A DNA stretch of 64,000 nt from Natronolimnobius baerhuensis (GTDB lineage Archaea > Halobacteriota > Halobacteria > Halobacteriales > Natrialbaceae), in the NCBI RefSeq assembly GCF_002177135.1, contig NZ_MWPH01000002.1, forward strand, positions 434,001-498,000. Direction: 5' to 3'. This document shows, in pieces, positions 1 to 64,000 of the stretch. The stretch's first letter is position 1; every line of letters starts with the position of its first letter. The notes under the pieces were generated by a model. It was not told the origin of the DNA. It was given only the letters and a program-made list of their open reading frames with translations, and searched no databases. The translations under genes were made by a program, and so were the position numbers.

Positions 1-2622
1 GATCTACGCTCGAGGATCGGGTCGACAGATGATGGGCGCACAGGAACGGACTCGAGGACGAGGGCGGAGACGAAGACGAATGCAGACACGAAGCCGGACT
101 CGAGTGGACGGAAAAGCGACGAAAGCGGAGGTAATCGCGGTGAGGACCCGTTCACACGTCGAATCAACCCGCTGATTACGAATCGGCCGTGGACGGTCGT
201 TTTCGTCTTTATCTTGCTGACTGCGCTCTTTCTCGGCGGGGCAATGGTCGGTGGCGGCGACCAGGAAGCCGGGACGGACCAGTTCACCGAGGGCACCGAA
301 CAGCAGGAAGCCTTCGACGATATGCAGGAGAACTTCGACCGTGGGACGCGCGATTCCGGTGGGACGACCGCGCAGTTGTTCATTACCGATGACCGGAACG
401 TCCTCTCAGAGCCGAGTTTATTGCGGATGCTCGAGTTCCAGGATCGGATCGAGAACGAAGACGGCCTGAGAGTTGCCTCCTCGACGAGTCCGGCGTCGCT
501 CGTCGCGATGGAACTCGAGCCGACAGCGGAGACTGCTGAAGCGCAGATCCGTGCCGTCGAGTCAGCCTCACAGCGCCAACTCAACACGGCGATTGCCGAT
601 GCGGATGAGAACGCAGGGCTGCCGGTAAGCACGGATTTCACTCCTGAATCGGCCAGTGCCAACGTTGCCCAGATTGCGGTCACGTACGACACACCGCCGA
701 ATGCGGATACGGATGATCACGCAGTGCTCCAGTTCTCGACACAGGATCTCGCAAACGAGATTGACGGCTTCGATACGGACGAGAACGTCGTCATCTTCGG
801 CGATGCGATTCTCGAGGAAGAGATGTTACAGTTGCTCGGCGATACGTCTATCGTGGTCTTCCCGGCCGCAATCGTGCTGATTCTGTTCTTCTTGCTGGTG
901 GCCTACCGCGACCCTATCGACCTCGGACTCGGGCTGGCTGCGCTGTTGATGACGATGATCTGGACGTTCGGGTTCATGGGAATCGCGAATATCCCGTTCT
1001 CGGACTCGTTGCTCGTTGTCTTTCCGCTATTGCTCGCGGTCGGGATCGACTTCGGGATTCATATTATCAATCGCTATCGCGAGGAGCGAATCGCCGGTGC
1101 GTCGATTCGTGATGCGATGGGGATTACGACGACTCAACTCACGACAGCACTACTCATCGTCACACTGACGACTGTTTTCAGTTTCGCAGCGAACCTCGTC
1201 AGCGAGATGACGCGTGACTTCGGGATCGTCGCTGCAGCAGGCATGATCTTTACGTTCCTCATCTTTGGCGTCTTCCTCCCTGCCGGCAAGGTTGGGTTCG
1301 ACCGCTTGCGCGAGGGAACCCGCTTCCCAACGTTCGGGTCGACACCGCTTGGAAGCGAAGGATCGCTCATGGGCCGGGTGCTGCCAGTTGGCGTCTATAT
1401 CGCCCGGTTTGTCCCCGTCGTCTTCGTCGTGGCAATACTTCTTATCGGCTTGGGTGCTGGGGCCTACGGAACCGGCGTCGATACCGAGTTCGACGACGAG
1501 GCGTTCTTCCCCGACGAGGACCGTATCGAGCAGTACAAAAGCTTGCCCGGCCCGCTTGCACCCGGTGACTACACCTTCATGACCGTCCTCAAACACATGG
1601 AGGAAGACTTCGAACAGGGGATGGAGGGGTCAGTAACCGTCTATATCGACGATCCAGGACTCAGGGATGATGGCGCACTGGGAGACATTGACCGTGCACT
1701 CGAGAACCCACCAGACGCGTTCGAGACTGGCGAGAACAACCGGGTTACGGAGGCAAACAGCATCCTCTCGGTTATCGACCAGCAGGCAGCGGCCGATCCA
1801 GCGTTCGCCCAGACCGTGGCACGATACGACTCGAGCGGGAACGAGGTGCCGGACCGTGAACTTGATGCGGTCTACGATCACCTGTTCGATGACCACGAGT
1901 CGGCGGCTATGGATCGCATGACGACAGACCGGAGTGCAAGTCGAATCGATATTCCGATCCACGTCGATGCAGAGCAAGACGAAGCGGTCGCGGCTGCCGG
2001 TGACGTAGCGGACAGTCTCTCGCTGGATGCGACACCGACTGGCCAACTTGTCATCTTCGAAGGCGTCATCGAGCAGACCACGGAGTCGGCGATCACCAGC
2101 CTCCTCGTCGCGTTCGTGCTGACGATGGTCTTCCTCGTGCTCTCGTACTGGTGGCTCGAGGGCCGAGCCGTCTACGGTGTGATCAACCTCGTGCCGGTGT
2201 TGCTCGCCGTTGCCTTGCTCGCCGGGACGATGCGCCTACTTGATATTCCGTTGAGTCCGATCAACGCGCCGATTCTCTCGGTGTCAATCGGTCTGGGCGT
2301 CGACTACACGGTCCACCTAATGCACCGGTTCGTCGACGAATACGAGGACAGCGACGACCTCGAGCAGGCGTTGCTCGTGACCGTCCGCGGGACTGGCGGC
2401 GCACTCACCGGCAGTATGCTCACGACAGTCTGTGGACTGGGCGTCCTGTATCTCGCCTTGATCCCGCTGATCATGGAGTTTGGCCTCCTCCTCGCACTGG
2501 GTGTGTTCTACGCCTGGCTCGCCTCGATTGTCGTCTTGCCGTCGACGATTGTCGTCTGGGATCGTCTTGACCAACGCTACGGCTCACTCGAGTTCGACCA
2601 ACTGTTCGAATCGCGGTCGTAA
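1..2622 (+). CDS. RND/MMPL-family membrane exporter, 5' end missing
   Basis: The reading frame is open from base 1 with no stop, so the true start lies before the window; the first membrane helix falls near bases 196-240. The architecture is that of MMPL/RND transporters (HpnN-like): helix, long outer-face domain, five helices, then a second helix, outer domain and five helices. Each half has the family's charged TM4 motif, seen as GIDFGIHIINRY near base 1045 and GLGVDYTVHLMHR near base 2300. These pumps use the ion gradient to move lipids or hydrophobic compounds across the cell membrane. The substrate cannot be read from sequence. The sequence upstream of the first helix is acidic, Thr/Ser-rich and probably cytoplasmic. 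It is followed by the origin region. Confidence 0.88.
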   Translation, partial: DLRSRIGSTDDGRTGTDSRTRAETKTNADTKPDSSGRKSDESGGNRGEDPFTRRINPLITNRPWTVVFVFILLTALFLGGAMVGGGDQEAGTDQFTEGTEQQEAFDDMQENFDRGTRDSGGTTAQLFITDDRNVLSEPSLLRMLEFQDRIENEDGLRVASSTSPASLVAMELEPTAETAEAQIRAVESASQRQLNTAIADADENAGLPVSTDFTPESASANVAQIAVTYDTPPNADTDDHAVLQFSTQDLANEIDGFDTDENVVIFGDAILEEEMLQLLGDTSIVVFPAAIVLILFFLLVAYRDPIDLGLGLAALLMTMIWTFGFMGIANIPFSDSLLVVFPLLLAVGIDFGIHIINRYREERIAGASIRDAMGITTTQLTTALLIVTLTTVFSFAANLVSEMTRDFGIVAAAGMIFTFLIFGVFLPAGKVGFDRLREGTRFPTFGSTPLGSEGSLMGRVLPVGVYIARFVPVVFVVAILLIGLGAGAYGTGVDTEFDDEAFFPDEDRIEQYKSLPGPLAPGDYTFMTVLKHMEEDFEQGMEGSVTVYIDDPGLRDDGALGDIDRALENPPDAFETGENNRVTEANSILSVIDQQAAADPAFAQTVARYDSSGNEVPDRELDAVYDHLFDDHESAAMDRMTTDRSASRIDIPIHVDAEQDEAVAAAGDVADSLSLDATPTGQLVIFEGVIEQTTESAITSLLVAFVLTMVFLVLSYWWLEGRAVYGVINLVPVLLAVALLAGTMRLLDIPLSPINAPILSVSIGLGVDYTVHLMHRFVDEYEDSDDLEQALLVTVRGTGGALTGSMLTTVCGLGVLYLALIPLIMEFGLLLALGVFYAWLASIVVLPSTIVVWDRLDQRYGSLEFDQLFESRS

Positions 2623-2701
2623 GTCGACTCGAGCAAGGCGAAATCATCTCAGAGAGGGAGAAATTATCTTAGGGATGTCGGTCTAGAAATGGGTGGTGAG
2701 T

Positions 2702-2723
2702 GAGAGTGGATTTCGTGTGCTTT
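2702..2723 (+). repeat. Origin recognition box-like repeat, copy 1
   Basis: This 22-bp site holds the invariant core ATTTCGTGTGCTT, preceded by GAGAGTGG. It has the same orientation as copies 2 and 3. Archaeal Orc1/Cdc6 proteins bind repeated boxes beside their own gene, so I read this as the cognate box of the orc gene at 3339. It differs from the canonical oriC1-type haloarchaeal box as I remember it, so identity as a true box is inference. Confidence 0.65.
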
Positions 2724-2776
2724 TGGCTGTCACGGAGTCGGTTCACATGGAGCGGTATTCGGATGTAGAACAGTGA

Positions 2777-2798
2777 GAGAGTACATTTCGTGTGCTTT
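2777..2798 (+). repeat. Origin recognition box-like repeat, copy 2
   Basis: Same 13-bp core ATTTCGTGTGCTT, preceded by GAGAGTAC and followed by T and C. It lies 75 bp after copy 1, in the same orientation, and immediately before the 17-bp tandem repeats. Confidence 0.65.
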
Positions 2799-2808
2799 CG
2801 CCTCGAGA

Positions 2809-2876
2809 TGGTCGGTTGGGTGAGACGGTCGGTTAGGTGAGAGGGGTGGGTAGGTGAGATGGTTGGTTCGGTGAGG
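2809..2876 (+). repeat. Four 17-bp tandem repeats, G-rich
   Basis: Four contiguous 17-bp units (2809-2825, 2826-2842, 2843-2859, 2860-2876) follow the pattern nGGTnGGTnnGGTGAGA. All four keep the 3' GGTGAG. The repeats make one strand strongly G-rich and the other C/T-rich, which could favour unwinding, strand exchange or protein loading. They sit between box copies 2 and 3 in the presumed origin. Confidence 0.75.
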
Positions 2877-3090
2877 AAGGGAGGCAGGCAAACAGGGAGA
2901 TGGATAATTGGACAAGACGGTTGGTTCGACGAGAGAAGGAAGGAGGCAGAAAGGAGTGGGTCCGAAGCGCGCAACCAGAAACAAATGATGGAGACACACG
3001 GACCGAAAATCCGAACGATAAAAACGAGCGGCCACGACTCACCAGTATCCCCCTCCATGCAGTCCCTGACTCACAACGGAGGCGATCCAC

Positions 3091-3161
3091 ACTCGAGCGC
3101 TCAGCGAGAAACCTGCAGACTCGAGTGCGCACCGAGAAACTGCAGACTTGAGCACTCGACG
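3091..3161 (+). repeat. Tandem repeat of about 28 bp, 2.5 copies
   Basis: Units at 3091-3118 and 3119-3145 share ACTCGAG, CGAGAAA and CTGCAG in the same order; a third unit (from 3146) is cut short. Each contains a PstI-like CTGCAG palindrome. It lies 27 bp before box copy 3. No function is known to me. Confidence 0.65.
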
Positions 3162-3187
3162 TAACTCGAATTGGACGTCAACGGAGT

Positions 3188-3209
3188 GAGAGTACATTTC
3201 GTGTGCTTC
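3188..3209 (+). repeat. Origin recognition box-like repeat, copy 3
   Basis: Core ATTTCGTGTGCTT preceded by GAGAGTAC, identical to copy 2 over the first 21 bases. It is the box nearest to the orc promoter, 130 bp before the orc start codon. Confidence 0.65.
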
Positions 3210-3301
3210 GGACGGCAGAACTGGGTGTGTTATCGGAGTGGCCCCGGCAGTGCTCGGTATCTCACTCACTGGAAGTGAGCAAACGAAACAGACGAAAGGA
3301 G

Positions 3302-3312
3302 GTTTTAAGTAG
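3302..3312 (+). promoter_or_regulatory. TATA box of orc1/cdc6
   Basis: GTTTTAAGTAG is centred about 30 bp before the ATG at 3339, the spacing expected for a leaderless haloarchaeal transcript. The following 25 bp hold short repeats (TAGTAGT and AGTAGTAC) around CAACAACC, which could be a self-binding site; that is inference. Confidence 0.5.
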
Positions 3313-3338
3313 TAGTGGTCAACAACCAGTAGTACTGA

Positions 3339-4535
3339 ATGTCTGGCCCGTTTAGTGATCTCACGGAAACTATCTTTGCCGATAAGTCCGTTCTGAGCGA
3401 GAGCTATCAGCCGGAAGCCATCCTCGAGCGAGACGAAGAAATCGACGCATTCAGCCACGCGCTTCAGGACGTGCTATTCGGCCGAGAACCTGAGAACGTC
3501 TTTCTCTACGGCAAAGCAGGACTTGGGAAAACAGCGGTCACGACGTACATGATGGGCGAGCTACAGTCCGAAGTCGAAGTCCGTGAAGACGCTGATGATC
3601 TACACGTCCACGAAATCAACTGCAACGGCAAGACACTGTTTATGGTGGTCAGACGACTGGTCAACGAATTACTCCCAGCGGATGCAAGCCCGTTTCCGAA
3701 ACGCGGACTCGGAACCGGCGATGCCTTTGACGAACTCTATACACAACTGGATCGACACGGTGGCACCCACCTGATCGTCTTCGACGAGATTGACCATCTG
3801 GACGACGTCGATACCCTCCTGTATGAACTCCCTCGAGCCCGCTCGAACGGCTATCTTACGGAGTCATTAGTCGGAATTATCGGCATCAGCAACAACTACA
3901 CATTTCGTCAGTCGCTCTCTGCAAAGGTTAAGGACACGCTCATGGAAACTGAAATCTCGTTCAGTCCCTACGATGCTGGCGAGTTGCGGACGATTTTACA
4001 CGACCGAGCGGATCGTGCGTTCGTCGACGGAGCCTGTGACGATTCAGCGATTGCGAAAGCTGCAGCGCTGTCGGCACAGGATATGGGGAATGCGCGACAG
4101 GCAATCGACCTGCTCCGCGTGGGCGCTGAAGTCGCCGAACGCAACAGTGACGAAATCGTCGACGACACGCATATCGAAAACGCCCGCACACTCGTCCAGC
4201 GTGGTCGCCTTCGAAACAAGATTCGTGATCAGACCGAACACGCTCAGTACATCCTCGAGGCAATCGCTAAACTCGAGGAACGCGGTGACGTCCCAGCCCG
4301 CTCGAAAGAGGTCCAAGAGGGCTACGAAACGGTGGCAACAGCCTACGGTGCAACACCACTAACGACGCTCAAGAGCATTCAGGATCACCTTTCAGACCTC
4401 CATATGCTCGGCTTTCTCGTTCGGCACGAACGGAACAAGGGCCTCAGCGGCGGCCAGTACTACGAGTACGAACTCGATCTCGATCCGATGATCGTCCTCG
4501 AGACGCGAGAGGAAATCGTCCAGCCAGCAGAATAG
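3339..4535 (+). CDS. orc1: Orc1/Cdc6 family replication initiator
   Basis: A 398-residue AAA+ ATPase of the Orc1/Cdc6 family, which recognises origin boxes, opens DNA and recruits MCM helicase. Walker A is GKAGLGKT (residues 58-65), Walker B FDEID (148-152), sensor 1 GISNN (182-186). The last roughly 110 residues have the spacing of the winged-helix DNA-binding domain. Length is usual for the family. The ATG at 3339 follows a TATA box at leaderless spacing. The gene stands alone and is bracketed by the same repeat on both sides, which marks it as the initiator of this locus. Haloarchaea carry several orc paralogues; which one this is cannot be decided from the window. Confidence 0.95.
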   Translation: MSGPFSDLTETIFADKSVLSESYQPEAILERDEEIDAFSHALQDVLFGREPENVFLYGKAGLGKTAVTTYMMGELQSEVEVREDADDLHVHEINCNGKTLFMVVRRLVNELLPADASPFPKRGLGTGDAFDELYTQLDRHGGTHLIVFDEIDHLDDVDTLLYELPRARSNGYLTESLVGIIGISNNYTFRQSLSAKVKDTLMETEISFSPYDAGELRTILHDRADRAFVDGACDDSAIAKAAALSAQDMGNARQAIDLLRVGAEVAERNSDEIVDDTHIENARTLVQRGRLRNKIRDQTEHAQYILEAIAKLEERGDVPARSKEVQEGYETVATAYGATPLTTLKSIQDHLSDLHMLGFLVRHERNKGLSGGQYYEYELDLDPMIVLETREEIVQPAE

Positions 4536-4561
4536 CGGCTGCGACCACCACTTTCTCGAGT

Positions 4562-4592
4562 GAAAGCACACGAAATCTACTCCCTCCCTCTC
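4562..4592 (-). repeat. Origin recognition box-like repeat, copy 4 (inverted)
   Basis: On the minus strand the core ATTTCGTGTGCTT is preceded by GGGAGTAG. It lies 26 bp after the orc stop codon and faces the left-arm copies. Confidence 0.65.
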
Positions 4593-4695
4593 AAACAGAG
4601 ACGGCCGAATAGCAGTCCACGACACGTATCGACCGTCACTGAGTCACAAATCTGCACTCGTGGTGTCCGGCAGTACACCCGCTGTCCCTCCATCG

Positions 4696-4724
4696 GAAGC
4701 ACACGAAATCCACTCCCTCTCACC
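4696..4724 (-). repeat. Origin recognition box-like repeat, copy 5 (inverted)
   Basis: On the minus strand the core ATTTCGTGTGCTT is preceded by GGGAGTGG and GTGAGA, very close to copy 1. With copy 4 it forms the inverted right arm of the origin. Confidence 0.65.
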
Positions 4725-4778
4725 GCGCACATAAGCGCCCCATTATTATGCCCACTCCAGGGTTCGGATTGAGTACGA

Positions 4779-7745
4779 ATGAGCGTCTCGCAACTGTGGC
4801 GCCGGTACTCGAGTGCGGCCGGGTTCGGAAACGGTGCTATCGGCGCATCGATTGTCTTTGTCGCTCTATTGCGCCCGCTTTTTGGACCCAGTGGACAGCT
4901 CCGCTGGGGAGATCGTGGCCTCGAGATGTCGCCGTGGGTTGCACTCGGAACCGGAATCATCCTCTTCGCTGGCGTCTCGGTTGCCGTGGTTGCGCTCACG
5001 CGACATCCACAGGGCAGGTTGGACCACCTCGCAGACCACTCTAACAGTGACCATGTCAAGGAGGCACAGTCTGGGACCACCGGATCGACAGTCCCAGAAG
5101 TACTGGCAGGCGAGGAGACCACAGCTGGCCAGTTCGCACTCGTCCAGACCAATGACGGCGAGTGGGTGTGGCACGCACTCCACTTCGAGACGCTGGCTGC
5201 AAGCCCCACCGGCGCGACATCTCGCTCAGCAGCCGCCGACAACGTAACGCACCTCCAGACAGCACTCGAGCGAGCCAGCAGTCACGAACTCGAGGATGCG
5301 GCGATTCGCATTTCGAATCTATCTGGCGATGACTGGACGTGGACGCTCGTCCGCCCCGACGGCGAGGCAGTCGCGACCGCTGCTGGCGACGCCACTGACC
5401 GCGAGCAGGTTGAGGCTGCAGTAAGCACGCTCAAAGACCGCGGTCCGGACGGGACGATCATCGACATTGGACGAGGCGCGTTCGCACTCACCGAACGAGA
5501 CGACCGCTGGCACTGGCACCTGGTCGACGATGAACGGACGACGCTGGCGGTCAGTTCCAAAGAGTTCCGCCACCGCGAGGATACCGAATCAGCCGCGACA
5601 GCCATCGGTTCGCTACTTACGGATGCACGCAGCGTCGCCGTCGAGACAGTTGCCGTCGAACTCGAGCAGGTCGAGGACACCGACCGCTGGACGTGGCAGA
5701 TCGTCGATTCACAGGGCGAGACACTCGTCGATGCAACCGCGACGTTCGACGACCGGACGGATGCCGAAGCCGCCGTGACGACCGTCCTCGAAGGACTCGA
5801 GTCGGCTGCGGTAACTGTCGCTGATCAATGTGCATACGAGTTATTCCCTGTCGAAAGTCAGTGGCACTGGCGACTCGTCGACGACACGGATCGTATCGTG
5901 GCTCACACACCGGTCGGTCGACGGACACGCGGGCAGGCCAGACAGGCTCTCGAGCAGTTCCGAGACGCAGCACCAAATGGTGCGATTACCAACTTCGAGG
6001 GTGCTGCCTACGAGATCCATCCGGCTGGTGGGACACTGGAAGCAGAGTGGCCAGACAGCACAGGAACTGATGACGCCACAGCCATGACCGACACCGCTAC
6101 AGGCACTGACAACACTCTATCAACGACCGACACCGCTACAGGCACTGACGACGCCAGATCCACGGACGCTACTGCCGCCACTGCCGGTCAGTGGAACTGG
6201 CGACTCGTCACGGACGACCGCACCTGTCTTGCAGTCAGTCCCGAACCGGCAGCCGATGCGGGTCACGCACGAGCAGCGATTAATCGACTCCAAGAGCAAG
6301 CCGTGAGCGCCGACATCTGTCACTTCGAGACCGCATCGTTTCGCGTCTACCAAACCGACGACGGTGAGTGGCGCTGGCGATTGCTCGATGCCGGTGGTGC
6401 CGTTCTCGGGGACAGCGATGGCGCTCACGACTCGAGAAACGACGCAATTGAGGCAATGCTGACGCTCAAAGAACGGACATCCGATTCCGAAGCTGCGGTC
6501 GTCGAAGTCGAAACCGCAACAGTCGAACTTCACACCGTCGGCGAGCAGTGGTCGTGGCGACTACTCGACGATACTGGCGTTCTCCTCGCAACGGCACCGA
6601 AACGGTATCCGAGCAAGGCGGCCGCACGGGAGGCTGCCAACCGCGTCCGAACACACTCGAGTGCCGAAAGCACCACGATGGATCGAGCCGCATTTCAACC
6701 GTTTTCCGACGACACAAACTCCGAGAACGCCCGTTGGCACTGGCGGTTCGTCCATCCGAGCGGAAAAACCCTCGCCGTCTCAGCCCGTGGGTTTGCCACA
6801 CGTGACGGTCTCCTCGAGCACGTCAGCGACCTTCGAGAGTTGGCAGCGACGGAGCGAACGCAGACGACCGGCCCGGTCACGGTCCAACTCGCGGGTGACG
6901 ATGCCTGTCGATTCCGGCTCCTTGATCACGACCGAACACCCATCGCCGAGTCGACAGTTCCGTATCCGACTCGCGATGCTGCACGAAACGCCATTGACTC
7001 CCTCGTCCGAGTTGCCCCGGATGCACCGCTATTTACAATCGACGAGGCAGTGCTCTGGCTCGAGTGCGCCGATACCAGCGCTGACGATGTCGCCGATACT
7101 AGCGCTGACGATGACGCCAATGCCAGCGCCGACGGTGACGCCGATGCCAACGATGACGATGGAAGCGACGAAGAGCACGCCGACTGGCGCTGGACACTCA
7201 TCGACGAGGAGCGAACGGTACTCGCACGCTCGCCCACACGAGACACACAGACCGCGCTGCGCTCGCAGATTGACAGCCTTCGCCGGCTCGCACCACACGC
7301 TGAACCCGTTCCACTCACAGGTGTCTCGTTCGACCTCGTTGAGCGTTCGGAAACGGACTCATCCACGACGGCAACCGAAGACACCCCACGCGAACGCTGG
7401 CAGTGGCGACTACTCGAGGCCGATGGCGAGCCAGTCGCAGTCGATGCCCGCCCCGGCGGCTCGAAAGCCGATGTCCACGAACGGATGGACAGTGTTCGGG
7501 ACTTGCTCGCGGACGCGGACGTCCTCACACTCGAGGAGCCGGTGTTCGAACTGTACGCCGACGAGGAGTGGGCGTGGCGACTGGTCGATACGACCGGCGA
7601 GACGCTCCTCGAGAGTACCCAGACGTATCCGACGCGACAGGCTGTGACGAACGCACTCGAGACAATGCGAACGACGCTTCCGGCGGGTGCTGTGACTGTC
7701 GCTGGGGCTGAAGCGGAGACAGAAACGGAGCCAGAGACAAACTAA
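4779..7745 (+). CDS. Membrane-anchored protein of about 13 tandem YegP/DUF1508-like repeats
   Basis: A 988-residue protein. Residues 15-75 contain two hydrophobic helices, so it is membrane anchored. From about residue 110 to the end the chain is a run of roughly 13 units of 55-75 residues. Each has a strand ending in W-x-W-R-L (WHWRLV, WRWRLL, WSWRLL, WAWRLV), then a turn, L-A-x-S, and a helix with A..A...L. This is the fold pattern of the DUF1508/YegP family (HVO_2922-like), which normally has one or two units. Unit 10 has lost the tryptophans (CRFRLL). Two units hold acidic or TDTATGTD-rich insertions coded by short DNA repeats. The ATG at 4779 gives the helices intact. Function is unknown; its place beside the origin may be chance. 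Confidence 0.75.
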   Translation: MSVSQLWRRYSSAAGFGNGAIGASIVFVALLRPLFGPSGQLRWGDRGLEMSPWVALGTGIILFAGVSVAVVALTRHPQGRLDHLADHSNSDHVKEAQSGTTGSTVPEVLAGEETTAGQFALVQTNDGEWVWHALHFETLAASPTGATSRSAAADNVTHLQTALERASSHELEDAAIRISNLSGDDWTWTLVRPDGEAVATAAGDATDREQVEAAVSTLKDRGPDGTIIDIGRGAFALTERDDRWHWHLVDDERTTLAVSSKEFRHREDTESAATAIGSLLTDARSVAVETVAVELEQVEDTDRWTWQIVDSQGETLVDATATFDDRTDAEAAVTTVLEGLESAAVTVADQCAYELFPVESQWHWRLVDDTDRIVAHTPVGRRTRGQARQALEQFRDAAPNGAITNFEGAAYEIHPAGGTLEAEWPDSTGTDDATAMTDTATGTDNTLSTTDTATGTDDARSTDATAATAGQWNWRLVTDDRTCLAVSPEPAADAGHARAAINRLQEQAVSADICHFETASFRVYQTDDGEWRWRLLDAGGAVLGDSDGAHDSRNDAIEAMLTLKERTSDSEAAVVEVETATVELHTVGEQWSWRLLDDTGVLLATAPKRYPSKAAAREAANRVRTHSSAESTTMDRAAFQPFSDDTNSENARWHWRFVHPSGKTLAVSARGFATRDGLLEHVSDLRELAATERTQTTGPVTVQLAGDDACRFRLLDHDRTPIAESTVPYPTRDAARNAIDSLVRVAPDAPLFTIDEAVLWLECADTSADDVADTSADDDANASADGDADANDDDGSDEEHADWRWTLIDEERTVLARSPTRDTQTALRSQIDSLRRLAPHAEPVPLTGVSFDLVERSETDSSTTATEDTPRERWQWRLLEADGEPVAVDARPGGSKADVHERMDSVRDLLADADVLTLEEPVFELYADEEWAWRLVDTTGETLLESTQTYPTRQAVTNALETMRTTLPAGAVTVAGAEAETETEPETN
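6086..6149 (+). repeat. 25-bp perfect direct repeat inside the YegP-repeat gene
   Basis: The same 25 bases occur at 6086-6110 and 6125-6149, 39 bp (13 codons) apart, coding TDTATGTD twice in an insertion of unit 6. A comparable 24-27-bp array coding ADTSADD-like units lies at about 7067-7165 in unit 11. Both look like in-frame slippage expansions. Confidence 0.8.
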
Positions 7746-7753
7746 CGACTCTC

Positions 7754-9277
7754 CTACCGAACCGTCGCGAGTACATCCGCAAGAACGTTCCAGACCTGTC
7801 GAACGACGATTTTCACGTCGAGCCAGAACGACTGGCGACGGATGTACTCGAGGTCGTAGCGCAGTTTGGTGTTCGGATCCGTGCTCTTGGCGTCGTGAAT
7901 CTGGGCCAACCCGGTGAGTCCGGGTTTGACGAACCAGCGCTTGCGCCAGGCCGGTGCGTCTTCCTCGAGGAGGACCTCTTCTTCGGTCCAGGCGGCTCGC
8001 GGGCCGACGACGCTCATGTCCCCGACGAAGATCGACCACAGTTGGGGAAGCTCGTCCAGATGCGTCGTGCGGAGAATCGACCCAACACGCGTGATCCGGT
8101 CGTTTTCGTCGTCGTCGGATGGCGTTGCGGACTCGCCTTCGGGAACCATCGAGCGGAACTTGTAGACAGGGAACGTCTCGCCAAAGCCAGCGGTACGGTC
8201 CTGACTATAGAGCACCGGGCCAGGACTGTCGAGTTTGACTGCCGCCGCGAGGACCAGCATGAGCGGCGCAAACACGACCAGTCCAATCGCAGCGAAGGCC
8301 ACGTCGAACACCCGCTTGAACAGGTGATCCAGCGGATCCCACGGTTCGAGGTCGACAGCAACCAGATCGCCGACATCGCCTTTCGAGACGAGGACGCTGT
8401 CTGCGTACTCCCGGTGGACTTTCGCGTCGACGCCGTGTTCGTGGCAGGCATCGAGCGCGCCGAAGAACTCCGCACGGTCAGCACGCTGAAACGCCAGCAC
8501 GACCGTATCGATATCGTGTTCGACGAGCGTATCCTCGAGTCGAGACAGCCCGCCGAGCCGGGAGAGTGACTCGAGGTCAAGTGGTCCGTGGGCGACGTCG
8601 TTGTCGGCCCCGTTGCCGTTCTCGGTCGACGACGCTGGCGGTGTCATCTCGAGGCCACCGTCTGCGCGGATCGAGTCCGTTTCCGACCCGTCGACAGCTG
8701 TCTCGTCGAACATAAATTGGCTGAGCGTCGACGGACAGAGATAGCCAAGAACAGGGGCGTCGATTTCGGGGGCGATGCGCTCGATCTGTGCTAGATCGTC
8801 GCCGACGATCAGCGTTCGCCCGTCGGAGCCAGCAGGCCGTCGTCGAATCCAGACGAACCACGCCGGAATCACGACCGCGAGCAAGCCGACGATCATCGCA
8901 AGCGTCGCTCGAGGGAGGCGATGGGACCACTTGAAGTAGCCCAGTGCAGCGAGTCCTAACCCAGCGACGAACACTCGCTTTTGGGCCATGACGACGGTGT
9001 CGAGGATGCGCCGTGGGCGAGGTTTGTACAGCGGCCACAGTGCAACACCCACCGCGAGAACACTCAACGTGAGTGCCCACAGCAGCGATCCGTTCGTGAG
9101 GACCGTCACCTCGAGGCGATTAAAAAGCGGCACGTACGTCGTAAAGATCGACTGCGAAATCGGGTGGTTGGCGGCGACGACGGTGGCGACGGTGATCCCA
9201 ATGACACCGAGTAACGCGACCACACGATACCGCCAGCCAGTCAGCATTCGTTCCGAGAAAGTGACCGGGAAGGGCAT
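7754..9277 (-). CDS. Polyprenyl-phosphate sugar-1-phosphate transferase (WbaP/WcaJ type)
   Basis: Membrane enzyme that starts a surface polysaccharide or glycan by moving a sugar-1-phosphate onto a polyprenyl phosphate. The N-terminal half has about four helices and a nucleotide-binding-like middle region. The C-terminal bacterial sugar transferase domain is clear: helix and motif KRVFDVAFAAIGLVVF, then SPGPVLYSQDR, KFRSM, ELPQLWSI and KPGLTGLAQI, ending in a helix. I chose the ATG at 9277; a GTG at 9310 or an ATG at 9247 are possible. It converges with the YegP-repeat gene, 8 bp between stops. Specific sugar unknown. Confidence 0.88.
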   Translation of the reverse strand: MPFPVTFSERMLTGWRYRVVALLGVIGITVATVVAANHPISQSIFTTYVPLFNRLEVTVLTNGSLLWALTLSVLAVGVALWPLYKPRPRRILDTVVMAQKRVFVAGLGLAALGYFKWSHRLPRATLAMIVGLLAVVIPAWFVWIRRRPAGSDGRTLIVGDDLAQIERIAPEIDAPVLGYLCPSTLSQFMFDETAVDGSETDSIRADGGLEMTPPASSTENGNGADNDVAHGPLDLESLSRLGGLSRLEDTLVEHDIDTVVLAFQRADRAEFFGALDACHEHGVDAKVHREYADSVLVSKGDVGDLVAVDLEPWDPLDHLFKRVFDVAFAAIGLVVFAPLMLVLAAAVKLDSPGPVLYSQDRTAGFGETFPVYKFRSMVPEGESATPSDDDENDRITRVGSILRTTHLDELPQLWSIFVGDMSVVGPRAAWTEEEVLLEEDAPAWRKRWFVKPGLTGLAQIHDAKSTDPNTKLRYDLEYIRRQSFWLDVKIVVRQVWNVLADVLATVR

Positions 9278-9389
9278 AAACTTGTTGAAGGTATTACTAC
9301 TCCAGCCCACACGTCAGTTTTATCGACAGTTTTCTAAAAAATAATCCACCTCTACAATGATCTCACGCTCGAGAAGGGTATCGAACACT

Positions 9390-9458
9390 TCTCGAAAACA
9401 GACTCAAACAGTCCTCGAAAAGACACTCCAACGGTCCGCAAAACGAGACTCAAACAAT
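9390..9458. repeat. Three degenerate 23-bp tandem repeats
   Basis: Units at 9390-9412, 9413-9435 and 9436-9458 share C-TCGAAAA-GACTCAAACA-T with a few changes. Read on the minus strand they present repeated TTTT tracts just after the universal stress gene, so they may act as its transcription terminator, since haloarchaeal termination uses T tracts. They also lie upstream of the sugar transferase promoter. Confidence 0.55.
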
Positions 9459-9469
9459 CCTCGAGTGAG

Positions 9470-9913
9470 CTATCGAACAATCGTCACTGGGACGCGTGCT
9501 CGCCGAGTCACAGTCTCAGCAACGCTTCCAAGCAGTAATCGGGCGACACCGGAGCGCCCGTGACTGCCCATGACGATCTGGTCGACATCGTGTTCGTCTG
9601 CGTAGGCGACGATAGCTCGTGCCGGCTGTCCAGTCTCGATGGCTGTCTCGAGAGTAGGTGAACAGGACGGATCACACTGTTCCTCGATGCGTTTTCGTGC
9701 CTCTTCACAGAGGGATTCGCCTCGCTCGCGTGCACGAGCCTGGGTCTGTGGGTCGGCGTAGCCACCGCCGCCATAGTCACTTGCAACTCCGTCAGCCGGG
9801 TTGATGACGTGTATCACCGTAATCCGGTCGTTCCCGTGAACGTCTGCTGCATGATCGAGTGCATCCCATGCCTGTGATGAGCCGTCAATTGGGACGAGAA
9901 CGTGTGTTGTCAT
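9470..9913 (-). CDS. Universal stress protein (UspA family)
   Basis: A 147-residue UspA-fold protein. It begins MTTHVLVPIDGSSQA, the usual N-terminal strand, and ends with the ATP-binding signature GSHGRSGVARLLLGS followed by VTIVR. The Gly-x2-Gly-x9-Gly-Ser pattern suggests it binds ATP. An upstream in-frame extension exists but is basic and Arg-rich, unlike the protein, so I start at 9913. Role: cytoplasmic stress protein; partner unknown. Divergent from the gene at 10029. Confidence 0.9.
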   Translation of the reverse strand: MTTHVLVPIDGSSQAWDALDHAADVHGNDRITVIHVINPADGVASDYGGGGYADPQTQARARERGESLCEEARKRIEEQCDPSCSPTLETAIETGQPARAIVAYADEHDVDQIVMGSHGRSGVARLLLGSVAETVTRRARVPVTIVR

Positions 9914-10028
9914 ACTGCAACTACGAACCGAGCGCGCAAAAGTCTCCGCCTCGAGCAGGTTGTCGGCGGAGACATCGTAGCCACAAAAACGCAACGCCCA
10001 AGTGCATCTTCTGTGAGTGCGGAGACGA

Positions 10029-10577
10029 ATGCGCTTCGCCGTTCGACTTGCGGTCGTCATCGTGCTCGCACTCGCACTGTGTGGACTCGCTGTCCACTAC
10101 GGCGCGACGTATGACGAGCAGTGGCCCCACCCCAGCGGCGACCAGTTACAGGCGGAGTACGACGCGTCTGTCGGTGAGCAGGTGCTCCTGTTTGGCACCG
10201 TCCACGAACACGACTCCGAGACCGGACCAACAGTCATCCACGTCACCGATTCCGCGGATACCATTGCGGCCGAACTCGAGGTGACCGGCATCACCGACCC
10301 GGTCGAACCGGGCGGTGTCGTACAAGTCTATGGCGTACTCGAGGCAGATCGAACGATGGACGCTGATCAATTCGTCGTGGTCGACGACGGCCCAACGGCA
10401 ACGACGTACAAACTCATCACGTCCGTTATTGGCGTCATCTTCGCCGTGGGGTATTTCCTCCGATACTGGCGACTGTCGTTGGCCGAACTCGGCTTCGAGC
10501 CTCGGACGCACGTATCGTCGCAGTCAGCGGGCCAGTCGACAGACTCATCGTCGACGGAGGTGACCGACGATGGCTGA
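10029..10577 (+). CDS. Membrane protein with OB-fold-like domain
   Basis: A 182-residue protein: a helix at residues 5-22, an outer or inner domain of about 100 residues with a beta pattern (GEQVLLFGTV, VIHVTD, PGGVVQVYGVLEA, DQFVVVDD) typical of OB folds, then a second helix near 130-150 and a Ser/Thr-rich tail. Conserved type in haloarchaea but I know no function. A GTG at 10017 is an alternative start. Its last 8 bases overlap the next gene, so the two are co-translated. Confidence 0.7.
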   Translation: MRFAVRLAVVIVLALALCGLAVHYGATYDEQWPHPSGDQLQAEYDASVGEQVLLFGTVHEHDSETGPTVIHVTDSADTIAAELEVTGITDPVEPGGVVQVYGVLEADRTMDADQFVVVDDGPTATTYKLITSVIGVIFAVGYFLRYWRLSLAELGFEPRTHVSSQSAGQSTDSSSTEVTDDG

Positions 10578-11076
10578 ACTGCTCTCTCACGTCCTCATCG
10601 CGTACGCCCTCGCAACGATAGTGAGTTGGCGACTCGAGTGGGTGACACGCCGCTGGGTCGCCATCGCGATGATCGGTGCGTTGATCCCCGATGTCAATCG
10701 GATTGGGATGTTCGTCAGTGACGCCACGCTCGAGGCGGTCCTCGGCGTGCCGGTCGGTCTCGATGCGATACATACACTTGGCGGGACGATACTGCTTGCT
10801 GGAATCGGTGCGATGGTGTTGACGACACAGCACCGTCGGGCGTTCGGCGTCCTGCTCGCGGGCGCGCTCTCACATCTGCTCGTGGATGGGGTGAAGGCGT
10901 ACGCTGACGGCGCTGCGGGGGCGTGGCTCTACCCCGTTACGTGGTATCGTCATCCGACACCGAGTCTCTACGTTTCGTCCGATCCGATGGTGCTTGTCGT
11001 CACCGCCCTCGGCGCGCTCGTAGTCGCCGCATGTGACTATGTTCTGCGAGAGCGTGGCGCAGTCACCCAACCCTGA
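10570..11076 (+). CDS. Integral membrane protein, YdjM/DUF457-like metal-dependent hydrolase
   Basis: A 168-residue membrane protein with about four helices. LLSHVLIAYALA near the start and GALIPDVNRIG near residue 37, with LLVDGVKA near residue 99, give the His and Asp pattern of the membrane-bound metal-dependent hydrolase family (YdjM/DUF457). The start ATG lies inside the upstream gene (8-bp overlap), so they form a two-gene unit. Activity in this family is not well defined. Confidence 0.7.
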   Translation: MAELLSHVLIAYALATIVSWRLEWVTRRWVAIAMIGALIPDVNRIGMFVSDATLEAVLGVPVGLDAIHTLGGTILLAGIGAMVLTTQHRRAFGVLLAGALSHLLVDGVKAYADGAAGAWLYPVTWYRHPTPSLYVSSDPMVLVVTALGALVVAACDYVLRERGAVTQP

Positions 11077-11151
11077 CTATCTGTCTCACTTGGAGTCGAT
11101 ACGTTTTGCCGCTTTACCAAGCCGCTTGCCCCGGACAAGTGAGATGGGAAT

Positions 11152-11898
11152 ATGGGAACGCAGGTCACTGTCTGGAACGAATTCGTCCACGAACAGGAAA
11201 ACGACACCGTCGCAGACCTCTACCCCGATGGGATTCATGCGACCATCGCGGAGGCACTCGAGGACCACGGCTTCGACACCCAAACCGCGACGCTCCAAGA
11301 GCCTGAACACGGCCTGACCGAGGACGTCCTCGCAGAGACGGACGTGCTCACCTGGTGGGGCCACACCGCCCACGACGAGGTCGACGACGAAATCGTCGAG
11401 CGGGTCAAAGACCACGTCCTCGAGGGAATGGGCCTGCTCGTCCTCCATTCGGGACACTTCTCGAAGATATTCAGAGAACTGATGGGCACCACCTGCGGGC
11501 TCAAATGGCGCGAAGCTGCCGAGCGCGAGCGTCTCTGGGTTGTCGAACCAAGCCACCCAATCGCCGACGGCATCGACGAGTACATCCAACTCGAGGAAGC
11601 CGAGATGTACGGCGAACACTTCGATATTCCACAGCCCGAAACGCTCGTCTTTAATTCGTGGTTCGAAGGCGGCGAAGTGTTCCGTTCGGGCTGTTGTTAC
11701 CGCCGCGGCAGTGGGAAAATCTTCTATTTCCGACCGGGCCACGAGACCTATCCCGTCTATCACAACGACGAGATTCAACAGGTACTGGCAAACGCCGTCG
11801 AGTGGGCCACTCCGAACGCGGACCTCTCGGAGCCAGTTCGGGGCAATCACGAGCCACTCGAGGAGATCGACACGAGCGACGACCGAACGGTTCACTAA
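11152..11898 (+). CDS. ThuA domain protein (trehalose utilisation type)
   Basis: A 248-residue ThuA-like protein with a glutamine-amidotransferase-like fold. Visible motifs: VTVWNEF at the first strand, [14 protein letters not shown], the turn [14 protein letters not shown], and [20 protein letters not shown], all regular in ThuA proteins, which occur with sugar dehydrogenases. Bacterial ThuA takes part in breakdown of trehalose or related disaccharides; here no sugar gene is adjacent except an aldo/keto reductase on the other strand. Cytoplasmic. Substrate not known. Confidence 0.85.
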
Positions 11899-11931
11899 CG
11901 CAACTCCAGCGCGAGTGCGACCGTCGTCCCC

Positions 11932-12780
11932 TTACTGCGGGATTCCCCACACGTCGCTGTTCCAGTCGCGTGCAGGCGTGTCGTACACCGGTTCGTTGCG
12001 GTCGCGGTCGTCCAGTCGCTGGCGATCTTCGTCCGTGAGTTCCCAGTCGAACAGATCGATATTCGCCTCGATGTGGTCGGGTGTCGTCGACCGCGGGAGG
12101 ACAACGACATCGCGCTCGATGGCCCACCGGAGAGCGATCTGTGCGGGCGATTTCTCGTACTCCTCGGCCAGTTCCTGGATGACCTCGTCCTCAAAGACGT
12201 CCGTTCGGCCAAGCGGCGCTGCGGCCTCGAGCACGGTGTCCGTTTCCTCGCAGTACTCAACGAGGTCGGGGCGCTGGAACCACGGATGGAACTCGATCTG
12301 ATTGACCGCAATCGGGACGTCAGAGACGTGCTGGGCCGCGCTCAACTGGTAGGCGCTGAAGTTCGAGACGCCGATGTTACGGACGAGTCCCTCCTCGTGG
12401 AGTGTCTCCATCGCGTGCAGCGTCTCGCGAACCGAAATCGCGGGGTTGGGCCAGTGGATCAAGTACAGGTCGAGGTAGTCCGTCCCCAACTTCTCGAGAC
12501 TTGCCTTACAGGAGGCGATCACGTCGTCGTAGTGGAGGTTCTTCGCGAGCACCTTCGACGTGAGAAAGAGCTCATCGCGGTCGACGTCGGCCTCGGCGAG
12601 CGCCTCGCCAATTTCGGCTTCGTTCATGTACCCCTCCGCCGTGTCAATGTGCGTATAGCCAGCCTCGAGTGCGGCCTGGACGGACTCGCGGACGGTCTCG
12701 CCCTCGAGTTCCCACGTTCCAAAGCCGATCATCGGCAGTTCGTCGCCACTCGGCAGCGTCTGTGTTGGGACTGTCATCAC
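11932..12780 (-). CDS. Aldo/keto reductase
   Basis: A 282-residue NADPH-dependent aldo/keto reductase (AKR5-like). The TIM-barrel signatures are present: GYTHIDTAEGYMNEAEIG with the catalytic Asp and Tyr, LTSKVL with the catalytic Lys, LDLYLIHWPNP with the catalytic His, and VLPRSTTPDHIEANIDLFDWELTDED at the cofactor end. It reduces aldehydes or sugar ketones. Starts at the first Met; a second Met follows directly. Cytoplasmic single gene. Confidence 0.92.
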   Translation of the reverse strand: MMTVPTQTLPSGDELPMIGFGTWELEGETVRESVQAALEAGYTHIDTAEGYMNEAEIGEALAEADVDRDELFLTSKVLAKNLHYDDVIASCKASLEKLGTDYLDLYLIHWPNPAISVRETLHAMETLHEEGLVRNIGVSNFSAYQLSAAQHVSDVPIAVNQIEFHPWFQRPDLVEYCEETDTVLEAAAPLGRTDVFEDEVIQELAEEYEKSPAQIALRWAIERDVVVLPRSTTPDHIEANIDLFDWELTDEDRQRLDDRDRNEPVYDTPARDWNSDVWGIPQ

Positions 12781-12858
12781 GTCCTAGGTCTCACGACGAA
12801 CTCAATAATGGTGCTGATCGAGGCAGTCACACAGGCGAACCGCTGCAGACACTCGCGA

Positions 12859-13932
12859 TTATCGAAGCGTCTCTGCGAGGAACGTTCCGATTGCGTCCGG
12901 TCCCGCCGGCGGTCGCTCCCCGAGCATGGTCTCCGTCGATTCGCCCTCCTCGAGGTGAGCCATTGCCCTGACCGTTTGGGCAGGCCTGGGATCCGACTCG
13001 AGGACGGACATCGCCGTTCGTTCGGAGTCAGCACCCCAGACGTGGCCGAGTTCCAGCAGTTCATAATACGTCGCGTCGACGTGGGCTGCGGTCAACTCCT
13101 CGAACAACCCGTCGCTCTGCTCGACGTCGACAACCTGGTCCGTACGGCCGTGCATGAGGAGAAACGGTGGGTCATCCGGCGTCACGTAGGTAACAGGACT
13201 CGCTCGCCGGGCCTTGTCCTGGTTCTCCGAGAGCGGACCGCCGAGCAGGAAGGACTCGAGCGAACTCTTGTGGCCCGGCAGTTTCTGGAGGTCGTGAATC
13301 CCATACCAGTCGACGACCGCCTGCACAACGCCGGACTCGTCAGGTGCGACCGCTTTCACAACCGCATCGGCCGGATATGCGTCCCCAGCGATATCGGTCA
13401 CGTCGTCGACGACGCCGGCAAGCGCGGCTAGGTGGCCGCCTGCAGATGCGCCCCACGTTGCGACCCGATCCTCGTCGAAGCCGTACTCGTCAGCGTTCGC
13501 TCGGAGCCACCTGATCGCGGCCTTGACGTCCACGATCTGATCGGGGAAGACTCCTCTCGGTGTCTGATTGTCGGGGTCGACGTCGAACGGCAGGGTGACG
13601 TCGTCCGGGACTGTTGCTAACCGGTAGCTCACGCTTGCTATCGCACAGTCCCACTCCGCTGCGAACCGCTCGAGGTCGGGTGCGTTCTTCCGGGTCTCGA
13701 AGACCCAGCCACCGCCATGGATGTAGACGACAAGCGGTGTTAGCCCGTCGGTCTCGGGGACGTAAAGGTCGAGTTTCAACTCGCCGGCGTCGCGTTCGGC
13801 GTACGTGACGTCCTCGTACGCGGCTATCGATGCCGACTCAATCGCGGGGGACTCACCGCCGTCGGTTCGTTTTTCGCTCACCAGTGACTGCATACTGTCG
13901 TCGCTCGTATTCGACTCCGAACAACCAGTCAT
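12859..13932 (-). CDS. Alpha/beta hydrolase, HSL/BD-FAE-type esterase
   Basis: About 357 residues. The oxyanion-hole motif HGGGW and nucleophile elbow GASAGG identify the hormone-sensitive-lipase/esterase branch; the catalytic His is probably in LELGHVWG near residue 300. It hydrolyses short-chain esters. The first 35 residues are polar and poorly conserved in type. There is no true signal peptide or lipobox, so it should be cytoplasmic. The ATG at 13932 follows a TATA-like GTTTAGG at about 30 bp; a TTG at 13944 is the alternative. Confidence 0.87.
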   Translation of the reverse strand: MTGCSESNTSDDSMQSLVSEKRTDGGESPAIESASIAAYEDVTYAERDAGELKLDLYVPETDGLTPLVVYIHGGGWVFETRKNAPDLERFAAEWDCAIASVSYRLATVPDDVTLPFDVDPDNQTPRGVFPDQIVDVKAAIRWLRANADEYGFDEDRVATWGASAGGHLAALAGVVDDVTDIAGDAYPADAVVKAVAPDESGVVQAVVDWYGIHDLQKLPGHKSSLESFLLGGPLSENQDKARRASPVTYVTPDDPPFLLMHGRTDQVVDVEQSDGLFEELTAAHVDATYYELLELGHVWGADSERTAMSVLESDPRPAQTVRAMAHLEEGESTETMLGERPPAGPDAIGTFLAETLR

Positions 13933-14068
13933 TGAGCGGTCCAATCGCTCCGGTTGCGCCTAAACATTCCGTCTCGGTACTGACTTCCGGTTTTCGGCCG
14001 TCAGAACGCACCGCTCGTGAGGCGATTACGTTCTCGAGCGAAAAAATCGGCCCCGTCGCCGATGGAGA

Positions 14069-14860
14069 TTAGAACGGGAACAGCGAGTCGGCCTCGAGAT
14101 CGCGCTCGATGAGTTCGATTTCGTGGCCGTCCTGATCCGTTGTGAAGGCGTACATGTTGTCGTTGCTCTCGGGGTCGCGGTAGTCGTCGGCCTCGCGGGT
14201 CATGAGCTGGTCCCAGTCGTCTGCGAGGTCGTCGACGCGGACACAGAGGTGTCCCCAGGCGTCGCCCATGTCGTAACTGCGGCCGTCATAGTTGTAGGTG
14301 AGTTCGACCGACATCGCCTCCTCGGCGGCATCGGTAGGTTCCATGAAGTAGTTCGCGAAGGAGTCTGCCTCCCAGCGGCCGACCTCGTCGTAACCGAATT
14401 TGCGCGTCCAGAAGCCGATGGCCTCGTCGGCGTCTTCGACGCGGATCATCGTGTGATCGATACTCCAGAGCGCGCCGACGTCGCGTTTGACAATCTCGAT
14501 CTCGTGGCCGTCAGGATCTGTGACGAACGCGTAGTTGTAGTCACAGGATTCGGGATCGCGGTAGTCCTCGACGCCTTCGTCCATCAACTGCTCGTAGTGC
14601 TCCTCGAGTTCACCGTCGGGAACGCGAACGGCGATGTGGCCCCAGGCGTCGCCGACCTCGAGGTCGTCTGCGCCCTCGTTGTGGGTCAACTCGAGCAGTG
14701 CGCCGTCCTCGTGCATGTCTTCGGGACCGAGGTAGACGATGGTGAACCCGTCGCCCTCGTGGCGGTCTTTTTCTTCGTACTCGAGGTGGGTCTGATACCA
14801 GTCGAGCGATTCCTCAAGGTCCGAGACGCGGAGCATCGTGTGGTCGAGCGTGCCCTCCAT
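14069..14860 (-). CDS. Tandem glyoxalase/VOC domain protein
   Basis: A 263-residue protein of two fused vicinal-oxygen-chelate domains. Each half begins with IDHTMIRV or LDHTMLRV, has ELTHN or ELTYNYD in the middle, and ends with DPDGHEIEIV or DQDGHEIELI, giving paired His and Glu metal ligands. This matches lactoylglutathione lyase-like glyoxalase I and would handle a thiol adduct of methylglyoxal, or a relative. Start chosen at MEGTLDHTM; an ATG 27 bp upstream adds nine poorly matching residues. Confidence 0.9.
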   Translation of the reverse strand: MEGTLDHTMLRVSDLEESLDWYQTHLEYEEKDRHEGDGFTIVYLGPEDMHEDGALLELTHNEGADDLEVGDAWGHIAVRVPDGELEEHYEQLMDEGVEDYRDPESCDYNYAFVTDPDGHEIEIVKRDVGALWSIDHTMIRVEDADEAIGFWTRKFGYDEVGRWEADSFANYFMEPTDAAEEAMSVELTYNYDGRSYDMGDAWGHLCVRVDDLADDWDQLMTREADDYRDPESNDNMYAFTTDQDGHEIELIERDLEADSLFPF

Positions 14861-14908
14861 ACGCAAATCTACGCCCGGAAATCTCAAAAGCGTGGCGAAG
14901 GCGGCGGT

Positions 14909-16588
14909 CTACTCACGTTCGCGGGGCTGTTCGTGATCCGTTGTCTCCGCTATCGGTTCGACACCCCGGCGGGCGGCATCGGCACTCGAGAGGCCATAGA
15001 CGAGTCCGACGAGCAAGATAACGCCGAGTGGGAGATAGATTGCCGGTGGAACGTCGAGATAGCCAAAGAGCGCGTAGCAGATGACGACGACGAGTAAGAC
15101 AGTGCTCGCGTAGTACAGCTGTGTGCGGATGTGATCGATGAGGTCTGCGCCGGTAAAGGTCGATGAAAGCACAGACGTATCCGAGATCGGTGACGTGTGA
15201 TCGCCGAAGATTGCACCGGAGAAGACGGCTCCAATAATCACAGGCATGAGATCAAACGCGCCCGTAATGTCGTAGGCAACCGTAATCGCGATTGGCGTTA
15301 CGATTCCCATTGTCGCCCATGACGAGCCCATCGTGAACGCGACGAACGCCGCGACGAACAACACGACAATCGGTAAGAGTGCCGGCGAAACGACGCCCTC
15401 CGCTGCGGCAGCGACGTAGTCGCCAGTTCCAAGGTCCTCAGCAACAGCGCTGATCGACCACGCGAGCACGAGCACCGTCACTGCGGTGAGCATGATCGAG
15501 AAGCCGTCGAGAACCGTATCCACACTGTCTCCGATATCGAACAGATCGTAGGCGAGTCCAATCACGATTGCCGTGACTACCATCGCGAACGACCCCCAGA
15601 CGAGCGCAGCCGCGAAGTCACTCGCACCGACGATGTCGACCAACACCTGCACCGTTCCGGCGTCGCTCATCGCCGCCTCGAGCGAAGTCGTTGCTCCAGC
15701 CTCGTCCTGTTCAATTACCCACTCCTGATAGCCAGTCCAGAACGCCCCTATCAGGGTCACGACGATCAGGACGACAATCGGCGCGAAGAAGGTCCGGAGC
15801 ATCGGTTTCGTCTCGATTGGCTCGCCGAGGTCCGCTTCGACTTCCTGTAACGGATTCGCGTCCTCGCGCGTCACGTTCCCCGTCCGCCTCGAGCGGCGTT
15901 CGGCCGTGAGCATCTCGCCGTAATCACGCCTCGAAAGGACGATAATGCCGACCATCACGATGGCGAGCAGCGAGTAGATGTTAAAGGGAATCGAACCGAC
16001 GAACGTCTCGAACGCGCCCGGCGTGTCGGCCGCCGCGACGTCGTAGTCCTCGTGCTCAACGAGACTCGCATAGCCCTCGTCGATCATCGACAACTGGAAC
16101 GCAACCCAACTCGAGAGGCCGAGCGTGGCGACGGGGGCGGCCGTCGAGTCGACGATGTAAGAGAGCTTTTCTCGAGAGATACGCAGTTGGTCGGAGATTT
16201 CCCGCATCGTCGAGCCAACGATGGCCGTGTTTGCGTAGTCGTCGAAAAAGAGGAGGATGCCAAGTACCCAGGTTGCAAGCCCGACCGCCCGCGCTGAGGC
16301 GAGTCGGGTGGTCGCCCAGTTTCGAACGGCCGTTGCACCGCCGAGTCGCCAGATGAGCGCCACGCCAGAGCCGAGCAACAGCGTAAAGACGAGGATGTTC
16401 GCGTGGAACACGTCGCCGATGGATTCCGTAATCCAGCCAAAGGTCTGCCCGATGCCGATGCTTCCAGTCGCGATGACACCGCCGGACCAGATGCCGAGAA
16501 ACAACGAGAGGATCGGTCGCCGAGTCACTATCGCGAGCACGATTGCAAGGAGCGGCGGGACCAGCGAGAGTGCCCCAAACTCAGACAT
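14909..16588 (-). CDS. nhaC: Na+/H+ antiporter, NhaC family
   Basis: A 559-residue integral membrane protein of about 12 helices. It keeps NhaC-family marks: PPLLAIVLAIVTRRPILSLF at the start, ILLFFDDYANTAIVG, YIVDSTAAPVATLGLSSW and GDHTSPISDTSVLSS. The acidic FFDDY and the DST segment are the ion path. It expels Na+ in exchange for H+, or imports a small acid in related members. A long acidic loop near residues 225-265 is typical for halophiles. Single gene with convergent downstream glyoxalase on the same strand (48 bp gap). Confidence 0.9.
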   Translation of the reverse strand: MSEFGALSLVPPLLAIVLAIVTRRPILSLFLGIWSGGVIATGSIGIGQTFGWITESIGDVFHANILVFTLLLGSGVALIWRLGGATAVRNWATTRLASARAVGLATWVLGILLFFDDYANTAIVGSTMREISDQLRISREKLSYIVDSTAAPVATLGLSSWVAFQLSMIDEGYASLVEHEDYDVAAADTPGAFETFVGSIPFNIYSLLAIVMVGIIVLSRRDYGEMLTAERRSRRTGNVTREDANPLQEVEADLGEPIETKPMLRTFFAPIVVLIVVTLIGAFWTGYQEWVIEQDEAGATTSLEAAMSDAGTVQVLVDIVGASDFAAALVWGSFAMVVTAIVIGLAYDLFDIGDSVDTVLDGFSIMLTAVTVLVLAWSISAVAEDLGTGDYVAAAAEGVVSPALLPIVVLFVAAFVAFTMGSSWATMGIVTPIAITVAYDITGAFDLMPVIIGAVFSGAIFGDHTSPISDTSVLSSTFTGADLIDHIRTQLYYASTVLLVVVICYALFGYLDVPPAIYLPLGVILLVGLVYGLSSADAARRGVEPIAETTDHEQPRERE

Positions 16589-16727
16589 ACCGAAGACTAC
16601 ATCGAAGCATCAGATAATGCTATCAATTCACACGGGTTGGGGACCGTCACAGTCGACGATGTGTAGTCGCAGGTTCCAGTACGTCCGAGCGTGGACGAAC
16701 AACGGACGGACAACGGACGAATCAGCG

Positions 16728-17837
16728 CTACCGGCGCAGAATTAGTTTCAACACGTCTTCGTCCTCGAGGACGTGGTCGGTCCCGACCTGCTGTTCGTCG
16801 TGGGTCGCACTCGGGCCGCTGACGCGGGCGAAGCGGAATCGCTCTTCCATCTCGCCGCCGAGTTTTTCGATGGCTTCGCCGATGGTCGTCCCCTGCTTGA
16901 CGACGAGTGGTTCCTCCCAGTCGACGCCACGTCCAGGTTTGTCCATGTAGACGCGAATCAGGCCGAGGTTGTCCCAGAGGCGGTCTTTCAGCACCTCAAG
17001 CCCCTTCTCTTTCTCGGCACTGATGAACGTCACTTCCTCGGGGTCTAAGTCGCGCTCGCGAAGTTTCTCGTCGACGGTTTCCTTGTAGTCGGGTTCGATG
17101 AGGTCGACCTTGTTGACACAGGTGATCGAGGGAATGTACTCGCGATTTTCCATGAGACCGTCGACCAGTCGGTCGATGGTGAGCGTCTCCTGTAAGTTGA
17201 GGTCGGCGTTGACGTAGCCGTGTTCGCGCAGGACGTCTTTGATCGTCTGCTCGTCGAGGTCCTGGTCCGTACTCGAGGTGATCTTGATTCCATCTTTGAT
17301 CTTCGGGCGCACGGTCACGCGCGGGGGTTCCTGATCGACGCGGATGTTGATGTCGTACAACTCCTCCTGAAGGCGGTCGTACTGCTCGATTTCGAACACC
17401 GAGAGCATGAAGATGATCAGGTCCGCGTTCCGGACAACCGCCAGCACCTGCTGACCGTCGCCACGTCCCGTCGCTGCGCCCTCGATGAGTCCTGGCACGT
17501 CAAGCATCTGGATGTTTGCGCCACGATGCTGGAGCATCCCCGGGTTCACATCCAACGTCGTAAACTCGTAGGAACCAGTCTCGCTTTCGGCGTTCGTCAT
17601 CGAGTTCAACAGCGATGACTTGCCGACGCTCGGAAAGCCAACCAACGCGACGGTCGCATCGCCGTGTTTTTCGACCGAGTAGCCCGTCCCGCCGCCCGCC
17701 GAACTCTGGTTCTGGAGTTTTTCCTTTTTCTCCGCCAGTTTCGACTTGAGACGGCCGATATGGGCCTCGGTCGACTTGTTATAGGGGGTGTTGGCGATTT
17801 CGTCCTCGATTGCTTCGATCTCGTCCTCGATCCCCAT
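16728..17837 (-). CDS. drg: DRG-family GTP-binding protein with TGS domain
   Basis: A 369-residue Obg-superfamily GTPase of the archaeal/eukaryotic DRG (Rbg) branch. N-terminal coiled segment (1-50), G1 GFPSVGKSS near 69-77, G3 DVPGLIEGA, G4 NKVD, G5 ISAE, and a C-terminal TGS domain from about residue 290 ending in KLILRR. DRG proteins act on ribosomes during translation stress. Full length. No operon partner. Confidence 0.96.
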   Translation of the reverse strand: MGIEDEIEAIEDEIANTPYNKSTEAHIGRLKSKLAEKKEKLQNQSSAGGGTGYSVEKHGDATVALVGFPSVGKSSLLNSMTNAESETGSYEFTTLDVNPGMLQHRGANIQMLDVPGLIEGAATGRGDGQQVLAVVRNADLIIFMLSVFEIEQYDRLQEELYDINIRVDQEPPRVTVRPKIKDGIKITSSTDQDLDEQTIKDVLREHGYVNADLNLQETLTIDRLVDGLMENREYIPSITCVNKVDLIEPDYKETVDEKLRERDLDPEEVTFISAEKEKGLEVLKDRLWDNLGLIRVYMDKPGRGVDWEEPLVVKQGTTIGEAIEKLGGEMEERFRFARVSGPSATHDEQQVGTDHVLEDEDVLKLILRR

Positions 17838-18053
17838 TTGTCTCTATGCAACCGCCCGCGCCGAAAAACACTTTCCATGCGCGTCGTCTAATTTGCCGTC
17901 AGGTCATCGCTGACAGAGCCGCGACATGCGGCTTCTCGTTCCGTGACCTGATCTGCTCTTCTACCTGCTCTCGAGCGCCCACAGACGAACATTACCAATC
18001 CAAATATACTTCGACACGCATAAACGCGGGGCGGGTAAAACTCGGGCCGTACG

Positions 18054-18257
18054 ATGCCCGATTCGGCACAATTGCGCGATAGCACACAGATCGTGATCGC
18101 TCGAGACGCCCTTTCCGGCCTCGAGTCCCAACTCGACGACGAGTTTACGGTCTCGATTTTCGACGAAGCAGACGACTACTGCCGGATTATCGGAAGCCCC
18201 ATCGAGATCAAAGCGGCGAGCGATTTTCTCGTTCGCCGTGGCGTCAGTGTGTCGTGA
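18054..18257 (+). CDS. Small conserved haloarchaeal protein (possibly VNG_1110C family)
   Basis: 67 residues, soluble and acidic, with the pattern TQIVIARDAL and CRIIGSPIEIKAASDFLVRRGVSVS. I recall a haloarchaeal family of this size under the name VNG_1110C, but the link is from memory. A TATA-like CATAAACG lies about 30 bp before the ATG, so it is expressed as a leaderless transcript. Function unknown. Confidence 0.7.
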   Translation: MPDSAQLRDSTQIVIARDALSGLESQLDDEFTVSIFDEADDYCRIIGSPIEIKAASDFLVRRGVSVS

Positions 18258-18394
18258 GTACAGGCCGGGCGAGCACGTCTATCAGAATTCGTATAAAATT
18301 TACTGAGCGAACTGACCGCTCGATCCCACAGCTTCCTCTCCCGTGATACGGGATACCATCACGGACTTTCTGACTCGGAAATCTCATTTGAACG

Positions 18395-18421
18395 TTTATA
18401 AGTCATGGCTGTGAACAGGAG
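18395..18421 (+). promoter_or_regulatory. Promoter and start region of surface glycoprotein gene
   Basis: TTTATAA at 18395-18401 is 29 bp before the ATG at 18427, which predicts a nearly leaderless transcript. An AGGAG at 18417-18421 lies 5 bp before the ATG, so a Shine-Dalgarno start from a longer transcript is also possible. A CCGTGAT/ATCACGG inverted repeat lies upstream at about 18342-18366. Confidence 0.5.
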
Positions 18422-18426
18422 AGTAC

Positions 18427-20439
18427 ATGTCAACAGGGAAGGGACGCAGCCGTTCGCCGGCTACCCGCAACCGTTCAGTGACAGCAATCGCACTCGCTGC
18501 GCTTGTTGCACTGTCGATGGTTGCGATGGCCGCCACAGGAGGAATCGTCGCAGCAGACCAACAGACACAGACAGATACAGACGTCCAGGCATACGACGAC
18601 CTCGAGGACGCCTCGATCTTCGGTGCCGCAGACGAAGTCTATCTGCAAGACAACGGAAGCGGCGTCCTCGTCTACGAGGACGATAATGACGACATCTCCG
18701 AGTTCCAACTCGGTGCAGACGTGAGCGAGGGCCTCGCACACGTCCTCATCGCCGGCGATGCCGAAGGCGACGAGGACATCGAAGGCGAGTTCAGCGCCGC
18801 ACTCGAGGACGACCTCTTCACGGCCGGTGGCGCACTCGCAATGGAACAGCCACCGGAACTCGAGGACCTCGACGTTGAAATCGTCGGTGAGCAGACTGCA
18901 GACACGAACGAGTTCAGCGCGGATATCTACGCGCTGATCGGTGATGGCGACGACGCAAACGACATCGAACAGGCATCGTTCGAGCCGAACGCACAGCAAC
19001 AGGCTCCATCGCTGTTCGAATCCGCGAGTACGTCCGGTGAAGTAGACGTAACCGCAGACACGTTCACAACCTCCGGTAACGTCGTCGTCGACTTCGGCGA
19101 GGCTATGTTCGACGACACGCCAGAAGAGACGTTTGCGTTCGAACTCAGCGATACCGCAGACGGCTACGAACTCTCCGTTACCGAAGAGGAGACCGTCACA
19201 GACACATTCTCGACGAACCCCGACGACTGGAAGACTGAAGCAGACGCCAAGGCCGCACTCGAGGCCGAATACGCTGGCCTCGCAGACGAACTCGGCGGCG
19301 AGGCAACTGTTGAGATCCACCACCACGACTTCGAGGAGATCGACGACTTCACCGACTGGAAGGAACTCGAGTACACGATCACCTACGAAGGCATCGACGA
19401 GGGCCTCGAGACCACATTCGCCGAGGAACTCGCAGACGATCCTGCCGCAGACATCTCACAGGAAGACGCCGAAGAGATCGCCGCCCAGATCACCGAACTC
19501 GAGATCGAGACAATCGCGTTCAACATGACCTCGAGTGCCGAGGAGATCGAAGCCACCTGGGACGTCGAGATCAGTGAGTACGCGAGCGTCTTCGAGGCGT
19601 TCGTCGAACTCAGCGAGGCAACCGTCGACGATGAGGACCTCTTCGATGAGGAACTCGAGGAGTTCGACACCATGCTTGAGGCTCAGCAGGCCGCAGACCT
19701 CCGAACCACGTTCGAGTGGGACGGCGAAGTCGCGTTCACCGACGAGGACCAGATCGAGATCATCTTCGAAGCCGAAAGCGACACGGAGAACTACGAAGCG
19801 TACACGGACGAACTCGCCGACCGCGGCGTTGATGTCGGTGACGAAGAAGTGATCTTCGAGTTCACCGCGACAACCAATGACGGCGAGATCGAGATCGACG
19901 GTGAGGTCGAAGTCGGCATGGACGACCTCGCAGAGACCGTCCTGACCTCGATTGCCCAGGAGTTCCAGCACGAATCCGATGAACTGGGTAGTTTCGCCTC
20001 GACGCTCGAGAACGCAGATCTCGAGATCGCAAAGGTCGATGCGGACTTCGACAGCGAAACCGTCACGTTCGAAGCGGGAGCGAAGTTCGACAGCACGGAG
20101 TCACTCGTCGAGAGTGGCCTGTTCGGTGACGATATCGTCTTGACACAGATCGCCGGAACCGAAGAGGATGACGGCGTTGCAACCTACGTCTACCTCCAGA
20201 ACACTGAGGGCGAAGAGCTCTTGGCGGACGACCTCAGCGAGCACGGACTCGTCGACGACGAGACAACCGTCTACGACCCCGGCGAGGGTGACCGCGAGTT
20301 CGCCGAGATGGACACCGACGCGGCCGCAGCCTACCTCGGTGTTGACCTCGATGGCGACAGCATCCCCGGATTCGGCCCTGTTGTCGTCTTTGCTGGCATG
20401 GGCGCAGCGCTCGTGTTGTTCCTCAGCCGCCGCAACTGA
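18427..20439 (+). CDS. Exported surface glycoprotein with PGF-CTERM anchor
   Basis: A 670-residue, extremely acidic secreted protein. Residues 1-43 are a signal peptide (Arg-rich start, helix ALAALVALSMVAMAA, cleavage near IVAADQ). The C-terminus ends with PGFGPVVVFAG, a hydrophobic run and SRRN: the PGF-CTERM signal cut and lipid-linked by archaeosortase ArtA. N-glycosylation sequons such as NMT are present. The body has no repeat obvious by eye and is Glu/Asp/Ala-rich. It is probably a cell-surface or S-layer-associated protein; ligand unknown. Preceded by its own promoter. Confidence 0.88.
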   Translation: MSTGKGRSRSPATRNRSVTAIALAALVALSMVAMAATGGIVAADQQTQTDTDVQAYDDLEDASIFGAADEVYLQDNGSGVLVYEDDNDDISEFQLGADVSEGLAHVLIAGDAEGDEDIEGEFSAALEDDLFTAGGALAMEQPPELEDLDVEIVGEQTADTNEFSADIYALIGDGDDANDIEQASFEPNAQQQAPSLFESASTSGEVDVTADTFTTSGNVVVDFGEAMFDDTPEETFAFELSDTADGYELSVTEEETVTDTFSTNPDDWKTEADAKAALEAEYAGLADELGGEATVEIHHHDFEEIDDFTDWKELEYTITYEGIDEGLETTFAEELADDPAADISQEDAEEIAAQITELEIETIAFNMTSSAEEIEATWDVEISEYASVFEAFVELSEATVDDEDLFDEELEEFDTMLEAQQAADLRTTFEWDGEVAFTDEDQIEIIFEAESDTENYEAYTDELADRGVDVGDEEVIFEFTATTNDGEIEIDGEVEVGMDDLAETVLTSIAQEFQHESDELGSFASTLENADLEIAKVDADFDSETVTFEAGAKFDSTESLVESGLFGDDIVLTQIAGTEEDDGVATYVYLQNTEGEELLADDLSEHGLVDDETTVYDPGEGDREFAEMDTDAAAAYLGVDLDGDSIPGFGPVVVFAGMGAALVLFLSRRN

Positions 20440-20485
20440 GTCACTAACTCCTGCCGATTATTTTTGCGCACCCCACCGTCGTGAG

Positions 20486-21814
20486 CTATCGCTCCGGATG
20501 TGTCGGCCCGTCAAACCCGCCACGAACCAGCGGTTTAGCGATGTGACGTCGCGCACACGGCGGGACCTCGTACCAGCCCACGTCGAGGGTGCGCTCGAGT
20601 GGGACCTCGCGTTTGCCTGGCGCAGTCGTCCCACAGTCACGACAGCGATACCCCTGATTTCGGCCGGCGCTTTTCATCGTGCGCTCGCAGTCCGGACACA
20701 ACGGCGTCACGCGTTCAGTGTCGATGAGGTCGCGAACGGCAAACTTCTCGAGTTTGAGCGTTCCCGTCGACACTTCGCCACAGGCGGTGAGGCGGTCGCC
20801 GACGCGCAGCGCGCGGACGTGGTCACGAAAGCGCTTGGTCGGCTCGAACGCGGCACACTCGAGGCGGGAACGGTCATCTCCGGTGTCGGCCCCAGCAGTA
20901 GTAGCAGTATCCTCGCCGTCGACAACATCCTCGAGCGTGACGAAGACGTGTCCACCGCGTCGCGTCTCTGGTTCGGTGGCGACGCGACCCTCGAGTCGGT
21001 ACGCGTACCCGTCCTGTGCTGTGTCAAGAGACTCGTCTCGAGCGTCCCGAAGGTGGGCGTCTGTTCCCTGATTGGTCACGAATAGCTGGCTCGAGGCGAC
21101 GGGTTCGCTCTCGATGTGCTCGGCGACGGTCCGGACGGCCTCGGCGTCGTCACCGCGGATGCCGTGGAGGATTGGACCGGGTGTGTGTGGCACGCAGACG
21201 GGATCGTACTCGCTGCGGTCGACCGTATCCCAGACGGTTGGATACGCCGACTCGGCTGCGGTGAAGACGCTCTCGGTGTCGACCTCACGAGGTGTCCCCC
21301 AGCGCTCGGGTTCGCGATAGGAGATGTGTTCATAGGTCCACTCAGAACGTGCGTTCCACGCACCGATGGCAGCCAGTGCACCGATTCGCCCACGGCCGTC
21401 ACCAACGTGCCACGTTTGGTAGTCGTGGCGTGTACACAACTCGCGGGCGTCCGCGATCTCGAGGTGGTCACGGATCGCGTCGGTGGTGAACGCGGCGATT
21501 TCATCGGGGACGGCGTCGGGGTCGTCGCCGGTGACAACGAGTCCGGGATGGGTACGCTCGTCGGCAGTTTCGGCGAGGTCGCTGAGGTGCTCGCGCGCGA
21601 GGTTGAACGCGACTGCGGGCGAGGCATCGGTGTGAATCGCCAGCGCGGCGTTCCCCCGTGTCTTGTACTCGACAGCGGGATTGAGCCGAACGAGAAGCAG
21701 TCGCGAGACGGAAGCACCCTCACGTTGTAACGCTCGAGCGATGGTGGCGGCGACGTAGGTCGTACACATCCCGCGCTCGCGGGAATCGGTATCGTCGAGT
21801 CCGACGACGGTCAT
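20486..21814 (-). CDS. tiaS: tRNA(Ile2) 2-agmatinylcytidine synthetase TiaS
   Basis: A 442-residue enzyme that modifies C34 of tRNA-Ile(CAU) with agmatine so that it reads AUA. Visible: N-terminal GLDDTDS catalytic/ATP motif, a middle domain with YKTRGNAALA, GRIGALAAIGAW, an OB-fold region (YRLEGRVATEPETRRGGHVFVTL), and a C-terminal zinc ribbon CPDCERTMKSAG..CRDCGTT. Length agrees with the family. Essential archaeal gene. Convergent with the surface glycoprotein. Confidence 0.96.
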   Translation of the reverse strand: MTVVGLDDTDSRERGMCTTYVAATIARALQREGASVSRLLLVRLNPAVEYKTRGNAALAIHTDASPAVAFNLAREHLSDLAETADERTHPGLVVTGDDPDAVPDEIAAFTTDAIRDHLEIADARELCTRHDYQTWHVGDGRGRIGALAAIGAWNARSEWTYEHISYREPERWGTPREVDTESVFTAAESAYPTVWDTVDRSEYDPVCVPHTPGPILHGIRGDDAEAVRTVAEHIESEPVASSQLFVTNQGTDAHLRDARDESLDTAQDGYAYRLEGRVATEPETRRGGHVFVTLEDVVDGEDTATTAGADTGDDRSRLECAAFEPTKRFRDHVRALRVGDRLTACGEVSTGTLKLEKFAVRDLIDTERVTPLCPDCERTMKSAGRNQGYRCRDCGTTAPGKREVPLERTLDVGWYEVPPCARRHIAKPLVRGGFDGPTHPER

Positions 21815-21988
21815 TATCGCCGATTAGGCGAGCACGGAGTAACGCCTTTCGGGACGCCAGCCAACAGACAGAGCAGGCATATGCGTGATCTACTGCCATA
21901 GCAAGAGCAGACCCTATATAACTATACTGCCAGTACGCATTCGAACCGCGTCACGGCAGGGAGGTCTCGGGAAAACTCTTTTATAGCA

Positions 21989-22003
21989 GGAATAGCTTAT
22001 TCC
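21989..22003. promoter_or_regulatory. Putative self-operator GGAATA-GCT-TATTCC
   Basis: A perfect 6+3+6 inverted repeat lies between the TATA box (CTTTTATA, about 21977-21984) and the ATG at 22009 of an HTH regulator. A dimer bound here would cover the transcription start, so autorepression is likely. Symmetry and place are seen; the binding protein is inferred. Confidence 0.55.
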
Positions 22004-22008
22004 CCTCT

Positions 22009-22977
22009 ATGTCTCGTTCCGCACTGGTCGGCAACGTCACCGCGATGCTCGAGGACGCGGGATTTGTGGTCAGCGACCGGTGTGCGATTCGACCGAAGAG
22101 CTTCGATATCGCCGCCCGTCGCGGCCAAGACCTGGTCCTCGTGAAGATTCTGGGTAACATCGACGCCTTCAACCAAGCGACCGGCCACGAGATGCGCCGC
22201 CTTGGGACCTACCTTGAGGCGACGCCGCTGGTGATCGGCCTGCGCAGTCGTGATGAGGATCTGAAACCGGATGTCGTGTACTTCCGCCACGGTGTCCCGG
22301 TCTTCAGTCCAGATACGGCGTACAACCTCTTTATCGAGGACGTGCCGCCCTTGATCTATGCGGCACCTGGCGGGCTTTACGTTAACATCGACGGCGACTT
22401 GCTCGCCGACGAACGCGAGGGTCGCGACTGGAGTCTCGGCCAACTCGCGAACGAACTCGGCGTCTCCCGCCGGACGGTCTCGAAGTACGAGGATGGCATG
22501 AACGCTTCCGTCGAGATTGCGATGGCGCTGCAGGAACTGTTCGACGCGCCACTGACCAGTCCAGTCGATGTCCTCGATGGCGCAGAGGAAGTCCACGAAA
22601 CCGACGCGATGCCCGAGGACCCCGAGGCAGATCCCGACGACGAACGCGTCGTCGCGGTCCTTACGCGCGCCGGCTACAAGGTCCATCCGACTGCTCGCTC
22701 ACCGTTCAAAGCCGTGAGTCGCGAGGAAGACGACGACGAAGACGTCGTTCTGACTGGCCACTCGAAGTTCACCAAAGCCGCCGAAAAACGCGCCCGAATC
22801 ATGAGTTCGATTGGCCACGTCACGCATACGCGCTCGGTCTACGTCGTCGATCAGGCCAAACAGGAGTCCGTCGACGGCACCGCACTTGTCGAACGCGGTG
22901 AACTGGACGAACTCCACGACGCTGCGGAACTCCGAAAAGTGATTCGCGAACGCGCCGAGCACGAAGAAGCCGCCTGA
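22009..22977 (+). CDS. Archaeal HTH-type transcriptional regulator
   Basis: A 322-residue protein of a conserved archaeal family annotated as putative HTH-type transcriptional regulator (MTH_967-like). The N-terminal 110 residues ([18 protein letters not shown]) resemble a nuclease-like sensory domain. A Cro/C1-type helix-turn-helix follows at about 141-170 ([21 protein letters not shown]), and a C-terminal domain resembles the N-terminal one ([20 protein letters not shown]). Found almost universally in haloarchaea. The promoter carries a palindrome that fits self-control. Confidence 0.88.
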
Positions 22978-23019
22978 TCGCGGTTTCGTGCTCACTGTGT
23001 CTGCTGTTTTCAGAACCGA

Positions 23020-23265
23020 TCAGGCGTACGTCTCCTCGAGATAGGCCACGATATCGTCGCTTTCGTGCATGCCGTCGACATCGTGTGCCTCGTCGATGAT
23101 GACGGGGACGCCGGTCTGACCGCTGACGCGCTCGACTTCGGTTCGGTCGCCGTGAGAGCGTGGCACCTCGATCACGTCGTACTCGAGCTCGAGGTCGTCG
23201 AGTTTCGAGCGGACTTTTGCGCAGTACGGACAGCCGGGCAGTTCGTACATCGTGATGTCGGCCAT
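23020..23265 (-). CDS. Glutaredoxin-like protein
   Basis: 81 residues with the thioredoxin fold: MYELPGCPYCAKVRSKL holds the redox CPYC near residues 12-15, TGVPVIID is the cis-proline loop, and MHESDDIVAYLEETY the last helix. It reduces disulfides, in haloarchaea probably with gamma-glutamylcysteine rather than glutathione. Single gene. Confidence 0.92.
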   Translation of the reverse strand: MADITMYELPGCPYCAKVRSKLDDLELEYDVIEVPRSHGDRTEVERVSGQTGVPVIIDEAHDVDGMHESDDIVAYLEETYA

Positions 23266-23341
23266 GCGTCTCCGTACGGGATTGTGTGGGAAGAGGTCAC
23301 CGGTCGGCTACCCGGTTGCCACAAAATATTGTTCAGCAGTC

Positions 23342-24799
23342 TCAGAACGTGATGGTGCCTGCTTCAATCGCAAAGTACACGGCGAAGTACGCGATGAACG
23401 CGATTGCCAGCGTCCACTGTCCAAGCGAGACGTCGCGAGCGTCGCCAACGGCTGTCTTAATCAGCGGGTAGCTGATAATCCCGGCTGCGATTCCGTTCGC
23501 GATAGAGGCCGTCAGCGGCATAATGGTGATCGTCAGCCCACTCGAGATGAGCCAGACGGGGTCGTTCCAGTCGATGTCAGCGACGCCTTGCAGCATGATG
23601 ATTCCGACGACAACCAGCGCGAGGTAGGTCGCATACTGCGGAATCGCAGTCATCAGCGGGACCGTGAACAACGCGAGGAGGAAGAAGGCACCGACGACGA
23701 GTGCGGTAAAGCCGGTTCGGCCGCCCTCTTCGATCCCAGTCGAAGATTCGATATAGGTCGTGACTGTCGACGTTCCAATCATCGATCCGAACGTCGTCCC
23801 GACTGCATCGGCCATGAGCGGTTTCTCGATTTCGGGAAGGTTCCCGTCTTCGTCGAGGAAGCCGCCAAACTGTGAGACACCGATCAGCGTTCCGGCAGTG
23901 TCGAAGAAGTCGACGAAGAAGAACGTAAACACGACCAGAACGAACACGAGTGGCTCTTCTGGGATCATGCTGAGGCCGTCAACAAAGCCCCAAAACAGCG
24001 GTGTGAAGTCGTACTGCACCGATGTGAGCATCGAAACGATCCCGTCGTTCGTGATATCATCGTAGGCTCCCTCTGGCGTGAGCACATCGGGTTGGACGAT
24101 CCCAAGCAGCGTGATTGCCCAGCCCGCAATCGCGGTCGTCACGATACCGATGATGATCGACCCTTTGATGCCGCGGGCATACAGGAAAAAGGTCAATCCG
24201 AGTCCGATCACGGAAAGCGCGGCGACCGGGCTTTGGATGGCGTTTCCGAGTTCAATAAGCGTTCCAGAGGGAAGACCATCGGCGTCAACGTACGGGACGA
24301 CGAGGTCTAACTCCTGCAGGCCGAGAAAGAGCAGGAAAATACCGATACCGGCCCCGACCGCGAACTTCACGGGTTCGGGAAACAGTTCGATAATGTACTT
24401 ACGCGCACCCACTGCGGTAAGAGCCATGAAAATGATCCCTTCAACGAATACTGCCGCGAGTGCGAGTTCCCACGGGACGCCCAGGACGATCACCACGGTG
24501 TACGTGAAGAATGCGTTCAGCCCCATCCCCGGTGCGAGTCCGAACGGACGTTTGGCGTAAAACGCCATCACGGCGGTCGCGACGATTGAGGAAAGAATCG
24601 TGACGACCGCGAGCATCTGGAAGACCTCGGTCTGGTCGTAGCCCTCGATAACGATTGCATCACTCAGAATCGCCGGGTTGACGACGATGATGTACGCCAT
24701 TGCGAGAAACGTCGTAACCCCCGCAAGCGTTTCGGTACGGTAGTCAGTGTCGTGGTCGCTGAAGTTGAAGTAGTCAGCGAGTCTCTCAGCTGCCCCCAT
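23342..24799 (-). CDS. NCS2 family purine permease (AzgA-type)
   Basis: A 485-residue transporter with about 13 helices. N-terminal RTETLAGVTTFLAMAYIIVVNPAILS and the middle GTSTVTTYIESSTGIEEGGRTG are signatures of the AzgA/GhxP branch of nucleobase-cation symporters, which import adenine, guanine or hypoxanthine with H+. Full length. A TATA-like CTTTAACTA lies about 30 bp before its ATG. The 194-bp divergent spacer to trkA is AT-rich with ATATAT runs. Confidence 0.93.
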   Translation of the reverse strand: MGAAERLADYFNFSDHDTDYRTETLAGVTTFLAMAYIIVVNPAILSDAIVIEGYDQTEVFQMLAVVTILSSIVATAVMAFYAKRPFGLAPGMGLNAFFTYTVVIVLGVPWELALAAVFVEGIIFMALTAVGARKYIIELFPEPVKFAVGAGIGIFLLFLGLQELDLVVPYVDADGLPSGTLIELGNAIQSPVAALSVIGLGLTFFLYARGIKGSIIIGIVTTAIAGWAITLLGIVQPDVLTPEGAYDDITNDGIVSMLTSVQYDFTPLFWGFVDGLSMIPEEPLVFVLVVFTFFFVDFFDTAGTLIGVSQFGGFLDEDGNLPEIEKPLMADAVGTTFGSMIGTSTVTTYIESSTGIEEGGRTGFTALVVGAFFLLALFTVPLMTAIPQYATYLALVVVGIIMLQGVADIDWNDPVWLISSGLTITIMPLTASIANGIAAGIISYPLIKTAVGDARDVSLGQWTLAIAFIAYFAVYFAIEAGTITF

Positions 24800-24993
24800 G
24801 TTGGATGGTCAGGCATAGATACAGCGATTAGTTAAAGGTTCTCGTCTGCGACCGCGTAGAAGTATACATATATATGGATATGTGATGTTGATTTATCACG
24901 TCTGAACACTCTTACTGTCAGTAATATATACACGATCTGCTCACTGATCGACGGGACCAACGTATTTTACCTCGGAGCACGTCTCATATTACC

Positions 24994-25656
24994 ATGCGAC
25001 TTGTCATCGTGGGATACGGCCGGGTCGGCTCGAGAACGGCGCGGATTCTTGTCGAGGAGGGCCACGAGGTCGTCGTCGTCGACAACGACACAGACCGCAT
25101 CGACCGGGCGACAGACGACGGGTTCGAGACAGTACACGGAAACGGCGCTGACGAAGCAACGCTGCTCGAGGCGGGTATCGAGAGCGCTGATGCGGTCGGC
25201 GCGTTCACGCCGGATCTCAACACGAACTTCGCGGCCTGCATGGTCGGCAATCATCACGACTGTCGGACCGCGCTTCGGATCGACGAGGACTACCGCGAGG
25301 ACATTTACCGAAAGTACGCCGACGAGGTCGACGAAATCATCTACCCCGAGCGACTGGGCGCAGCGGGGGCAAAAACGGCGATGCTCGGCGGGGACTTCAA
25401 CGTCGTTGCCGACCTCGCGACGAACTTGCAACTGACCGTCATCGAAATTCAGGACGGCTCGCCTGCCATTGGAAAGCGTGTCAGCGACCTCGAGTTGCCG
25501 TCGTCTGCGCGGCTCTACGCGCATGGCCGCGAACGTGAGTCGCTGACGATTCCGCTGCCGGGGACCGAACTCGAGGTCGGTGATGAGGTGGCACTCATTA
25601 CTGAAACAGATCGCGTTGACGACCTGCACTCGGCGCTGTTACCGGCAACTGGCTGA
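24994..25656 (+). CDS. trkA: TrkA-type potassium channel regulator
   Basis: A 220-residue KTN/RCK protein. The NAD-binding Rossmann motif GYGRVG is at residues 7-12 with the following acidic VVVDND near 27-32. A TrkA-C domain follows from about 135 (PAIGKRVSDLELP to EVGDEVALI). Such proteins gate TrkH-type K+ uptake, central to haloarchaeal osmotic balance. No trkH is nearby in this window. The stop codon is followed within 9 bp by the end hairpin of the tnpB element. Confidence 0.93.
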   Translation: MRLVIVGYGRVGSRTARILVEEGHEVVVVDNDTDRIDRATDDGFETVHGNGADEATLLEAGIESADAVGAFTPDLNTNFAACMVGNHHDCRTALRIDEDYREDIYRKYADEVDEIIYPERLGAAGAKTAMLGGDFNVVADLATNLQLTVIEIQDGSPAIGKRVSDLELPSSARLYAHGRERESLTIPLPGTELEVGDEVALITETDRVDDLHSALLPATG

Positions 25657-25664
25657 GGTCAACT

Positions 25665-25688
25665 GCCCCGCGCACGGTGGCGCGGGGC
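25665..25688. repeat. Right-end hairpin of the tnpB element
   Basis: Perfect 9-bp stem GCCCCGCGC/GCGCGGGGC with loop ACGGTG. In TnpB systems the RNA made from the tnpB 3' end through this hairpin serves as scaffold of the guide RNA, and the guide is copied from the flank just beyond, here the antisense of the trkA 3' end. Confidence 0.7.
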
Positions 25689-25717
25689 TTGTCAGTGAAC
25701 TCGGCCTCTGCCGACGG

Positions 25718-26944
25718 TTAGTCGGACGGGACAAATCCCCGATTTGGCGTCACCGCTCCTGACTTCAGGGCGAGTTGACTATCGCCCGTCCGCTGCGACG
25801 ACTGTAGGCCGCGACGGACGTACCGCCACCCAACATTCTTCGCACCTACGTAATCCGCATTCTGAGTCGCTTCGCACGACTCACACTCGAACTCCGCCTG
25901 TCGCACCCGGTTCCCCTTACTTGTGTGCCCACACTCCGGGCATCGCCGACTCGTATTCTTCGGGCTGACAAACTCGACGCTTATTCCTTCGGCTTCGGCC
26001 TTGTACTCCACGAGGTCAACGAGTTGTCGGTGTGCCCACTGGTGGAACTCCTTGACGGGCGGCGCACGTTCTCGAATGTGTTTTAGATTCTCGAACGCGA
26101 TGTACTCGCAGTCGTGTGTCCGTGCTTCTTCGAGAATCTGGTTAGCGACTTGGTGAAGTTCGTCACGAAGATACCGTGACTCCCTTCCGCTCATCTGCTG
26201 AATCGTTCGATGGGCAGATTGTGTACCGGTCTGCTGAATGTTGCCGCGAATCCGCTCGAACTCTCGATGCTGGTGTCGAAGTTCCCTCCCCGACGCGAAG
26301 TACGCCGTGCTAGTGGTGGCGATGTTGACGATGCCGAGGTCAACGCCGAGAACTGTCCTGTCCTCGTCGTCATTCTGTTTTTCGACCTGTTTCTTGGGCT
26401 TGTCTTTGCGAAAACCAAGGTGGAGGTAGTATTCGCCATCACGCTTCGACAGCGTAGACTCCGTTACTTCCCACTCGTCGTGGTTAAGGTATTCGTGTTG
26501 ACACCCGTCTTCTTCGTCAGGGAGGTTCAGATCACACTGAATCCGACCATCGACCGTGGAGAGCGAAACAGACCCGTCATCGAACAGCGTCATCGTCCGA
26601 GTGTCGTATTTCACCGTGTTACTGATAAATTCCGGTCGAGACGTTTTGTAGTGTTCATCAAGGTCTTCGATTGCTTCGACACCATCAAGCGCGGCTGCGG
26701 CCTGATGAGTGGCGAGAATTGCGTGTTGACTTCCGAGACGTGTTTCCCCTAACACCTCGTCGTAGGCAAGGTCTTGGAGGGAGGTTTTCCGCGTTTCACC
26801 AACTCTCCATCCTATTCGACTGCTGATGTTGCAGGCAGCTTTCCACTCATCGATGGTGGCATCGAGCAAGTCCTGTTGCTCGTCAGTGAGGATGGGGCGG
26901 GTGATTGCGGTGCGTCTCAAGTAGCCGTCTGCCACAGGCTTCAA
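25718..26944 (-). CDS. tnpB: TnpB, IS1341-type RNA-guided nuclease
   Basis: A 408-residue TnpB. The RuvC catalytic triad appears complete: D202 in GVDLGIVNIA, E285 in AFENLKHIRERA and D364 in NADYVGAKN. A zinc ribbon lies between the last two blocks (C335, C338, C354, C357). The N-terminal region is basic relative to the rest of the genome. TnpB proteins cut DNA under guidance of an RNA from their own transposon end. Length is normal for haloarchaeal members and no frameshift is seen, so it is probably active. Confidence 0.95.
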   Translation of the reverse strand: MKPVADGYLRRTAITRPILTDEQQDLLDATIDEWKAACNISSRIGWRVGETRKTSLQDLAYDEVLGETRLGSQHAILATHQAAAALDGVEAIEDLDEHYKTSRPEFISNTVKYDTRTMTLFDDGSVSLSTVDGRIQCDLNLPDEEDGCQHEYLNHDEWEVTESTLSKRDGEYYLHLGFRKDKPKKQVEKQNDDEDRTVLGVDLGIVNIATTSTAYFASGRELRHQHREFERIRGNIQQTGTQSAHRTIQQMSGRESRYLRDELHQVANQILEEARTHDCEYIAFENLKHIRERAPPVKEFHQWAHRQLVDLVEYKAEAEGISVEFVSPKNTSRRCPECGHTSKGNRVRQAEFECESCEATQNADYVGAKNVGWRYVRRGLQSSQRTGDSQLALKSGAVTPNRGFVPSD

Positions 26945-27000
26945 TAGATGATAGAGGTAGTTAATAGGTTGTGGTCAGTGGCAGCGAGTGTCGGCTTCAA

Positions 27001-27022
27001 CCCCGGGCACGGTGGCCCGGGG
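27001..27022. repeat. Left-end hairpin of the tnpB element
   Basis: Perfect 8-bp stem CCCCGGGC/GCCCGGGG with loop ACGGTG, 57 bp before the tnpB start. Relative to the right-end hairpin the two stem positions differ in a compensating way, so pairing is under selection. Confidence 0.7.
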
Positions 27023-27040
27023 AATCCGCCTTGATACCTG

Positions 27041-27293
27041 TTTGAAACAGAAGTATGGGGCGCGTTGGTGAGGTAGCGTTGGATGGGGATTGAAACGGTT
27101 GTTGTCCCGAGGTCCCGCTGTGGCCACACAGTGGTCGCGGTCACACCGGAACTGACGGACAACGGTCCGTATGAGGGATGGGGGTGATACCGCACAACGC
27201 GCGCCACCTATACCGAGGGAGTACGGGTCTATAAAATTCCGTCAGACAGCTGACTGACGGAGGTCAGACCGGGCTGGCACACCGTGGCGCGAC
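27041..27293. other. Non-coding stretch between tnpB element and methyltransferase
   Basis: No gene is visible. It holds a CCGTCAG/CTGACGG stem-loop (27239-27260) just beyond the methyltransferase stop, possibly its terminator, and a TCTATAAAA sequence near 27230. A single GGGGATTGAAAC (about 27083-27094) recalls the end of archaeal CRISPR repeats but is not repeated. Confidence 0.45.
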
Positions 27294-28400
27294 CTACGAC
27301 GCGTCGATTCGAAAGACCAGTACGTTTTGATGGACCATCGACGGGACGAACGAGAACGGATAGCCATAGACGTGGAGGTCCTTCGTCGGATCGTACCAGA
27401 CGAGATTCGCCGCAAGCGACAGTGACGTGTGCTCCTCGAGCGCGCGGGCGAGATCCGCTGAAAGGAACTCGTAGGACTGCTCGCGGTACATATCGCCGAT
27501 GAAGACAACGACATGGCCCGCAGGGTCGACAGCGTCGACGAACAGGTCGAACTTCGAAGCCATGTCAGTGAGCCATTCGTCTTTGGACTGGGTGTGAGCC
27601 TGCCCGTCCGTCTCGTCCTCGAGTGTGGCGTCATCAGTCCCCTCGAGTGTATTCCCGGCACTCTCGCTGTTCTCATCGCTACCGTTGCCATCGTCGTCAA
27701 ACGAACCCAGTTTGCTCTCACGCGTCGCTCGCTCGTTGCGCGTCTGCTCGAGTTCGTCCATGTGCCAGTAGGGAACGTCGGTCAGCAGCAGATCGACGGA
27801 GTCGTCTGGGACGGCGTCGATGAGGTCCGCACAGTCGCCGTGTCGAATATCCTGGGCCTCGAGTGGCGGGTCGCCGCGTTCTCGGCGCTCGTCGTTTTCC
27901 CGGACGAGAACGCTCTCATAGATGTCGATCCAGCGCTGGTTTTGCTCGAAGCCAATAGCCTCGCGAAGCCCGGTTCCCTCGTGTTCGCAGAAACTCGCGC
28001 CCAGTAGTGTGCCCCCCACGCCAGCAAACGGGTCGAGAACGGTGTCACCGGCCTTGCTGAATCGGCCGATGAGGTCCGCACAGAGGCGGGGCGGTTTCTG
28101 CCCGCCGTGGTCGCTTCGCAGGTCGTGTTGGACGGCCGGCGGATACCCCTCTGGTATCACCGATTTTGTGGCGTACTTCCACTCTTTGCCCGTGAGATCG
28201 TTGACTCGATTGCGCTCGTCGTAGATTCCGCGCCCCTCGACGTACTGTTGATGGTCCGCGAGGTCGTCGGTGTCGATCACCTCGCCATCTTCGACCGGCA
28301 GGGACTCTTCCCGTGCGCGGTCGGCATCGAATTCGCCCTCATCGTCCGTGAACAGCCGGCTCTGGCGGTGGCGATCCGGTTCGTCCCCGTTGTCCGTCAT
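27294..28400 (-). CDS. Orphan DNA methyltransferase (N4/N6 type)
   Basis: A 368-residue SAM-dependent DNA methylase of the N4-cytosine/N6-adenine family. Motif I is LDPFAGVGG (122-130) and the catalytic motif IV is DVPYW (208-212), an unusual form of D/N/S-PP-Y/F/W with Val in place of the first Pro. The motif I to IV order puts it in the alpha or gamma group. An acidic insertion of about 45 residues follows motif IV. No restriction enzyme gene is adjacent, so it is a solitary methylase or a base-modification enzyme. A mobile element sits immediately downstream. Confidence 0.82.
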   Translation of the reverse strand: MTDNGDEPDRHRQSRLFTDDEGEFDADRAREESLPVEDGEVIDTDDLADHQQYVEGRGIYDERNRVNDLTGKEWKYATKSVIPEGYPPAVQHDLRSDHGGQKPPRLCADLIGRFSKAGDTVLDPFAGVGGTLLGASFCEHEGTGLREAIGFEQNQRWIDIYESVLVRENDERRERGDPPLEAQDIRHGDCADLIDAVPDDSVDLLLTDVPYWHMDELEQTRNERATRESKLGSFDDDGNGSDENSESAGNTLEGTDDATLEDETDGQAHTQSKDEWLTDMASKFDLFVDAVDPAGHVVVFIGDMYREQSYEFLSADLARALEEHTSLSLAANLVWYDPTKDLHVYGYPFSFVPSMVHQNVLVFRIDAS

Positions 28401-28570
28401 AGCCTCGAGTGCTCACGCTGCGTGTATAAACACCTGTGACTCGAGTGGGACTGACGCACCGCACGCTCGAGTGGAACCGGGGCGAGAGTGTCATGCACTC
28501 ACTGGCGCTTTCAAGCCGGTGACACTGGGGTTAGCGAGTCCCTTTCAGGCTCGAGCACCTTGTGTGCGGT

Positions 28571-29596
28571 ATGAACATGCTCGTCGATGGCGAGTGGCGA
28601 ACCGATGCGTACGAGACAACCGGCGAGGACGGCTCGTTTGACCGGCAAGAGACGTCGTTTCGCGACTGGATTCAGGACGATCCAGATGCCCGATTCCAGC
28701 CTGAAGCGGGCCGATATCACCTGTACGTCTCGTATGCCTGCCCGTGGGCACACCGAACGCTCGTCACGCGCGCGCTGAAGGGCCTCGAGGACGCTATCTC
28801 GGTGTCCGTCGTCGATCCCTATCGTGGCGAGGATGGCTGGCAGTTCACCCCCGAAAAGGAGGGCTGTACGCGCGATCATATTCACGGCGCAGACTACCTG
28901 CGAGAGTTGTACGTCGAGGCAGATCCGGAGATGACCGGGCGCGTAACGGTCCCCGTGCTATGGGACACGGAAGAAGAAACCATCGTCAACAACGAGTCCA
29001 AGGAAGTGATGCGGATGCTCGATACTGAGTTCGACGATGTTGCAACCCGGGACGTTGATCTCTATCCCGAGGGCCTGCAGGACGAGGTTGATCGGGTTAT
29101 GGAGGAAATTTACGAGCCGATTAATAACGGCGTCTATCGGGCCGGCTTCGCGACGGAACAGGGACCCTACGACGAGGCTGTTTCCGATCTGTTCGACGCG
29201 CTCGATCACTGGGACGATGTCCTCGCCGACCAGCGATATCTCGCAGGCGACCAGCTCACGGAAGCCGATATCGCGATGTTCACGACGCTCATTCGGTTCG
29301 ACAATGTCTATCACACGCACTTCATGTGCAACGTCCGTCAGATCCGTGAGTACGACAATCTGTGGCCGTACCTGCGCGACCTATACCAGACGAGCGTCGG
29401 TGACCAGCGGGACGGCTACGGAGTCGCAGACACCGTCGACATGGACCACATTAAAGAACACTACTACACAACCCACCCTGATGTGACTCCACACGGGATC
29501 ATCGCCCGCGGACCGGACCTCGACCTCGAGGCACCCCACAACCGGAACGAGCTACCGGGTAGCCCACCAGACACACTCTCGAGTACCGAACAGTAG
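28571..29596 (+). CDS. Glutathionyl-hydroquinone reductase-like GST family protein
   Basis: A 341-residue member of the ECM4/YqjG (Xi-class GST) group. The thioredoxin-like domain has the typical SYACPWAHRT with the active cysteine near residue 56, followed by VVDPY and GRVTVPVLWDTE, and an all-helical C-terminal domain with LTEADIAMFTTLIRFD and NVRQIREYDNLWPYLRDLYQ. It reduces S-conjugated hydroquinones using a thiol; in haloarchaea probably gamma-glutamylcysteine. Start at ATG 28571, three codons after a weaker GTG. Confidence 0.92.
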   Translation: MNMLVDGEWRTDAYETTGEDGSFDRQETSFRDWIQDDPDARFQPEAGRYHLYVSYACPWAHRTLVTRALKGLEDAISVSVVDPYRGEDGWQFTPEKEGCTRDHIHGADYLRELYVEADPEMTGRVTVPVLWDTEEETIVNNESKEVMRMLDTEFDDVATRDVDLYPEGLQDEVDRVMEEIYEPINNGVYRAGFATEQGPYDEAVSDLFDALDHWDDVLADQRYLAGDQLTEADIAMFTTLIRFDNVYHTHFMCNVRQIREYDNLWPYLRDLYQTSVGDQRDGYGVADTVDMDHIKEHYYTTHPDVTPHGIIARGPDLDLEAPHNRNELPGSPPDTLSSTEQ

Positions 29597-29642
29597 CACA
29601 GCGAGACGCACCTACGCGAGAGACTGATTCTCGAGAAACAGT

Positions 29643-29900
29643 TCAGTCGTCGTCTTCGTCTTCGGGTTCGTCAGGCTGGGGTGCCTGCGGCCGGTAGCGA
29701 TCCGCGTCGGTTCGCCAGGATTCAAACGTGGGCTCTGTTGGCTCGTCGGCGAAGAACACCCGCCAGACCACATATACAGGAATCAGAATCGGCAGCGCGG
29801 GAAGCATGATGATGAGCAATACCGCGCCCATCACGTACCCGAACGCCGACATCTGAAGATTCGGGACATAGCCCGTCGACTGAGAGACCTTGATCGCCAT
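29643..29900 (-). CDS. Small single-helix membrane protein
   Basis: 85 residues: a strongly hydrophobic stretch at 20-50 (VMGAVLLIIMLPALPILIPV, then VVWRVFF), and a soluble acidic tail ending in EDEDDD. No known domain recognised. The helix and tail suggest a small inner-membrane protein with cytoplasmic tail. Confidence 0.65.
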   Translation of the reverse strand: MAIKVSQSTGYVPNLQMSAFGYVMGAVLLIIMLPALPILIPVYVVWRVFFADEPTEPTFESWRTDADRYRPQAPQPDEPEDEDDD

Positions 29901-29970
29901 ACCGACGTGTAGACGGGGTCCGATATTTGGTCTTTCGATACTGAAACTCGAGGAGTGGAGACAGCGACCG

Positions 29971-30783
29971 TTATTCTATCTCGAGGCCGTCGCGATCTGC
30001 CGAGTCGTCCGATAGCACGACCTCGGCGTCGTCCTGCGGTCGATAGCCGAGTTCGAGCATCGTTTCGGCGAGTGAGAGGAAGCGCGCCGAATTATTCGAG
30101 ATGCCGTGGGCCGTCGTCGGTGACTGCTCGAGCGGGCGCGTCGCGGCGGCGTGGATGAGTCGCTGGCAGTCTTCGGGACTGAGCCACATTGCACGAGCAA
30201 ACCGCTCGCCTGCGCCGTCGTACTCGCTCAGTTTTTGACGAAGTTCCTCGCGCGTGAGCACCCAGCCAATTCGCAGGGTGACCACGTCGAGGCCGTGGCG
30301 TTTGGCGTAATACGATCCCAACGCCTCGCCGAAGACTTTCGTGACGCCGTAGTACGTATCTGGTGCTGGAGGATCTTCTGGGCGGATGACGTCTGGCTCG
30401 CCAACCGTCGACTCCGGGCGCACGGCCGAGACGACGTTCGTCATATTGACCGCGTGATTTGAACTCGCGAAGACTACGCGCTCGAGATCGTTCTGGAGGG
30501 CGGCCTCGTAGGCGTTGTAGACGCCATCGATGTTCGGCCCGCGAACGCTCTCCCACTCGGCGCTCGGGTCGGGGTTCGCCGCGAGGTGGACGAGCACGTC
30601 CTGGCCCTCGAGTGCGTCGACGAACGCGTCGTGGTCGGTGATCTCGAGCGTCTCGGTCTCGAGGTCTTCGGTGTCGCTGTGTGAGAAGAGCGTAAGCGAC
30701 GCATCCGTGTCGCTTCCAGAGAATGCGTCGATGGCCTCACGGCCGACAGTACCTGACGCACCAGTGATTGCAATGTTCGGCAT
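29971..30783 (-). CDS. NAD-dependent epimerase/dehydratase family (uronate dehydrogenase or Azf-like)
   Basis: A 270-residue extended short-chain dehydrogenase. The Rossmann glycine motif GASGTVG is at residues 8-14, VHLAANPDPSAEWESV follows, and the catalytic Tyr-Lys is YYGVTK near 145-150. LERVVFASSNHAV is the pattern shared by uronate dehydrogenases and the haloarchaeal glucose-6-phosphate dehydrogenase Azf. I cannot decide between these from sequence. Start at 30783 gives the strand MPNIAITGASG. Confidence 0.85.
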   Translation of the reverse strand: MPNIAITGASGTVGREAIDAFSGSDTDASLTLFSHSDTEDLETETLEITDHDAFVDALEGQDVLVHLAANPDPSAEWESVRGPNIDGVYNAYEAALQNDLERVVFASSNHAVNMTNVVSAVRPESTVGEPDVIRPEDPPAPDTYYGVTKVFGEALGSYYAKRHGLDVVTLRIGWVLTREELRQKLSEYDGAGERFARAMWLSPEDCQRLIHAAATRPLEQSPTTAHGISNNSARFLSLAETMLELGYRPQDDAEVVLSDDSADRDGLEIE

Positions 30784-30933
30784 AGTGAGTCGACACCGGG
30801 CACGGCAAAGTAGGTCGGGCCAGCGGTGTCCGGCCAAATCTCCACTCACCGCGTGCTGGGTGTGGTTGTCCGGTGCGTTGACGCCTATCCCAATAAACGA
30901 ATACTTTTTGACACCTCCGCTCGAGACGAAAGT

Positions 30934-31686
30934 ATGGACCGACGTTCATTTCTCGGATCGGCAGCCGTCGGGGCGGCTGGGATGCTCGCCGGCTGTCTCT
31001 CTGCGGGCGTGACCGTGACGTCCGCCGAGACATCGTATCCGTCTGCGGCTGGTGCCGTCTACCAGTTGCGAAGCGAACTGACGGACGAGTCGCAGGAATC
31101 GTCGGTTTCGTTCGAGTCGCTGTCCCGTGAACAGCGACTCGAGGTTGCAAACGCGATTCACCGAGGTGAGTACCTGCTTGCCGAGTCGCCAGCGATTTCT
31201 GCGGATGACGTCTCGAGTGTCGACTATCGCGACCAGACGTTCACCGTCAGCTATGGCATCAGTGATGGGATCGGATACGGCCAGAATCCCGACACACTCG
31301 ATTTTGTCACGTTCGATGCGACCGCCACCGGCACCGAACTCGAGTGCTCGATGACCAACAGTCATTCCGCCCCGCTCGAGGTGTTTCACACCGGCCGACC
31401 GTACTTTGGGGTTGGTGTGGCAGTCGGCGAGACAGTCACACTGCTGGCTCACGACCGATACGTCGAAAACGACACCATCGAGATCTACCCCATCACCAGA
31501 CAGCCACCACACCCACCTCGAGAGCGAACGGCGACGATTGAGCCCGGTGACTCGCTCACTGAATCGTATATCATCGGCGATTCAGTTCCGGGTGACGCCG
31601 TTGTGTACGTGTCGACTCTCATCAGAAACGACGCGCTGGGTATCGGTGAGTTCCCCACTGGCCGATTCTCACTCGAGACGGACTGA
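30934..31686 (+). CDS. Tat-exported lipoprotein
   Basis: A 250-residue protein. DRRSFLGSAAVGAAGMLAGC at the N-terminus has a twin arginine and the lipobox LAGC, so it is folded inside, exported by Tat and lipid-anchored at Cys21. The mature part is rich in beta strands, with GDSLTESYIIGDSVPGDAVVYVSTL near the end resembling an Ig-like or DUF fold. No known function. A TATA-like sequence lies near 30898-30908. Confidence 0.8.
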   Translation: MDRRSFLGSAAVGAAGMLAGCLSAGVTVTSAETSYPSAAGAVYQLRSELTDESQESSVSFESLSREQRLEVANAIHRGEYLLAESPAISADDVSSVDYRDQTFTVSYGISDGIGYGQNPDTLDFVTFDATATGTELECSMTNSHSAPLEVFHTGRPYFGVGVAVGETVTLLAHDRYVENDTIEIYPITRQPPHPPRERTATIEPGDSLTESYIIGDSVPGDAVVYVSTLIRNDALGIGEFPTGRFSLETD

Positions 31687-31757
31687 TACTGTCGGACAGT
31701 CTCAGCGTTTCGGCCCCGTTCGGTTGAAACTCGTCTGGTTTTTGCCCGGGAGTATGA

Positions 31758-32771
31758 CTATGGTTTGACGACGAACTTTCCGACGCGCTCGCGCGCTGCC
31801 ATCGCGGCGAACGCCTCGCCGGTCGCCTCGAGTGGATACGTCTCACTGATCGCGGGCTCGAGATCGCCGGCTGCGACGAGGCCGACGAGCCGTCGTAAGT
31901 CATCCTGCGTCCCCATCGTTGAGCCGACAATACGCTTGTGCTCGAGGAACAGATCCGGCACGTCAATCGTCGAGTCGCTGCCTGCGGTGCGGCCACAGAT
32001 GACCATCGTACCACCGCGGCGCATGACCTGCTGGCCGAGTGCAGTGTACTCCCCGCCGAGGTGGTTGATAACAGCATCCGGCGCGCCGATTTCCGACACC
32101 GCCTCCCGGATGTCGTCGATGTCGGTCGAGTGAATCCCGTGCTCGAGGCCGAGTTCTTGGACGCACTCGAGTTTCGCGGCGCTCGAGGAGGTGCCGATGG
32201 TCGACGCGCCCAACACGGCCGCGAGTTGCACCGTTGCAACGCCGACGCCGCCGGTCGCACCCGGGACGAACACGAGATCACCAGGCCCAACATCGGCGCG
32301 CCGGAGCATGCGGAAGGCAGTCATGTACGCCGTTGGAATCGCGGCCGCAGTTGTCATGGACACGTCGTCGGGCAGCGCGAGCAGCCGGTCGGCCGCAACG
32401 CAGGCGACCTCCGCGAGCCCGCCGTGATACAGCGAGAAGTTCTCGCACAGGTTTTCGGGCCCCTCGCGGCAGAACCGACAGCTCCCGCAGGTTTTGTTCG
32501 GGCAAAGAACAACCCGGTCGCCGGGTTCGACGCTCGAGACGCCCTCGCCAACGTCTCGGACCGTTCCGGCCACGTCGAGACCCGTCACGAACGGCAGGTC
32601 ATCGGTGTCGACCATCGCGGAATCCCCCTCGAGAATCCAGAGATCGTGGCGATTGATCGCACAGGCGGCGACGTCGACGACGGCCTCGCCGGGGCTAGGG
32701 TGGAGCCGCTCGCGGTCGATCACACTCACTCCGTCCGGGCCGATCAGATCGGTAAAGGCTGCGGCACGCAT
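31758..32771 (-). CDS. Zinc-dependent alcohol dehydrogenase (MDR family)
   Basis: A 337-residue medium-chain dehydrogenase. The GroES-like domain contains the structural zinc cysteines CGSCRFCREGPENLC, and the catalytic region NRHDLW and GLDVAG. The Rossmann domain has GATGGVGVATVQLA. It is of the quinone-reductase/ADH branch lacking the usual GHE motif, so a catalytic zinc is uncertain. NAD(P)H-dependent oxidation or enoyl reduction is expected. Confidence 0.9.
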   Translation of the reverse strand: MRAAAFTDLIGPDGVSVIDRERLHPSPGEAVVDVAACAINRHDLWILEGDSAMVDTDDLPFVTGLDVAGTVRDVGEGVSSVEPGDRVVLCPNKTCGSCRFCREGPENLCENFSLYHGGLAEVACVAADRLLALPDDVSMTTAAAIPTAYMTAFRMLRRADVGPGDLVFVPGATGGVGVATVQLAAVLGASTIGTSSSAAKLECVQELGLEHGIHSTDIDDIREAVSEIGAPDAVINHLGGEYTALGQQVMRRGGTMVICGRTAGSDSTIDVPDLFLEHKRIVGSTMGTQDDLRRLVGLVAAGDLEPAISETYPLEATGEAFAAMAARERVGKFVVKP

Positions 32772-32863
32772 TGGTCTCGAGTCGACCGCGAGAGCAAAGG
32801 TTCTAGGGCCGGCCTCGAGTTATATACACCGTCATCGCTCATGCAAACGTTCATCTACGATGA

Positions 32864-34006
32864 ATGAGATCTGTGCACATGAACCGCGGCAAAGGATTTT
32901 TGCTCCTCCTGCTGGCGATTGTCGTCGTCCTCGTCGTCGGCATCGTTCGGCCGTTTCTGGAATATGTCCTCCTTGGACTGCTCCTCGCGTACGTGCTTTT
33001 TCCGATTCACGTTCGGCTAGTTGACGTCCTCAGCACCCGTCTCCCGACCGCTCGATTCGCTGAACCGCTCTCCGCTCTCGGACTGATACTGGCCAGTCTC
33101 GTTGCGATTATCCTTCCGCTGCTGTACGTATTCCTTGCGTTCCTCGGCGACTTGCAGGTGATCTACCGGGGCGAATCGAACATCGAAACTGCTCTGATAG
33201 AATCGAAAATCGCGGAGTACGCAGGAGCTGAAATCAACCTCGAGGAGGGGATTACGCTCGTCACCGAGTGGATGTTCGCCGTCTTCTTCGGCGACGTGTC
33301 GGGGCTGTTTGCCTCGATGCTTCACGCCTCGCTCGGGATTGCGCTGTTGCTCTTTCTGGTCTTTTATTTGCTCATCGACGGGCCTGCACTGGTCGCGTGG
33401 CTTACCCAGGCGAGTCCGCTCTCGCCATCGGTTAGCCAGACGTTGACCGACCAGATCGACCGGACGACGTGGGGTGCGGTCGTCGGCCACGCCTTTGCTG
33501 CCGTCGTCCAGGCCCTCGTCGCCGGCGTCGGCTTCTATCTGGTGGGCATCTCGAACGTAGTGTTCTGGACGATTGTGATGGTTATTCTGGCGTTCTTGCC
33601 GCTGATCGGCGTGTTCATCGTCTGGGCACCGGCTGCGGTCTATCTCTATCTCATCGACGAACCGACTGCCGCCGTGTTTCTGGCCGCCTACGGTCTCATC
33701 GTCGTGAGTTTCATCGATTACTACGTTCGGCCAATCGTCATCGACAAGCGAGCCCGAATCAATCCCGCAGCGATTCTTGTCGGCGTTTTCGGCGGCGTCT
33801 ACACGCTCGGCTTTGTCGGCCTGTTCGTCGGCCCAATCCTGATCGGCGTCCTCGTCGCGATCATCGAAACCTACCGAACGGAGTATCGCGACGGACAGCG
33901 CCAGCAGTCGAACACTGTCACTGAATCCACACCCCAGCACGGCGACTCGAGTGAGTCCGCAACTCCACTCGATGCAACCGATGAGCAGTCTCGCCCGATA
34001 CGGTAA
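32864..34006 (+). CDS. AI-2E family transporter (PerM/TqsA)
   Basis: A 380-residue membrane protein with about eight helices. Family features: the N-terminal pair of helices with VRPFLEYVLLGLLLAYVLFPIH, a middle soluble region, FYLLIDGP, then ALVAGVGFYLVGISN and YYVRPIVIDKRARINP. It exports small molecules or Na+ depending on the member. A Ser/Thr-rich C-terminal tail. TTATATAC at about 32818 is the TATA box. Start may also be ATG 32879 (MNRGKGF). Confidence 0.9.
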   Translation: MRSVHMNRGKGFLLLLLAIVVVLVVGIVRPFLEYVLLGLLLAYVLFPIHVRLVDVLSTRLPTARFAEPLSALGLILASLVAIILPLLYVFLAFLGDLQVIYRGESNIETALIESKIAEYAGAEINLEEGITLVTEWMFAVFFGDVSGLFASMLHASLGIALLLFLVFYLLIDGPALVAWLTQASPLSPSVSQTLTDQIDRTTWGAVVGHAFAAVVQALVAGVGFYLVGISNVVFWTIVMVILAFLPLIGVFIVWAPAAVYLYLIDEPTAAVFLAAYGLIVVSFIDYYVRPIVIDKRARINPAAILVGVFGGVYTLGFVGLFVGPILIGVLVAIIETYRTEYRDGQRQQSNTVTESTPQHGDSSESATPLDATDEQSRPIR

Positions 34007-34082
34007 CGTGCTCGAGGGCTGGCTCGCGATCCCGTCAGCTGCCACCAACACGGGTATTGCCATGTGTGCGGTACTATACCAC

Positions 34083-34538
34083 ATGGAACAGATCGAGTTA
34101 TTCGAAGAAATCGACGCGCCACCGGAGGTCGTCTGGAACGTCCTCCTCGAGTTCGACAGCTACCCGGAGTGGAACCCGTTCGTTCGGGCAATCGAAGGCG
34201 TTCCTGCCACAGGCGAACAACTCGAGGTTCGGATCGAACCACCGGATTCTCGTGGGATGACGTTCAAACCCACCGTCATCGCCGTCGACGACAAGCGTCG
34301 CCTCGCCTGGGCTGGCCGACTGATCGTCCCGTTTGTCTTCGATGGCTACCACGAGTTCCACCTCGAGCCACTCGACGACGATGGAGCGGCCGAACGAACG
34401 CGACTGCTTCACCGCGAAACGTTCCGCGGCGCGCTCGTCCCACTGCTGTTCGACCGCGACCGCCTCGAGCGTGGCTTCGAGGCAATGAATACGGCAATCA
34501 AAGACCGGGCGGAAGCCCGCGTCGCTGCAACAGCGTGA
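34083..34538 (+). CDS. SRPBCC (START-like/polyketide cyclase) protein
   Basis: 151 residues. IDAPPEVVWNVLLEFDSYPEWNPFVRAIEG is the classic start of the polyketide-cyclase/START fold, a hydrophobic ligand pocket. The end carries the long helix ERGFEAMNTAIKDRAE. Upstream in-frame Met codons exist (34062 and further), but the fold begins at MEQIELFEEI. Ligand unknown. Confidence 0.85.
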   Translation: MEQIELFEEIDAPPEVVWNVLLEFDSYPEWNPFVRAIEGVPATGEQLEVRIEPPDSRGMTFKPTVIAVDDKRRLAWAGRLIVPFVFDGYHEFHLEPLDDDGAAERTRLLHRETFRGALVPLLFDRDRLERGFEAMNTAIKDRAEARVAATA

Positions 34539-34587
34539 CCGGCGTCTACTGGCCGCTCTTGCTGGTGGACCCGATCAACCGAGAACG

Positions 34588-35244
34588 TCAGAACAGGTCG
34601 ACGAGCCCCTCGAGCGAGTGGATTTCGTGTGCTGGCGTCGTCGGTAGCTCGTACTCGTGGCGGTGCTCTCGGCGGATAAACGCCGCGTCGATTCCTGCCT
34701 TCTCGGCTGCGGTCACGTCGACCCGGCTATCGCCGACGTACAGCGGATTCGAAACGCCCAACTCGTCGATTGCCGACTCGAGATAGTACGCGTTGGGTTT
34801 CTTGCGCTGGATTCCCTGTATCGTTGGCTCTCGCCCGTACCAGACCTCGAACCCGTCCAGTGCGAGGTGCTCGAGAATGTTCCTGATCGTCTCGTGTTGG
34901 TTGTTGCTTACAATCGCCTGTGGCACAGCGAGTCGCTCGAGGGCGGCGACATCGTCGTAGAGGCGCTTTCGGCCAGCAGTGATTTCGGCGCGTTGGGCCG
35001 CAATCGCCGCCTGTTCGCGAGCGTGCCAGAGCGTTTCGGGCTCGACCGCGTGCGTCTCAGCAACCTGTCGCAGCGAGGCAACGCTCGGGCTGATGAGTTC
35101 CTCGAGGTGCTCGTCTGTCGGCTCGCGCTCGCTTACGTTCTCGAGTGCCGTCTGCATCGCCTGGACCAGCACGTCGTACTCCGTCGGCGTCGTCAGGACG
35201 CCGTCGTTATCGAAGATGACCGCATCGTACGTGTTCGCTCCCAT
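34588..35244 (-). CDS. HAD-superfamily hydrolase (phosphatase)
   Basis: A 218-residue HAD protein. Motif I VIFDNDGVL supplies the nucleophile D12 and D14, motif II is IVSNNQ, motif III Lys is in RKKPNAYYLE, and motif IV YVGDSRVDV. A helical cap of roughly residues 18-85 places it among beta-phosphoglucomutase or phosphoglycolate-like phosphatases. Its last codons happen to hold an 18-bp match to the origin box (34616-34633). Confidence 0.9.
   Translation of the reverse strand: MGANTYDAVIFDNDGVLTTPTEYDVLVQAMQTALENVSEREPTDEHLEELISPSVASLRQVAETHAVEPETLWHAREQAAIAAQRAEITAGRKRLYDDVAALERLAVPQAIVSNNQHETIRNILEHLALDGFEVWYGREPTIQGIQRKKPNAYYLESAIDELGVSNPLYVGDSRVDVTAAEKAGIDAAFIRREHRHEYELPTTPAHEIHSLEGLVDLF
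34616..34633 (+). repeat. 18-bp match to origin repeat inside HAD gene
   Basis: GAGTGGATTTCGTGTGCT is identical to 18 bases of origin box copy 5 (minus strand of 4696-4724). Here it codes AHEIHS in the HAD protein, so coding constraint may account for it. Confidence 0.4.
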
Positions 35245-35564
35245 TCACCTCGAGAGAGGGGACGGAGCCGTTTTGGCGTTGCGCTCGAGTCGCGTCAGTT
35301 CTTGCTCGGTGGATGCCATCTTTGAAATAGGGTGGCGCGGCCAAAGCTGGTGATGGGTTCCACACTATCGTCCACTCACCCGTGCGACCCGGGTTGTGTT
35401 GCTGGCACGCGGCGGCCGCCTCGGACTCGAGTCAAACCGCTTGGACTGACATGCGCTTCTACCCGACGACTGCTGAAATCCCCAAGTTACGCGACCAAGG
35501 CCACTGTCGCGGTCACGCAGACCTCCGTCACCTCGAGCACCCACAGCCGACCGGAGGCGAGGCG
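35245..35564. other. Spacer between HAD and DUF6735 genes
   Basis: About 320 bases with no supportable gene. An in-frame ATG at 35451 would extend the next gene by 38 Arg/His-rich residues, which do not look like halophile coding. GGAGG at 35552-35557 is a Shine-Dalgarno for the start at 35565/35568. I see no RNA gene or repeat here. Confidence 0.5.
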
Positions 35565-35567
35565 ATG

Positions 35568-36155
35568 ATGGGTCATCGCGCACTCGTCGCCTACGAGCGC
35601 CCCGATCACCTGTACGATCTGCGCTACAGCCACTGGGGCGGACAAGACGACTCGCTCAGAGACGAGATCACCGCCGACGCACCACTTGCAGATGGCGCAG
35701 TCGACGGCTCGCTGCTCGCTGATTCGATTACTCGAGACCGCATCCTCGCCGAGCATCTCGACCCCTGCGTTCACGAACTGCTGTACGTCGTCTCACCCGA
35801 AGCCGACTACACGGTCACGGCCTCGGTCGTCTGCTGGCTCGAGTGGGGCGACGGCCGCGACGCCGGTCGTGGCGCGCTCATCTCACTCGAGCCCGATGAC
35901 GATGTCCACCGCGTCCGGACGTGGTTTCGCGCAACCAAAACGGTCCTCGGCGATAGCATCGAGATGGGCGCGCTCTCGAGACGGGCTGCTCGCACCTATC
36001 TCGAGGCTCGCGTCTGTGAGGACTACGACGGCACGATCTACACACATGGACGTTCGCTCGATGAGCCAGATGCTTACGAGCCGCGACGGGACCGATTGCT
36101 GGCAGACGATGCCTGGGACGCAGACGACGGACTCGGCGGTGTTGGCCCTCACTAA
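35568..36155 (+). CDS. Conserved haloarchaeal protein (DUF6735-like)
   Basis: 195 residues beginning MGHRALVAYERPD. I recall this start as that of DUF6735 proteins. LYDLRYSHWGG, CVHELLYVVSPEADYTVTASV and FRATKTVLGD are the strongest parts. No catalytic motif or membrane segment is seen. A GGAGG 8-11 bp upstream supports this start. Function unknown. Confidence 0.72.
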   Translation: MGHRALVAYERPDHLYDLRYSHWGGQDDSLRDEITADAPLADGAVDGSLLADSITRDRILAEHLDPCVHELLYVVSPEADYTVTASVVCWLEWGDGRDAGRGALISLEPDDDVHRVRTWFRATKTVLGDSIEMGALSRRAARTYLEARVCEDYDGTIYTHGRSLDEPDAYEPRRDRLLADDAWDADDGLGGVGPH

Positions 36156-36157
36156 CG

Positions 36158-37939
36158 TTATTCCGCCTGGCTGTCGCTCCAGCGCGCATCCGCGAGCGTC
36201 CGCTGGACGACATCGTTGCCGACGGCCTCGCCGAGCGTCTCGAAGCCCGCCCGCTCGCTGCGGTCGTCGGCGTTTGCGACCAGTCGAGAGACGATGAACT
36301 CCGGCGTCGAACGCCCGACCGTATCGAAGCGGGGTTGGTAGTCGACCAGCAACTCGAGGTCAGGATTCAGCCCTTCCGCAAAGATACCGTCAACGCGAGC
36401 CTCCGGCGGCAGTGGCTCTAAATCGTCCGCGAGGTGGGTGACGAACACCCCCAGCGCGTCGCGCTCGACGGTCAGACGGACGAGTCCGTGCAGCAGATCC
36501 GCCGCGCTGCCGGGTTCGGTGATCGCCTCAAACTCGTCGACCAGCATCAGCGTGCGCCCGCCAGAGGACAACGGCGGCACAATCGAGCGCAGGGTTGACT
36601 CGAGGACGCCCGCGTTGAAACTCGCATGGCGGCGATGGAACACAAGCGAGTCGACGGGCGTTACTTCGGCACGGTCGGCGGGGACGGGCAAGCCCATCAT
36701 CGCGAGCAGGACGACCTGACACAGTGTCTCGAGCAGCGTCGTCTTCCCACCGCTGTTCGCGCCGGTGAGGACGGTTACGCGTTCCTCGTCGGGGGCTTTC
36801 TCGAGATCTGCCTCCGTGAGTTCGTGCTCGCCAAGCGCGTACGTCACGGGCTGGACTGCCTCCTCGTCGGTCGCTGCGATGGAGAGATTGCGGGCGTTGT
36901 GGACGGAGACGGCGGCATCGGATCCCTCGCGAAACGTCGGCCGCGTACAGTCGTAGGCGAGTGCAAAGCGCGCCAGCGACAGGTGCAATGCAATGTCGTC
37001 GACCGCGGAGACGGCCTGCGAGACGGCGTCGTCGGCCTCGGCGAGCGTCGCTTCGAACTCGCTTGCGACTGACTGCTCGCGCTCGTCGATGGCTGCGGTG
37101 AGATCGCTTCGCAGTGTTCGCAACGTTGTGCCGACGAAATCAGTCGCGTCGGTCGCGTCGGTCGGCATCGCCTCGCGGATCCGGTCGACGGTCACGTTCG
37201 TCTCCGTCCGCAGGTGATCCTCGAACGCCTCCTGAAACTGGTCGACAGTGCGAACGGCGTCCGAGCGCAACTCCTCGATCAGATCCAGCGCGTTGGCGTC
37301 CATATCCTCGACCGCGCCCAGCGCATCCCGGAGTCGATCCAGTTCGTCGTCCGCACCGCGTGCAACCCGACCGCGGGCTCCCTCGAGTGCCCCCAGTGCG
37401 TCCGCCGCATCTGTAAGCGTCTCGCGCTCGAGGTCGGCAATCGCCGCGAACGGACCGGAGTCGACGCCCGCCTCGAGCAATGCGAGGGCAGCCTCGACGG
37501 CCGCGTGTTCGCTCTCGTTGCGCTCGTCATAGTGTGCATATGCCGTCAGCACAGTCTCGCGGTCGTCGTCTTCGAGGTCGGCCCAGGCGTCCCGCGCGGC
37601 GAGGACGTCCTCGAGACGGTCGGTCATCGCTTCGCGGCTGGAGAGTGGCGTCAACACGCGGATACGGTCGGCCGCACGCTGTGTCACGGCGTACTCGGCG
37701 GCCAGATCGAGGAGGTCCTTGTACGCCGAGCGCGAATCACTCGTCGCCAGTACGTCGATACCGTCTCCGCCTGTTGCCCGCCGCAAAATTCGCGTGGCAC
37801 GACCGCGGGCTAACCCGGCGTCCGCAAGCGCGCGCACGTCTCCGCTCTCGATTGCCTGTGTCGCCCGTTCCTGTCCTAACTCCTCGAGCAACGTCTCCCG
37901 GGTCTTCGGGCCGACGCCCCAGTACTCCTCGAGTCGCAT
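36158..37939 (-). CDS. MutS-like ATPase with N-terminal helix-hairpin-helix
   Basis: A 593-residue protein. Residues 5-25 (YWGVGPKTRETLLEELG) form a helix-hairpin-helix DNA-binding motif. The middle is helical and very acidic. The C-terminal part is a MutS-type ABC ATPase: Walker A GANSGGKT (393-400), the family block NAGVLESTLRSI, Walker B LMLVDEF (465-471), and the His switch VTHLADD. There is no mismatch-recognition domain I, so this is a MutS2/MutS5-like archaeal branch, perhaps for recombination or ribosome/DNA structure processing. Stops 3 bp from the convergent DUF6735 gene. Confidence 0.85.
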   Translation of the reverse strand: MRLEEYWGVGPKTRETLLEELGQERATQAIESGDVRALADAGLARGRATRILRRATGGDGIDVLATSDSRSAYKDLLDLAAEYAVTQRAADRIRVLTPLSSREAMTDRLEDVLAARDAWADLEDDDRETVLTAYAHYDERNESEHAAVEAALALLEAGVDSGPFAAIADLERETLTDAADALGALEGARGRVARGADDELDRLRDALGAVEDMDANALDLIEELRSDAVRTVDQFQEAFEDHLRTETNVTVDRIREAMPTDATDATDFVGTTLRTLRSDLTAAIDEREQSVASEFEATLAEADDAVSQAVSAVDDIALHLSLARFALAYDCTRPTFREGSDAAVSVHNARNLSIAATDEEAVQPVTYALGEHELTEADLEKAPDEERVTVLTGANSGGKTTLLETLCQVVLLAMMGLPVPADRAEVTPVDSLVFHRRHASFNAGVLESTLRSIVPPLSSGGRTLMLVDEFEAITEPGSAADLLHGLVRLTVERDALGVFVTHLADDLEPLPPEARVDGIFAEGLNPDLELLVDYQPRFDTVGRSTPEFIVSRLVANADDRSERAGFETLGEAVGNDVVQRTLADARWSDSQAE

Positions 37940-38056
37940 AGTCTACTCGAGGTGTTCGAGGGAACTGTCTTGATACTGCCGGATAGCGCGATTGAGAGGC
38001 CGGTGGCAAATGACAACCGGCAGTTTAGCGGTTCGCAGTGGCTTTCCGACGGTGCG

Positions 38057-39313
38057 TTAGACTGCTTCCCAGGGGCCCCATTGACTGGCTCCCGGTTCCT
38101 GATCTTGGGTCCACCACTGGGCTTCCCAGGTCGTGCCGTTGTGTGTGACGCGGTCGCCGTCGGTATAGATCTGGTCAGGGTCCCACGCGCCAGCGTCACC
38201 TGTCCCTGAGCCGTCATCGTTGCCGCCGTTGCCGTCGTTTCCGCCGGTATCTCCGTTTCCGGAGTCGCCGTTGGACCCGTCTGCGTCGCCGACTTCTTCC
38301 CAGGGACCCCACTGGTCGGTGCCGGGTTCCTGGTTCTGGGTCCACCACTGGGCCTCCCAGACGGTGCCGTCCCACGTGACCTGATCGCCCTCGGTGTACG
38401 TCTGATTCGGATCCCAGGTGTCGCCATCGCTTGGATCATCGCCAGGGTCGTCTCCGGGATCCTCACCTGGGTCGCCGCCAGGGTCGCCACCCGGGTCACC
38501 GCCACTGCCGTCGGTTTCACTGAACGAGACGGAGGCACTGTTTGCGCCCTGATAGCCGTAGGCTTCGACGGCCATGATCTGGTAGTCGTGACTCCCCAAC
38601 TCGAGGCCGGCGCTCTCCCAGGCGTCGAAGTGGTTGCCGATGTTGATCGTCCCGCTGGTACGTGAGTTCTGGCGGATACTCCAGTACTGCGTGAACGTCG
38701 CCGTCCCCTCGATGGAGGGCTGTTCGATGCGCTCGGACGTGGCGATATCGTACGTGCCACCGTCGCTCTCGTGACTGCCGTGTTCCTCGTCGCCGGGCCG
38801 GTACGTCCCGTAGTTTTCGATAATGTAGTACTCGACGAGCGGATCTGTCGTCCAGCCGTAGAGACACAGGTAGGAGTTATCCGTCGGATTGTGCGTGGCG
38901 TCGTACTCGATTGTCCGTCGCCCGCCGGGGTTCCACCCCATCCCGACGACGAAATTGCCAGTGTCTTGCCAGTCGACGCTGTAACTGCCGGCCTCCTCGA
39001 GCGTCATCGAGACTGAGTCTTCGGTGTCGGTCCAGAACGAGACGAAGTGCCCGTCGTATTCGGTCTGCTGGTTCTCGGTGAGTGTTTCCTGGGCAGCAAC
39101 TGGGGTCGCCATGGCTCCGGCACCGAGACCGGTCGCCGCAGCAGCCCCGACGGCCTGCAGGTACCCTCGCCGACCGAGTGCGTGCTGGTTGCCCGTTGTG
39201 GATTCGCTCGCTCGATTCTCACCCGGCATGAAGTCGGTCACACTCCGTGCCATATCGGTGAGGCTGGGTCGGTTCTCCGCCGAATCGTCGGTCTCACAGT
39301 CGTTGTTTGGCAT
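38057..39313 (-). CDS. Secreted GH11 endo-xylanase with two carbohydrate-binding modules
   Basis: A 418-residue enzyme. A late Tat signal (GRRGYLQAVGAAAATGLG, cleavage near AAQ-E, residue 75) follows an acidic N-terminal stretch. Residues 80-265 are a GH11 beta-jelly roll with both signatures: PLVEYYIIENYGTYRP (nucleophile E161) and IMAVEAYGYQGANSAS (acid/base E250), and TFTQYWSIRQN. A Pro-Gly-Asp linker (270-297) and two near-identical CBM5/12-type modules follow (about 298-341 and 374-418), each with WDP-Q-Y-GD-V and WEAQWW-TQ-QEPG-WGPWE. It cleaves beta-1,4-xylan outside the cell. GH11 is rare in archaea. Confidence 0.92.
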   Translation of the reverse strand: MPNNDCETDDSAENRPSLTDMARSVTDFMPGENRASESTTGNQHALGRRGYLQAVGAAAATGLGAGAMATPVAAQETLTENQQTEYDGHFVSFWTDTEDSVSMTLEEAGSYSVDWQDTGNFVVGMGWNPGGRRTIEYDATHNPTDNSYLCLYGWTTDPLVEYYIIENYGTYRPGDEEHGSHESDGGTYDIATSERIEQPSIEGTATFTQYWSIRQNSRTSGTINIGNHFDAWESAGLELGSHDYQIMAVEAYGYQGANSASVSFSETDGSGGDPGGDPGGDPGEDPGDDPGDDPSDGDTWDPNQTYTEGDQVTWDGTVWEAQWWTQNQEPGTDQWGPWEEVGDADGSNGDSGNGDTGGNDGNGGNDDGSGTGDAGAWDPDQIYTDGDRVTHNGTTWEAQWWTQDQEPGASQWGPWEAV

Positions 39314-39553
39314 ACTGCAGCAGATTATTTCACACTATATCGTATAAAATTATTCTAGAAAAATAGTGAGGTACAGTGACGGACATGGCTGCTGACGCAT
39401 CGAGAGTAACGCTTTCTAGACGGAGACCACCGAACACGTCGGTCAACGCAACTCTTAGATGTGTACACAAACGTGGATATATTCTCTCGAGAGGACCGTC
39501 GGTGGCCGCACAAACACGGGGATTTTTATCTGCCGAGCGCCCTACACTCTCCC

Positions 39554-41065
39554 ATGACTGATGGGCGGGGCGAAACTCCCCGGCGAACAGGAATGACCGA
39601 GAAGTGCGGCGTCGTCGGCGTCTCACTTGACGGTCGAGCGGCGGCACGACCGTTGTATTATGCACTCTATGCACTCCAGCATCGCGGCCAGGAGTCCGCG
39701 GGGATTGTCACGCACGACGGCTTCCAGCAACACAGCCACGTCGAGATGGGCCTCGTCGGCGACGTCTTCGACGAAGACGACCTCGACGTACTGAATGGGT
39801 CTGCAGGGATTGGCCACGTCCGCTATCCAACCGCAGGCTCCGTCGATTCGTGCTGTGCACAACCGTTTTCGGTCTCGTTCAAAAGCGGCTCACTCGGCCT
39901 CTCACATAACGGTAACCTCGTCAACGCCGACGAGATCCGCGACGAACTCGCCGCTGTTGGCCACGCCTTTACCAGCGACGGCGACACCGAGGTCATCGCC
40001 CACGACTTAGCGCGCAACCTCCTCGAGGAGGACCTCGTGCGCGCGGTCAAACGGACAATGAATCGCATCCACGGGTCGTACTCGCTGACGATCAGCCACG
40101 ACGATACGATTCTTGGCGTTCGCGACCCACAGGGCAATCGACCGCTCTGTATCGGCGAACTCGAGGACGGCTACATTCTCGCCTCAGAATCGTCGGCTAT
40201 CGACACGCTCGATGGAGACCTCGTTCGCGATGTCAAGCCGGGCGAACTGATCGTCTTGCAAGAAGATGGCCAGGGCTTTGACTCCTACCAGCTCGTCGAA
40301 CAGGAGAACACAGCCCACTGCTTCTTCGAGCACGTCTACTTTGCGCGCCCGGACAGCGTCATCGACGAGACGCTCGTCTACGAAGCGCGTCGAAATCTCG
40401 GCCGCAAACTCTGGGAGGAAAGCGGCGTCGAGACCGATGTCGTCATGCCGGTTCCTGACTCCGGACGCGCGTTCGCCTCGGGCTATGCAGACGCCGCAAG
40501 CGAGACGACCGCCGATGGCGACCCTCGCGACGAAAACGACAACGGTGTCGAGTTCGCCGAAGGCCTGATGAAAAACCGCTACGTCGGCCGGACGTTCATC
40601 ATGCCCACGCAGGACGAACGTGAACGCGCCGTCCGCCTGAAACTCAACCCGATCAAATCCACAATCGAGGGCAAAACCGTCACCGTCATCGACGACTCGA
40701 TTGTCCGCGGAACCACCTCCACACAACTCGTTCAGTTGCTCAAAGACTGTGGCGCAGAGGAGGTCCACGTCCGTATCGGAGCCCCCGCCATCGTTGCTCC
40801 CTGCTACATGGGCATCGACATGGCCACCCGCGAGGAACTCATCGCCGCCGGCAAGTCCACCGCCGATATCCGCGACGAGATCAGCGCTGACAGCCTCGCG
40901 TACCTCTCGACCGATTCCGTCGCCGAGGTGCTCGAGAACGACCGCGATGACCTCTGTCTTGGCTGTGTCACCGGCGAGTACCCCTACGATATCGAGGGCG
41001 AGGAAACCGACCGCGACGTGAATCGGCCGGAACTCGGTGGACAACCGATGTACGCCGACGATTAA
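39554..41065 (+). CDS. purF: Amidophosphoribosyltransferase PurF
   Basis: First committed enzyme of purine synthesis (PRPP + glutamine to phosphoribosylamine). The Ntn-hydrolase glutaminase half starts MTEKCGVVGVSLDG, with Cys5 of that start the nucleophile after processing, and has LQHRGQESAGIVTHDG. The PRTase half has VTVIDDSIVRGTTSTQLV. A C-terminal CLGCVTGEYP matches other archaeal PurF. I used ATG 39554 because TTTTTATC lies 27 bp upstream (leaderless); the ATG at 39593 would give the usual short leader. Confidence 0.96.
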   Translation: MTDGRGETPRRTGMTEKCGVVGVSLDGRAAARPLYYALYALQHRGQESAGIVTHDGFQQHSHVEMGLVGDVFDEDDLDVLNGSAGIGHVRYPTAGSVDSCCAQPFSVSFKSGSLGLSHNGNLVNADEIRDELAAVGHAFTSDGDTEVIAHDLARNLLEEDLVRAVKRTMNRIHGSYSLTISHDDTILGVRDPQGNRPLCIGELEDGYILASESSAIDTLDGDLVRDVKPGELIVLQEDGQGFDSYQLVEQENTAHCFFEHVYFARPDSVIDETLVYEARRNLGRKLWEESGVETDVVMPVPDSGRAFASGYADAASETTADGDPRDENDNGVEFAEGLMKNRYVGRTFIMPTQDERERAVRLKLNPIKSTIEGKTVTVIDDSIVRGTTSTQLVQLLKDCGAEEVHVRIGAPAIVAPCYMGIDMATREELIAAGKSTADIRDEISADSLAYLSTDSVAEVLENDRDDLCLGCVTGEYPYDIEGEETDRDVNRPELGGQPMYADD

Positions 41066-41166
41066 CCTGCGCCTGCGTTTCACTCGAGTCGCACGTTCAG
41101 ATTCCGCGCGTTCAGATTCGCTCAAAACGTATCAATATTTAAGGGGTGAACACTCGACTATCCGCT

Positions 41167-41310
41167 ATGACGATAGACGAGTTTCTCGAGGGCGAATCGC
41201 TGACCGGACGACAGGCGATGTTGATCTTCTTTGGCTTTTTGATCCTGATTGTCATCGCTGCGTTGTTCCTGATCACGTTCAGTGACTTCTTCCAGAATCT
41301 GGTCACGTAG
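41167..41310 (+). CDS. 47-residue single-helix membrane protein
   Basis: ATG at 41167 to TAG at 41310. Acidic 10-residue head, then LIFFGFLILIVIAALFLITF as membrane helix and a short polar end. TATTTAAG at about 41137-41144 is 27 bp before the ATG, giving a leaderless promoter. Codon third positions and acidity fit a real gene. Too short for a family call. Confidence 0.7.
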   Translation: MTIDEFLEGESLTGRQAMLIFFGFLILIVIAALFLITFSDFFQNLVT

Positions 41311-41413
41311 GTAATAGGAATGCTCGTAGACATTCATAGATTCGCCTACTGAAACCGATTCACGGCCACGTCACGCCCTGATAGAAACAGCCGGTTGGCT
41401 ACGAGAATCCCTC

Positions 41414-41977
41414 TCAGTAGACAACGTGTAACAGCACGTAGACGGCAATTCCAAGCGAAAACGAGACGAGCCAGAGCGTCGCCGCGTACCGCCCAACACG
41501 GGCGTGACTGGTCCGTCGCAATTCTGCGGTCGGATACGCACTCGCTAGCAACAGCGCATAGTACACGAGCGGGATGCAGACAACCGCGAGAAAGATATGA
41601 ACGGCAAGTAGCGGGAGATAGACGAACTGATACACCGTTTCTGGACCAGGGAACGACTGTGGGCCACCCATCGCAACCAGGCGGTACAGATACAGCACTA
41701 GAAACGCCGCGAACAGGCCGAACGAGGCGACCATCGCGAGTCGGTGGCGCTCAATGTTCCCGCGGCGAATCGCTCGCCAACCCAGCATAATCGTCACGAT
41801 TGCACTCGCACTGATCGCAACGTTGGCGTGTGGAATCGACTCGAGGACCCACTCGGGCGCGGCCGGTACGAGCGACGGCGGAATGCGCCCGCCTGCAGCC
41901 GCAAAGACGACTGCGAGCGAGACGACGCTGAGAATCGCCGTGAGCGGGCGAACCCGCTCTCGAGGCACGTACTCCAT
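41414..41977 (-). CDS. DUF420 membrane protein
   Basis: 187 residues with five helices: a pattern of IPHANVAISASAIVTIMLGWRAIRRGNIERHRLAMVAS and LLAVHIFLAVVCIPLVYYALLLA. Conserved His in IERHRL and VHIF suggest a cofactor or metal link. DUF420 proteins occur with cytochrome oxidase assembly (CtaM). No oxidase gene is beside it here. Confidence 0.87.
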   Translation of the reverse strand: MEYVPRERVRPLTAILSVVSLAVVFAAAGGRIPPSLVPAAPEWVLESIPHANVAISASAIVTIMLGWRAIRRGNIERHRLAMVASFGLFAAFLVLYLYRLVAMGGPQSFPGPETVYQFVYLPLLAVHIFLAVVCIPLVYYALLLASAYPTAELRRTSHARVGRYAATLWLVSFSLGIAVYVLLHVVY

Positions 41978-42097
41978 GTGTCAGGATTCGCCTGTGGGAG
42001 GAAAGCGGTTACTGTCCTCGCCACGCAATGGCGGAGTGACGCTTGGTACAGCCTCGAGGCAGTCACTCTCGTACTCGTAATTGACGGAAAATCAGCC

Positions 42098-42117
42098 GGA
42101 CAGCACGGCGGCTGTCC
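42098..42117. terminator. GGACAGC/GCTGTCC stem-loop
   Basis: A 7-bp perfect stem with a 6-base loop at the left edge of the hairpin cluster beside tRNA-Leu. It could end the tRNA transcript, which runs leftwards, or form part of that cluster. Assigned from structure only. Confidence 0.3.
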
Positions 42118-42145
42118 AGTGTAGTTTCCTAAAGGATTATGCGTG

Positions 42146-42285
42146 GGTGATGTCCTCGAAGGGAAATCACCTGCATCGTTGTGCTCGGCGGTTACACCGT
42201 GTTTCACGGGTGCAAAGCACCCGTTCAACAACTCGCGGAACCTTCGGTTCCGCGCTCGCCTCGCTGTTGGTGGACTACGTCCACC
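42146..42285. other. Cluster of short-loop hairpins next to tRNA-Leu
   Basis: Stem-loops in order: GGTGAT/ATCACC (42146-42171); CACCGTG-TTT-CACGGGTG (42195-42212); CGGGTGC-AAA-GCACCCG (42207-42223), which overlaps and excludes the previous one; CGCGGAACC-TTC-GGTTCCGCG (42234-42254); GGTGGAC-TAC-GTCCACC (42269-42285). No gene is visible. It lies between two copies of ATGCGTGGG (42139-42147 and 42292-42300), the second being the tRNA 3' end. Possibly a structured RNA, a remnant of an integrated element, or a terminator complex. Confidence 0.55.
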
Positions 42286-42292
42286 CATGCGA

Positions 42293-42377
<85 letters not shown>

Positions 42378-42418
42378 TCGCTGTGTCTTTCTTTTCCGCA
42401 CTCATTCGTATCCAGTGT

Positions 42419-42428
42419 GATTATAAAA
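42419..42428 (-). promoter_or_regulatory. TATA box of tRNA-Leu
   Basis: On the minus strand GCTTTTATAATC is centred about 46 bp before the mature tRNA 5' end, allowing a leader of about 20 nt to be removed by RNase P. Confidence 0.5.
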
Positions 42429-42517
42429 GCCCTTTCCTTTGTCTCCGGGCCTGCGGTGAGGTCACAGGGGACTCAACGGAGCGGTGATTTCAAATGCATC
42501 AGTTGCCAACAGCTACC

Positions 42518-43066
42518 ATGGCTAAATACTCGACCGGTTCGTCTTCCAGTGGCGGTGGAACGAACTGTGAACTCTGTGGTGCCGAAAGCAACTCGCTCCG
42601 TCTGGCCTCGGTCGCCGGTGCCGAACTCGAGGTCTGTCCAGATTGTGCGCCCCATGACGACAACCAGAAGCAGAGCGGTTCGCGCGGGTCCGGCTCAGGT
42701 GCTGGCTCCGGTTCCGGCGCTGGGGCTGGCTCGTCCGGGCAGAGTGAGGAACAAAATCGCAAGAAGAAGGCGGCCCAGAACGTCGCAAAGGCGAACCCTG
42801 TCTGGGATGGCGACTCCGAGCACTGGGAAAAAGAGGGGACGAACTACAACGACGACCCGCTGCCGTACCTTGTCACGGACTACGGCGAGAGCCTCATCGA
42901 GGCCCGACAGGATGCGGGTCTCAAGCGTGAGGAACTCGCCGAGGAACTCGGCGCACGCGAGAAAGACCTCCTCGCCGTCGAACAGGGTCGCGCAACCCAG
43001 GCTGGAATCGGTGGCGGACTGATCGACGCACTCGAGGAGCGCCTCGACATCGAACTCGCGGAGTAA
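42518..43066 (+). CDS. Multiprotein-bridging factor 1-like transcription factor
   Basis: 182 residues. N-terminal zinc ribbon CELCGAE...CPDC (about 20-48), a Gly/Ser linker with repeated SGSGAG, and a C-terminal Cro/C1 helix-turn-helix (SLIEARQDAGLKREELAEELGAREKDLLAVEQGR). This is the archaeal MBF1 layout, which links TBP to regulators. Start at MAKYSTG; an ATG 24 bp upstream gives a non-matching extension. Confidence 0.92.
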   Translation: MAKYSTGSSSSGGGTNCELCGAESNSLRLASVAGAELEVCPDCAPHDDNQKQSGSRGSGSGAGSGSGAGAGSSGQSEEQNRKKKAAQNVAKANPVWDGDSEHWEKEGTNYNDDPLPYLVTDYGESLIEARQDAGLKREELAEELGAREKDLLAVEQGRATQAGIGGGLIDALEERLDIELAE

Positions 43067-43143
43067 TCGCGACCGGCAGGACGAGCGATGACGCTCGCCA
43101 CTCGGCGAGCAGACTTTTAGTACCGGCCCACGCAGTCAAACCG

Positions 43144-44076
43144 ATGACCGGGCAACGGGCGGCAGCGGAGCCCTACACCACGCGGTTCGAGACTGGAGTC
43201 ACGGCAGTCGACGGGCGACGGGTCTGGCTCGAGCGCAGCTATTTCTACGGGGCAATCGGCGGCCAGCCCGCCGATCAGGGTCGCATCGCAGATACCGAGG
43301 TTGTCGACGTCGAGTACGTCGACGGCACACAGGTTCACGTTCTAGCAGAGGAACCTACGCTTCGAACCGGCCAGCGCGTGCTGTGTTCGATTGATTGGGC
43401 GTTTCGAATGTACTGCATGCGTGCACACACTGCGAGCCACGCGCTCTACGGTGCCGCCAGAGAATTGCTCGAGGACCTCGAACATGGCGGCCTCGAGTTC
43501 GACGGCGAGGACGCGGTTCGGGTGACACTCGAGACGACCACAGCGGTCGACGACGAGACGCTGCTCGCGTTGAACGAGCGACTCAATCGCGTCGTCTGGG
43601 AGTCCCGCCCAGTGTCGTGGGACACAATCTCGCTCGCGGAGGCACGCGAGCGCGACGACGTTGTGTTCACTGACGCGACCGAGGAGAGCGCTCAAGAGAA
43701 CGGCCGCGTACGAGTCGTGACAATCGGCAGCGCCGACGAGAACGGGAATGGGTCTGGAACGAGTCGACTCAGCGGTGGCTTTACGGTTGGAAACGGCGGT
43801 GAGCCCTGGGATGTTGCGGCGTGCGGTGGCACCCACGTTAGAAATACGCGCGAGATCGGCCCCGTCACGATTCTTGGTCGGGTACCGACCGCGGCTGGCG
43901 CACTCGAGATCGACCTCGCGGTCGGCCAGCGCGCAATCGAACAGCGTACGGCCGAAAAGCGGGCCGCACTCACCGCCACACGGACGCTCGAGGCCAGCGT
44001 CGATGCCGTCCCGTCCGCACTCGAGCGAGCGTACGACCGCGACCCCACTGGTCCGGAGTCGTACACCGACGACTGA
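43144..44076 (+). CDS. alaX: Alanyl-tRNA editing protein (AlaX-type)
   Basis: 310 residues. The metal sites of the editing domain are intact: HTASH (H95, H99) and CGGTH (C227, H231). The N-terminal beta domain has YFYGAIGGQPADQGRI, as in AlaRS editing domains and AlaX. It hydrolyses mischarged Ser- or Gly-tRNA(Ala) in trans. A C-terminal helical stretch of about 40 residues follows. 77 bp after mbf1. Confidence 0.92.
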   Translation: MTGQRAAAEPYTTRFETGVTAVDGRRVWLERSYFYGAIGGQPADQGRIADTEVVDVEYVDGTQVHVLAEEPTLRTGQRVLCSIDWAFRMYCMRAHTASHALYGAARELLEDLEHGGLEFDGEDAVRVTLETTTAVDDETLLALNERLNRVVWESRPVSWDTISLAEARERDDVVFTDATEESAQENGRVRVVTIGSADENGNGSGTSRLSGGFTVGNGGEPWDVAACGGTHVRNTREIGPVTILGRVPTAAGALEIDLAVGQRAIEQRTAEKRAALTATRTLEASVDAVPSALERAYDRDPTGPESYTDD

Positions 44077-44109
44077 AATCCTGACGTAGTATCACACTAC
44101 ACATTGTAG

Positions 44110-44463
44110 CGTAGCGCGCGAGGGCTCGAATATGATTGGTCGACCCGCAGAGACAGAGAGCGTAGAGACCGCAGTGAGTTCGAAAGCGGTGACGGGTCGT
44201 CCCATCCTGATCCCCCATGATTCGTTGCCGTCCTCGCCGGGTCGTTCCCGGCGAACTATTGGCCCGTCGCCGAAGAGCAGTACGTCACGGCCGCTGCAGA
44301 CCTCCCGGCTACCTACAGGGGCCTTCGCCACGCCGTCCTTCAACTTGCCCTGCACCGGACAACGGACACCGATCTCAAGGATTTCGAGGCCAACTCGGTC
44401 GACGATTCGTCGCGCTGGGAGGTAACTGGCGCTCACGTCTGTTGTGCGCCGGGTGGCGCGTAA
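44110..44463 (+). pseudogene. Remnant of an unknown haloarchaeal gene
   Basis: From 44221 to a TAA at 44461 the frame codes an acidic, GC3-rich halophile-like sequence (FVAVLAGSFPANYWPVAEEQ ... TGAHVCCAPGGA) with no start codon, and a TGA lies directly before it at 44218. The same frame continues upstream to 44110. I read this as a broken gene, 5' truncated with one in-frame stop. A 114-residue frame on the other strand (44092-44436) is the alternative, but its composition is less halophile-like. Confidence 0.4.
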
Positions 44464-44655
44464 TTTCTATCCCACTCTTTTCAATTTGTCACCCAGCGGC
44501 GGCGACGACTGGACGGGAGTGGTATAGTAACAACTGCAACTATGTACACACTGATCGCCGACACGTCTGGTGATCAGGTGTGCAGTGACTTGCAGTGGCT
44601 ACTATAATTGTACCGTCATCTGGTCGCGAACAGTCCGCACATCTCCGAGGAAACT
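44464..44655. other. Non-coding spacer before gdh
   Basis: No gene is seen. It has a stem TGATCGCC/GGTGATCA with one G-T pair (about 44551-44575) and a short direct repeat TGCAGTG. The gdh operator and TATA box follow. Confidence 0.4.
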
Positions 44656-44684
44656 ATTTACTATTAACTGGGTAAATATTTTAA
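44655..44684 (+). promoter_or_regulatory. gdh promoter with TATTTAC/GTAAATA palindrome
   Basis: Inverted repeat TATTTAC (44655-44661) and GTAAATA (44672-44678), 10 bp apart, runs into the TATA box TATTTTAA (44677-44684), 27 bp before the gdh ATG. A regulator at this site would sit just upstream of or over the TATA box. The identity of the regulator is unknown. Confidence 0.5.
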
Positions 44685-44707
44685 CCGCTGGCGTTCTCAG
44701 TAGCGCT

Positions 44708-45775
44708 ATGAAAGCTATCGCAGTGGAACCGGGGGCTGGCGAACCAGAGCTCATCGAGCGGCCCCGTCCCGACCCAGAACCCGGCGAGGCACTCGTTCGA
44801 ACCCTCCGCGTGGGTGTCGACGGCACCGATCACGAAGTGATCGCAGGTCATCACGGCAACCTCCCGGATGGTGCGGATCGGCTCGTGCTCGGTCACGAAG
44901 CCGTCGGCGTCGTCGAGGACCCGAACGGCACTGCTCTCGAGGCTGGCCAGATCGTCGCGGCAACCGTGCGCCGGCGGCCAAACGGTGTCGACAACGAGTA
45001 CTTCGCGCGTGGCGAACCCGACATGGCACCAGCAGGCAAGTATGTCGAACGCGGGATCGTCGGCGCAGACGGCTTTATGGCGGAGTACTTCACGAGTCCC
45101 GCTGACGCGCTCGTGCCCGTCCCCGACGAGTACGCCTCGCTTGGCTTTCTCGTCGAACCGATCAGTATCTCCGAGAAGGCACTCGAGCACGCACTCGCCT
45201 CACGGGCGGCGTTCGACTGGCACCTGGATACGGGCCTCGTCCTCGGCAACGGCTCGCTCGGCCTGATCACGCTCGCGATGCTCGAGGCGAGCGAGATCGA
45301 GCGCACCTACTGTCTCGGCCGACGCGACCGGCCCGATCCGACAATCGAGATGATCGAGGAACTAGGCGGGACGTACATCGACTCGCGCGAGACGCCGGTC
45401 TCCGAGGTCGCCGCCGAGTACGAGGGCATGGACCTCGTCTACGAGGCCACGGGCTACGCGAAACACGCCTTCGAGACGGTCGACGCGCTCGCGCCAAACG
45501 GCGTCGGCGTCCTCCTCGGCGTGCCCGACGACTGGGACTTTGAGGTCGACGGCGGCCGACTCCACCAGGAACTCGTGCTTCACAACAAGGCGCTACTCGG
45601 GACCGTCAACTCCCATCGCGGCCACTTCGAGGCTGCCGTCGACACCCTCGCGCAGTTGCCCGAGTGGTTCACCGACGACCTCGTCACCGGCGTCTACGGC
45701 CTCGAGGAGTTTGATCACGCCTTCGAGACCGGCGACGACGTGATCAAGACGGCCATCGAGTTCTCGAGTCGCTAG
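44708..45775 (+). CDS. gdh: Glucose 1-dehydrogenase
   Basis: A 355-residue MDR enzyme, NAD(P)+-dependent, first step of the semi-phosphorylative Entner-Doudoroff pathway (glucose to gluconolactone). The residues known as zinc or substrate ligands in Haloferax GlcDH are present at the same numbers: D38, H63, E64 and E150. GNGSLGLITLA is the Rossmann glycine motif. Length and start (leaderless ATG at 44708) agree with that family. The following gene is gluconate dehydratase, 80 bp away with its own promoter. Confidence 0.94.
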   Translation: MKAIAVEPGAGEPELIERPRPDPEPGEALVRTLRVGVDGTDHEVIAGHHGNLPDGADRLVLGHEAVGVVEDPNGTALEAGQIVAATVRRRPNGVDNEYFARGEPDMAPAGKYVERGIVGADGFMAEYFTSPADALVPVPDEYASLGFLVEPISISEKALEHALASRAAFDWHLDTGLVLGNGSLGLITLAMLEASEIERTYCLGRRDRPDPTIEMIEELGGTYIDSRETPVSEVAAEYEGMDLVYEATGYAKHAFETVDALAPNGVGVLLGVPDDWDFEVDGGRLHQELVLHNKALLGTVNSHRGHFEAAVDTLAQLPEWFTDDLVTGVYGLEEFDHAFETGDDVIKTAIEFSSR

Positions 45776-45826
45776 GGGAGCCGCTTGGGTCTCCTTCGAG
45801 ACAGTCAGTCGGCAGGATAGAAACAA

Positions 45827-45844
45827 TTACTACCTTTGGAGTAA
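45827..45844 (+). promoter_or_regulatory. TrmB/GfcR-like site in gnaD promoter
   Basis: TTACT-ACCTTTGG-AGTAA is an imperfect palindrome, and its inner TACT-N7-GAGTA fits the TrmB consensus of Halobacterium as I remember it. It lies between the TATA-like GATAGAAAC (about 45817-45825) and the ATG at 45856, a place where binding would block transcription. Confidence 0.55.
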
Positions 45845-45855
45845 GTGTTTGGGCT

Positions 45856-47094
45856 ATGGGAGTCGATTATTCGAGTCTGCACGATCCGAACGCGGAGTAT
45901 ACGATGCGGGAGCTGTCCGCCGAAAACATGAACGTCACGCGCGAGCGCGGGGGCGGCCGTGACGTCGAAATTACCGACATCCAGACGACAATGGTCGACG
46001 GAAACTTCCCGTGGACGCTCGTGCGCATCTACACCGATGCGGGCGTCGTTGGCACCGGCGAAGCCTACTGGGGCGCTGGCGTCCCCGAACTCACCGAGCG
46101 GATGAAGCCGTTCCTCGTCGGCGAGAACCCACTCGATATCGACCGACTCACCGAGCACCTCGTCCAGAAGATGTCCGGCGAGGGCTCGATTGCCGGCGTC
46201 ACCATCACCGCCATCTCCGGCATCGAAGTCGCCCTGCACGACCTCGCGGGCAAGATTCTGGACGTGCCGGCCTACCAACTCCTTGGTGGCAAGTACCGCG
46301 ACGAGATGCGCGTCTACTGTGACTGCCACACCGAAGAAGAGGCCGACCCAATCGCCTGCGCCGACGAGGCCGAACGCGTCGTCGACGAACTCGGCTACGA
46401 CGCGCTGAAGTTCGACCTCGACGTGCCCTCGGGCCACGAGAAAGATCGCGCGAACCGCCACCTGCGCGGCCCGGAAATCGAGCACAAAGCGAGCATTGTC
46501 GAGGCCGTCACCGAACGCGTCGGCTCGCGTGCCGACGTCGCCTTCGACTGTCACTGGACGTTCTCCGGCGGCAGCGCGAAGCGACTCGCCGAGCGACTCG
46601 AGGAGTACGACATCTGGTGGCTCGAGGACCCCGTCCCGCCGGAGAACCACGACGTACAACGGGAGGTCACGCAGTCGACGACGACGCCGATTACGGTCGG
46701 CGAGAACGTCTACCGCAAACACGGCCAGCGCCGACTGATCGAAGAGCAGGCCCTCGACATCATCGCGCCGGACATGCCGAAAGTCGGCGGCATGCGCGAG
46801 ACGGTCAAAATCGCCAACCTCGCGGACATGTACTACATGCCGGTCGCGATGCACAACGTCGCCTCGCCGGTGTCGACGATGGGCAGCGCCCACGTCGGCG
46901 CGGCGATTCCGAACTCGCTCGCTGTCGAGTACCACTCCTACGAACTCGGCTGGTGGGAGGACTTAGTCGAAGAAGACGTCATCGAGGACGGCTACATCGA
47001 AATCCCCGAAAAACCGGGTCTCGGCGTGACGCTCGACATGGATGTCGTCGCAGACCACATGGTCGAGGGCGAAGACCTCTTCGACGAAGCGTAG
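45856..47094 (+). CDS. gnaD: D-gluconate dehydratase (enolase superfamily)
   Basis: 412 residues. Enolase-superfamily dehydratase of the mandelate racemase group. Metal ligands D231 (FDCHW), E257 (WLEDP) and E283 (VGENV) are present, with AMHNVASP near the C-terminus supplying the catalytic His. Together with gdh it makes 2-keto-3-deoxygluconate in the semi-phosphorylative Entner-Doudoroff path. Galactonate or other sugar-acid substrates cannot be excluded. KDG kinase and aldolase are not in the window. Confidence 0.92.
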   Translation: MGVDYSSLHDPNAEYTMRELSAENMNVTRERGGGRDVEITDIQTTMVDGNFPWTLVRIYTDAGVVGTGEAYWGAGVPELTERMKPFLVGENPLDIDRLTEHLVQKMSGEGSIAGVTITAISGIEVALHDLAGKILDVPAYQLLGGKYRDEMRVYCDCHTEEEADPIACADEAERVVDELGYDALKFDLDVPSGHEKDRANRHLRGPEIEHKASIVEAVTERVGSRADVAFDCHWTFSGGSAKRLAERLEEYDIWWLEDPVPPENHDVQREVTQSTTTPITVGENVYRKHGQRRLIEEQALDIIAPDMPKVGGMRETVKIANLADMYYMPVAMHNVASPVSTMGSAHVGAAIPNSLAVEYHSYELGWWEDLVEEDVIEDGYIEIPEKPGLGVTLDMDVVADHMVEGEDLFDEA

Positions 47095-47132
47095 AACGCA
47101 GATTTCGGTCTCGAGTAGCCGTTTCCGGCCGT

Positions 47133-47140
47133 TGTTTTAT
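47133..47140 (+). promoter_or_regulatory. TATA box of htrA-like gene
   Basis: TTTTATAC is centred about 30 bp before the ATG at 47167, which favours this start over the upstream in-frame codon at 47152. Confidence 0.5.
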
Positions 47141-47166
47141 ACGTCTCGTCGGTGTCAAACGCTCTA

Positions 47167-48285
47167 ATGTCGGACCACCAGCAGGCACACCGTTCCCGCC
47201 GCCGAGTTCTCTGTGGCCTTGGTGCCACCGTTGTGGCGAGTGCGTTCGGAACATCAGCCACAGCAGCGACGGTGCGAACGCGCCAGGATGGAACCGATGA
47301 CACTGACGGCCTGAACGGAGATGCAGACACAGCCGGTCGCTACGCAGACATCTACGAAGAGGTCATCGACGACGTTGTCCTCGTCACTGTCGGCGGCCCG
47401 GAAGACGAGGGCCCTGAAGGAATGGGTTCGGGCTTCGTCCTCGAGGACGATTACGTCGTCACCAACAACCACGTCGTCGGCGACGCATCCGAGGTCGAAC
47501 TGCAGTTTAGAGACGAACAGTGGACAACAGCTGAAGTCGTCGGCACGGACGCCCACAGCGATATTGCGGTTCTGGACCCTGAAGAGGTTCCTGACGCGGT
47601 CGACGGACTCTCGTTCGTCGAGGAAACGCCGACGATTGGACAGGAGGTCCTCGCTCTCGGGAACCCGCTTGGCTTTGACGCCTCGATCACCCAGGGCATC
47701 GTCAGCGGTGTCGACCGGTCGCTGCCGAGTCCAACCGGCTTTTCGATCCCGGCAGCGATCCAGACCGACGCCTCGCTCAACCCCGGCAACAGCGGCGGCC
47801 CACTTGTCACCCTCGAGGGTGAGGTCGTCGGCATCGTCTTTGCGGGTGCGAGCCAGACGATTGGGTTTGCAATTTCGGCGCAACTGGCCGACCGTGTCGT
47901 TCCCGAACTGATTGAGACTGGCGAGTACACCCACCCCTACATGGGTGTTGGCGTCCTGCCAGTCGATCCTGTTCTCGCCGACGCCAACGACCTCGAGGAG
48001 GCCCGCGGCGTCTTAGTCACCGAAATCGTCCCGGGCGGGCCCGCCGATGGCGTCCTCGAGGCAGCGGACGGGGGAACCGTCACTGGCGACACCGTGATTC
48101 CAACTGGGGGCGACGTCATCGTCGCCATTGAAGACGAACCGATACCCAATCAAGACGCACTCTCAGCGTCTCTCGCCCTCGAGACCTCGCCGGGCGACAG
48201 TATCGATCTCGAGGTTATCCGCGATGGCGAACGCGAAACGGTCGACCTAGAACTCGAGGAGCGCCCGGCCGTTGATGGCCCCTGA
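47167..48285 (+). CDS. Tat-exported HtrA/DegP-type serine protease with PDZ domain
   Basis: 372 residues. A twin-arginine signal (SRRRVLCGLGATVVA) is followed by the trypsin-like domain: H102 in TNNHVV, D132 in HSDIAVLD, S209 in PGNSGGPL, all present. A PDZ domain covers roughly 230-360 (ARGVLVTEIVPGGPADGVLEA and GDVIVAIEDEPI). It degrades or holds misfolded proteins on the outer face of the membrane. The signal may be uncleaved and anchor it. Confidence 0.93.
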   Translation: MSDHQQAHRSRRRVLCGLGATVVASAFGTSATAATVRTRQDGTDDTDGLNGDADTAGRYADIYEEVIDDVVLVTVGGPEDEGPEGMGSGFVLEDDYVVTNNHVVGDASEVELQFRDEQWTTAEVVGTDAHSDIAVLDPEEVPDAVDGLSFVEETPTIGQEVLALGNPLGFDASITQGIVSGVDRSLPSPTGFSIPAAIQTDASLNPGNSGGPLVTLEGEVVGIVFAGASQTIGFAISAQLADRVVPELIETGEYTHPYMGVGVLPVDPVLADANDLEEARGVLVTEIVPGGPADGVLEAADGGTVTGDTVIPTGGDVIVAIEDEPIPNQDALSASLALETSPGDSIDLEVIRDGERETVDLELEERPAVDGP

Positions 48286-48294
48286 CGCTGTGCG

Positions 48295-48504
48295 TTACTC
48301 GTCTGCTTCGTCCGCTTCGTCGCCGGTTTCTGCGTCCTCGAGATCCTCGAGATCCTCGTTTCGTGGGGCGTTCTGTGTACCGAGATCGTCGTCGCCGTCG
48401 TCGGCCTCGTCCGGATCGCGGTCGATTCGCTCGAGTTCGTCTTCGATTTCGGCGGTGCGTTCTGCGTCGCGTTCGTTTTGACGGTCTTGGTCGTCGTCAG
48501 CCAT
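48295..48504 (-). CDS. Small highly acidic hypothetical protein
   Basis: 69 residues, beginning MADDDQDRQNERDAERTAEI, with 50 percent or more charged residues and repeated DLEDLEDAE near the end; probably coiled coil or disordered. It converges with htrA, 9 bp between stops. No family recognised. An in-frame ATG at 48579 extends it, but with less acidic sequence. Confidence 0.6.
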   Translation of the reverse strand: MADDDQDRQNERDAERTAEIEDELERIDRDPDEADDGDDDLGTQNAPRNEDLEDLEDAETGDEADEADE

Positions 48505-48689
48505 CTGTCCAATCGGGTCGCCGGCGGTTTGGGCCGCAGGCCGTCGTATGCAACGTCGATATGCCTCGTTGGCCGTCAACTGCTTCTCGAGCGGTCAGTC
48601 TGAGATGGTCGTCTCGAGCAGTGATTCGATCCAATTACCCAGCGGACACGAAAGACAGATAAAAGACGCCCCGCTGTGAATAGACATAT

Positions 48690-48869
48690 ATGGACGTTCC
48701 GTACGATCTCACCTCGTACGTGCGGGTGTTAAAAATGGCGACGACACCCACCACCGAGGAATTCACGCAGGTAGCGAAAATCGCCGGTGCAGGGATCCTA
48801 TTCGTTGGATTCATCGGCTTCATCATTGGCACGCTCATGCTGGTCCTTCCAGCGGGTGGTGGGCTCTAA
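48690..48869 (+). CDS. secE: SecE/Sec61-gamma translocase subunit
   Basis: 59 residues: amphipathic N-terminal helix ([26 protein letters not shown]) and one membrane helix ([18 protein letters not shown]). This is the archaeal SecE of the SecYEG channel. Its position directly before nusG/spt5 is conserved. The stop codon shares its last base with the nusG start (TAATG), so translation is coupled. A TATA-like sequence is not sharply defined. Confidence 0.93.
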
Positions 48870-49306
48870 TGGGTATTTTCGCCGTCAAGACGACCGCGAG
48901 CCAAGAACGCACTGTCGCGGACATGATTATCAACCGCGAGGAGCCGGAGATTCACGCCGCGCTCGCGCCCGACTCGCTCACGTCGTACGTGATGGTCGAA
49001 GCTGAGGGTAACTCCGCCTTGAATCGCGTGCTCGAGGATATTCCCCACGCCCGGACTATTGTCCCCGGGGAGTCCGACATTTCGGAAGTAGAGCATTTCC
49101 TCTCGCCGAAACCAGACGTCGAGGGAATCGCAGAAGGCGACATCGTGGAACTCATCGCCGGGCCGTTCAAAGGTGAGAAAGCGCAGGTCCAGCGCATCGA
49201 CGAAGGCAAAGACCAGGTGACCGTCGAACTGTACGAGGCGACGGTTCCGATTCCAGTAACGGTTCGGGGCGACCAGATTCGGGTGCTCGACAGCGACGAG
49301 CGATAG
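48869..49306 (+). CDS. nusG: Transcription elongation factor NusG/Spt5
   Basis: 145 residues. NGN domain ([17 protein letters not shown] to [14 protein letters not shown]) followed by a KOW domain ([23 protein letters not shown]). It binds the RNA polymerase clamp and promotes elongation. Starts at the ATG overlapping secE stop. Fragments of its last 50 bases recur downstream. Confidence 0.96.
49256..49306 (+). repeat. nusG 3' end, source copy of a 44-bp repeat
   Basis: Bases 49259-49302 are the last coding bases of nusG; they recur exactly at 49394-49437. Confidence 0.85.
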
Positions 49307-49325
49307 CGAGTCGGAAAGTTTTATA

Positions 49326-49386
49326 CTAAATTTTGCAAGGAGTGGTTCCAGAGCGGAGCGATGGAACCCGACGCAGTAAAATTTAG
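49326..49386. terminator. Nested stem-loop after nusG, possible terminator
   Basis: Outer stem CTAAATTTT/AAAATTTAG and inner stem GGTTCCA/TGGAACC lie just after the nusG stop codon. The T run could end the secE-nusG transcript. It also has the look of a small palindromic element. Confidence 0.4.
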
Positions 49387-49390
49387 CCAC

Positions 49391-49440
49391 GTGACGGTTC
49401 GGGGCGACCAGATTCGGGTGCTCGACAGCGACGAGCGCTA
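49391..49440 (+). repeat. Copy of the nusG 3' end
   Basis: Identical over 44 bp to 49259-49302; it lies 135 bp further and ends in GCTAA in place of GATAG. It has no start codon or open frame of its own. Confidence 0.85.
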
Positions 49441-49758
49441 ACGCGCTTGTCAAGGAGTCAGCGCGGTGACACCGCGCTGAATATTCCGACGAGCGGTAGT
49501 GAGTCGGTTCGCTCGGCGCGATCCGTTAGGAGAGCGCCGAGGACGTTTTGTACTACATTTTGCAAGGAGCGGCGAGCGAACACCGAGAACCGAAGACGTT
49601 TTTCACTATTTTTCACCAGTAGTCTGTTCTTCACAAGATATATATGAGCGCGATTCTCACGCTCATTCGTGTCGCCCGACCTGAACGTCACCCTCCACTG
49701 AGCGCGCACAGTCCCACCTGCGCGTGCTCGAGTTCACGTCGGCTGACCAGCCCTCGCA

Positions 49759-51345
49759 ATGAGCGTCGAGCGCCCGGTCCCCCACCAGACAGTCACCAAG
49801 TACGCGATGCGATACTGGGAGCTGTGTCTCCCGATTCGTCGCGGCGTTCGGACACGGTTCGAAATTGATACGCGAGCGCTCGCTGTCCTCCGGATCTCGC
49901 TCGGGCTGATTCTACTTGCCGACCTGATCCACCGCGCAGGCAGCCTCGAGGTGTATTATACTAATGCCGGTGTGCACCCAGTCTCGCTGTACGAGTCGTC
50001 GTACAGCCGATATACTGGACTCTCCCTTCACGCACTTTCGGGCGATTTGTGGTTCCAGCAACTGTTGTTCGTCGTCGCCGGTATCGTTGCGGTGGCGTTC
50101 ATCGTCGGTTATCGAACGCGACTCGTCGGTGTCATCTCACTCGTCCTGTTGATCTCGTTGCACGCGCGCAATCCAGCGGTGCTCAACGGCGGCGACCGAC
50201 TGCTGCGCGTGTTGTTGTTTGTCGCTCTCCTTGCTCCACTCGGCGAACGGTGGTCACTCGATGCGCTCCGACGGGGCCGCGCGCGCTCAAAAGTAGTTGG
50301 CTTCGCGACGGCCGCCCTGTTGCTCCAACCACTGGTCGTGTTCACCCAGAATGCGATCCTCAAACACGAGGGTGACACCTGGTACAGCGGCGAGGCAGTC
50401 GGGATTGCACTCGCAAACGACGAGATGACGATCCTGCTCGGAAACGCTCTCCAGGAGTACGGAACGTTGCTCGAGGCGCTCACCTGGGGCTGGGTGTTCC
50501 TGCTGAGTGGCTCAATTCTCTGCCTGTGGCTGACGACCGGCTGGCTGCGGGTGTGTTTCGTGGGCATCTATCTGAGCGCGTTCGCCGGAATGCTCGTCTC
50601 GATGTCCGTCGGCCTGTTCCCGTTTGTCCTTGCGGCCTCGGTCGTCCCGTTTTTGTCCACGCCGTTCTGGAACACGCTTGCTCGGTTGGTTCCCTCGAGC
50701 AGAGCCAACTGGCGTCCGCGCGCAGCGACGCTGGGACCGCTGGCTCGAGCGCCGGTCGAACGGCGTGTCCTCGCTTCGCTTCGAGAGCGGGGCTATGACT
50801 CGGCGGCCTCGTTTGCGATTTCGTACGGCCGCTCGTTGCTGACTATCGCCAGCGTGCTCGTCCTCGTCTGGATGCTCCTGTTCGCTGGGACCCACGCCAG
50901 CGACTACGAGGTGCCAGCCGAGATTGACTCACCGCATCTCGATGAGCAGCGCTGGGGGCTATACACGCCGGATCCGTCGGAATCCTACGGCTGGTTCACG
51001 GTTGAAGCCGGGTTCGAAAACGAGTCGACAGTCGAGGCTTTCGAGGGCGGCGATATTGCCGCTGACCGACCACCGGATGCCGCTGCGGAGTACGACTCGT
51101 TCCGGGAACGAAAGTACCTCGAGGACGTTCGTAGCTCCGGGCGAGGCGAAACAAACGGGCTCATCGCGCGAAACTACGCGGACCACGCGTGCGTCCGCGC
51201 TGTAGACACCCACGGCGAGGCTGTCGAGACAGTGACGGTCTACCGGATGATCCAGTCCAGTCCGGTCGACGGCGAATACGAGGACCCGCGCCCGCTGACG
51301 GTGATTGAGTGGGACTGCACCGCGTCGGAACCGCTCGATGAATAA
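49759..51345 (+). CDS. HTTM domain membrane protein (gamma-carboxylase-like)
   Basis: 528 residues with about ten helices. The N-terminal part (RALAVLRISLGLILLADLIHRA, NAGVHPVSLYESSY, RLVGVISLVLLISLHARNPAVLNGGDRLLRVL) matches the HTTM family, distant relatives of vitamin K-dependent gamma-carboxylase. A large soluble C-terminal domain follows (from about residue 390). Substrate unknown. The first ATG is used; the region before it is the nusG repeat region. Confidence 0.87.
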   Translation: MSVERPVPHQTVTKYAMRYWELCLPIRRGVRTRFEIDTRALAVLRISLGLILLADLIHRAGSLEVYYTNAGVHPVSLYESSYSRYTGLSLHALSGDLWFQQLLFVVAGIVAVAFIVGYRTRLVGVISLVLLISLHARNPAVLNGGDRLLRVLLFVALLAPLGERWSLDALRRGRARSKVVGFATAALLLQPLVVFTQNAILKHEGDTWYSGEAVGIALANDEMTILLGNALQEYGTLLEALTWGWVFLLSGSILCLWLTTGWLRVCFVGIYLSAFAGMLVSMSVGLFPFVLAASVVPFLSTPFWNTLARLVPSSRANWRPRAATLGPLARAPVERRVLASLRERGYDSAASFAISYGRSLLTIASVLVLVWMLLFAGTHASDYEVPAEIDSPHLDEQRWGLYTPDPSESYGWFTVEAGFENESTVEAFEGGDIAADRPPDAAAEYDSFRERKYLEDVRSSGRGETNGLIARNYADHACVRAVDTHGEAVETVTVYRMIQSSPVDGEYEDPRPLTVIEWDCTASEPLDE

Positions 51346-51392
51346 GGCGCGAAGTGACTACGCGGACCGAACACGGGCTGGCGAGTGATGAC

Positions 51393-51680
51393 TCACCGCT
51401 TCAGTTCGGTCGCAATCGCTTCCAGATCAGCGACGTCTTCGATCTCCTCGAGAAGTGCTTCCCGTTCTCGGACGTCGGCAGAGTCCGCACCGTAGGCGCG
51501 GACGTATTCGGCGCGGCTGTGTTCGGTGAACGCGTGTCGGATTGCGATGTAGCCGTCAGGGACAACAGTCCCACAGACTTTGCACTCTGGGCGTTCGTGT
51601 TCGGTTGCCTGATGGATAATCGCCGACTCGGCGTCCTCGAACACCGACCCACAGCCGTTGATTCCGCATTCCCAGGCCAT
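51393..51680 (-). CDS. C2H2-like zinc-finger protein
   Basis: 95 residues with two Cys/His pairs: CGINGCGSVFEDAESAIIH and CKVCGTVVPDGYIAIRHAFTEH. The first resembles a classical C2H2 finger (C-x4-C-x12-H). The C-terminal part is a helical acidic stretch (REREALLEEIEDVADLEAI). Haloarchaeal genomes hold many such small proteins. DNA, RNA or protein binding possible. Confidence 0.75.
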   Translation of the reverse strand: MAWECGINGCGSVFEDAESAIIHQATEHERPECKVCGTVVPDGYIAIRHAFTEHSRAEYVRAYGADSADVREREALLEEIEDVADLEAIATELKR

Positions 51681-51832
51681 TCGTTCGACACATCTCGGTG
51701 CCGGCCTAATGGTCTTTTCGCAGTAATCCTGTCTGATATAACACGTTTCAGCGAGCAGAATCGCTGTCAGTGGTGTACTGGACGTAACGGGGAATCAGAA
51801 CCCATAACTCACCGGTCTCGAAAAGAAGGGGC

Positions 51833-52597
51833 GTGAGCGACGGAGTGAAGGCGACGGTCGATTGCCACGTGAAAATTCTCAATGAGGCTGTCGTTGAGCG
51901 AGCGAAGCAGGCCGGCCTCGACGTACTCGTCTATGCACCTCATTTTACACGCCTGCCCGAAATTCGTGACCAAGCGTCGGCCTATTCGGACGACGACCTC
52001 CTTGTCGTCCCCGCACGCGAGGTCTTTACTGGCTCGTGGCGCAACCGCAAACACGTCCTCGCAATCGGTCTCTCCGACCCCGTTCCGGACTTTATCTCGC
52101 TCGAGGCAGCGATGGCCGAATTCGACCGACAAGATGCGGCGGTGCTCGTGCCACATCCGACATTTGCCACCGTGTGTCTCTCGGAAACAGACATCGCACA
52201 GTACGCCGAGATGATCGACGCTCTCGAGACGTTCAACCCGAAGCATTTGCCGTTTCACAATCGTCGCGCCCGAGCGCTTGCACGCGAGTACGATCTTGCG
52301 CCGTTTACCTCCTCGTACGCCCACCTCTCGCGGACAGTCGGCACAGCCTACACCGTCTTCGAGACCGCAATCGACACTGAGACGGACCTTCTCGAGGCCC
52401 TCCACGACCCCGCGCCACGCCGGATCGCCCACGAAACCGGCCTCGAGCGCTGGGAAACGACGGCCAGCGAACTGGCCCATCTTGGCTACGAGAACACCTG
52501 GAAGAAGGTAGATCGACTCTTTTTGTCGGGGACGGAACCAACGCACCCGAACCATATCGCCTATGAGGGCCGGTTCGACGACGTGTCTGTCTACTAA
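51833..52597 (+). CDS. PHP-domain metal-dependent phosphoesterase-like protein
   Basis: 254 residues. VDCHVKILNEAVVERAKQAGLDVLVYAPHFTRLPEI and VLVPHPTFATV match the N-terminal part of PHP phosphoesterases. The second metal motif is altered (DCHVK in place of HxH), so catalysis may differ. C-terminal half carries the PHP-associated pattern (AFTSSYAHL region). GTG start at 51833; a GTG at 51845 gives a common variant. Its stop overlaps the Mut7-C gene by 4 bp, tail to tail. Close to PolX, which also has a PHP domain. Confidence 0.75.
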   Translation: MSDGVKATVDCHVKILNEAVVERAKQAGLDVLVYAPHFTRLPEIRDQASAYSDDDLLVVPAREVFTGSWRNRKHVLAIGLSDPVPDFISLEAAMAEFDRQDAAVLVPHPTFATVCLSETDIAQYAEMIDALETFNPKHLPFHNRRARALAREYDLAPFTSSYAHLSRTVGTAYTVFETAIDTETDLLEALHDPAPRRIAHETGLERWETTASELAHLGYENTWKKVDRLFLSGTEPTHPNHIAYEGRFDDVSVY

Positions 52598-53076
52598 GTG
52601 AGTGAGTCGTCTGTGCCGCTCGCAGTCACCCGCGAAAGTGTTTCTGCAACTCGGACCCAGTGACTGCCGCGCCAGAAGTGCTGGTCGCAGTCATGGCAGC
52701 GCCATACGTCTATTTCGTCGGGATCCGGGGCGTACTCAGGCGTTGTCGCCGTCCGGGTGACCACCTCGAGCGCCCCGTTGCACCGCCCGCAAAACTGCGG
52801 CTCGTCTGCGAGTTCGAGTTCAACGCCGGCTGCAGCGAGTTTTTCGAGTTGAGCTTCGACATCGCGTGCCTCGAGCAAAATTGAGCCAGGCGACTCCACA
52901 GCGCGGGCCGCGAGGTCGACATCTCGCGTGACGACCGTTCGATCCTCTTCGCGTGCGAGTGCCAGGAGGGCGTCGTCAGACTCGAGGCCGCGCTCGCCGG
53001 CGTAGACGGTGTCGTGGTTGCACATTCGAAGGTACGCAACGAGACCGCCGCACATGACGTCGAGGAGTACTCGCAT
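52594..53076 (-). CDS. Mut7-C RNase domain protein
   Basis: 160 residues. N-terminal PIN-like nuclease of the Mut7-C type (MRVLLDVMCGGLVAYLRMCNHDTVYAG, with RTVVTRDVDLAARA), then a zinc ribbon (CGRCNGALE ... CHDCDQHFWRGSHWVR). Asp7 and TRDVDL fit the acidic metal site. It probably degrades RNA. Upstream lies PolX on the same strand, 30 bp away. Confidence 0.9.
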   Translation of the reverse strand: MRVLLDVMCGGLVAYLRMCNHDTVYAGERGLESDDALLALAREEDRTVVTRDVDLAARAVESPGSILLEARDVEAQLEKLAAAGVELELADEPQFCGRCNGALEVVTRTATTPEYAPDPDEIDVWRCHDCDQHFWRGSHWVRVAETLSRVTASGTDDSLT

Positions 53077-53106
53077 GACTGGTGGGAAGAGACGCCGAAA
53101 CGGCCG

Positions 53107-54858
53107 TTAGTGCAGGAACTCGCGCAGTTTCTCGAGGTCCCAAGTGTTGATCACGTCCGCAGGTTCGGCCCACCCGCGTCGGGCGGTGTGGACGCCCCAG
53201 CGCATGTACTCGAGCGTCGAGGGCTGGTGAGCGTCCGTATTGATCGAGATTGGTGCTCCCTCCTCGAGGGCCGCCTGAACGGCGCTGCCCCACAGATCCA
53301 GCCGGCGAGGATTGGCGTTGACCTCGAGGGCCGTGTCGTGTTCCGCGGCTGCCCGTCCGAGCGCGGTGCCATCGAACTCGAGACCTGAGCGCTCGTTGAG
53401 CATGCGGCCGCTGGGGTGGCCGAGCACGTCGACCGCGCGGTTTTCGACGGCGGTGACGAGCCGGTCGGTTGCGGTTTCGGCGTCCTGATCGAGCGCGCTG
53501 TGGGGCGAAGCGACGATCACGTCGAGGGCGTCGATCACCTCCTCAGTGAGGCCGATCTCGCCCGCAGCGTCGACGTTGGCCTCAATTCCGGCGAGGACCT
53601 CGATATCGACTGCGGCGGCGACTTCACGAATCTGCTCGACTTGCTCGAGAATTTCGGTGTCGGAGAGGCCCATTCCGCCGACGATACCGGGGCCTTCGGC
53701 GTGGTCGGCGACGCCGTAGAACTCGTAGCCCAAGTCGGCAGCGGCCTCGACCATCGCCTCGATGGACGTGTTGCCGTCGGACCACTCGGTGTGGGTGTGG
53801 AGATCGCCGTGGATGTCCTCGCGCGTGATGAGGTCGGGGAGGGCGTCGTTTGCCGCGGCCTCGATTTCCCCGCGGTCCTCGCGCAGTTCGGGCGGGATCC
53901 ACGGCAAGCCGAGCGATTCGTACATGCCTTCCTCGGTCTCGCCTGCGACGCGGTCGCCGATGCGTTGCCCTCCGTCTGCGTCGTCGACGCCAGAGACGTC
54001 GAAGGCCCCGTACTCGTTTAATTTCATCCCGCGGTCGATTGCGTAGTTTCGAAGGGTGACGTTGTGGTCCTTGCTCCCCGTAAAGTACTGCAGGGCGGAG
54101 CCGAACTCCTCGGGGACGACGACGCGCAGGTCGACGCGAACCTCGCCGACGCGGACGCTCGCCTTTTCGGGACCTGACTCAATCTCGCTGTCGACGGAAT
54201 CCCAATCGGTGAACGCGTCGATTACGTCCTCGCCAGCATTCGTGCCGACGAGGACGTCCACGTCGCCGATTGTCTCCCGCCAGCGCCGGATCGAGCCCGC
54301 GACCTCACACCGCTCGACGGCCTCGAGTCCCTCCAGAAAGCCGAGCACGTCGTCGGCGAGCGGACGGCCCTCACCGAGTAGGTGGCGCTGGCCGACCTCG
54401 CGGGCGAACTCGAGGTTCTCGCGGATATTTTCCTCAGTCTTCGGGCCGAATCCCTTGATTTCCTGAATTTCGCCGGCTTCGGCGGCGTCCTCGAGATCGT
54501 CGAGCGTTTCGATGCCGAGTTCCCGGTACAATTTTCCGGCCGTCTTCGGGCCGACACCCTCGATGCGGGTGATGTCTGCGATATCGATTGGCAACTCGGC
54601 ATGGAGGTCCTCGAGTTCCTCGATTGCCCCTGTGTCGACGTACTCGACGATCTTCGACGAAATCGCATCGCCGACGCCGTCAATTTCCTCGAGAACTTCT
54701 TCGTCGCCGGCTTCGATCCGGTCAGCAATGGGAACTGGGTGGGCGCGGATGTTCTCCGCCGCACGGCGGTAGGCACGTGGTTTGTACTCCACGTCGTCGG
54801 CCTCGAGTAGGTCCGCAAATTCCTCGAAGCGGCCGGCGATTTCGGCGTTTGTCGCCAT
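53107..54858 (-). CDS. polX: DNA polymerase/3'-5' exonuclease PolX
   Basis: 583 residues: N-terminal helix-hairpin-helix pairs (IDGVGDAISSKI, IEGVGPKTAGKLY, IKGFGPKTEENI), the X-family polymerase domain with catalytic DVDVLVG and VDLRVV acidic residues (AGSIRRWRETIGDVD), and a C-terminal PHP domain (HGDLHTHTEWSDG, ASPHSALDQD, EVNANPRRLDLWG, SINTDAH). It fills gaps in base excision repair. Starts two bases after the stop of the DUF5788 gene, so they are one transcription unit. Confidence 0.96.
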   Translation of the reverse strand: MATNAEIAGRFEEFADLLEADDVEYKPRAYRRAAENIRAHPVPIADRIEAGDEEVLEEIDGVGDAISSKIVEYVDTGAIEELEDLHAELPIDIADITRIEGVGPKTAGKLYRELGIETLDDLEDAAEAGEIQEIKGFGPKTEENIRENLEFAREVGQRHLLGEGRPLADDVLGFLEGLEAVERCEVAGSIRRWRETIGDVDVLVGTNAGEDVIDAFTDWDSVDSEIESGPEKASVRVGEVRVDLRVVVPEEFGSALQYFTGSKDHNVTLRNYAIDRGMKLNEYGAFDVSGVDDADGGQRIGDRVAGETEEGMYESLGLPWIPPELREDRGEIEAAANDALPDLITREDIHGDLHTHTEWSDGNTSIEAMVEAAADLGYEFYGVADHAEGPGIVGGMGLSDTEILEQVEQIREVAAAVDIEVLAGIEANVDAAGEIGLTEEVIDALDVIVASPHSALDQDAETATDRLVTAVENRAVDVLGHPSGRMLNERSGLEFDGTALGRAAAEHDTALEVNANPRRLDLWGSAVQAALEEGAPISINTDAHQPSTLEYMRWGVHTARRGWAEPADVINTWDLEKLREFLH

Positions 54859-55326
54859 CTAGCGCCCCCTCCGTGTGCCCGCGTCGTCGTCCTGTCCCAG
54901 CGCCTTCTTGAGGAAGGACATCCAGCGCTTCGTGTCAGCCGCTTGCTGGACTTTCTGCTCGCGCTCGAGGTTCGTCGGGCCGAGACTCTCTAAGGCGTTC
55001 AACGCGCGGTCGATGCCGATGATGCTCCCGGCGAGTTCCTCGCCCTCTTCGCGGGAGATATCTCCTTCCTCGATTAGCTCGAGGCGCTCGTTGCGTTCAC
55101 GCCGCAGGTTCTGTTTTGCTTGCTCGACGCGGTCGCGTTCGCCGGCCGGCACCGTCTCGCGGCGCTTGATCTCGAAGACGAACGTCCGGAGGTCGAGTTC
55201 CTCACCCTGAACCTCGATGGTCTCCGGGATGTCCGCACCGACGGTCGCACCGTCGCGCTCGACGCGCTCGAGCAGTTGCTTGCGCTCGTATGCTTGCACG
55301 TCCCGATATGGGGTCCGGGGAGCCAA
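54859..55326 (-). CDS. DUF5788-like conserved haloarchaeal protein
   Basis: 155 residues, soluble, with long helices (RETVPAGERDRVEQAKQNLR and REEGEELAGSIIGIDRALNAL). I recall the DUF5788 name for this pattern, from memory. Its TAG is directly followed by the polX ATG. A GTG about 27 bp downstream of the ATG is an alternative start. Function unknown; co-transcription suggests a link to DNA repair. Confidence 0.75.
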   Translation of the reverse strand: MAPRTPYRDVQAYERKQLLERVERDGATVGADIPETIEVQGEELDLRTFVFEIKRRETVPAGERDRVEQAKQNLRRERNERLELIEEGDISREEGEELAGSIIGIDRALNALESLGPTNLEREQKVQQAADTKRWMSFLKKALGQDDDAGTRRGR

Positions 55327-55443
55327 AAGTGTACAGTCCGTGGCCGACTGGCCGACTCGACATATCGTGGTGCGACTCCGGAAATCAATCGTCGGGAGAT
55401 GAAAGACAGAACACCTTTAGTGTTCATCGAGCAACAAAAATTA

Positions 55444-56046
55444 ATGGCTGATTCCGGGGAACGCAGGGACGATATCGTCGATAGCGCGCATGCGGGACCA
55501 AGCCACGGATTCGACGCGTTTGATATGAAGGTGTTCGTCGGAGGCGCGCTCCTCATCGGTTTCGCCATCGGCGCGGTCGCTGCCGGTGGCCTGTCGATTC
55601 TGGATGGGACACCACCAGACCCCGAGATCGAATCCGTCGAAATCGTCGATTCCGGGTGTTACGAGGACGTGACTCCGTACTCGAAATCAAGCAGTAGCGG
55701 CGTCTGGGTCGGGGTGATCAACGAAACGTCGACACAGACAGAGGTCTCCGCCCAGATTCGGCGGCCGTCTCCGGACGATGCGACAGTCGCCACGTACCGC
55801 GTCGACCTCGAGACGCACAACACGTCGGTTGAGGACGACGAGTGTCTCGGCCGTATCATCTACCGAGTCGAGTACGATACGCCGTACCCTGATGCTGCAG
55901 ACGCGATGCGGACCGAACGGTATGTCGACGGCGATCTCCGTGGGTGCGGGAGTTCGAGCAGTGGACCGGAGACAGGGTGTGGCGTCTTCTACGAGGACCA
56001 GCCGACTCACTACTCCAACGGAACAGTCACCGACGAATCGCTGTGA
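55444..56046 (+). CDS. Membrane-anchored hypothetical protein
   Basis: 200 residues. A helix at about 32-52 (KVFVGGALLIGFAIGAVAAGG) anchors it; the rest is outside and Ser/Thr-rich, with cysteines at GCYED, DECLGRI, GCGSS and GCGVF that may form disulfides. No known domain. The ATG at 55444 is preceded by an AT-rich stretch. Longer in-frame extensions upstream are not credible. Confidence 0.65.
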   Translation: MADSGERRDDIVDSAHAGPSHGFDAFDMKVFVGGALLIGFAIGAVAAGGLSILDGTPPDPEIESVEIVDSGCYEDVTPYSKSSSSGVWVGVINETSTQTEVSAQIRRPSPDDATVATYRVDLETHNTSVEDDECLGRIIYRVEYDTPYPDAADAMRTERYVDGDLRGCGSSSSGPETGCGVFYEDQPTHYSNGTVTDESL

Positions 56047-56129
56047 ATTGTTCGTCACCGCTCGGTCGCTCTCACAGTGTGCAACACGAACCCCAAATCC
56101 CTTAGCGGTGCCACACATACCCCCGGGCA

Positions 56130-57086
56130 ATGGCCAAGTGCGACGTGTGTGGGGAGGATGAAAATATGCCGTACAACTGTCGCCACTGCGGCGGCACCTA
56201 CTGCGGTGACCACCGATTACCGGAAAATCACAACTGTACCGGCCTCGAGAACTGGAACGACCCGAAAGGCGTCTTCGATAGCGGGTTCGACGACAGCGTG
56301 CAAGCTGGCTCGAGTGCGTCAAAATCGACGTCACAGAAGGTGCTCGATGCTGTTCCAATCGATACCGGTCCCGGCGGCCCGTTGGCGTACTTCCGGGGCA
56401 ATGCAACCTATACAATTCTCCTGCTGATCTGGATCACGTGGGCTGCGCAGATGCTTGTGGCCTCCCTTGGTGGCTCGAATCTTTACCGGTCGGTGTTCGT
56501 GCTGACGCCCCAGAATCCGGAGTTCGTTTGGACATGGGTCACGTCGACCTTTTCACACGCGCTGCCGCCTAGAATTTTCCACATCGTCTTCAACAGTATT
56601 GTGATATTCTTCTTCGGACCGCTCGTCGAGCGCTACGTCGGCTCGAAGAAGTTTGCAATTCTGTTCGTCATCAGCGGTGCGCTTGCCGGTCTCGGACAGG
56701 TTGCGATTCAGATTTCCCAAGGCCTTGCGGAGACTCCCTTCGGCGGCGTTGTTGGAGCCAGCGGTGCTGCACTCGCGATCATGGGCGTTATCACTGTTCT
56801 CAACCCGAACCTCCGGGTCTACCTCATGATGATTATCCCGATGCCACTGTGGGCCCTCACCGCCGGTATCGCGTTCATCAGCATCTTCTTCGTCGGAACA
56901 GGTGGTGGTGGAAATATCGCACACGCAGCCCACCTTATCGGACTGCTCATCGGGCTTGCCTACGGTGAGTACATCAAGCGAACGAAAAACATCCGAACCC
57001 CAAGCCAGTTGCAACTCGGCGGTGGCGGTCCCGGAGGTCCCGGCGGCCCAGGCGGTCCGGGCGGCCCCGGCCGCCGTCGCTTCTAA
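56130..57086 (+). CDS. Rhomboid-family intramembrane protease with AN1-type zinc finger
   Basis: 318 residues. An N-terminal AN1-type zinc finger (C4..C7, CRHCGGTYCGDHRLPENHNC) precedes a six-helix rhomboid domain: helix 2 HIVFNSIVIFFFG with the oxyanion Asn, catalytic Ser in GASGAALAIMG, and the catalytic His in HAAHLIGLLIG. A Gly/Pro-rich tail (GGPGGPGG repeats) ends it. The protease cuts membrane-anchored substrates. The zinc finger faces the cytoplasm. Confidence 0.93.
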   Translation: MAKCDVCGEDENMPYNCRHCGGTYCGDHRLPENHNCTGLENWNDPKGVFDSGFDDSVQAGSSASKSTSQKVLDAVPIDTGPGGPLAYFRGNATYTILLLIWITWAAQMLVASLGGSNLYRSVFVLTPQNPEFVWTWVTSTFSHALPPRIFHIVFNSIVIFFFGPLVERYVGSKKFAILFVISGALAGLGQVAIQISQGLAETPFGGVVGASGAALAIMGVITVLNPNLRVYLMMIIPMPLWALTAGIAFISIFFVGTGGGGNIAHAAHLIGLLIGLAYGEYIKRTKNIRTPSQLQLGGGGPGGPGGPGGPGGPGRRRF

Positions 57087-57151
57087 GCGCTCGAGCACAC
57101 CCTGTTTGCAACCCAACAACTGATTTTCTCCCGGTCACAACGTCCCCATCG

Positions 57152-57949
57152 ATGACCAGCCCTCGCCCTGACCTCGAGCCCGACGCCTCCCTCTCGAGAG
57201 CCGAGATGGAGTCACTCCAGCGCGACATTGCGGCAGCCGCGGTGTTCGACGACGACCTCGCGTTCGATCCGACGCTGCTGTCGAATCCGCTGGCTGCGGC
57301 CGCGGGCGGTGCGGACGGCGACCAGCCAATCGTCGCCGGCGTCGATCAGTCGTTTTTGACGAACGACGAGGGCGAGCAAGACCGCGCGCTCAGTGCCGTC
57401 GTCGCCATGCAAGGCGGGGAGGTGCTCGAGCGAGTCCACGCGATTACGCCACTCGAGAGTCCCTACATTCCGGGCTTGCTCTCCTTTCGCGAGGGACGGC
57501 CGATTCTGGCGGCGCTCGAGAAGCTCTCCGTCGACCCCGATCTCCTGCTGTTCGACGGCAGCGGACGCATTCACTTCCGGCAGGCAGGCATCGCGACGCA
57601 CATGGGCGTCGTACTGGACGTGCCAGCTATTGGGATCGCAAAGAGTCTGCTCTGTGGCGAGCCACGCGAGGACACGGCGGATCGCTCGGAAGGGACACGC
57701 ATCGCCATCGAGGCGGACGACTCCGTCGACGCACCTGCAGGGACTGTCCTCGGCTACGCCGTCCAGACCCGCCAGTACGACTCGCCGAATCGCTACATCA
57801 ACCCGCTGTACGTCAGCCCCGGCCACCGTGTCGGCGCGGAGACGGCAGCCGACATCGCGCTCGCGCTGGCCGCGTCGTACAAACTGCCAGAGCCCGTTCG
57901 ACTCGCCGATAGCGAAGCAACGGCGGCGAAACCGGGCGGTGAGGACTAA
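57152..57949 (+). CDS. nfi: Endonuclease V
   Basis: 265 residues. VAGVDQSFL carries the first catalytic Asp, YIPGLLSFREGRPIL the PYIPG wedge and Glu, and LLLFDGSGRIHFRQAGIATHMGV the second Asp and the metal-site His. It nicks DNA or RNA one base after inosine or deaminated bases. An extra acidic N-terminal 60 residues is normal for haloarchaeal forms. Confidence 0.94.
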   Translation: MTSPRPDLEPDASLSRAEMESLQRDIAAAAVFDDDLAFDPTLLSNPLAAAAGGADGDQPIVAGVDQSFLTNDEGEQDRALSAVVAMQGGEVLERVHAITPLESPYIPGLLSFREGRPILAALEKLSVDPDLLLFDGSGRIHFRQAGIATHMGVVLDVPAIGIAKSLLCGEPREDTADRSEGTRIAIEADDSVDAPAGTVLGYAVQTRQYDSPNRYINPLYVSPGHRVGAETAADIALALAASYKLPEPVRLADSEATAAKPGGED

Positions 57950-58039
57950 CCGTGTCGTCCCAAGTCGACAGCCAACCTGACAGTCCGCTTGGCGAGACAA
58001 ACCGTCGATACTTAGGTATCGACTCACGTACCGGACCGT

Positions 58040-59176
58040 ATGACCACCGCTGAGGACGACGCGGGGACGGACGACACCGGCGACGAGTCGGCGGAGACGG
58101 CCGATGACGCCGATTCGGAACCAACCGACGAGACGACACCCGAGAACGACGGTGACGCCGACCTCGAGACGGACGAGCCTGCGACCGGCGAACCAGCAGC
58201 TGAACCAGCCGCCGAAAGCGAGCCGACGGCTGGAGCCGACGCGGACGCTGGGACGGCCACTACCGAAACGACCGCGACAGGCACTGACAGCGCCGCAACC
58301 GATGCTGGGACGACCACGGAAACGACGGCTGACGCATCCGACGGCCGCTATACGCGCAAAAAGTGCGTCCTGATCACCGGCTGTTCCTCCGGCATCGGCC
58401 GCGCGACCGCCCTCGCGTTCTTGCAGGCAAACTGGCAGGTCGTCGCCACCGCGCGCAACACCGACGATATCACGGACCTCGAGGAGGCGGGCTGTACGAC
58501 ACTCGCACTCGACGTGACCGACCCCGAGCAGGTCGCCCGCGCGGTCGAAGAAACCGTCGAGATCGGCGGCGCAATCGACTGTCTCGTCAACAACGCCGGC
58601 TACGCCCAGATGGGGCCGCTCGAGGACGTGTCCACGGCGGATCTCCACCGCCAGTTCGACGTGAACGTCTACGGCCCGCACCGGCTCACCCGCGCCGCGT
58701 TACCACACATGCGCGCCCAGGGCGAGGGTCGGATCATCAACGTCTCGAGCGTCATTGGGCGCATTTCGATTCCTGGCTCCGGTGCCTACGCCGGCTCGAA
58801 ACACGCACTCGAGGCGATGAGCGACGCGCTCCGTGCGGAAGCCGAGGAGTTCGGCATCGAGGTCGTCATCGTCGAACCCGGTCCGGTCGAGACGAACTTC
58901 ACGGATCGTGTCGACGAGGAACTGCCCGAAGACCAGCGCACGCCGGCCTACGAGGCGCTGTACGAACTCTACGACGACATGCAACTGATCGGCGGTGGGG
59001 GCCCATTCGCCTCCGAACCCGAAGACGTCGCCCGCGCAATTCTCGAGTCCGCGACGACCTCCGAGCCGCCGGCGCGATATCCCGTCGGCCCGTTCGCCCA
59101 GTATGGCGTTTACGCCCGCTATCTGCCGGATTGGCTCCGTGATGCCGGCTACGGGTTGCTCCGGAAGTTGACCTGA
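58040..59176 (+). CDS. Short-chain dehydrogenase with long acidic N-terminal extension
   Basis: 378 residues. The first roughly 103 residues are a low-complexity Thr/Asp/Glu/Ala chain (ATTETTATGTDSAATDAGTT). From residue 105 a classical SDR begins: TGCSSGIG for the cofactor, NNAGYAQMG, active-site Ser in INVSSVIG and Tyr-Lys in YAGSKHA. About 270 residues, of usual length. The extension has no known role, and a later start is hard to place because VLITGCSS follows at once after basic KK. Substrate unknown. Confidence 0.87.
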   Translation: MTTAEDDAGTDDTGDESAETADDADSEPTDETTPENDGDADLETDEPATGEPAAEPAAESEPTAGADADAGTATTETTATGTDSAATDAGTTTETTADASDGRYTRKKCVLITGCSSGIGRATALAFLQANWQVVATARNTDDITDLEEAGCTTLALDVTDPEQVARAVEETVEIGGAIDCLVNNAGYAQMGPLEDVSTADLHRQFDVNVYGPHRLTRAALPHMRAQGEGRIINVSSVIGRISIPGSGAYAGSKHALEAMSDALRAEAEEFGIEVVIVEPGPVETNFTDRVDEELPEDQRTPAYEALYELYDDMQLIGGGGPFASEPEDVARAILESATTSEPPARYPVGPFAQYGVYARYLPDWLRDAGYGLLRKLT

Positions 59177-59255
59177 ACGCGACACTGTCGCGTCCGCCGA
59201 GTCGGGATTGGACGGCGGCAGAATCTTTTTCTCGAGTCAGACAGAGACACAATCC

Positions 59256-59810
59256 ATGTCCGCCGACTCGCCCTCCGGCATCGTCTCGCTCGCCGATACC
59301 GTTTCCGAGTTGCTGTATGCCGTCTGTGGCTGGCTCCTGATCGCAGTTGGGTTGCTCGCGACCGTCACCGGCATCGCGAACCTCGCCGATGCGGGACTGG
59401 TCGCGTCCTCATTGCTTCCGTCACTGTTCGTGTTCGGGTTCGCGTTTTTACTCATCGTATTCGGCGTGTTCGTCAACCCGCGATTCCGTCGCCGCCTCGA
59501 GCGTCGTCACGGCCTCGCGCAGTTCGGGCGCGTCCGCAGCGTTGACCAGCGTACCGTCAAACCAGCAGAGAACTGCCGCGAGCAGTGTGTCTCCTGTCAG
59601 CGCCGCCTCGAGAAGGGCCTTGTTCGCCGCTATCGCGAGGAGTTCGCCATCGCGGGCGTCCCGCTCTACACGCACTCGGAGGGGTACAATCACTACTGTC
59701 TCGAGTGTGCCTCGAGCGAACTGCTGGGTGAGTCGACGACCGATGTGGATGGTTCGGACGACCACCACAGCCGTCGTTCCGAAGACGAACGACTCTTTGA
59801 CCGGCAGTAA
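59256..59810 (+). CDS. Membrane protein with C-terminal cysteine cluster
   Basis: 184 residues. Two helices at about 17-40 and 48-70, then a soluble domain with CREQCVSCQRRL and YNHYCLECASSE, i.e. four or more cysteines spaced as a zinc ribbon. Conserved haloarchaeal pattern, no function known. The start at 59256 is chosen by the following hydrophobic helix and an acidic head. Confidence 0.72.
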   Translation: MSADSPSGIVSLADTVSELLYAVCGWLLIAVGLLATVTGIANLADAGLVASSLLPSLFVFGFAFLLIVFGVFVNPRFRRRLERRHGLAQFGRVRSVDQRTVKPAENCREQCVSCQRRLEKGLVRRYREEFAIAGVPLYTHSEGYNHYCLECASSELLGESTTDVDGSDDHHSRRSEDERLFDRQ

Positions 59811-59889
59811 GCGGCGAAAATCGAACTACTCGTTGTGCTGTCGGGTCGACGGTATCGCGACGAGCGCCTCGAGAGTGATCTGACGCGCT

Positions 59890-61743
59890 CTATGAATCCC
59901 AGGCCTCGACGAACTCGGTCGGGAGCGTTCCGATGTCGATTCCCCAGGCGATCGGCAGCCACACGAGCGCAACGGCGGTAATCAGGATGATCCCGATTAT
60001 GTTGAGTCCAACCCCGACTTTGGCCATCTGCGGGAGCGTAATGTAGCCACTGCCGAAGACAATCGCGTTCGGCGGCGTCGCGACCGGGAGCATGAACGCG
60101 AACGAGGCTGCGGTCGCAGCCGCGATCATCAGTCCGAAGGGGTGGACGCCGATTCCGACTGCAACACCGGCGAGAATCGGCATCAACATCGCCGTCGTCG
60201 CCGTGTTCGATGTCACTTCGGTCAGGAAGATCGTCATGACAACCACGGATAGAAGGATGAGCACCATGGGGACGCCAGCGAGTGCCTGCAGTTGCTCGCC
60301 GATCCACGCCGCGAGACCGGTATCGCCGAAGCCGGCAGCGATGGCGAGTCCGCCACCGAACAGGAGGATAACGCCCCATGGGATGTCGACGGCGTTCTCC
60401 CAGTCGAGTAAGAACGTGTGGTCGCCGCTCTCAGTGGTCGTCGGCAGCGTAAAGAGGATCATTGCACCGCCGATAGCGACGACGGTGTCGGCGTCTTCGG
60501 GGACGGGGACCCCGAAAATGGGATCCAGTACCAGCGCGATTGCGCCAGGAACAATCGCTGGCGAAGAATCGAACTGGCCAATCAGGCTGGCGCCGATCCA
60601 GGTGACGGCCATGCCGATGAAGACGACGAGGACCAGTTTCTCCTGCTTGCCCATCACGCCGAGGTCAGAGAGTTGCCGATCGATCGTATCGGCACCAATC
60701 GGCAACTCGTCGAACTGAGGCGACATCGCGAGACGTGTGACGTACAGGTACACCGTCGCGAGACCGACGAGTGAGATCGGGACACCATAGAGCATCCACT
60801 GCGCGAAGGAGATCGACTCGCCGAACAACTCGCTGGCCTGGCCCGCAAAGAGGATGTTCGGCGGCGTCCCGATCAGCGTTGCGACGCCGCCGACGGAGGC
60901 ACCGTAGGCGATACACAGCATCAGCGCCACGCCGAACGAGAAGTTGCCCTGACTGGTGTCGATATCGAGTCCAGTCTCATCGATCAGGTCGGCAGTCTGG
61001 TAGATGACCGCCAGCGCGATAGGCACCATCATCATCACGGTTGCGCTGTTCGAGACCCACATCGAGAGAAACGCCGTCGCGATCATGAACCCGAGAATGA
61101 GCCTCGAGGGTTCTGTGCCGACGGCTTTGATCGTTCGCAAGGCGATCCGTCGGTGCAGTCCCCATCGCTGCATTGCCATCGCGAGGAAGAAACCGCCCAT
61201 AAAGAGGAAGATCAGCGGATCGGCGTACGACGGCGTCGTGTCCTCGGCCGGCAGCGCGCCGGTCAGTGGAAATAACGGAATCGGCAGCAACGACGTTGCA
61301 GGGATCGGAATTGCCTCGGACATCCACCAAACGGCGACCCAGGCGGTGACCGCGGCGACCGCCTGTCCTTCTGGCGTGAGTCCCTCCGGCGTCGGTGACA
61401 GGTAGATCAGTGCAAACAGTAGTGGACCGAGCACGAAGCCGATTTTCTGTCGAAGTCCGTACGAGCCGCCGCCGACGTCGAACGGATTTCCGTCATCGTC
61501 GTCCCGGTCGCCGCCGCTGCCAGGGTCCGCGCCCGGTCCGTTTCCATCTCCCGGATTTCGGCCGCCGTCGGCGAACGCCTTCTCCGCAAGTCGTTTTTCC
61601 TCGTCGGTCACGCCGTCCATGTCTCGGACAATCGCCGGCCCATCGAGGCGGAGATACGCTTTCGTCTGGGCGTTGAGTCGCCACAGATAGTTCCAGAGCC
61701 GTTGAATAAACGGTTGATCTGTTTCCCGAGGGGCATCCACCAT
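59890..61743 (-). CDS. SLC13/DASS-family sodium-coupled anion transporter
   Basis: 617 residues, about 12 helices. The family motifs are present: the SNT repeats (SNSATVMMMVPIALAV and TSNTATTAMLMPILAG) that bind Na+ and substrate. A Gly/Asp-rich cytosolic N-terminal 100 residues precedes the first helix. It imports dicarboxylates, sulfate or phosphate. ATG 61743 lies 28 bp after the ATTTATAC TATA box (leaderless); the ATG at 61755 is less likely. Confidence 0.9.
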   Translation of the reverse strand: MVDAPRETDQPFIQRLWNYLWRLNAQTKAYLRLDGPAIVRDMDGVTDEEKRLAEKAFADGGRNPGDGNGPGADPGSGGDRDDDDGNPFDVGGGSYGLRQKIGFVLGPLLFALIYLSPTPEGLTPEGQAVAAVTAWVAVWWMSEAIPIPATSLLPIPLFPLTGALPAEDTTPSYADPLIFLFMGGFFLAMAMQRWGLHRRIALRTIKAVGTEPSRLILGFMIATAFLSMWVSNSATVMMMVPIALAVIYQTADLIDETGLDIDTSQGNFSFGVALMLCIAYGASVGGVATLIGTPPNILFAGQASELFGESISFAQWMLYGVPISLVGLATVYLYVTRLAMSPQFDELPIGADTIDRQLSDLGVMGKQEKLVLVVFIGMAVTWIGASLIGQFDSSPAIVPGAIALVLDPIFGVPVPEDADTVVAIGGAMILFTLPTTTESGDHTFLLDWENAVDIPWGVILLFGGGLAIAAGFGDTGLAAWIGEQLQALAGVPMVLILLSVVVMTIFLTEVTSNTATTAMLMPILAGVAVGIGVHPFGLMIAAATAASFAFMLPVATPPNAIVFGSGYITLPQMAKVGVGLNIIGIILITAVALVWLPIAWGIDIGTLPTEFVEAWDS

Positions 61744-61767
61744 TATTCCTCTCATGCCCGACAGAAC

Positions 61768-61775
61768 GTATAAAT
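61768..61775 (-). promoter_or_regulatory. TATA box of SLC13 transporter gene
   Basis: On the minus strand ATTTATAC is centred 28 bp before ATG 61743, the spacing of a leaderless haloarchaeal promoter. Confidence 0.5.
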
Positions 61776-61916
61776 AGTAGCGATCGTAGCCTTCCGAAAG
61801 GAGACGCTACATAGTTCTCGAGCCAGCATAGTCGGTGATAAACATAACATTAGTTCTATCTCTGGCAGTCGTTCGAGAGCGGATGTGTTTACACTCATCG
61901 CGGCGTCCCTTGAGGT

Positions 61917-62291
61917 ATGCCACTGCTACAGTTCGACACGACGCTGTCGCTGTCGGCCGAGGAAAAAACAGCACTCGCAGACCGGGTAACCGACTCCTAC
62001 ACGGCTGAGATGGCAACAACGGCGGGCCACGTCGCAGTGACCATCCGCGAGCGCGACCCGGCCGACCTCCATCTCGGGCGTGCGGTCGATGGTCCGCTTG
62101 TCTTCCTCGACGCCGAGATTCGACGCGGCCGGTCGGTCAACCGCAAGCGCGCGTTCGCCCTCGAGACGTTCGCGTACCTTGGCGAGACGTTCGACGTGCC
62201 CGACGAGAATATGAAGGTCGTGTTCACCGAACATCCCGGCGAGTCGATGATGGGTGTCGACCGCGTCGGCGGTGAGTGGGATAGCGAGTGA
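61917..62291 (+). CDS. Tautomerase-superfamily protein
   Basis: 124 residues. Pro2 follows the initiator Met (MPLLQFDTTL), as in 4-oxalocrotonate tautomerase and MIF-like enzymes where it is the catalytic base. Length is roughly that of a fused two-unit member. VTIRERDPADLHLG and NMKVVFTEHPG complete the beta-alpha pattern. Substrate unknown. Confidence 0.78.
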   Translation: MPLLQFDTTLSLSAEEKTALADRVTDSYTAEMATTAGHVAVTIRERDPADLHLGRAVDGPLVFLDAEIRRGRSVNRKRAFALETFAYLGETFDVPDENMKVVFTEHPGESMMGVDRVGGEWDSE

Positions 62292-62404
62292 GTCGACGGT
62301 CCAGACCGACGCGGTGGCTCGCTGCCGGGTGACGAAGCTGTCGTCCCGGAACGTGTCTCCGCCTTCGGGACTGTAAAGCGCCCGCTCGTGGAACCCCGAA
62401 GTCG

Positions 62405-63601
62405 ATGGATCGGTCGTATCGGCGGACGGTCTCGCTCGTCACGCTGTGGCAGGTGTCGGCGAGCATTTGTTACTACACCGTCTTTGCGGCGACGCCCTTT
62501 TTCCGCGATGAGTTCGGTCTCTCGCGACTGTCGGTTGGCTTCGTCGTGACGGCGTTGACACTGGGTTATGCGGTCTGGTTGCTGCCTGTTGGCGCGCTGA
62601 TCGACCGCTTTGGGGAGAGGCGTACACTCGTGATCGGCCTGGTCGGACTCTCAGCCGGTGCTGCGATGGTCGCCGGTGCGCCAACCTATGCGCTCTTGCT
62701 CGCGGCAGCATTCTTTCTCGGATCGATGTACGCGACGGCGATCCCGGGGACGAACAAGGCGGTCTACGACAACATCGCCGCGGGACGCCAGAACTTCGCG
62801 ATGGGGATCAAGCAGGTCGGCGTCACCGCCGGCAGCGGCATCAGTTCGCTGCTCGTAACCGGTCTCGCGGGCGTCCTCTTCTGGCAGGCCGGCTTCCTGA
62901 TCGCTACTGGCGTCGGCCTCGTCGTCGCCGTCATCTTCGCAGTCCTCTACAGCGGCACCAGTGACGGTGGAACCGCGGAGTACCCCGATTTCAGGGCACT
63001 CTCGCACAACCGGCCGTACCGGGTGCTCGTCGCCGCAGGGTTTTTTCTCGGCGCAGCGCTGTTTACCACGACCGGATACACCGTCCTCTACGTCGAAGAA
63101 GAGATCGGTACCTCGGTCGTCTTCGCGGGTGTCGTCCTCGCGCTCGTCCAACTGTTCGGTAGCTTCGGCCGGATTCTCACGGGGTGGCTGAGCGACATCC
63201 TCCCCGGCGAGCCGGACACCCGAATCGGTGCGATTCTGATCGTCCAGGCCGTCGTCGGCGCTGGGATGTTCGTTGTCGTCGCGGCGACCGACAGCCCCTG
63301 GAGTGCCGTCGTCGCCTTCTCGGCGCTTGGCTTTTTCGTCCTCGGAAACACCGGCGTCTACTACTCCTACATGGCGACGCTCGTCACTGCCGACGAGATG
63401 GGCGGCGCGACCGCCGCCGGCCAACTCGCGCTCGTCGTCGGCTCAGTTGTCGCTCCGCCCGCCTTTGGCTACCTCGCAGACACCGTCGGCTACCGAAGTT
63501 CGTGGTGGCTACTCGCCGTCGGCACCCTCGTCGCTGCCGCGCTCTTGGTTTATGCGATCCGCCTCGAGCCGCCCGTAGATGAGCCGGCAATGCAGGAGTA
63601 A
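62405..63601 (+). CDS. Major facilitator superfamily transporter
   Basis: 398 residues with 12 helices. The loop 2-3 motif GALIDRFGERRTLVIG and the loop 8-9 GWLSDILPGEPDTRIG mark the MFS; the first helices resemble nitrate or sugar-acid carriers (OFA/ACS-like) by the layout TLGYAVWLLPVGAL. Substrate unknown. It lies 113 bp after the tautomerase. Confidence 0.88.
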   Translation: MDRSYRRTVSLVTLWQVSASICYYTVFAATPFFRDEFGLSRLSVGFVVTALTLGYAVWLLPVGALIDRFGERRTLVIGLVGLSAGAAMVAGAPTYALLLAAAFFLGSMYATAIPGTNKAVYDNIAAGRQNFAMGIKQVGVTAGSGISSLLVTGLAGVLFWQAGFLIATGVGLVVAVIFAVLYSGTSDGGTAEYPDFRALSHNRPYRVLVAAGFFLGAALFTTTGYTVLYVEEEIGTSVVFAGVVLALVQLFGSFGRILTGWLSDILPGEPDTRIGAILIVQAVVGAGMFVVVAATDSPWSAVVAFSALGFFVLGNTGVYYSYMATLVTADEMGGATAAGQLALVVGSVVAPPAFGYLADTVGYRSSWWLLAVGTLVAAALLVYAIRLEPPVDEPAMQE

Positions 63602-63671
63602 GCGGCCATGTCACCCCGTTATCCGTAGAATACAGAGAATTGCTTTATGCGCCGGACCCCAATTGAGGCGT

Positions 63672-64000
63672 ATGTACCGCATCTTACTGCCGGTCGATCG
63701 AAGCGAGTCACGAGCGCGCACACAGGCCGACGCAGTCCTCGAGATGCCGGCCGCTCCGGGCGACCTCGCTGTTGATGTCGTGCACGTCCACGACGAGGTA
63801 TCGACGCCGGACGCGGAGTGGGCCGCCGGCGGCAGCTTCGCCGAAACCTACGCCGAAGAAATGGCCGACCACGTCCGCAACGCCGACCGAATTCCATCGG
63901 CGGTCGAAGTCGCAGTTGAGCGCCTCGAGTCGAGCGACCTCGAGTACGCGGTTCACGAACGAAGCGGGGGGCCGGCCGAGGCAATTCTCGAACTCGCGGA
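63672..64000 (+). CDS. Universal stress protein, 3' end cut by the window
   Basis: The frame starts MYRILLPVDRSESRARTQ, the UspA N-terminal strand, and runs to the last base. The ATP-binding loop would lie further on. A TATA-like GCTTTATG at about 63641-63648 is 27 bp before the ATG (leaderless). Similar type to the gene at 9470, but diverged. Confidence 0.82.
   Translation, partial: MYRILLPVDRSESRARTQADAVLEMPAAPGDLAVDVVHVHDEVSTPDAEWAAGGSFAETYAEEMADHVRNADRIPSAVEVAVERLESSDLEYAVHERSGGPAEAILELA

Follow-up and report, generated by a model that had tools for sequence, protein, structure and literature searches.

A candidate origin cassette with repeat boxes on both sides of an orc1/cdc6 gene in Natronolimnobius baerhuensis

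The orc gene and its boxes

The window, that is, the whole stretch of DNA analysed here, comprises 64 kb (C2:434001-498000), and the locus described below lies at C2:437 kb. It contains an orc1/cdc6 gene of 398 aa on the plus strand (3339..4535). The encoded Orc1/Cdc6 protein is intact, with AAA+ ATPase, lid and winged-helix domains; it matches PF22703, PF09079, AAA families and TIGR02928 above the cut-off and is related to solved archaeal Orc proteins. Directly downstream (4779-7745) lies the gene for a 988-aa protein of repeats matching the HVO_2922 family, which also adjoins this orc in related genera.

The gene is surrounded by exact copies of the 13-mer ATTTCGTGTGCTT, found in the 64-kb window at 2710-2722, 2785-2797 and 3196-3208 on the plus strand and at 4564-4576 and 4697-4709 on the minus strand. 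The original prediction had placed five such repeats around a single orc1/cdc6 gene, three upstream in direct and two downstream in inverted orientation, and these positions and orientations were verified. Its 13-bp core is likewise real, but the repeat unit is actually 23 bp long: when a matrix was derived iteratively from the sequences flanking 26 orthologs, it gave a full box, GAGAGAGTACATTTCGTGTGCTT, of 33 bits. The left arm begins with box 1 (GTGAGAGTGGATTTCGTGTGCTT, 2700..2722, +) and box 2 (GAGAGAGTACATTTCGTGTGCTT, 2775..2797, +), both with the exact core and scoring 34.9 and 40.4 bits, respectively, in the matrix scan. Box 3 (3186..3208, +), also with an exact core, is the left member of a conserved inverted pair. 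Box 4 (3277..3289, -) reads GAGCAAACGAAAC, carries three mismatches to the inverted core and lies within a conserved CANACGAAACANACGAA element beside the TATA box. A BRE/TATA-like element, GGTTTTAAGTAG (3301..3312, +), is located 38 nt before the start codon and is conserved in 25 orthologs. Beyond the gene, box 5 (4564..4586) and box 6 (4697..4719), both on the minus strand, have exact cores, were recovered by the matrix scan and are separated by 133 bp.

Box 4 had been missed in the earlier count of five, and the inverted pair thought to be absent upstream of the gene is in fact present, since the degenerate box 4 pairs with box 3 (3196-3208) at a position conserved in relatives. Consequently, the downstream boxes look like a right arm that continues past the gene. 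Any helical phasing of the box spacing is weak at best. The upstream intergenic region also holds a G-rich 17-bp tandem repeat of 4.2 copies (2805..2875, +), with GC skew up to 0.67, which is not aligned in the genus mate.

A genome-wide search for the core had been proposed as a check on the original prediction. In the whole genome (3.91 Mb), the five copies at the orc locus are the only exact ones, and copies with one mismatch occur elsewhere ten times, against five for a reversed control pattern. Within the window, the core with at most two mismatches gives 7 matches, compared with 0.93 expected from shuffles. Because the 23-bp matrix was trained on ortholog flanks, the support that counts is the scan of other DNA. 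Over the 1.26 Mb scanned on C2, the highest scores, 34-40 bits, belong to the five boxes and are followed by single matches of at most 28 bits, while nothing exceeds 12 in 0.76 Mb of C3; within the orc genes themselves, no score above 10 occurs in about 60,000 positions. The weak distal boxes on C2 were rejected as titration sites and treated as chance because they lie inside open frames. The absence of exact boxes elsewhere in the genome, their association with the Orc clade in 26/26 orthologs and the shift of the box sequence as the protein diverges support the assignment of the boxes to the orc gene of the window.

Conservation and distribution of the cassette

In the Orc tree, the window protein and its orthologs belong to a clade with support 100/98. 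The nearest named protein, at about 50% identity, is Halobacterium Orc8, which is sister to this clade; its locus was identified by matching published knockout primers (PMC1906834). The Halobacterium ortholog is not shown to be orc10: for the published orc10 knockout primers, no site in the compared loci came within 3 mismatches, although the primers for orc6, orc7 and orc8 did match. The orc gene is under strong purifying selection, with dN/dS of 0.03 relative to the genus mate at dS 0.94.

The layout of the locus is conserved together with the gene. All 26 orthologs are bracketed in the matrix scan by plus-strand boxes upstream and minus-strand boxes downstream (68/68 and 74/76 boxes in these orientations, respectively), counts that are not independent because the loci share ancestry. 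In 24 of the 26 a plus-strand box is found 136-156 bp upstream of the gene, and downstream arrays reach up to 6 boxes, the first of which starts right after the stop codon in 8 loci. Outside box 3, the element on the promoter side and the two downstream boxes, the flanks of the window gene and of the genus mate align at 49-54%; these parts, and the spacing of the downstream boxes, are conserved. A comparison of 25 promoters gives CANACGAAACANACGAA next to the TATA element, where several columns are invariant and box 4 is locked in position. This element represents the box in inverted and degenerate form, and in several relatives its match to the core has one or two mismatches.

The opposed orientation of the upstream and downstream boxes, kept in 26/26 loci, could also reflect looping (handcuffing), in which Orc bound on both sides pairs them across the gene rather than simply being titrated. 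Orientation can, however, be inherited through tandem duplication, and gene-to-box distances vary widely across the orthologs. Moreover, titration alone was proposed for oriC2-cdc6E of Haloarcula hispanica, where the boxes downstream are oriented like those nearest to the gene. Looping is regarded as improbable.

The distribution of the family is patchy: of the 125 genomes from the window's own family, 16 contain an ortholog. Genera from different families fall together in the tree, Halopenitus being placed within Natrialbaceae, for instance, which suggests that the orc cassette has moved between families by transfer. Relatives at 57-61% identity are found on plasmids with their own box arrays. 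Those of Haladaptatus sp. DYSN1 and Halocatena marina, both in the 58-59% identity range, have 11 downstream boxes and about ten upstream boxes spaced 56 bp, respectively. The window, the genus mate and two further genomes (G009 and G010) have both flanking genes in common, and Halobiforma shares the downstream gene; the cassette has therefore occupied its present site for some time. In Halobiforma haloterrestris the orc ortholog is broken by a TAG stop, with 253 aa before it, and boxes remain on both sides.

Origin signals and interpretation

Repeated inverted boxes beside an orc gene, a mark of replication origins, are represented here by the five exact boxes and the degenerate box 4. An AT-rich element between the paired boxes is absent: the stretch 3209..3276, to which no strand is assigned, is 40% AT. 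The corresponding stretch is AT-enriched in 21/24 orthologs, but not in the window. As noted in the original prediction, the box differs from the oriC1 type: the oriC1 box of the same genome is CCACTCGAAACAAAGGGGTGGGGGG, and the window box, read on the oriC1 strand, is AAGCACACGAAATGTACTCTCTC, so that only a CAC-N-CGAAA core is common to both. The G-string at the box end, GGGG in oriC1, is absent; its place is taken by a C/T run that reads GAGAG on the opposite strand.

A skew inflection at the locus, which had also been proposed as a check and whose lack had been named among the signs of refutation, was absent. At C2:437 kb no origin-type switch occurs; GC shows nothing unusual in its inflection, and at the 100-kb scale the keto inflection is opposite in sign to that of an origin. 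As a positive control, the same method placed the strongest 50-kb keto inflection of C3 at oriC1, which means that the test can detect a long-standing origin. A weak skew is nevertheless compatible with a minor origin. On C2, GC skew at the 100-kb scale has its strongest inflection of origin sign at about 743 kb, and no orc gene was found nearby.

The lack of a skew switch is counted in favour of two explanations in which the locus does not function as an origin. The boxes may be operators through which Orc regulates its own gene and its neighbours. In each of the 25 promoters examined, box 4 does adjoin the TATA element, and the Orc1-2 proteins of other archaea, described as non-initiator regulators, offer a precedent (PMC9738581). 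However, multiple spaced boxes on two sides, up to 6 of them downstream and none at other genes, fit an origin or a sink better than an operator, and the plasmid relatives bear the same kind of array. A purely regulatory function is unlikely. Alternatively, the locus may be the relic of an acquired plasmid-type origin, whose orc gene and boxes persist although they no longer serve replication. The patchy distribution, the mixing of families in the tree and the interrupted gene of H. haloterrestris would be in agreement with such a history. The low dN/dS and the conservation of the boxes against diverged flanks speak against it, as do the common flanking genes, which imply a long stay without decay, and this explanation is considered unlikely.

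The preferred reading, to which a probability of about 0.6 is assigned, is that of an orc1/cdc6-linked origin cassette with an Orc of a family near Halobacterium Orc8, whose own Orc binds the boxes and whose downstream boxes serve mainly as an initiator sink. According to this scheme, Orc made at the locus would bind its own 23-bp boxes, and boxes 3 and 4 would constitute the working pair, with boxes 1 and 2 lengthening the left arm. Duplex opening and MCM loading would start between boxes 3 and 4, at 3209-3276. Boxes 5 and 6, the right arm past the gene, would act mainly as a sink for Orc and thereby restrain initiation, and through box 4, which adjoins the TATA element, Orc may also regulate the transcription of its own gene.

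This reading as a cassette draws on the confinement of the exact copies to the locus, the intact initiator-domain Orc under purifying selection, the bracket present throughout a well-supported clade, the position-locked inverted element beside the TATA box and the boxes retained in diverged flanks. The negative control by downstream boxes tested at H. hispanica oriC2 (PMC3936714) and the plasmid relatives with their own arrays point in the same direction. Counted against it are the missing skew switch, the AT content between the paired boxes, the mismatches of box 4, the missing G-string and a search of article text that found no binding or replication experiment on this Orc family. The articles read likewise contained no description of the family and its box type, and the core letters did not occur in their text. 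Taking together a box without a G-string, an inter-box stretch that is not AT-rich and the absence of a skew switch where oriC1 shows one, the most economical reading of the sequence is that the candidate origin is likely weak, recent or dormant in this genome.

Two-sided boxes and comparison with known systems

The original prediction regarded boxes on one side of the orc gene as the normal situation. This is contradicted by at least ten published two-sided cases, one of them tested, and by other orc loci in the same genome. Boxes in both flanks have been named for at least ten haloarchaeal orc genes (Wu 2012, PMC3528665). In a de novo repeat search of the present genome, the orc genes on C6 and C5 proved two-sided, well above shuffles, and that at C2:1114 kb marginally so, while those at C1:34 kb and C1:1259 kb have arrays upstream only. 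In bracketed loci, the downstream boxes have the direction of the upstream box nearest to the gene in 13 locus types and disagree in 3 (sign test p 0.011). This tally, in which box 4 was counted for the window family and apparent orthologs were collapsed, was scored by hand and not blind, after the pattern had been seen; it is only suggestive that a bracketed locus is a usual inverted array of which one arm extends beyond the gene. Tentatively, and with more doubt than confidence, haloarchaeal arrays may have a common plan, in which the start site would be marked by the one change of box orientation upstream of orc, and one arm past the gene would form a built-in initiator sink. The window family would be a clean case, with a G-string-free box and a sink arm tied to the orc promoter.

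The locus corrects the impression that two-sided boxes are odd; the same layout had been described earlier in a related haloarchaeon and tested there. What is defined here is an Orc/box family with an invariant layout, spread over several haloarchaeal families. Since published origin predictions filter on the G-string, this box type may have been missed, and origins of the G-string-free type may escape such screens. If the orientation pattern holds, it would allow the start site in bracketed loci to be guessed from sequence.

Among known systems, oriC1 of the same genome (C3 about 232-234 kb) shares with the window locus the common core and an inverted pair, but has a G-string and a skew switch, and its protein is about 35% identical to the window Orc. 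The two-sided predicted origins of Wu 2012 (PMC3528665) likewise have boxes in both intergenic flanks of one orc/cdc6 gene, but were selected for a G-string, which the window box lacks. The repeats at the Halobacterium Orc8 locus are G-rich, belong to another type and do not exceed the shuffled maximum. The dormant oriC4-cdc6H of Haloferax mediterranei (PMC4595724) resembles the window locus in having an intact orc beside inverted boxes, here perhaps silent in the wild type; dormancy and firing were determined there by replication profiling, whereas here dormancy is only suggested by skew and composition.

The closest parallel in layout is H. hispanica oriC2-cdc6E/oriC2D (PMC3936714), also a chromosomal second origin with two-sided boxes. 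In that system, the 11-box region downstream of cdc6E could be deleted only once oriC2 was gone (Wu 2014, PMC3936714). The downstream array lowers plasmid copy number, two downstream boxes giving an intermediate copy number, and it holds the origin in check, probably through titration of the initiator (PMC3936714). A corresponding orc is found in Haloarcula amylolytica at C51:33 kb; this Cdc6E-type gene is followed by about 11 boxes and, at a distance of about 20 kb, by an rRNA operon, and it matches the published oriC2-cdc6E (PMC3936714; rRNA distance PMC4441112). Of the window-family orc, H. amylolytica carries an incomplete second copy (G125:C35:3367-5889), divergent to the intact one across a shared upstream region. 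Boxes 5 and 6 are same-type boxes downstream of orc, as in oriC2/oriC2D, and in both systems the downstream boxes are oriented like the gene-proximal upstream boxes. However, the box of oriC2-cdc6E is of the AACACTTGCAGG type, and 11 downstream boxes stand against 2 in the window; its function was tested in H. hispanica. The window initiator is not orthologous to Cdc6E, as the Cdc6E-type protein is about 37-38% identical and falls outside the window clade. The two loci have their layout in common, but not their family.
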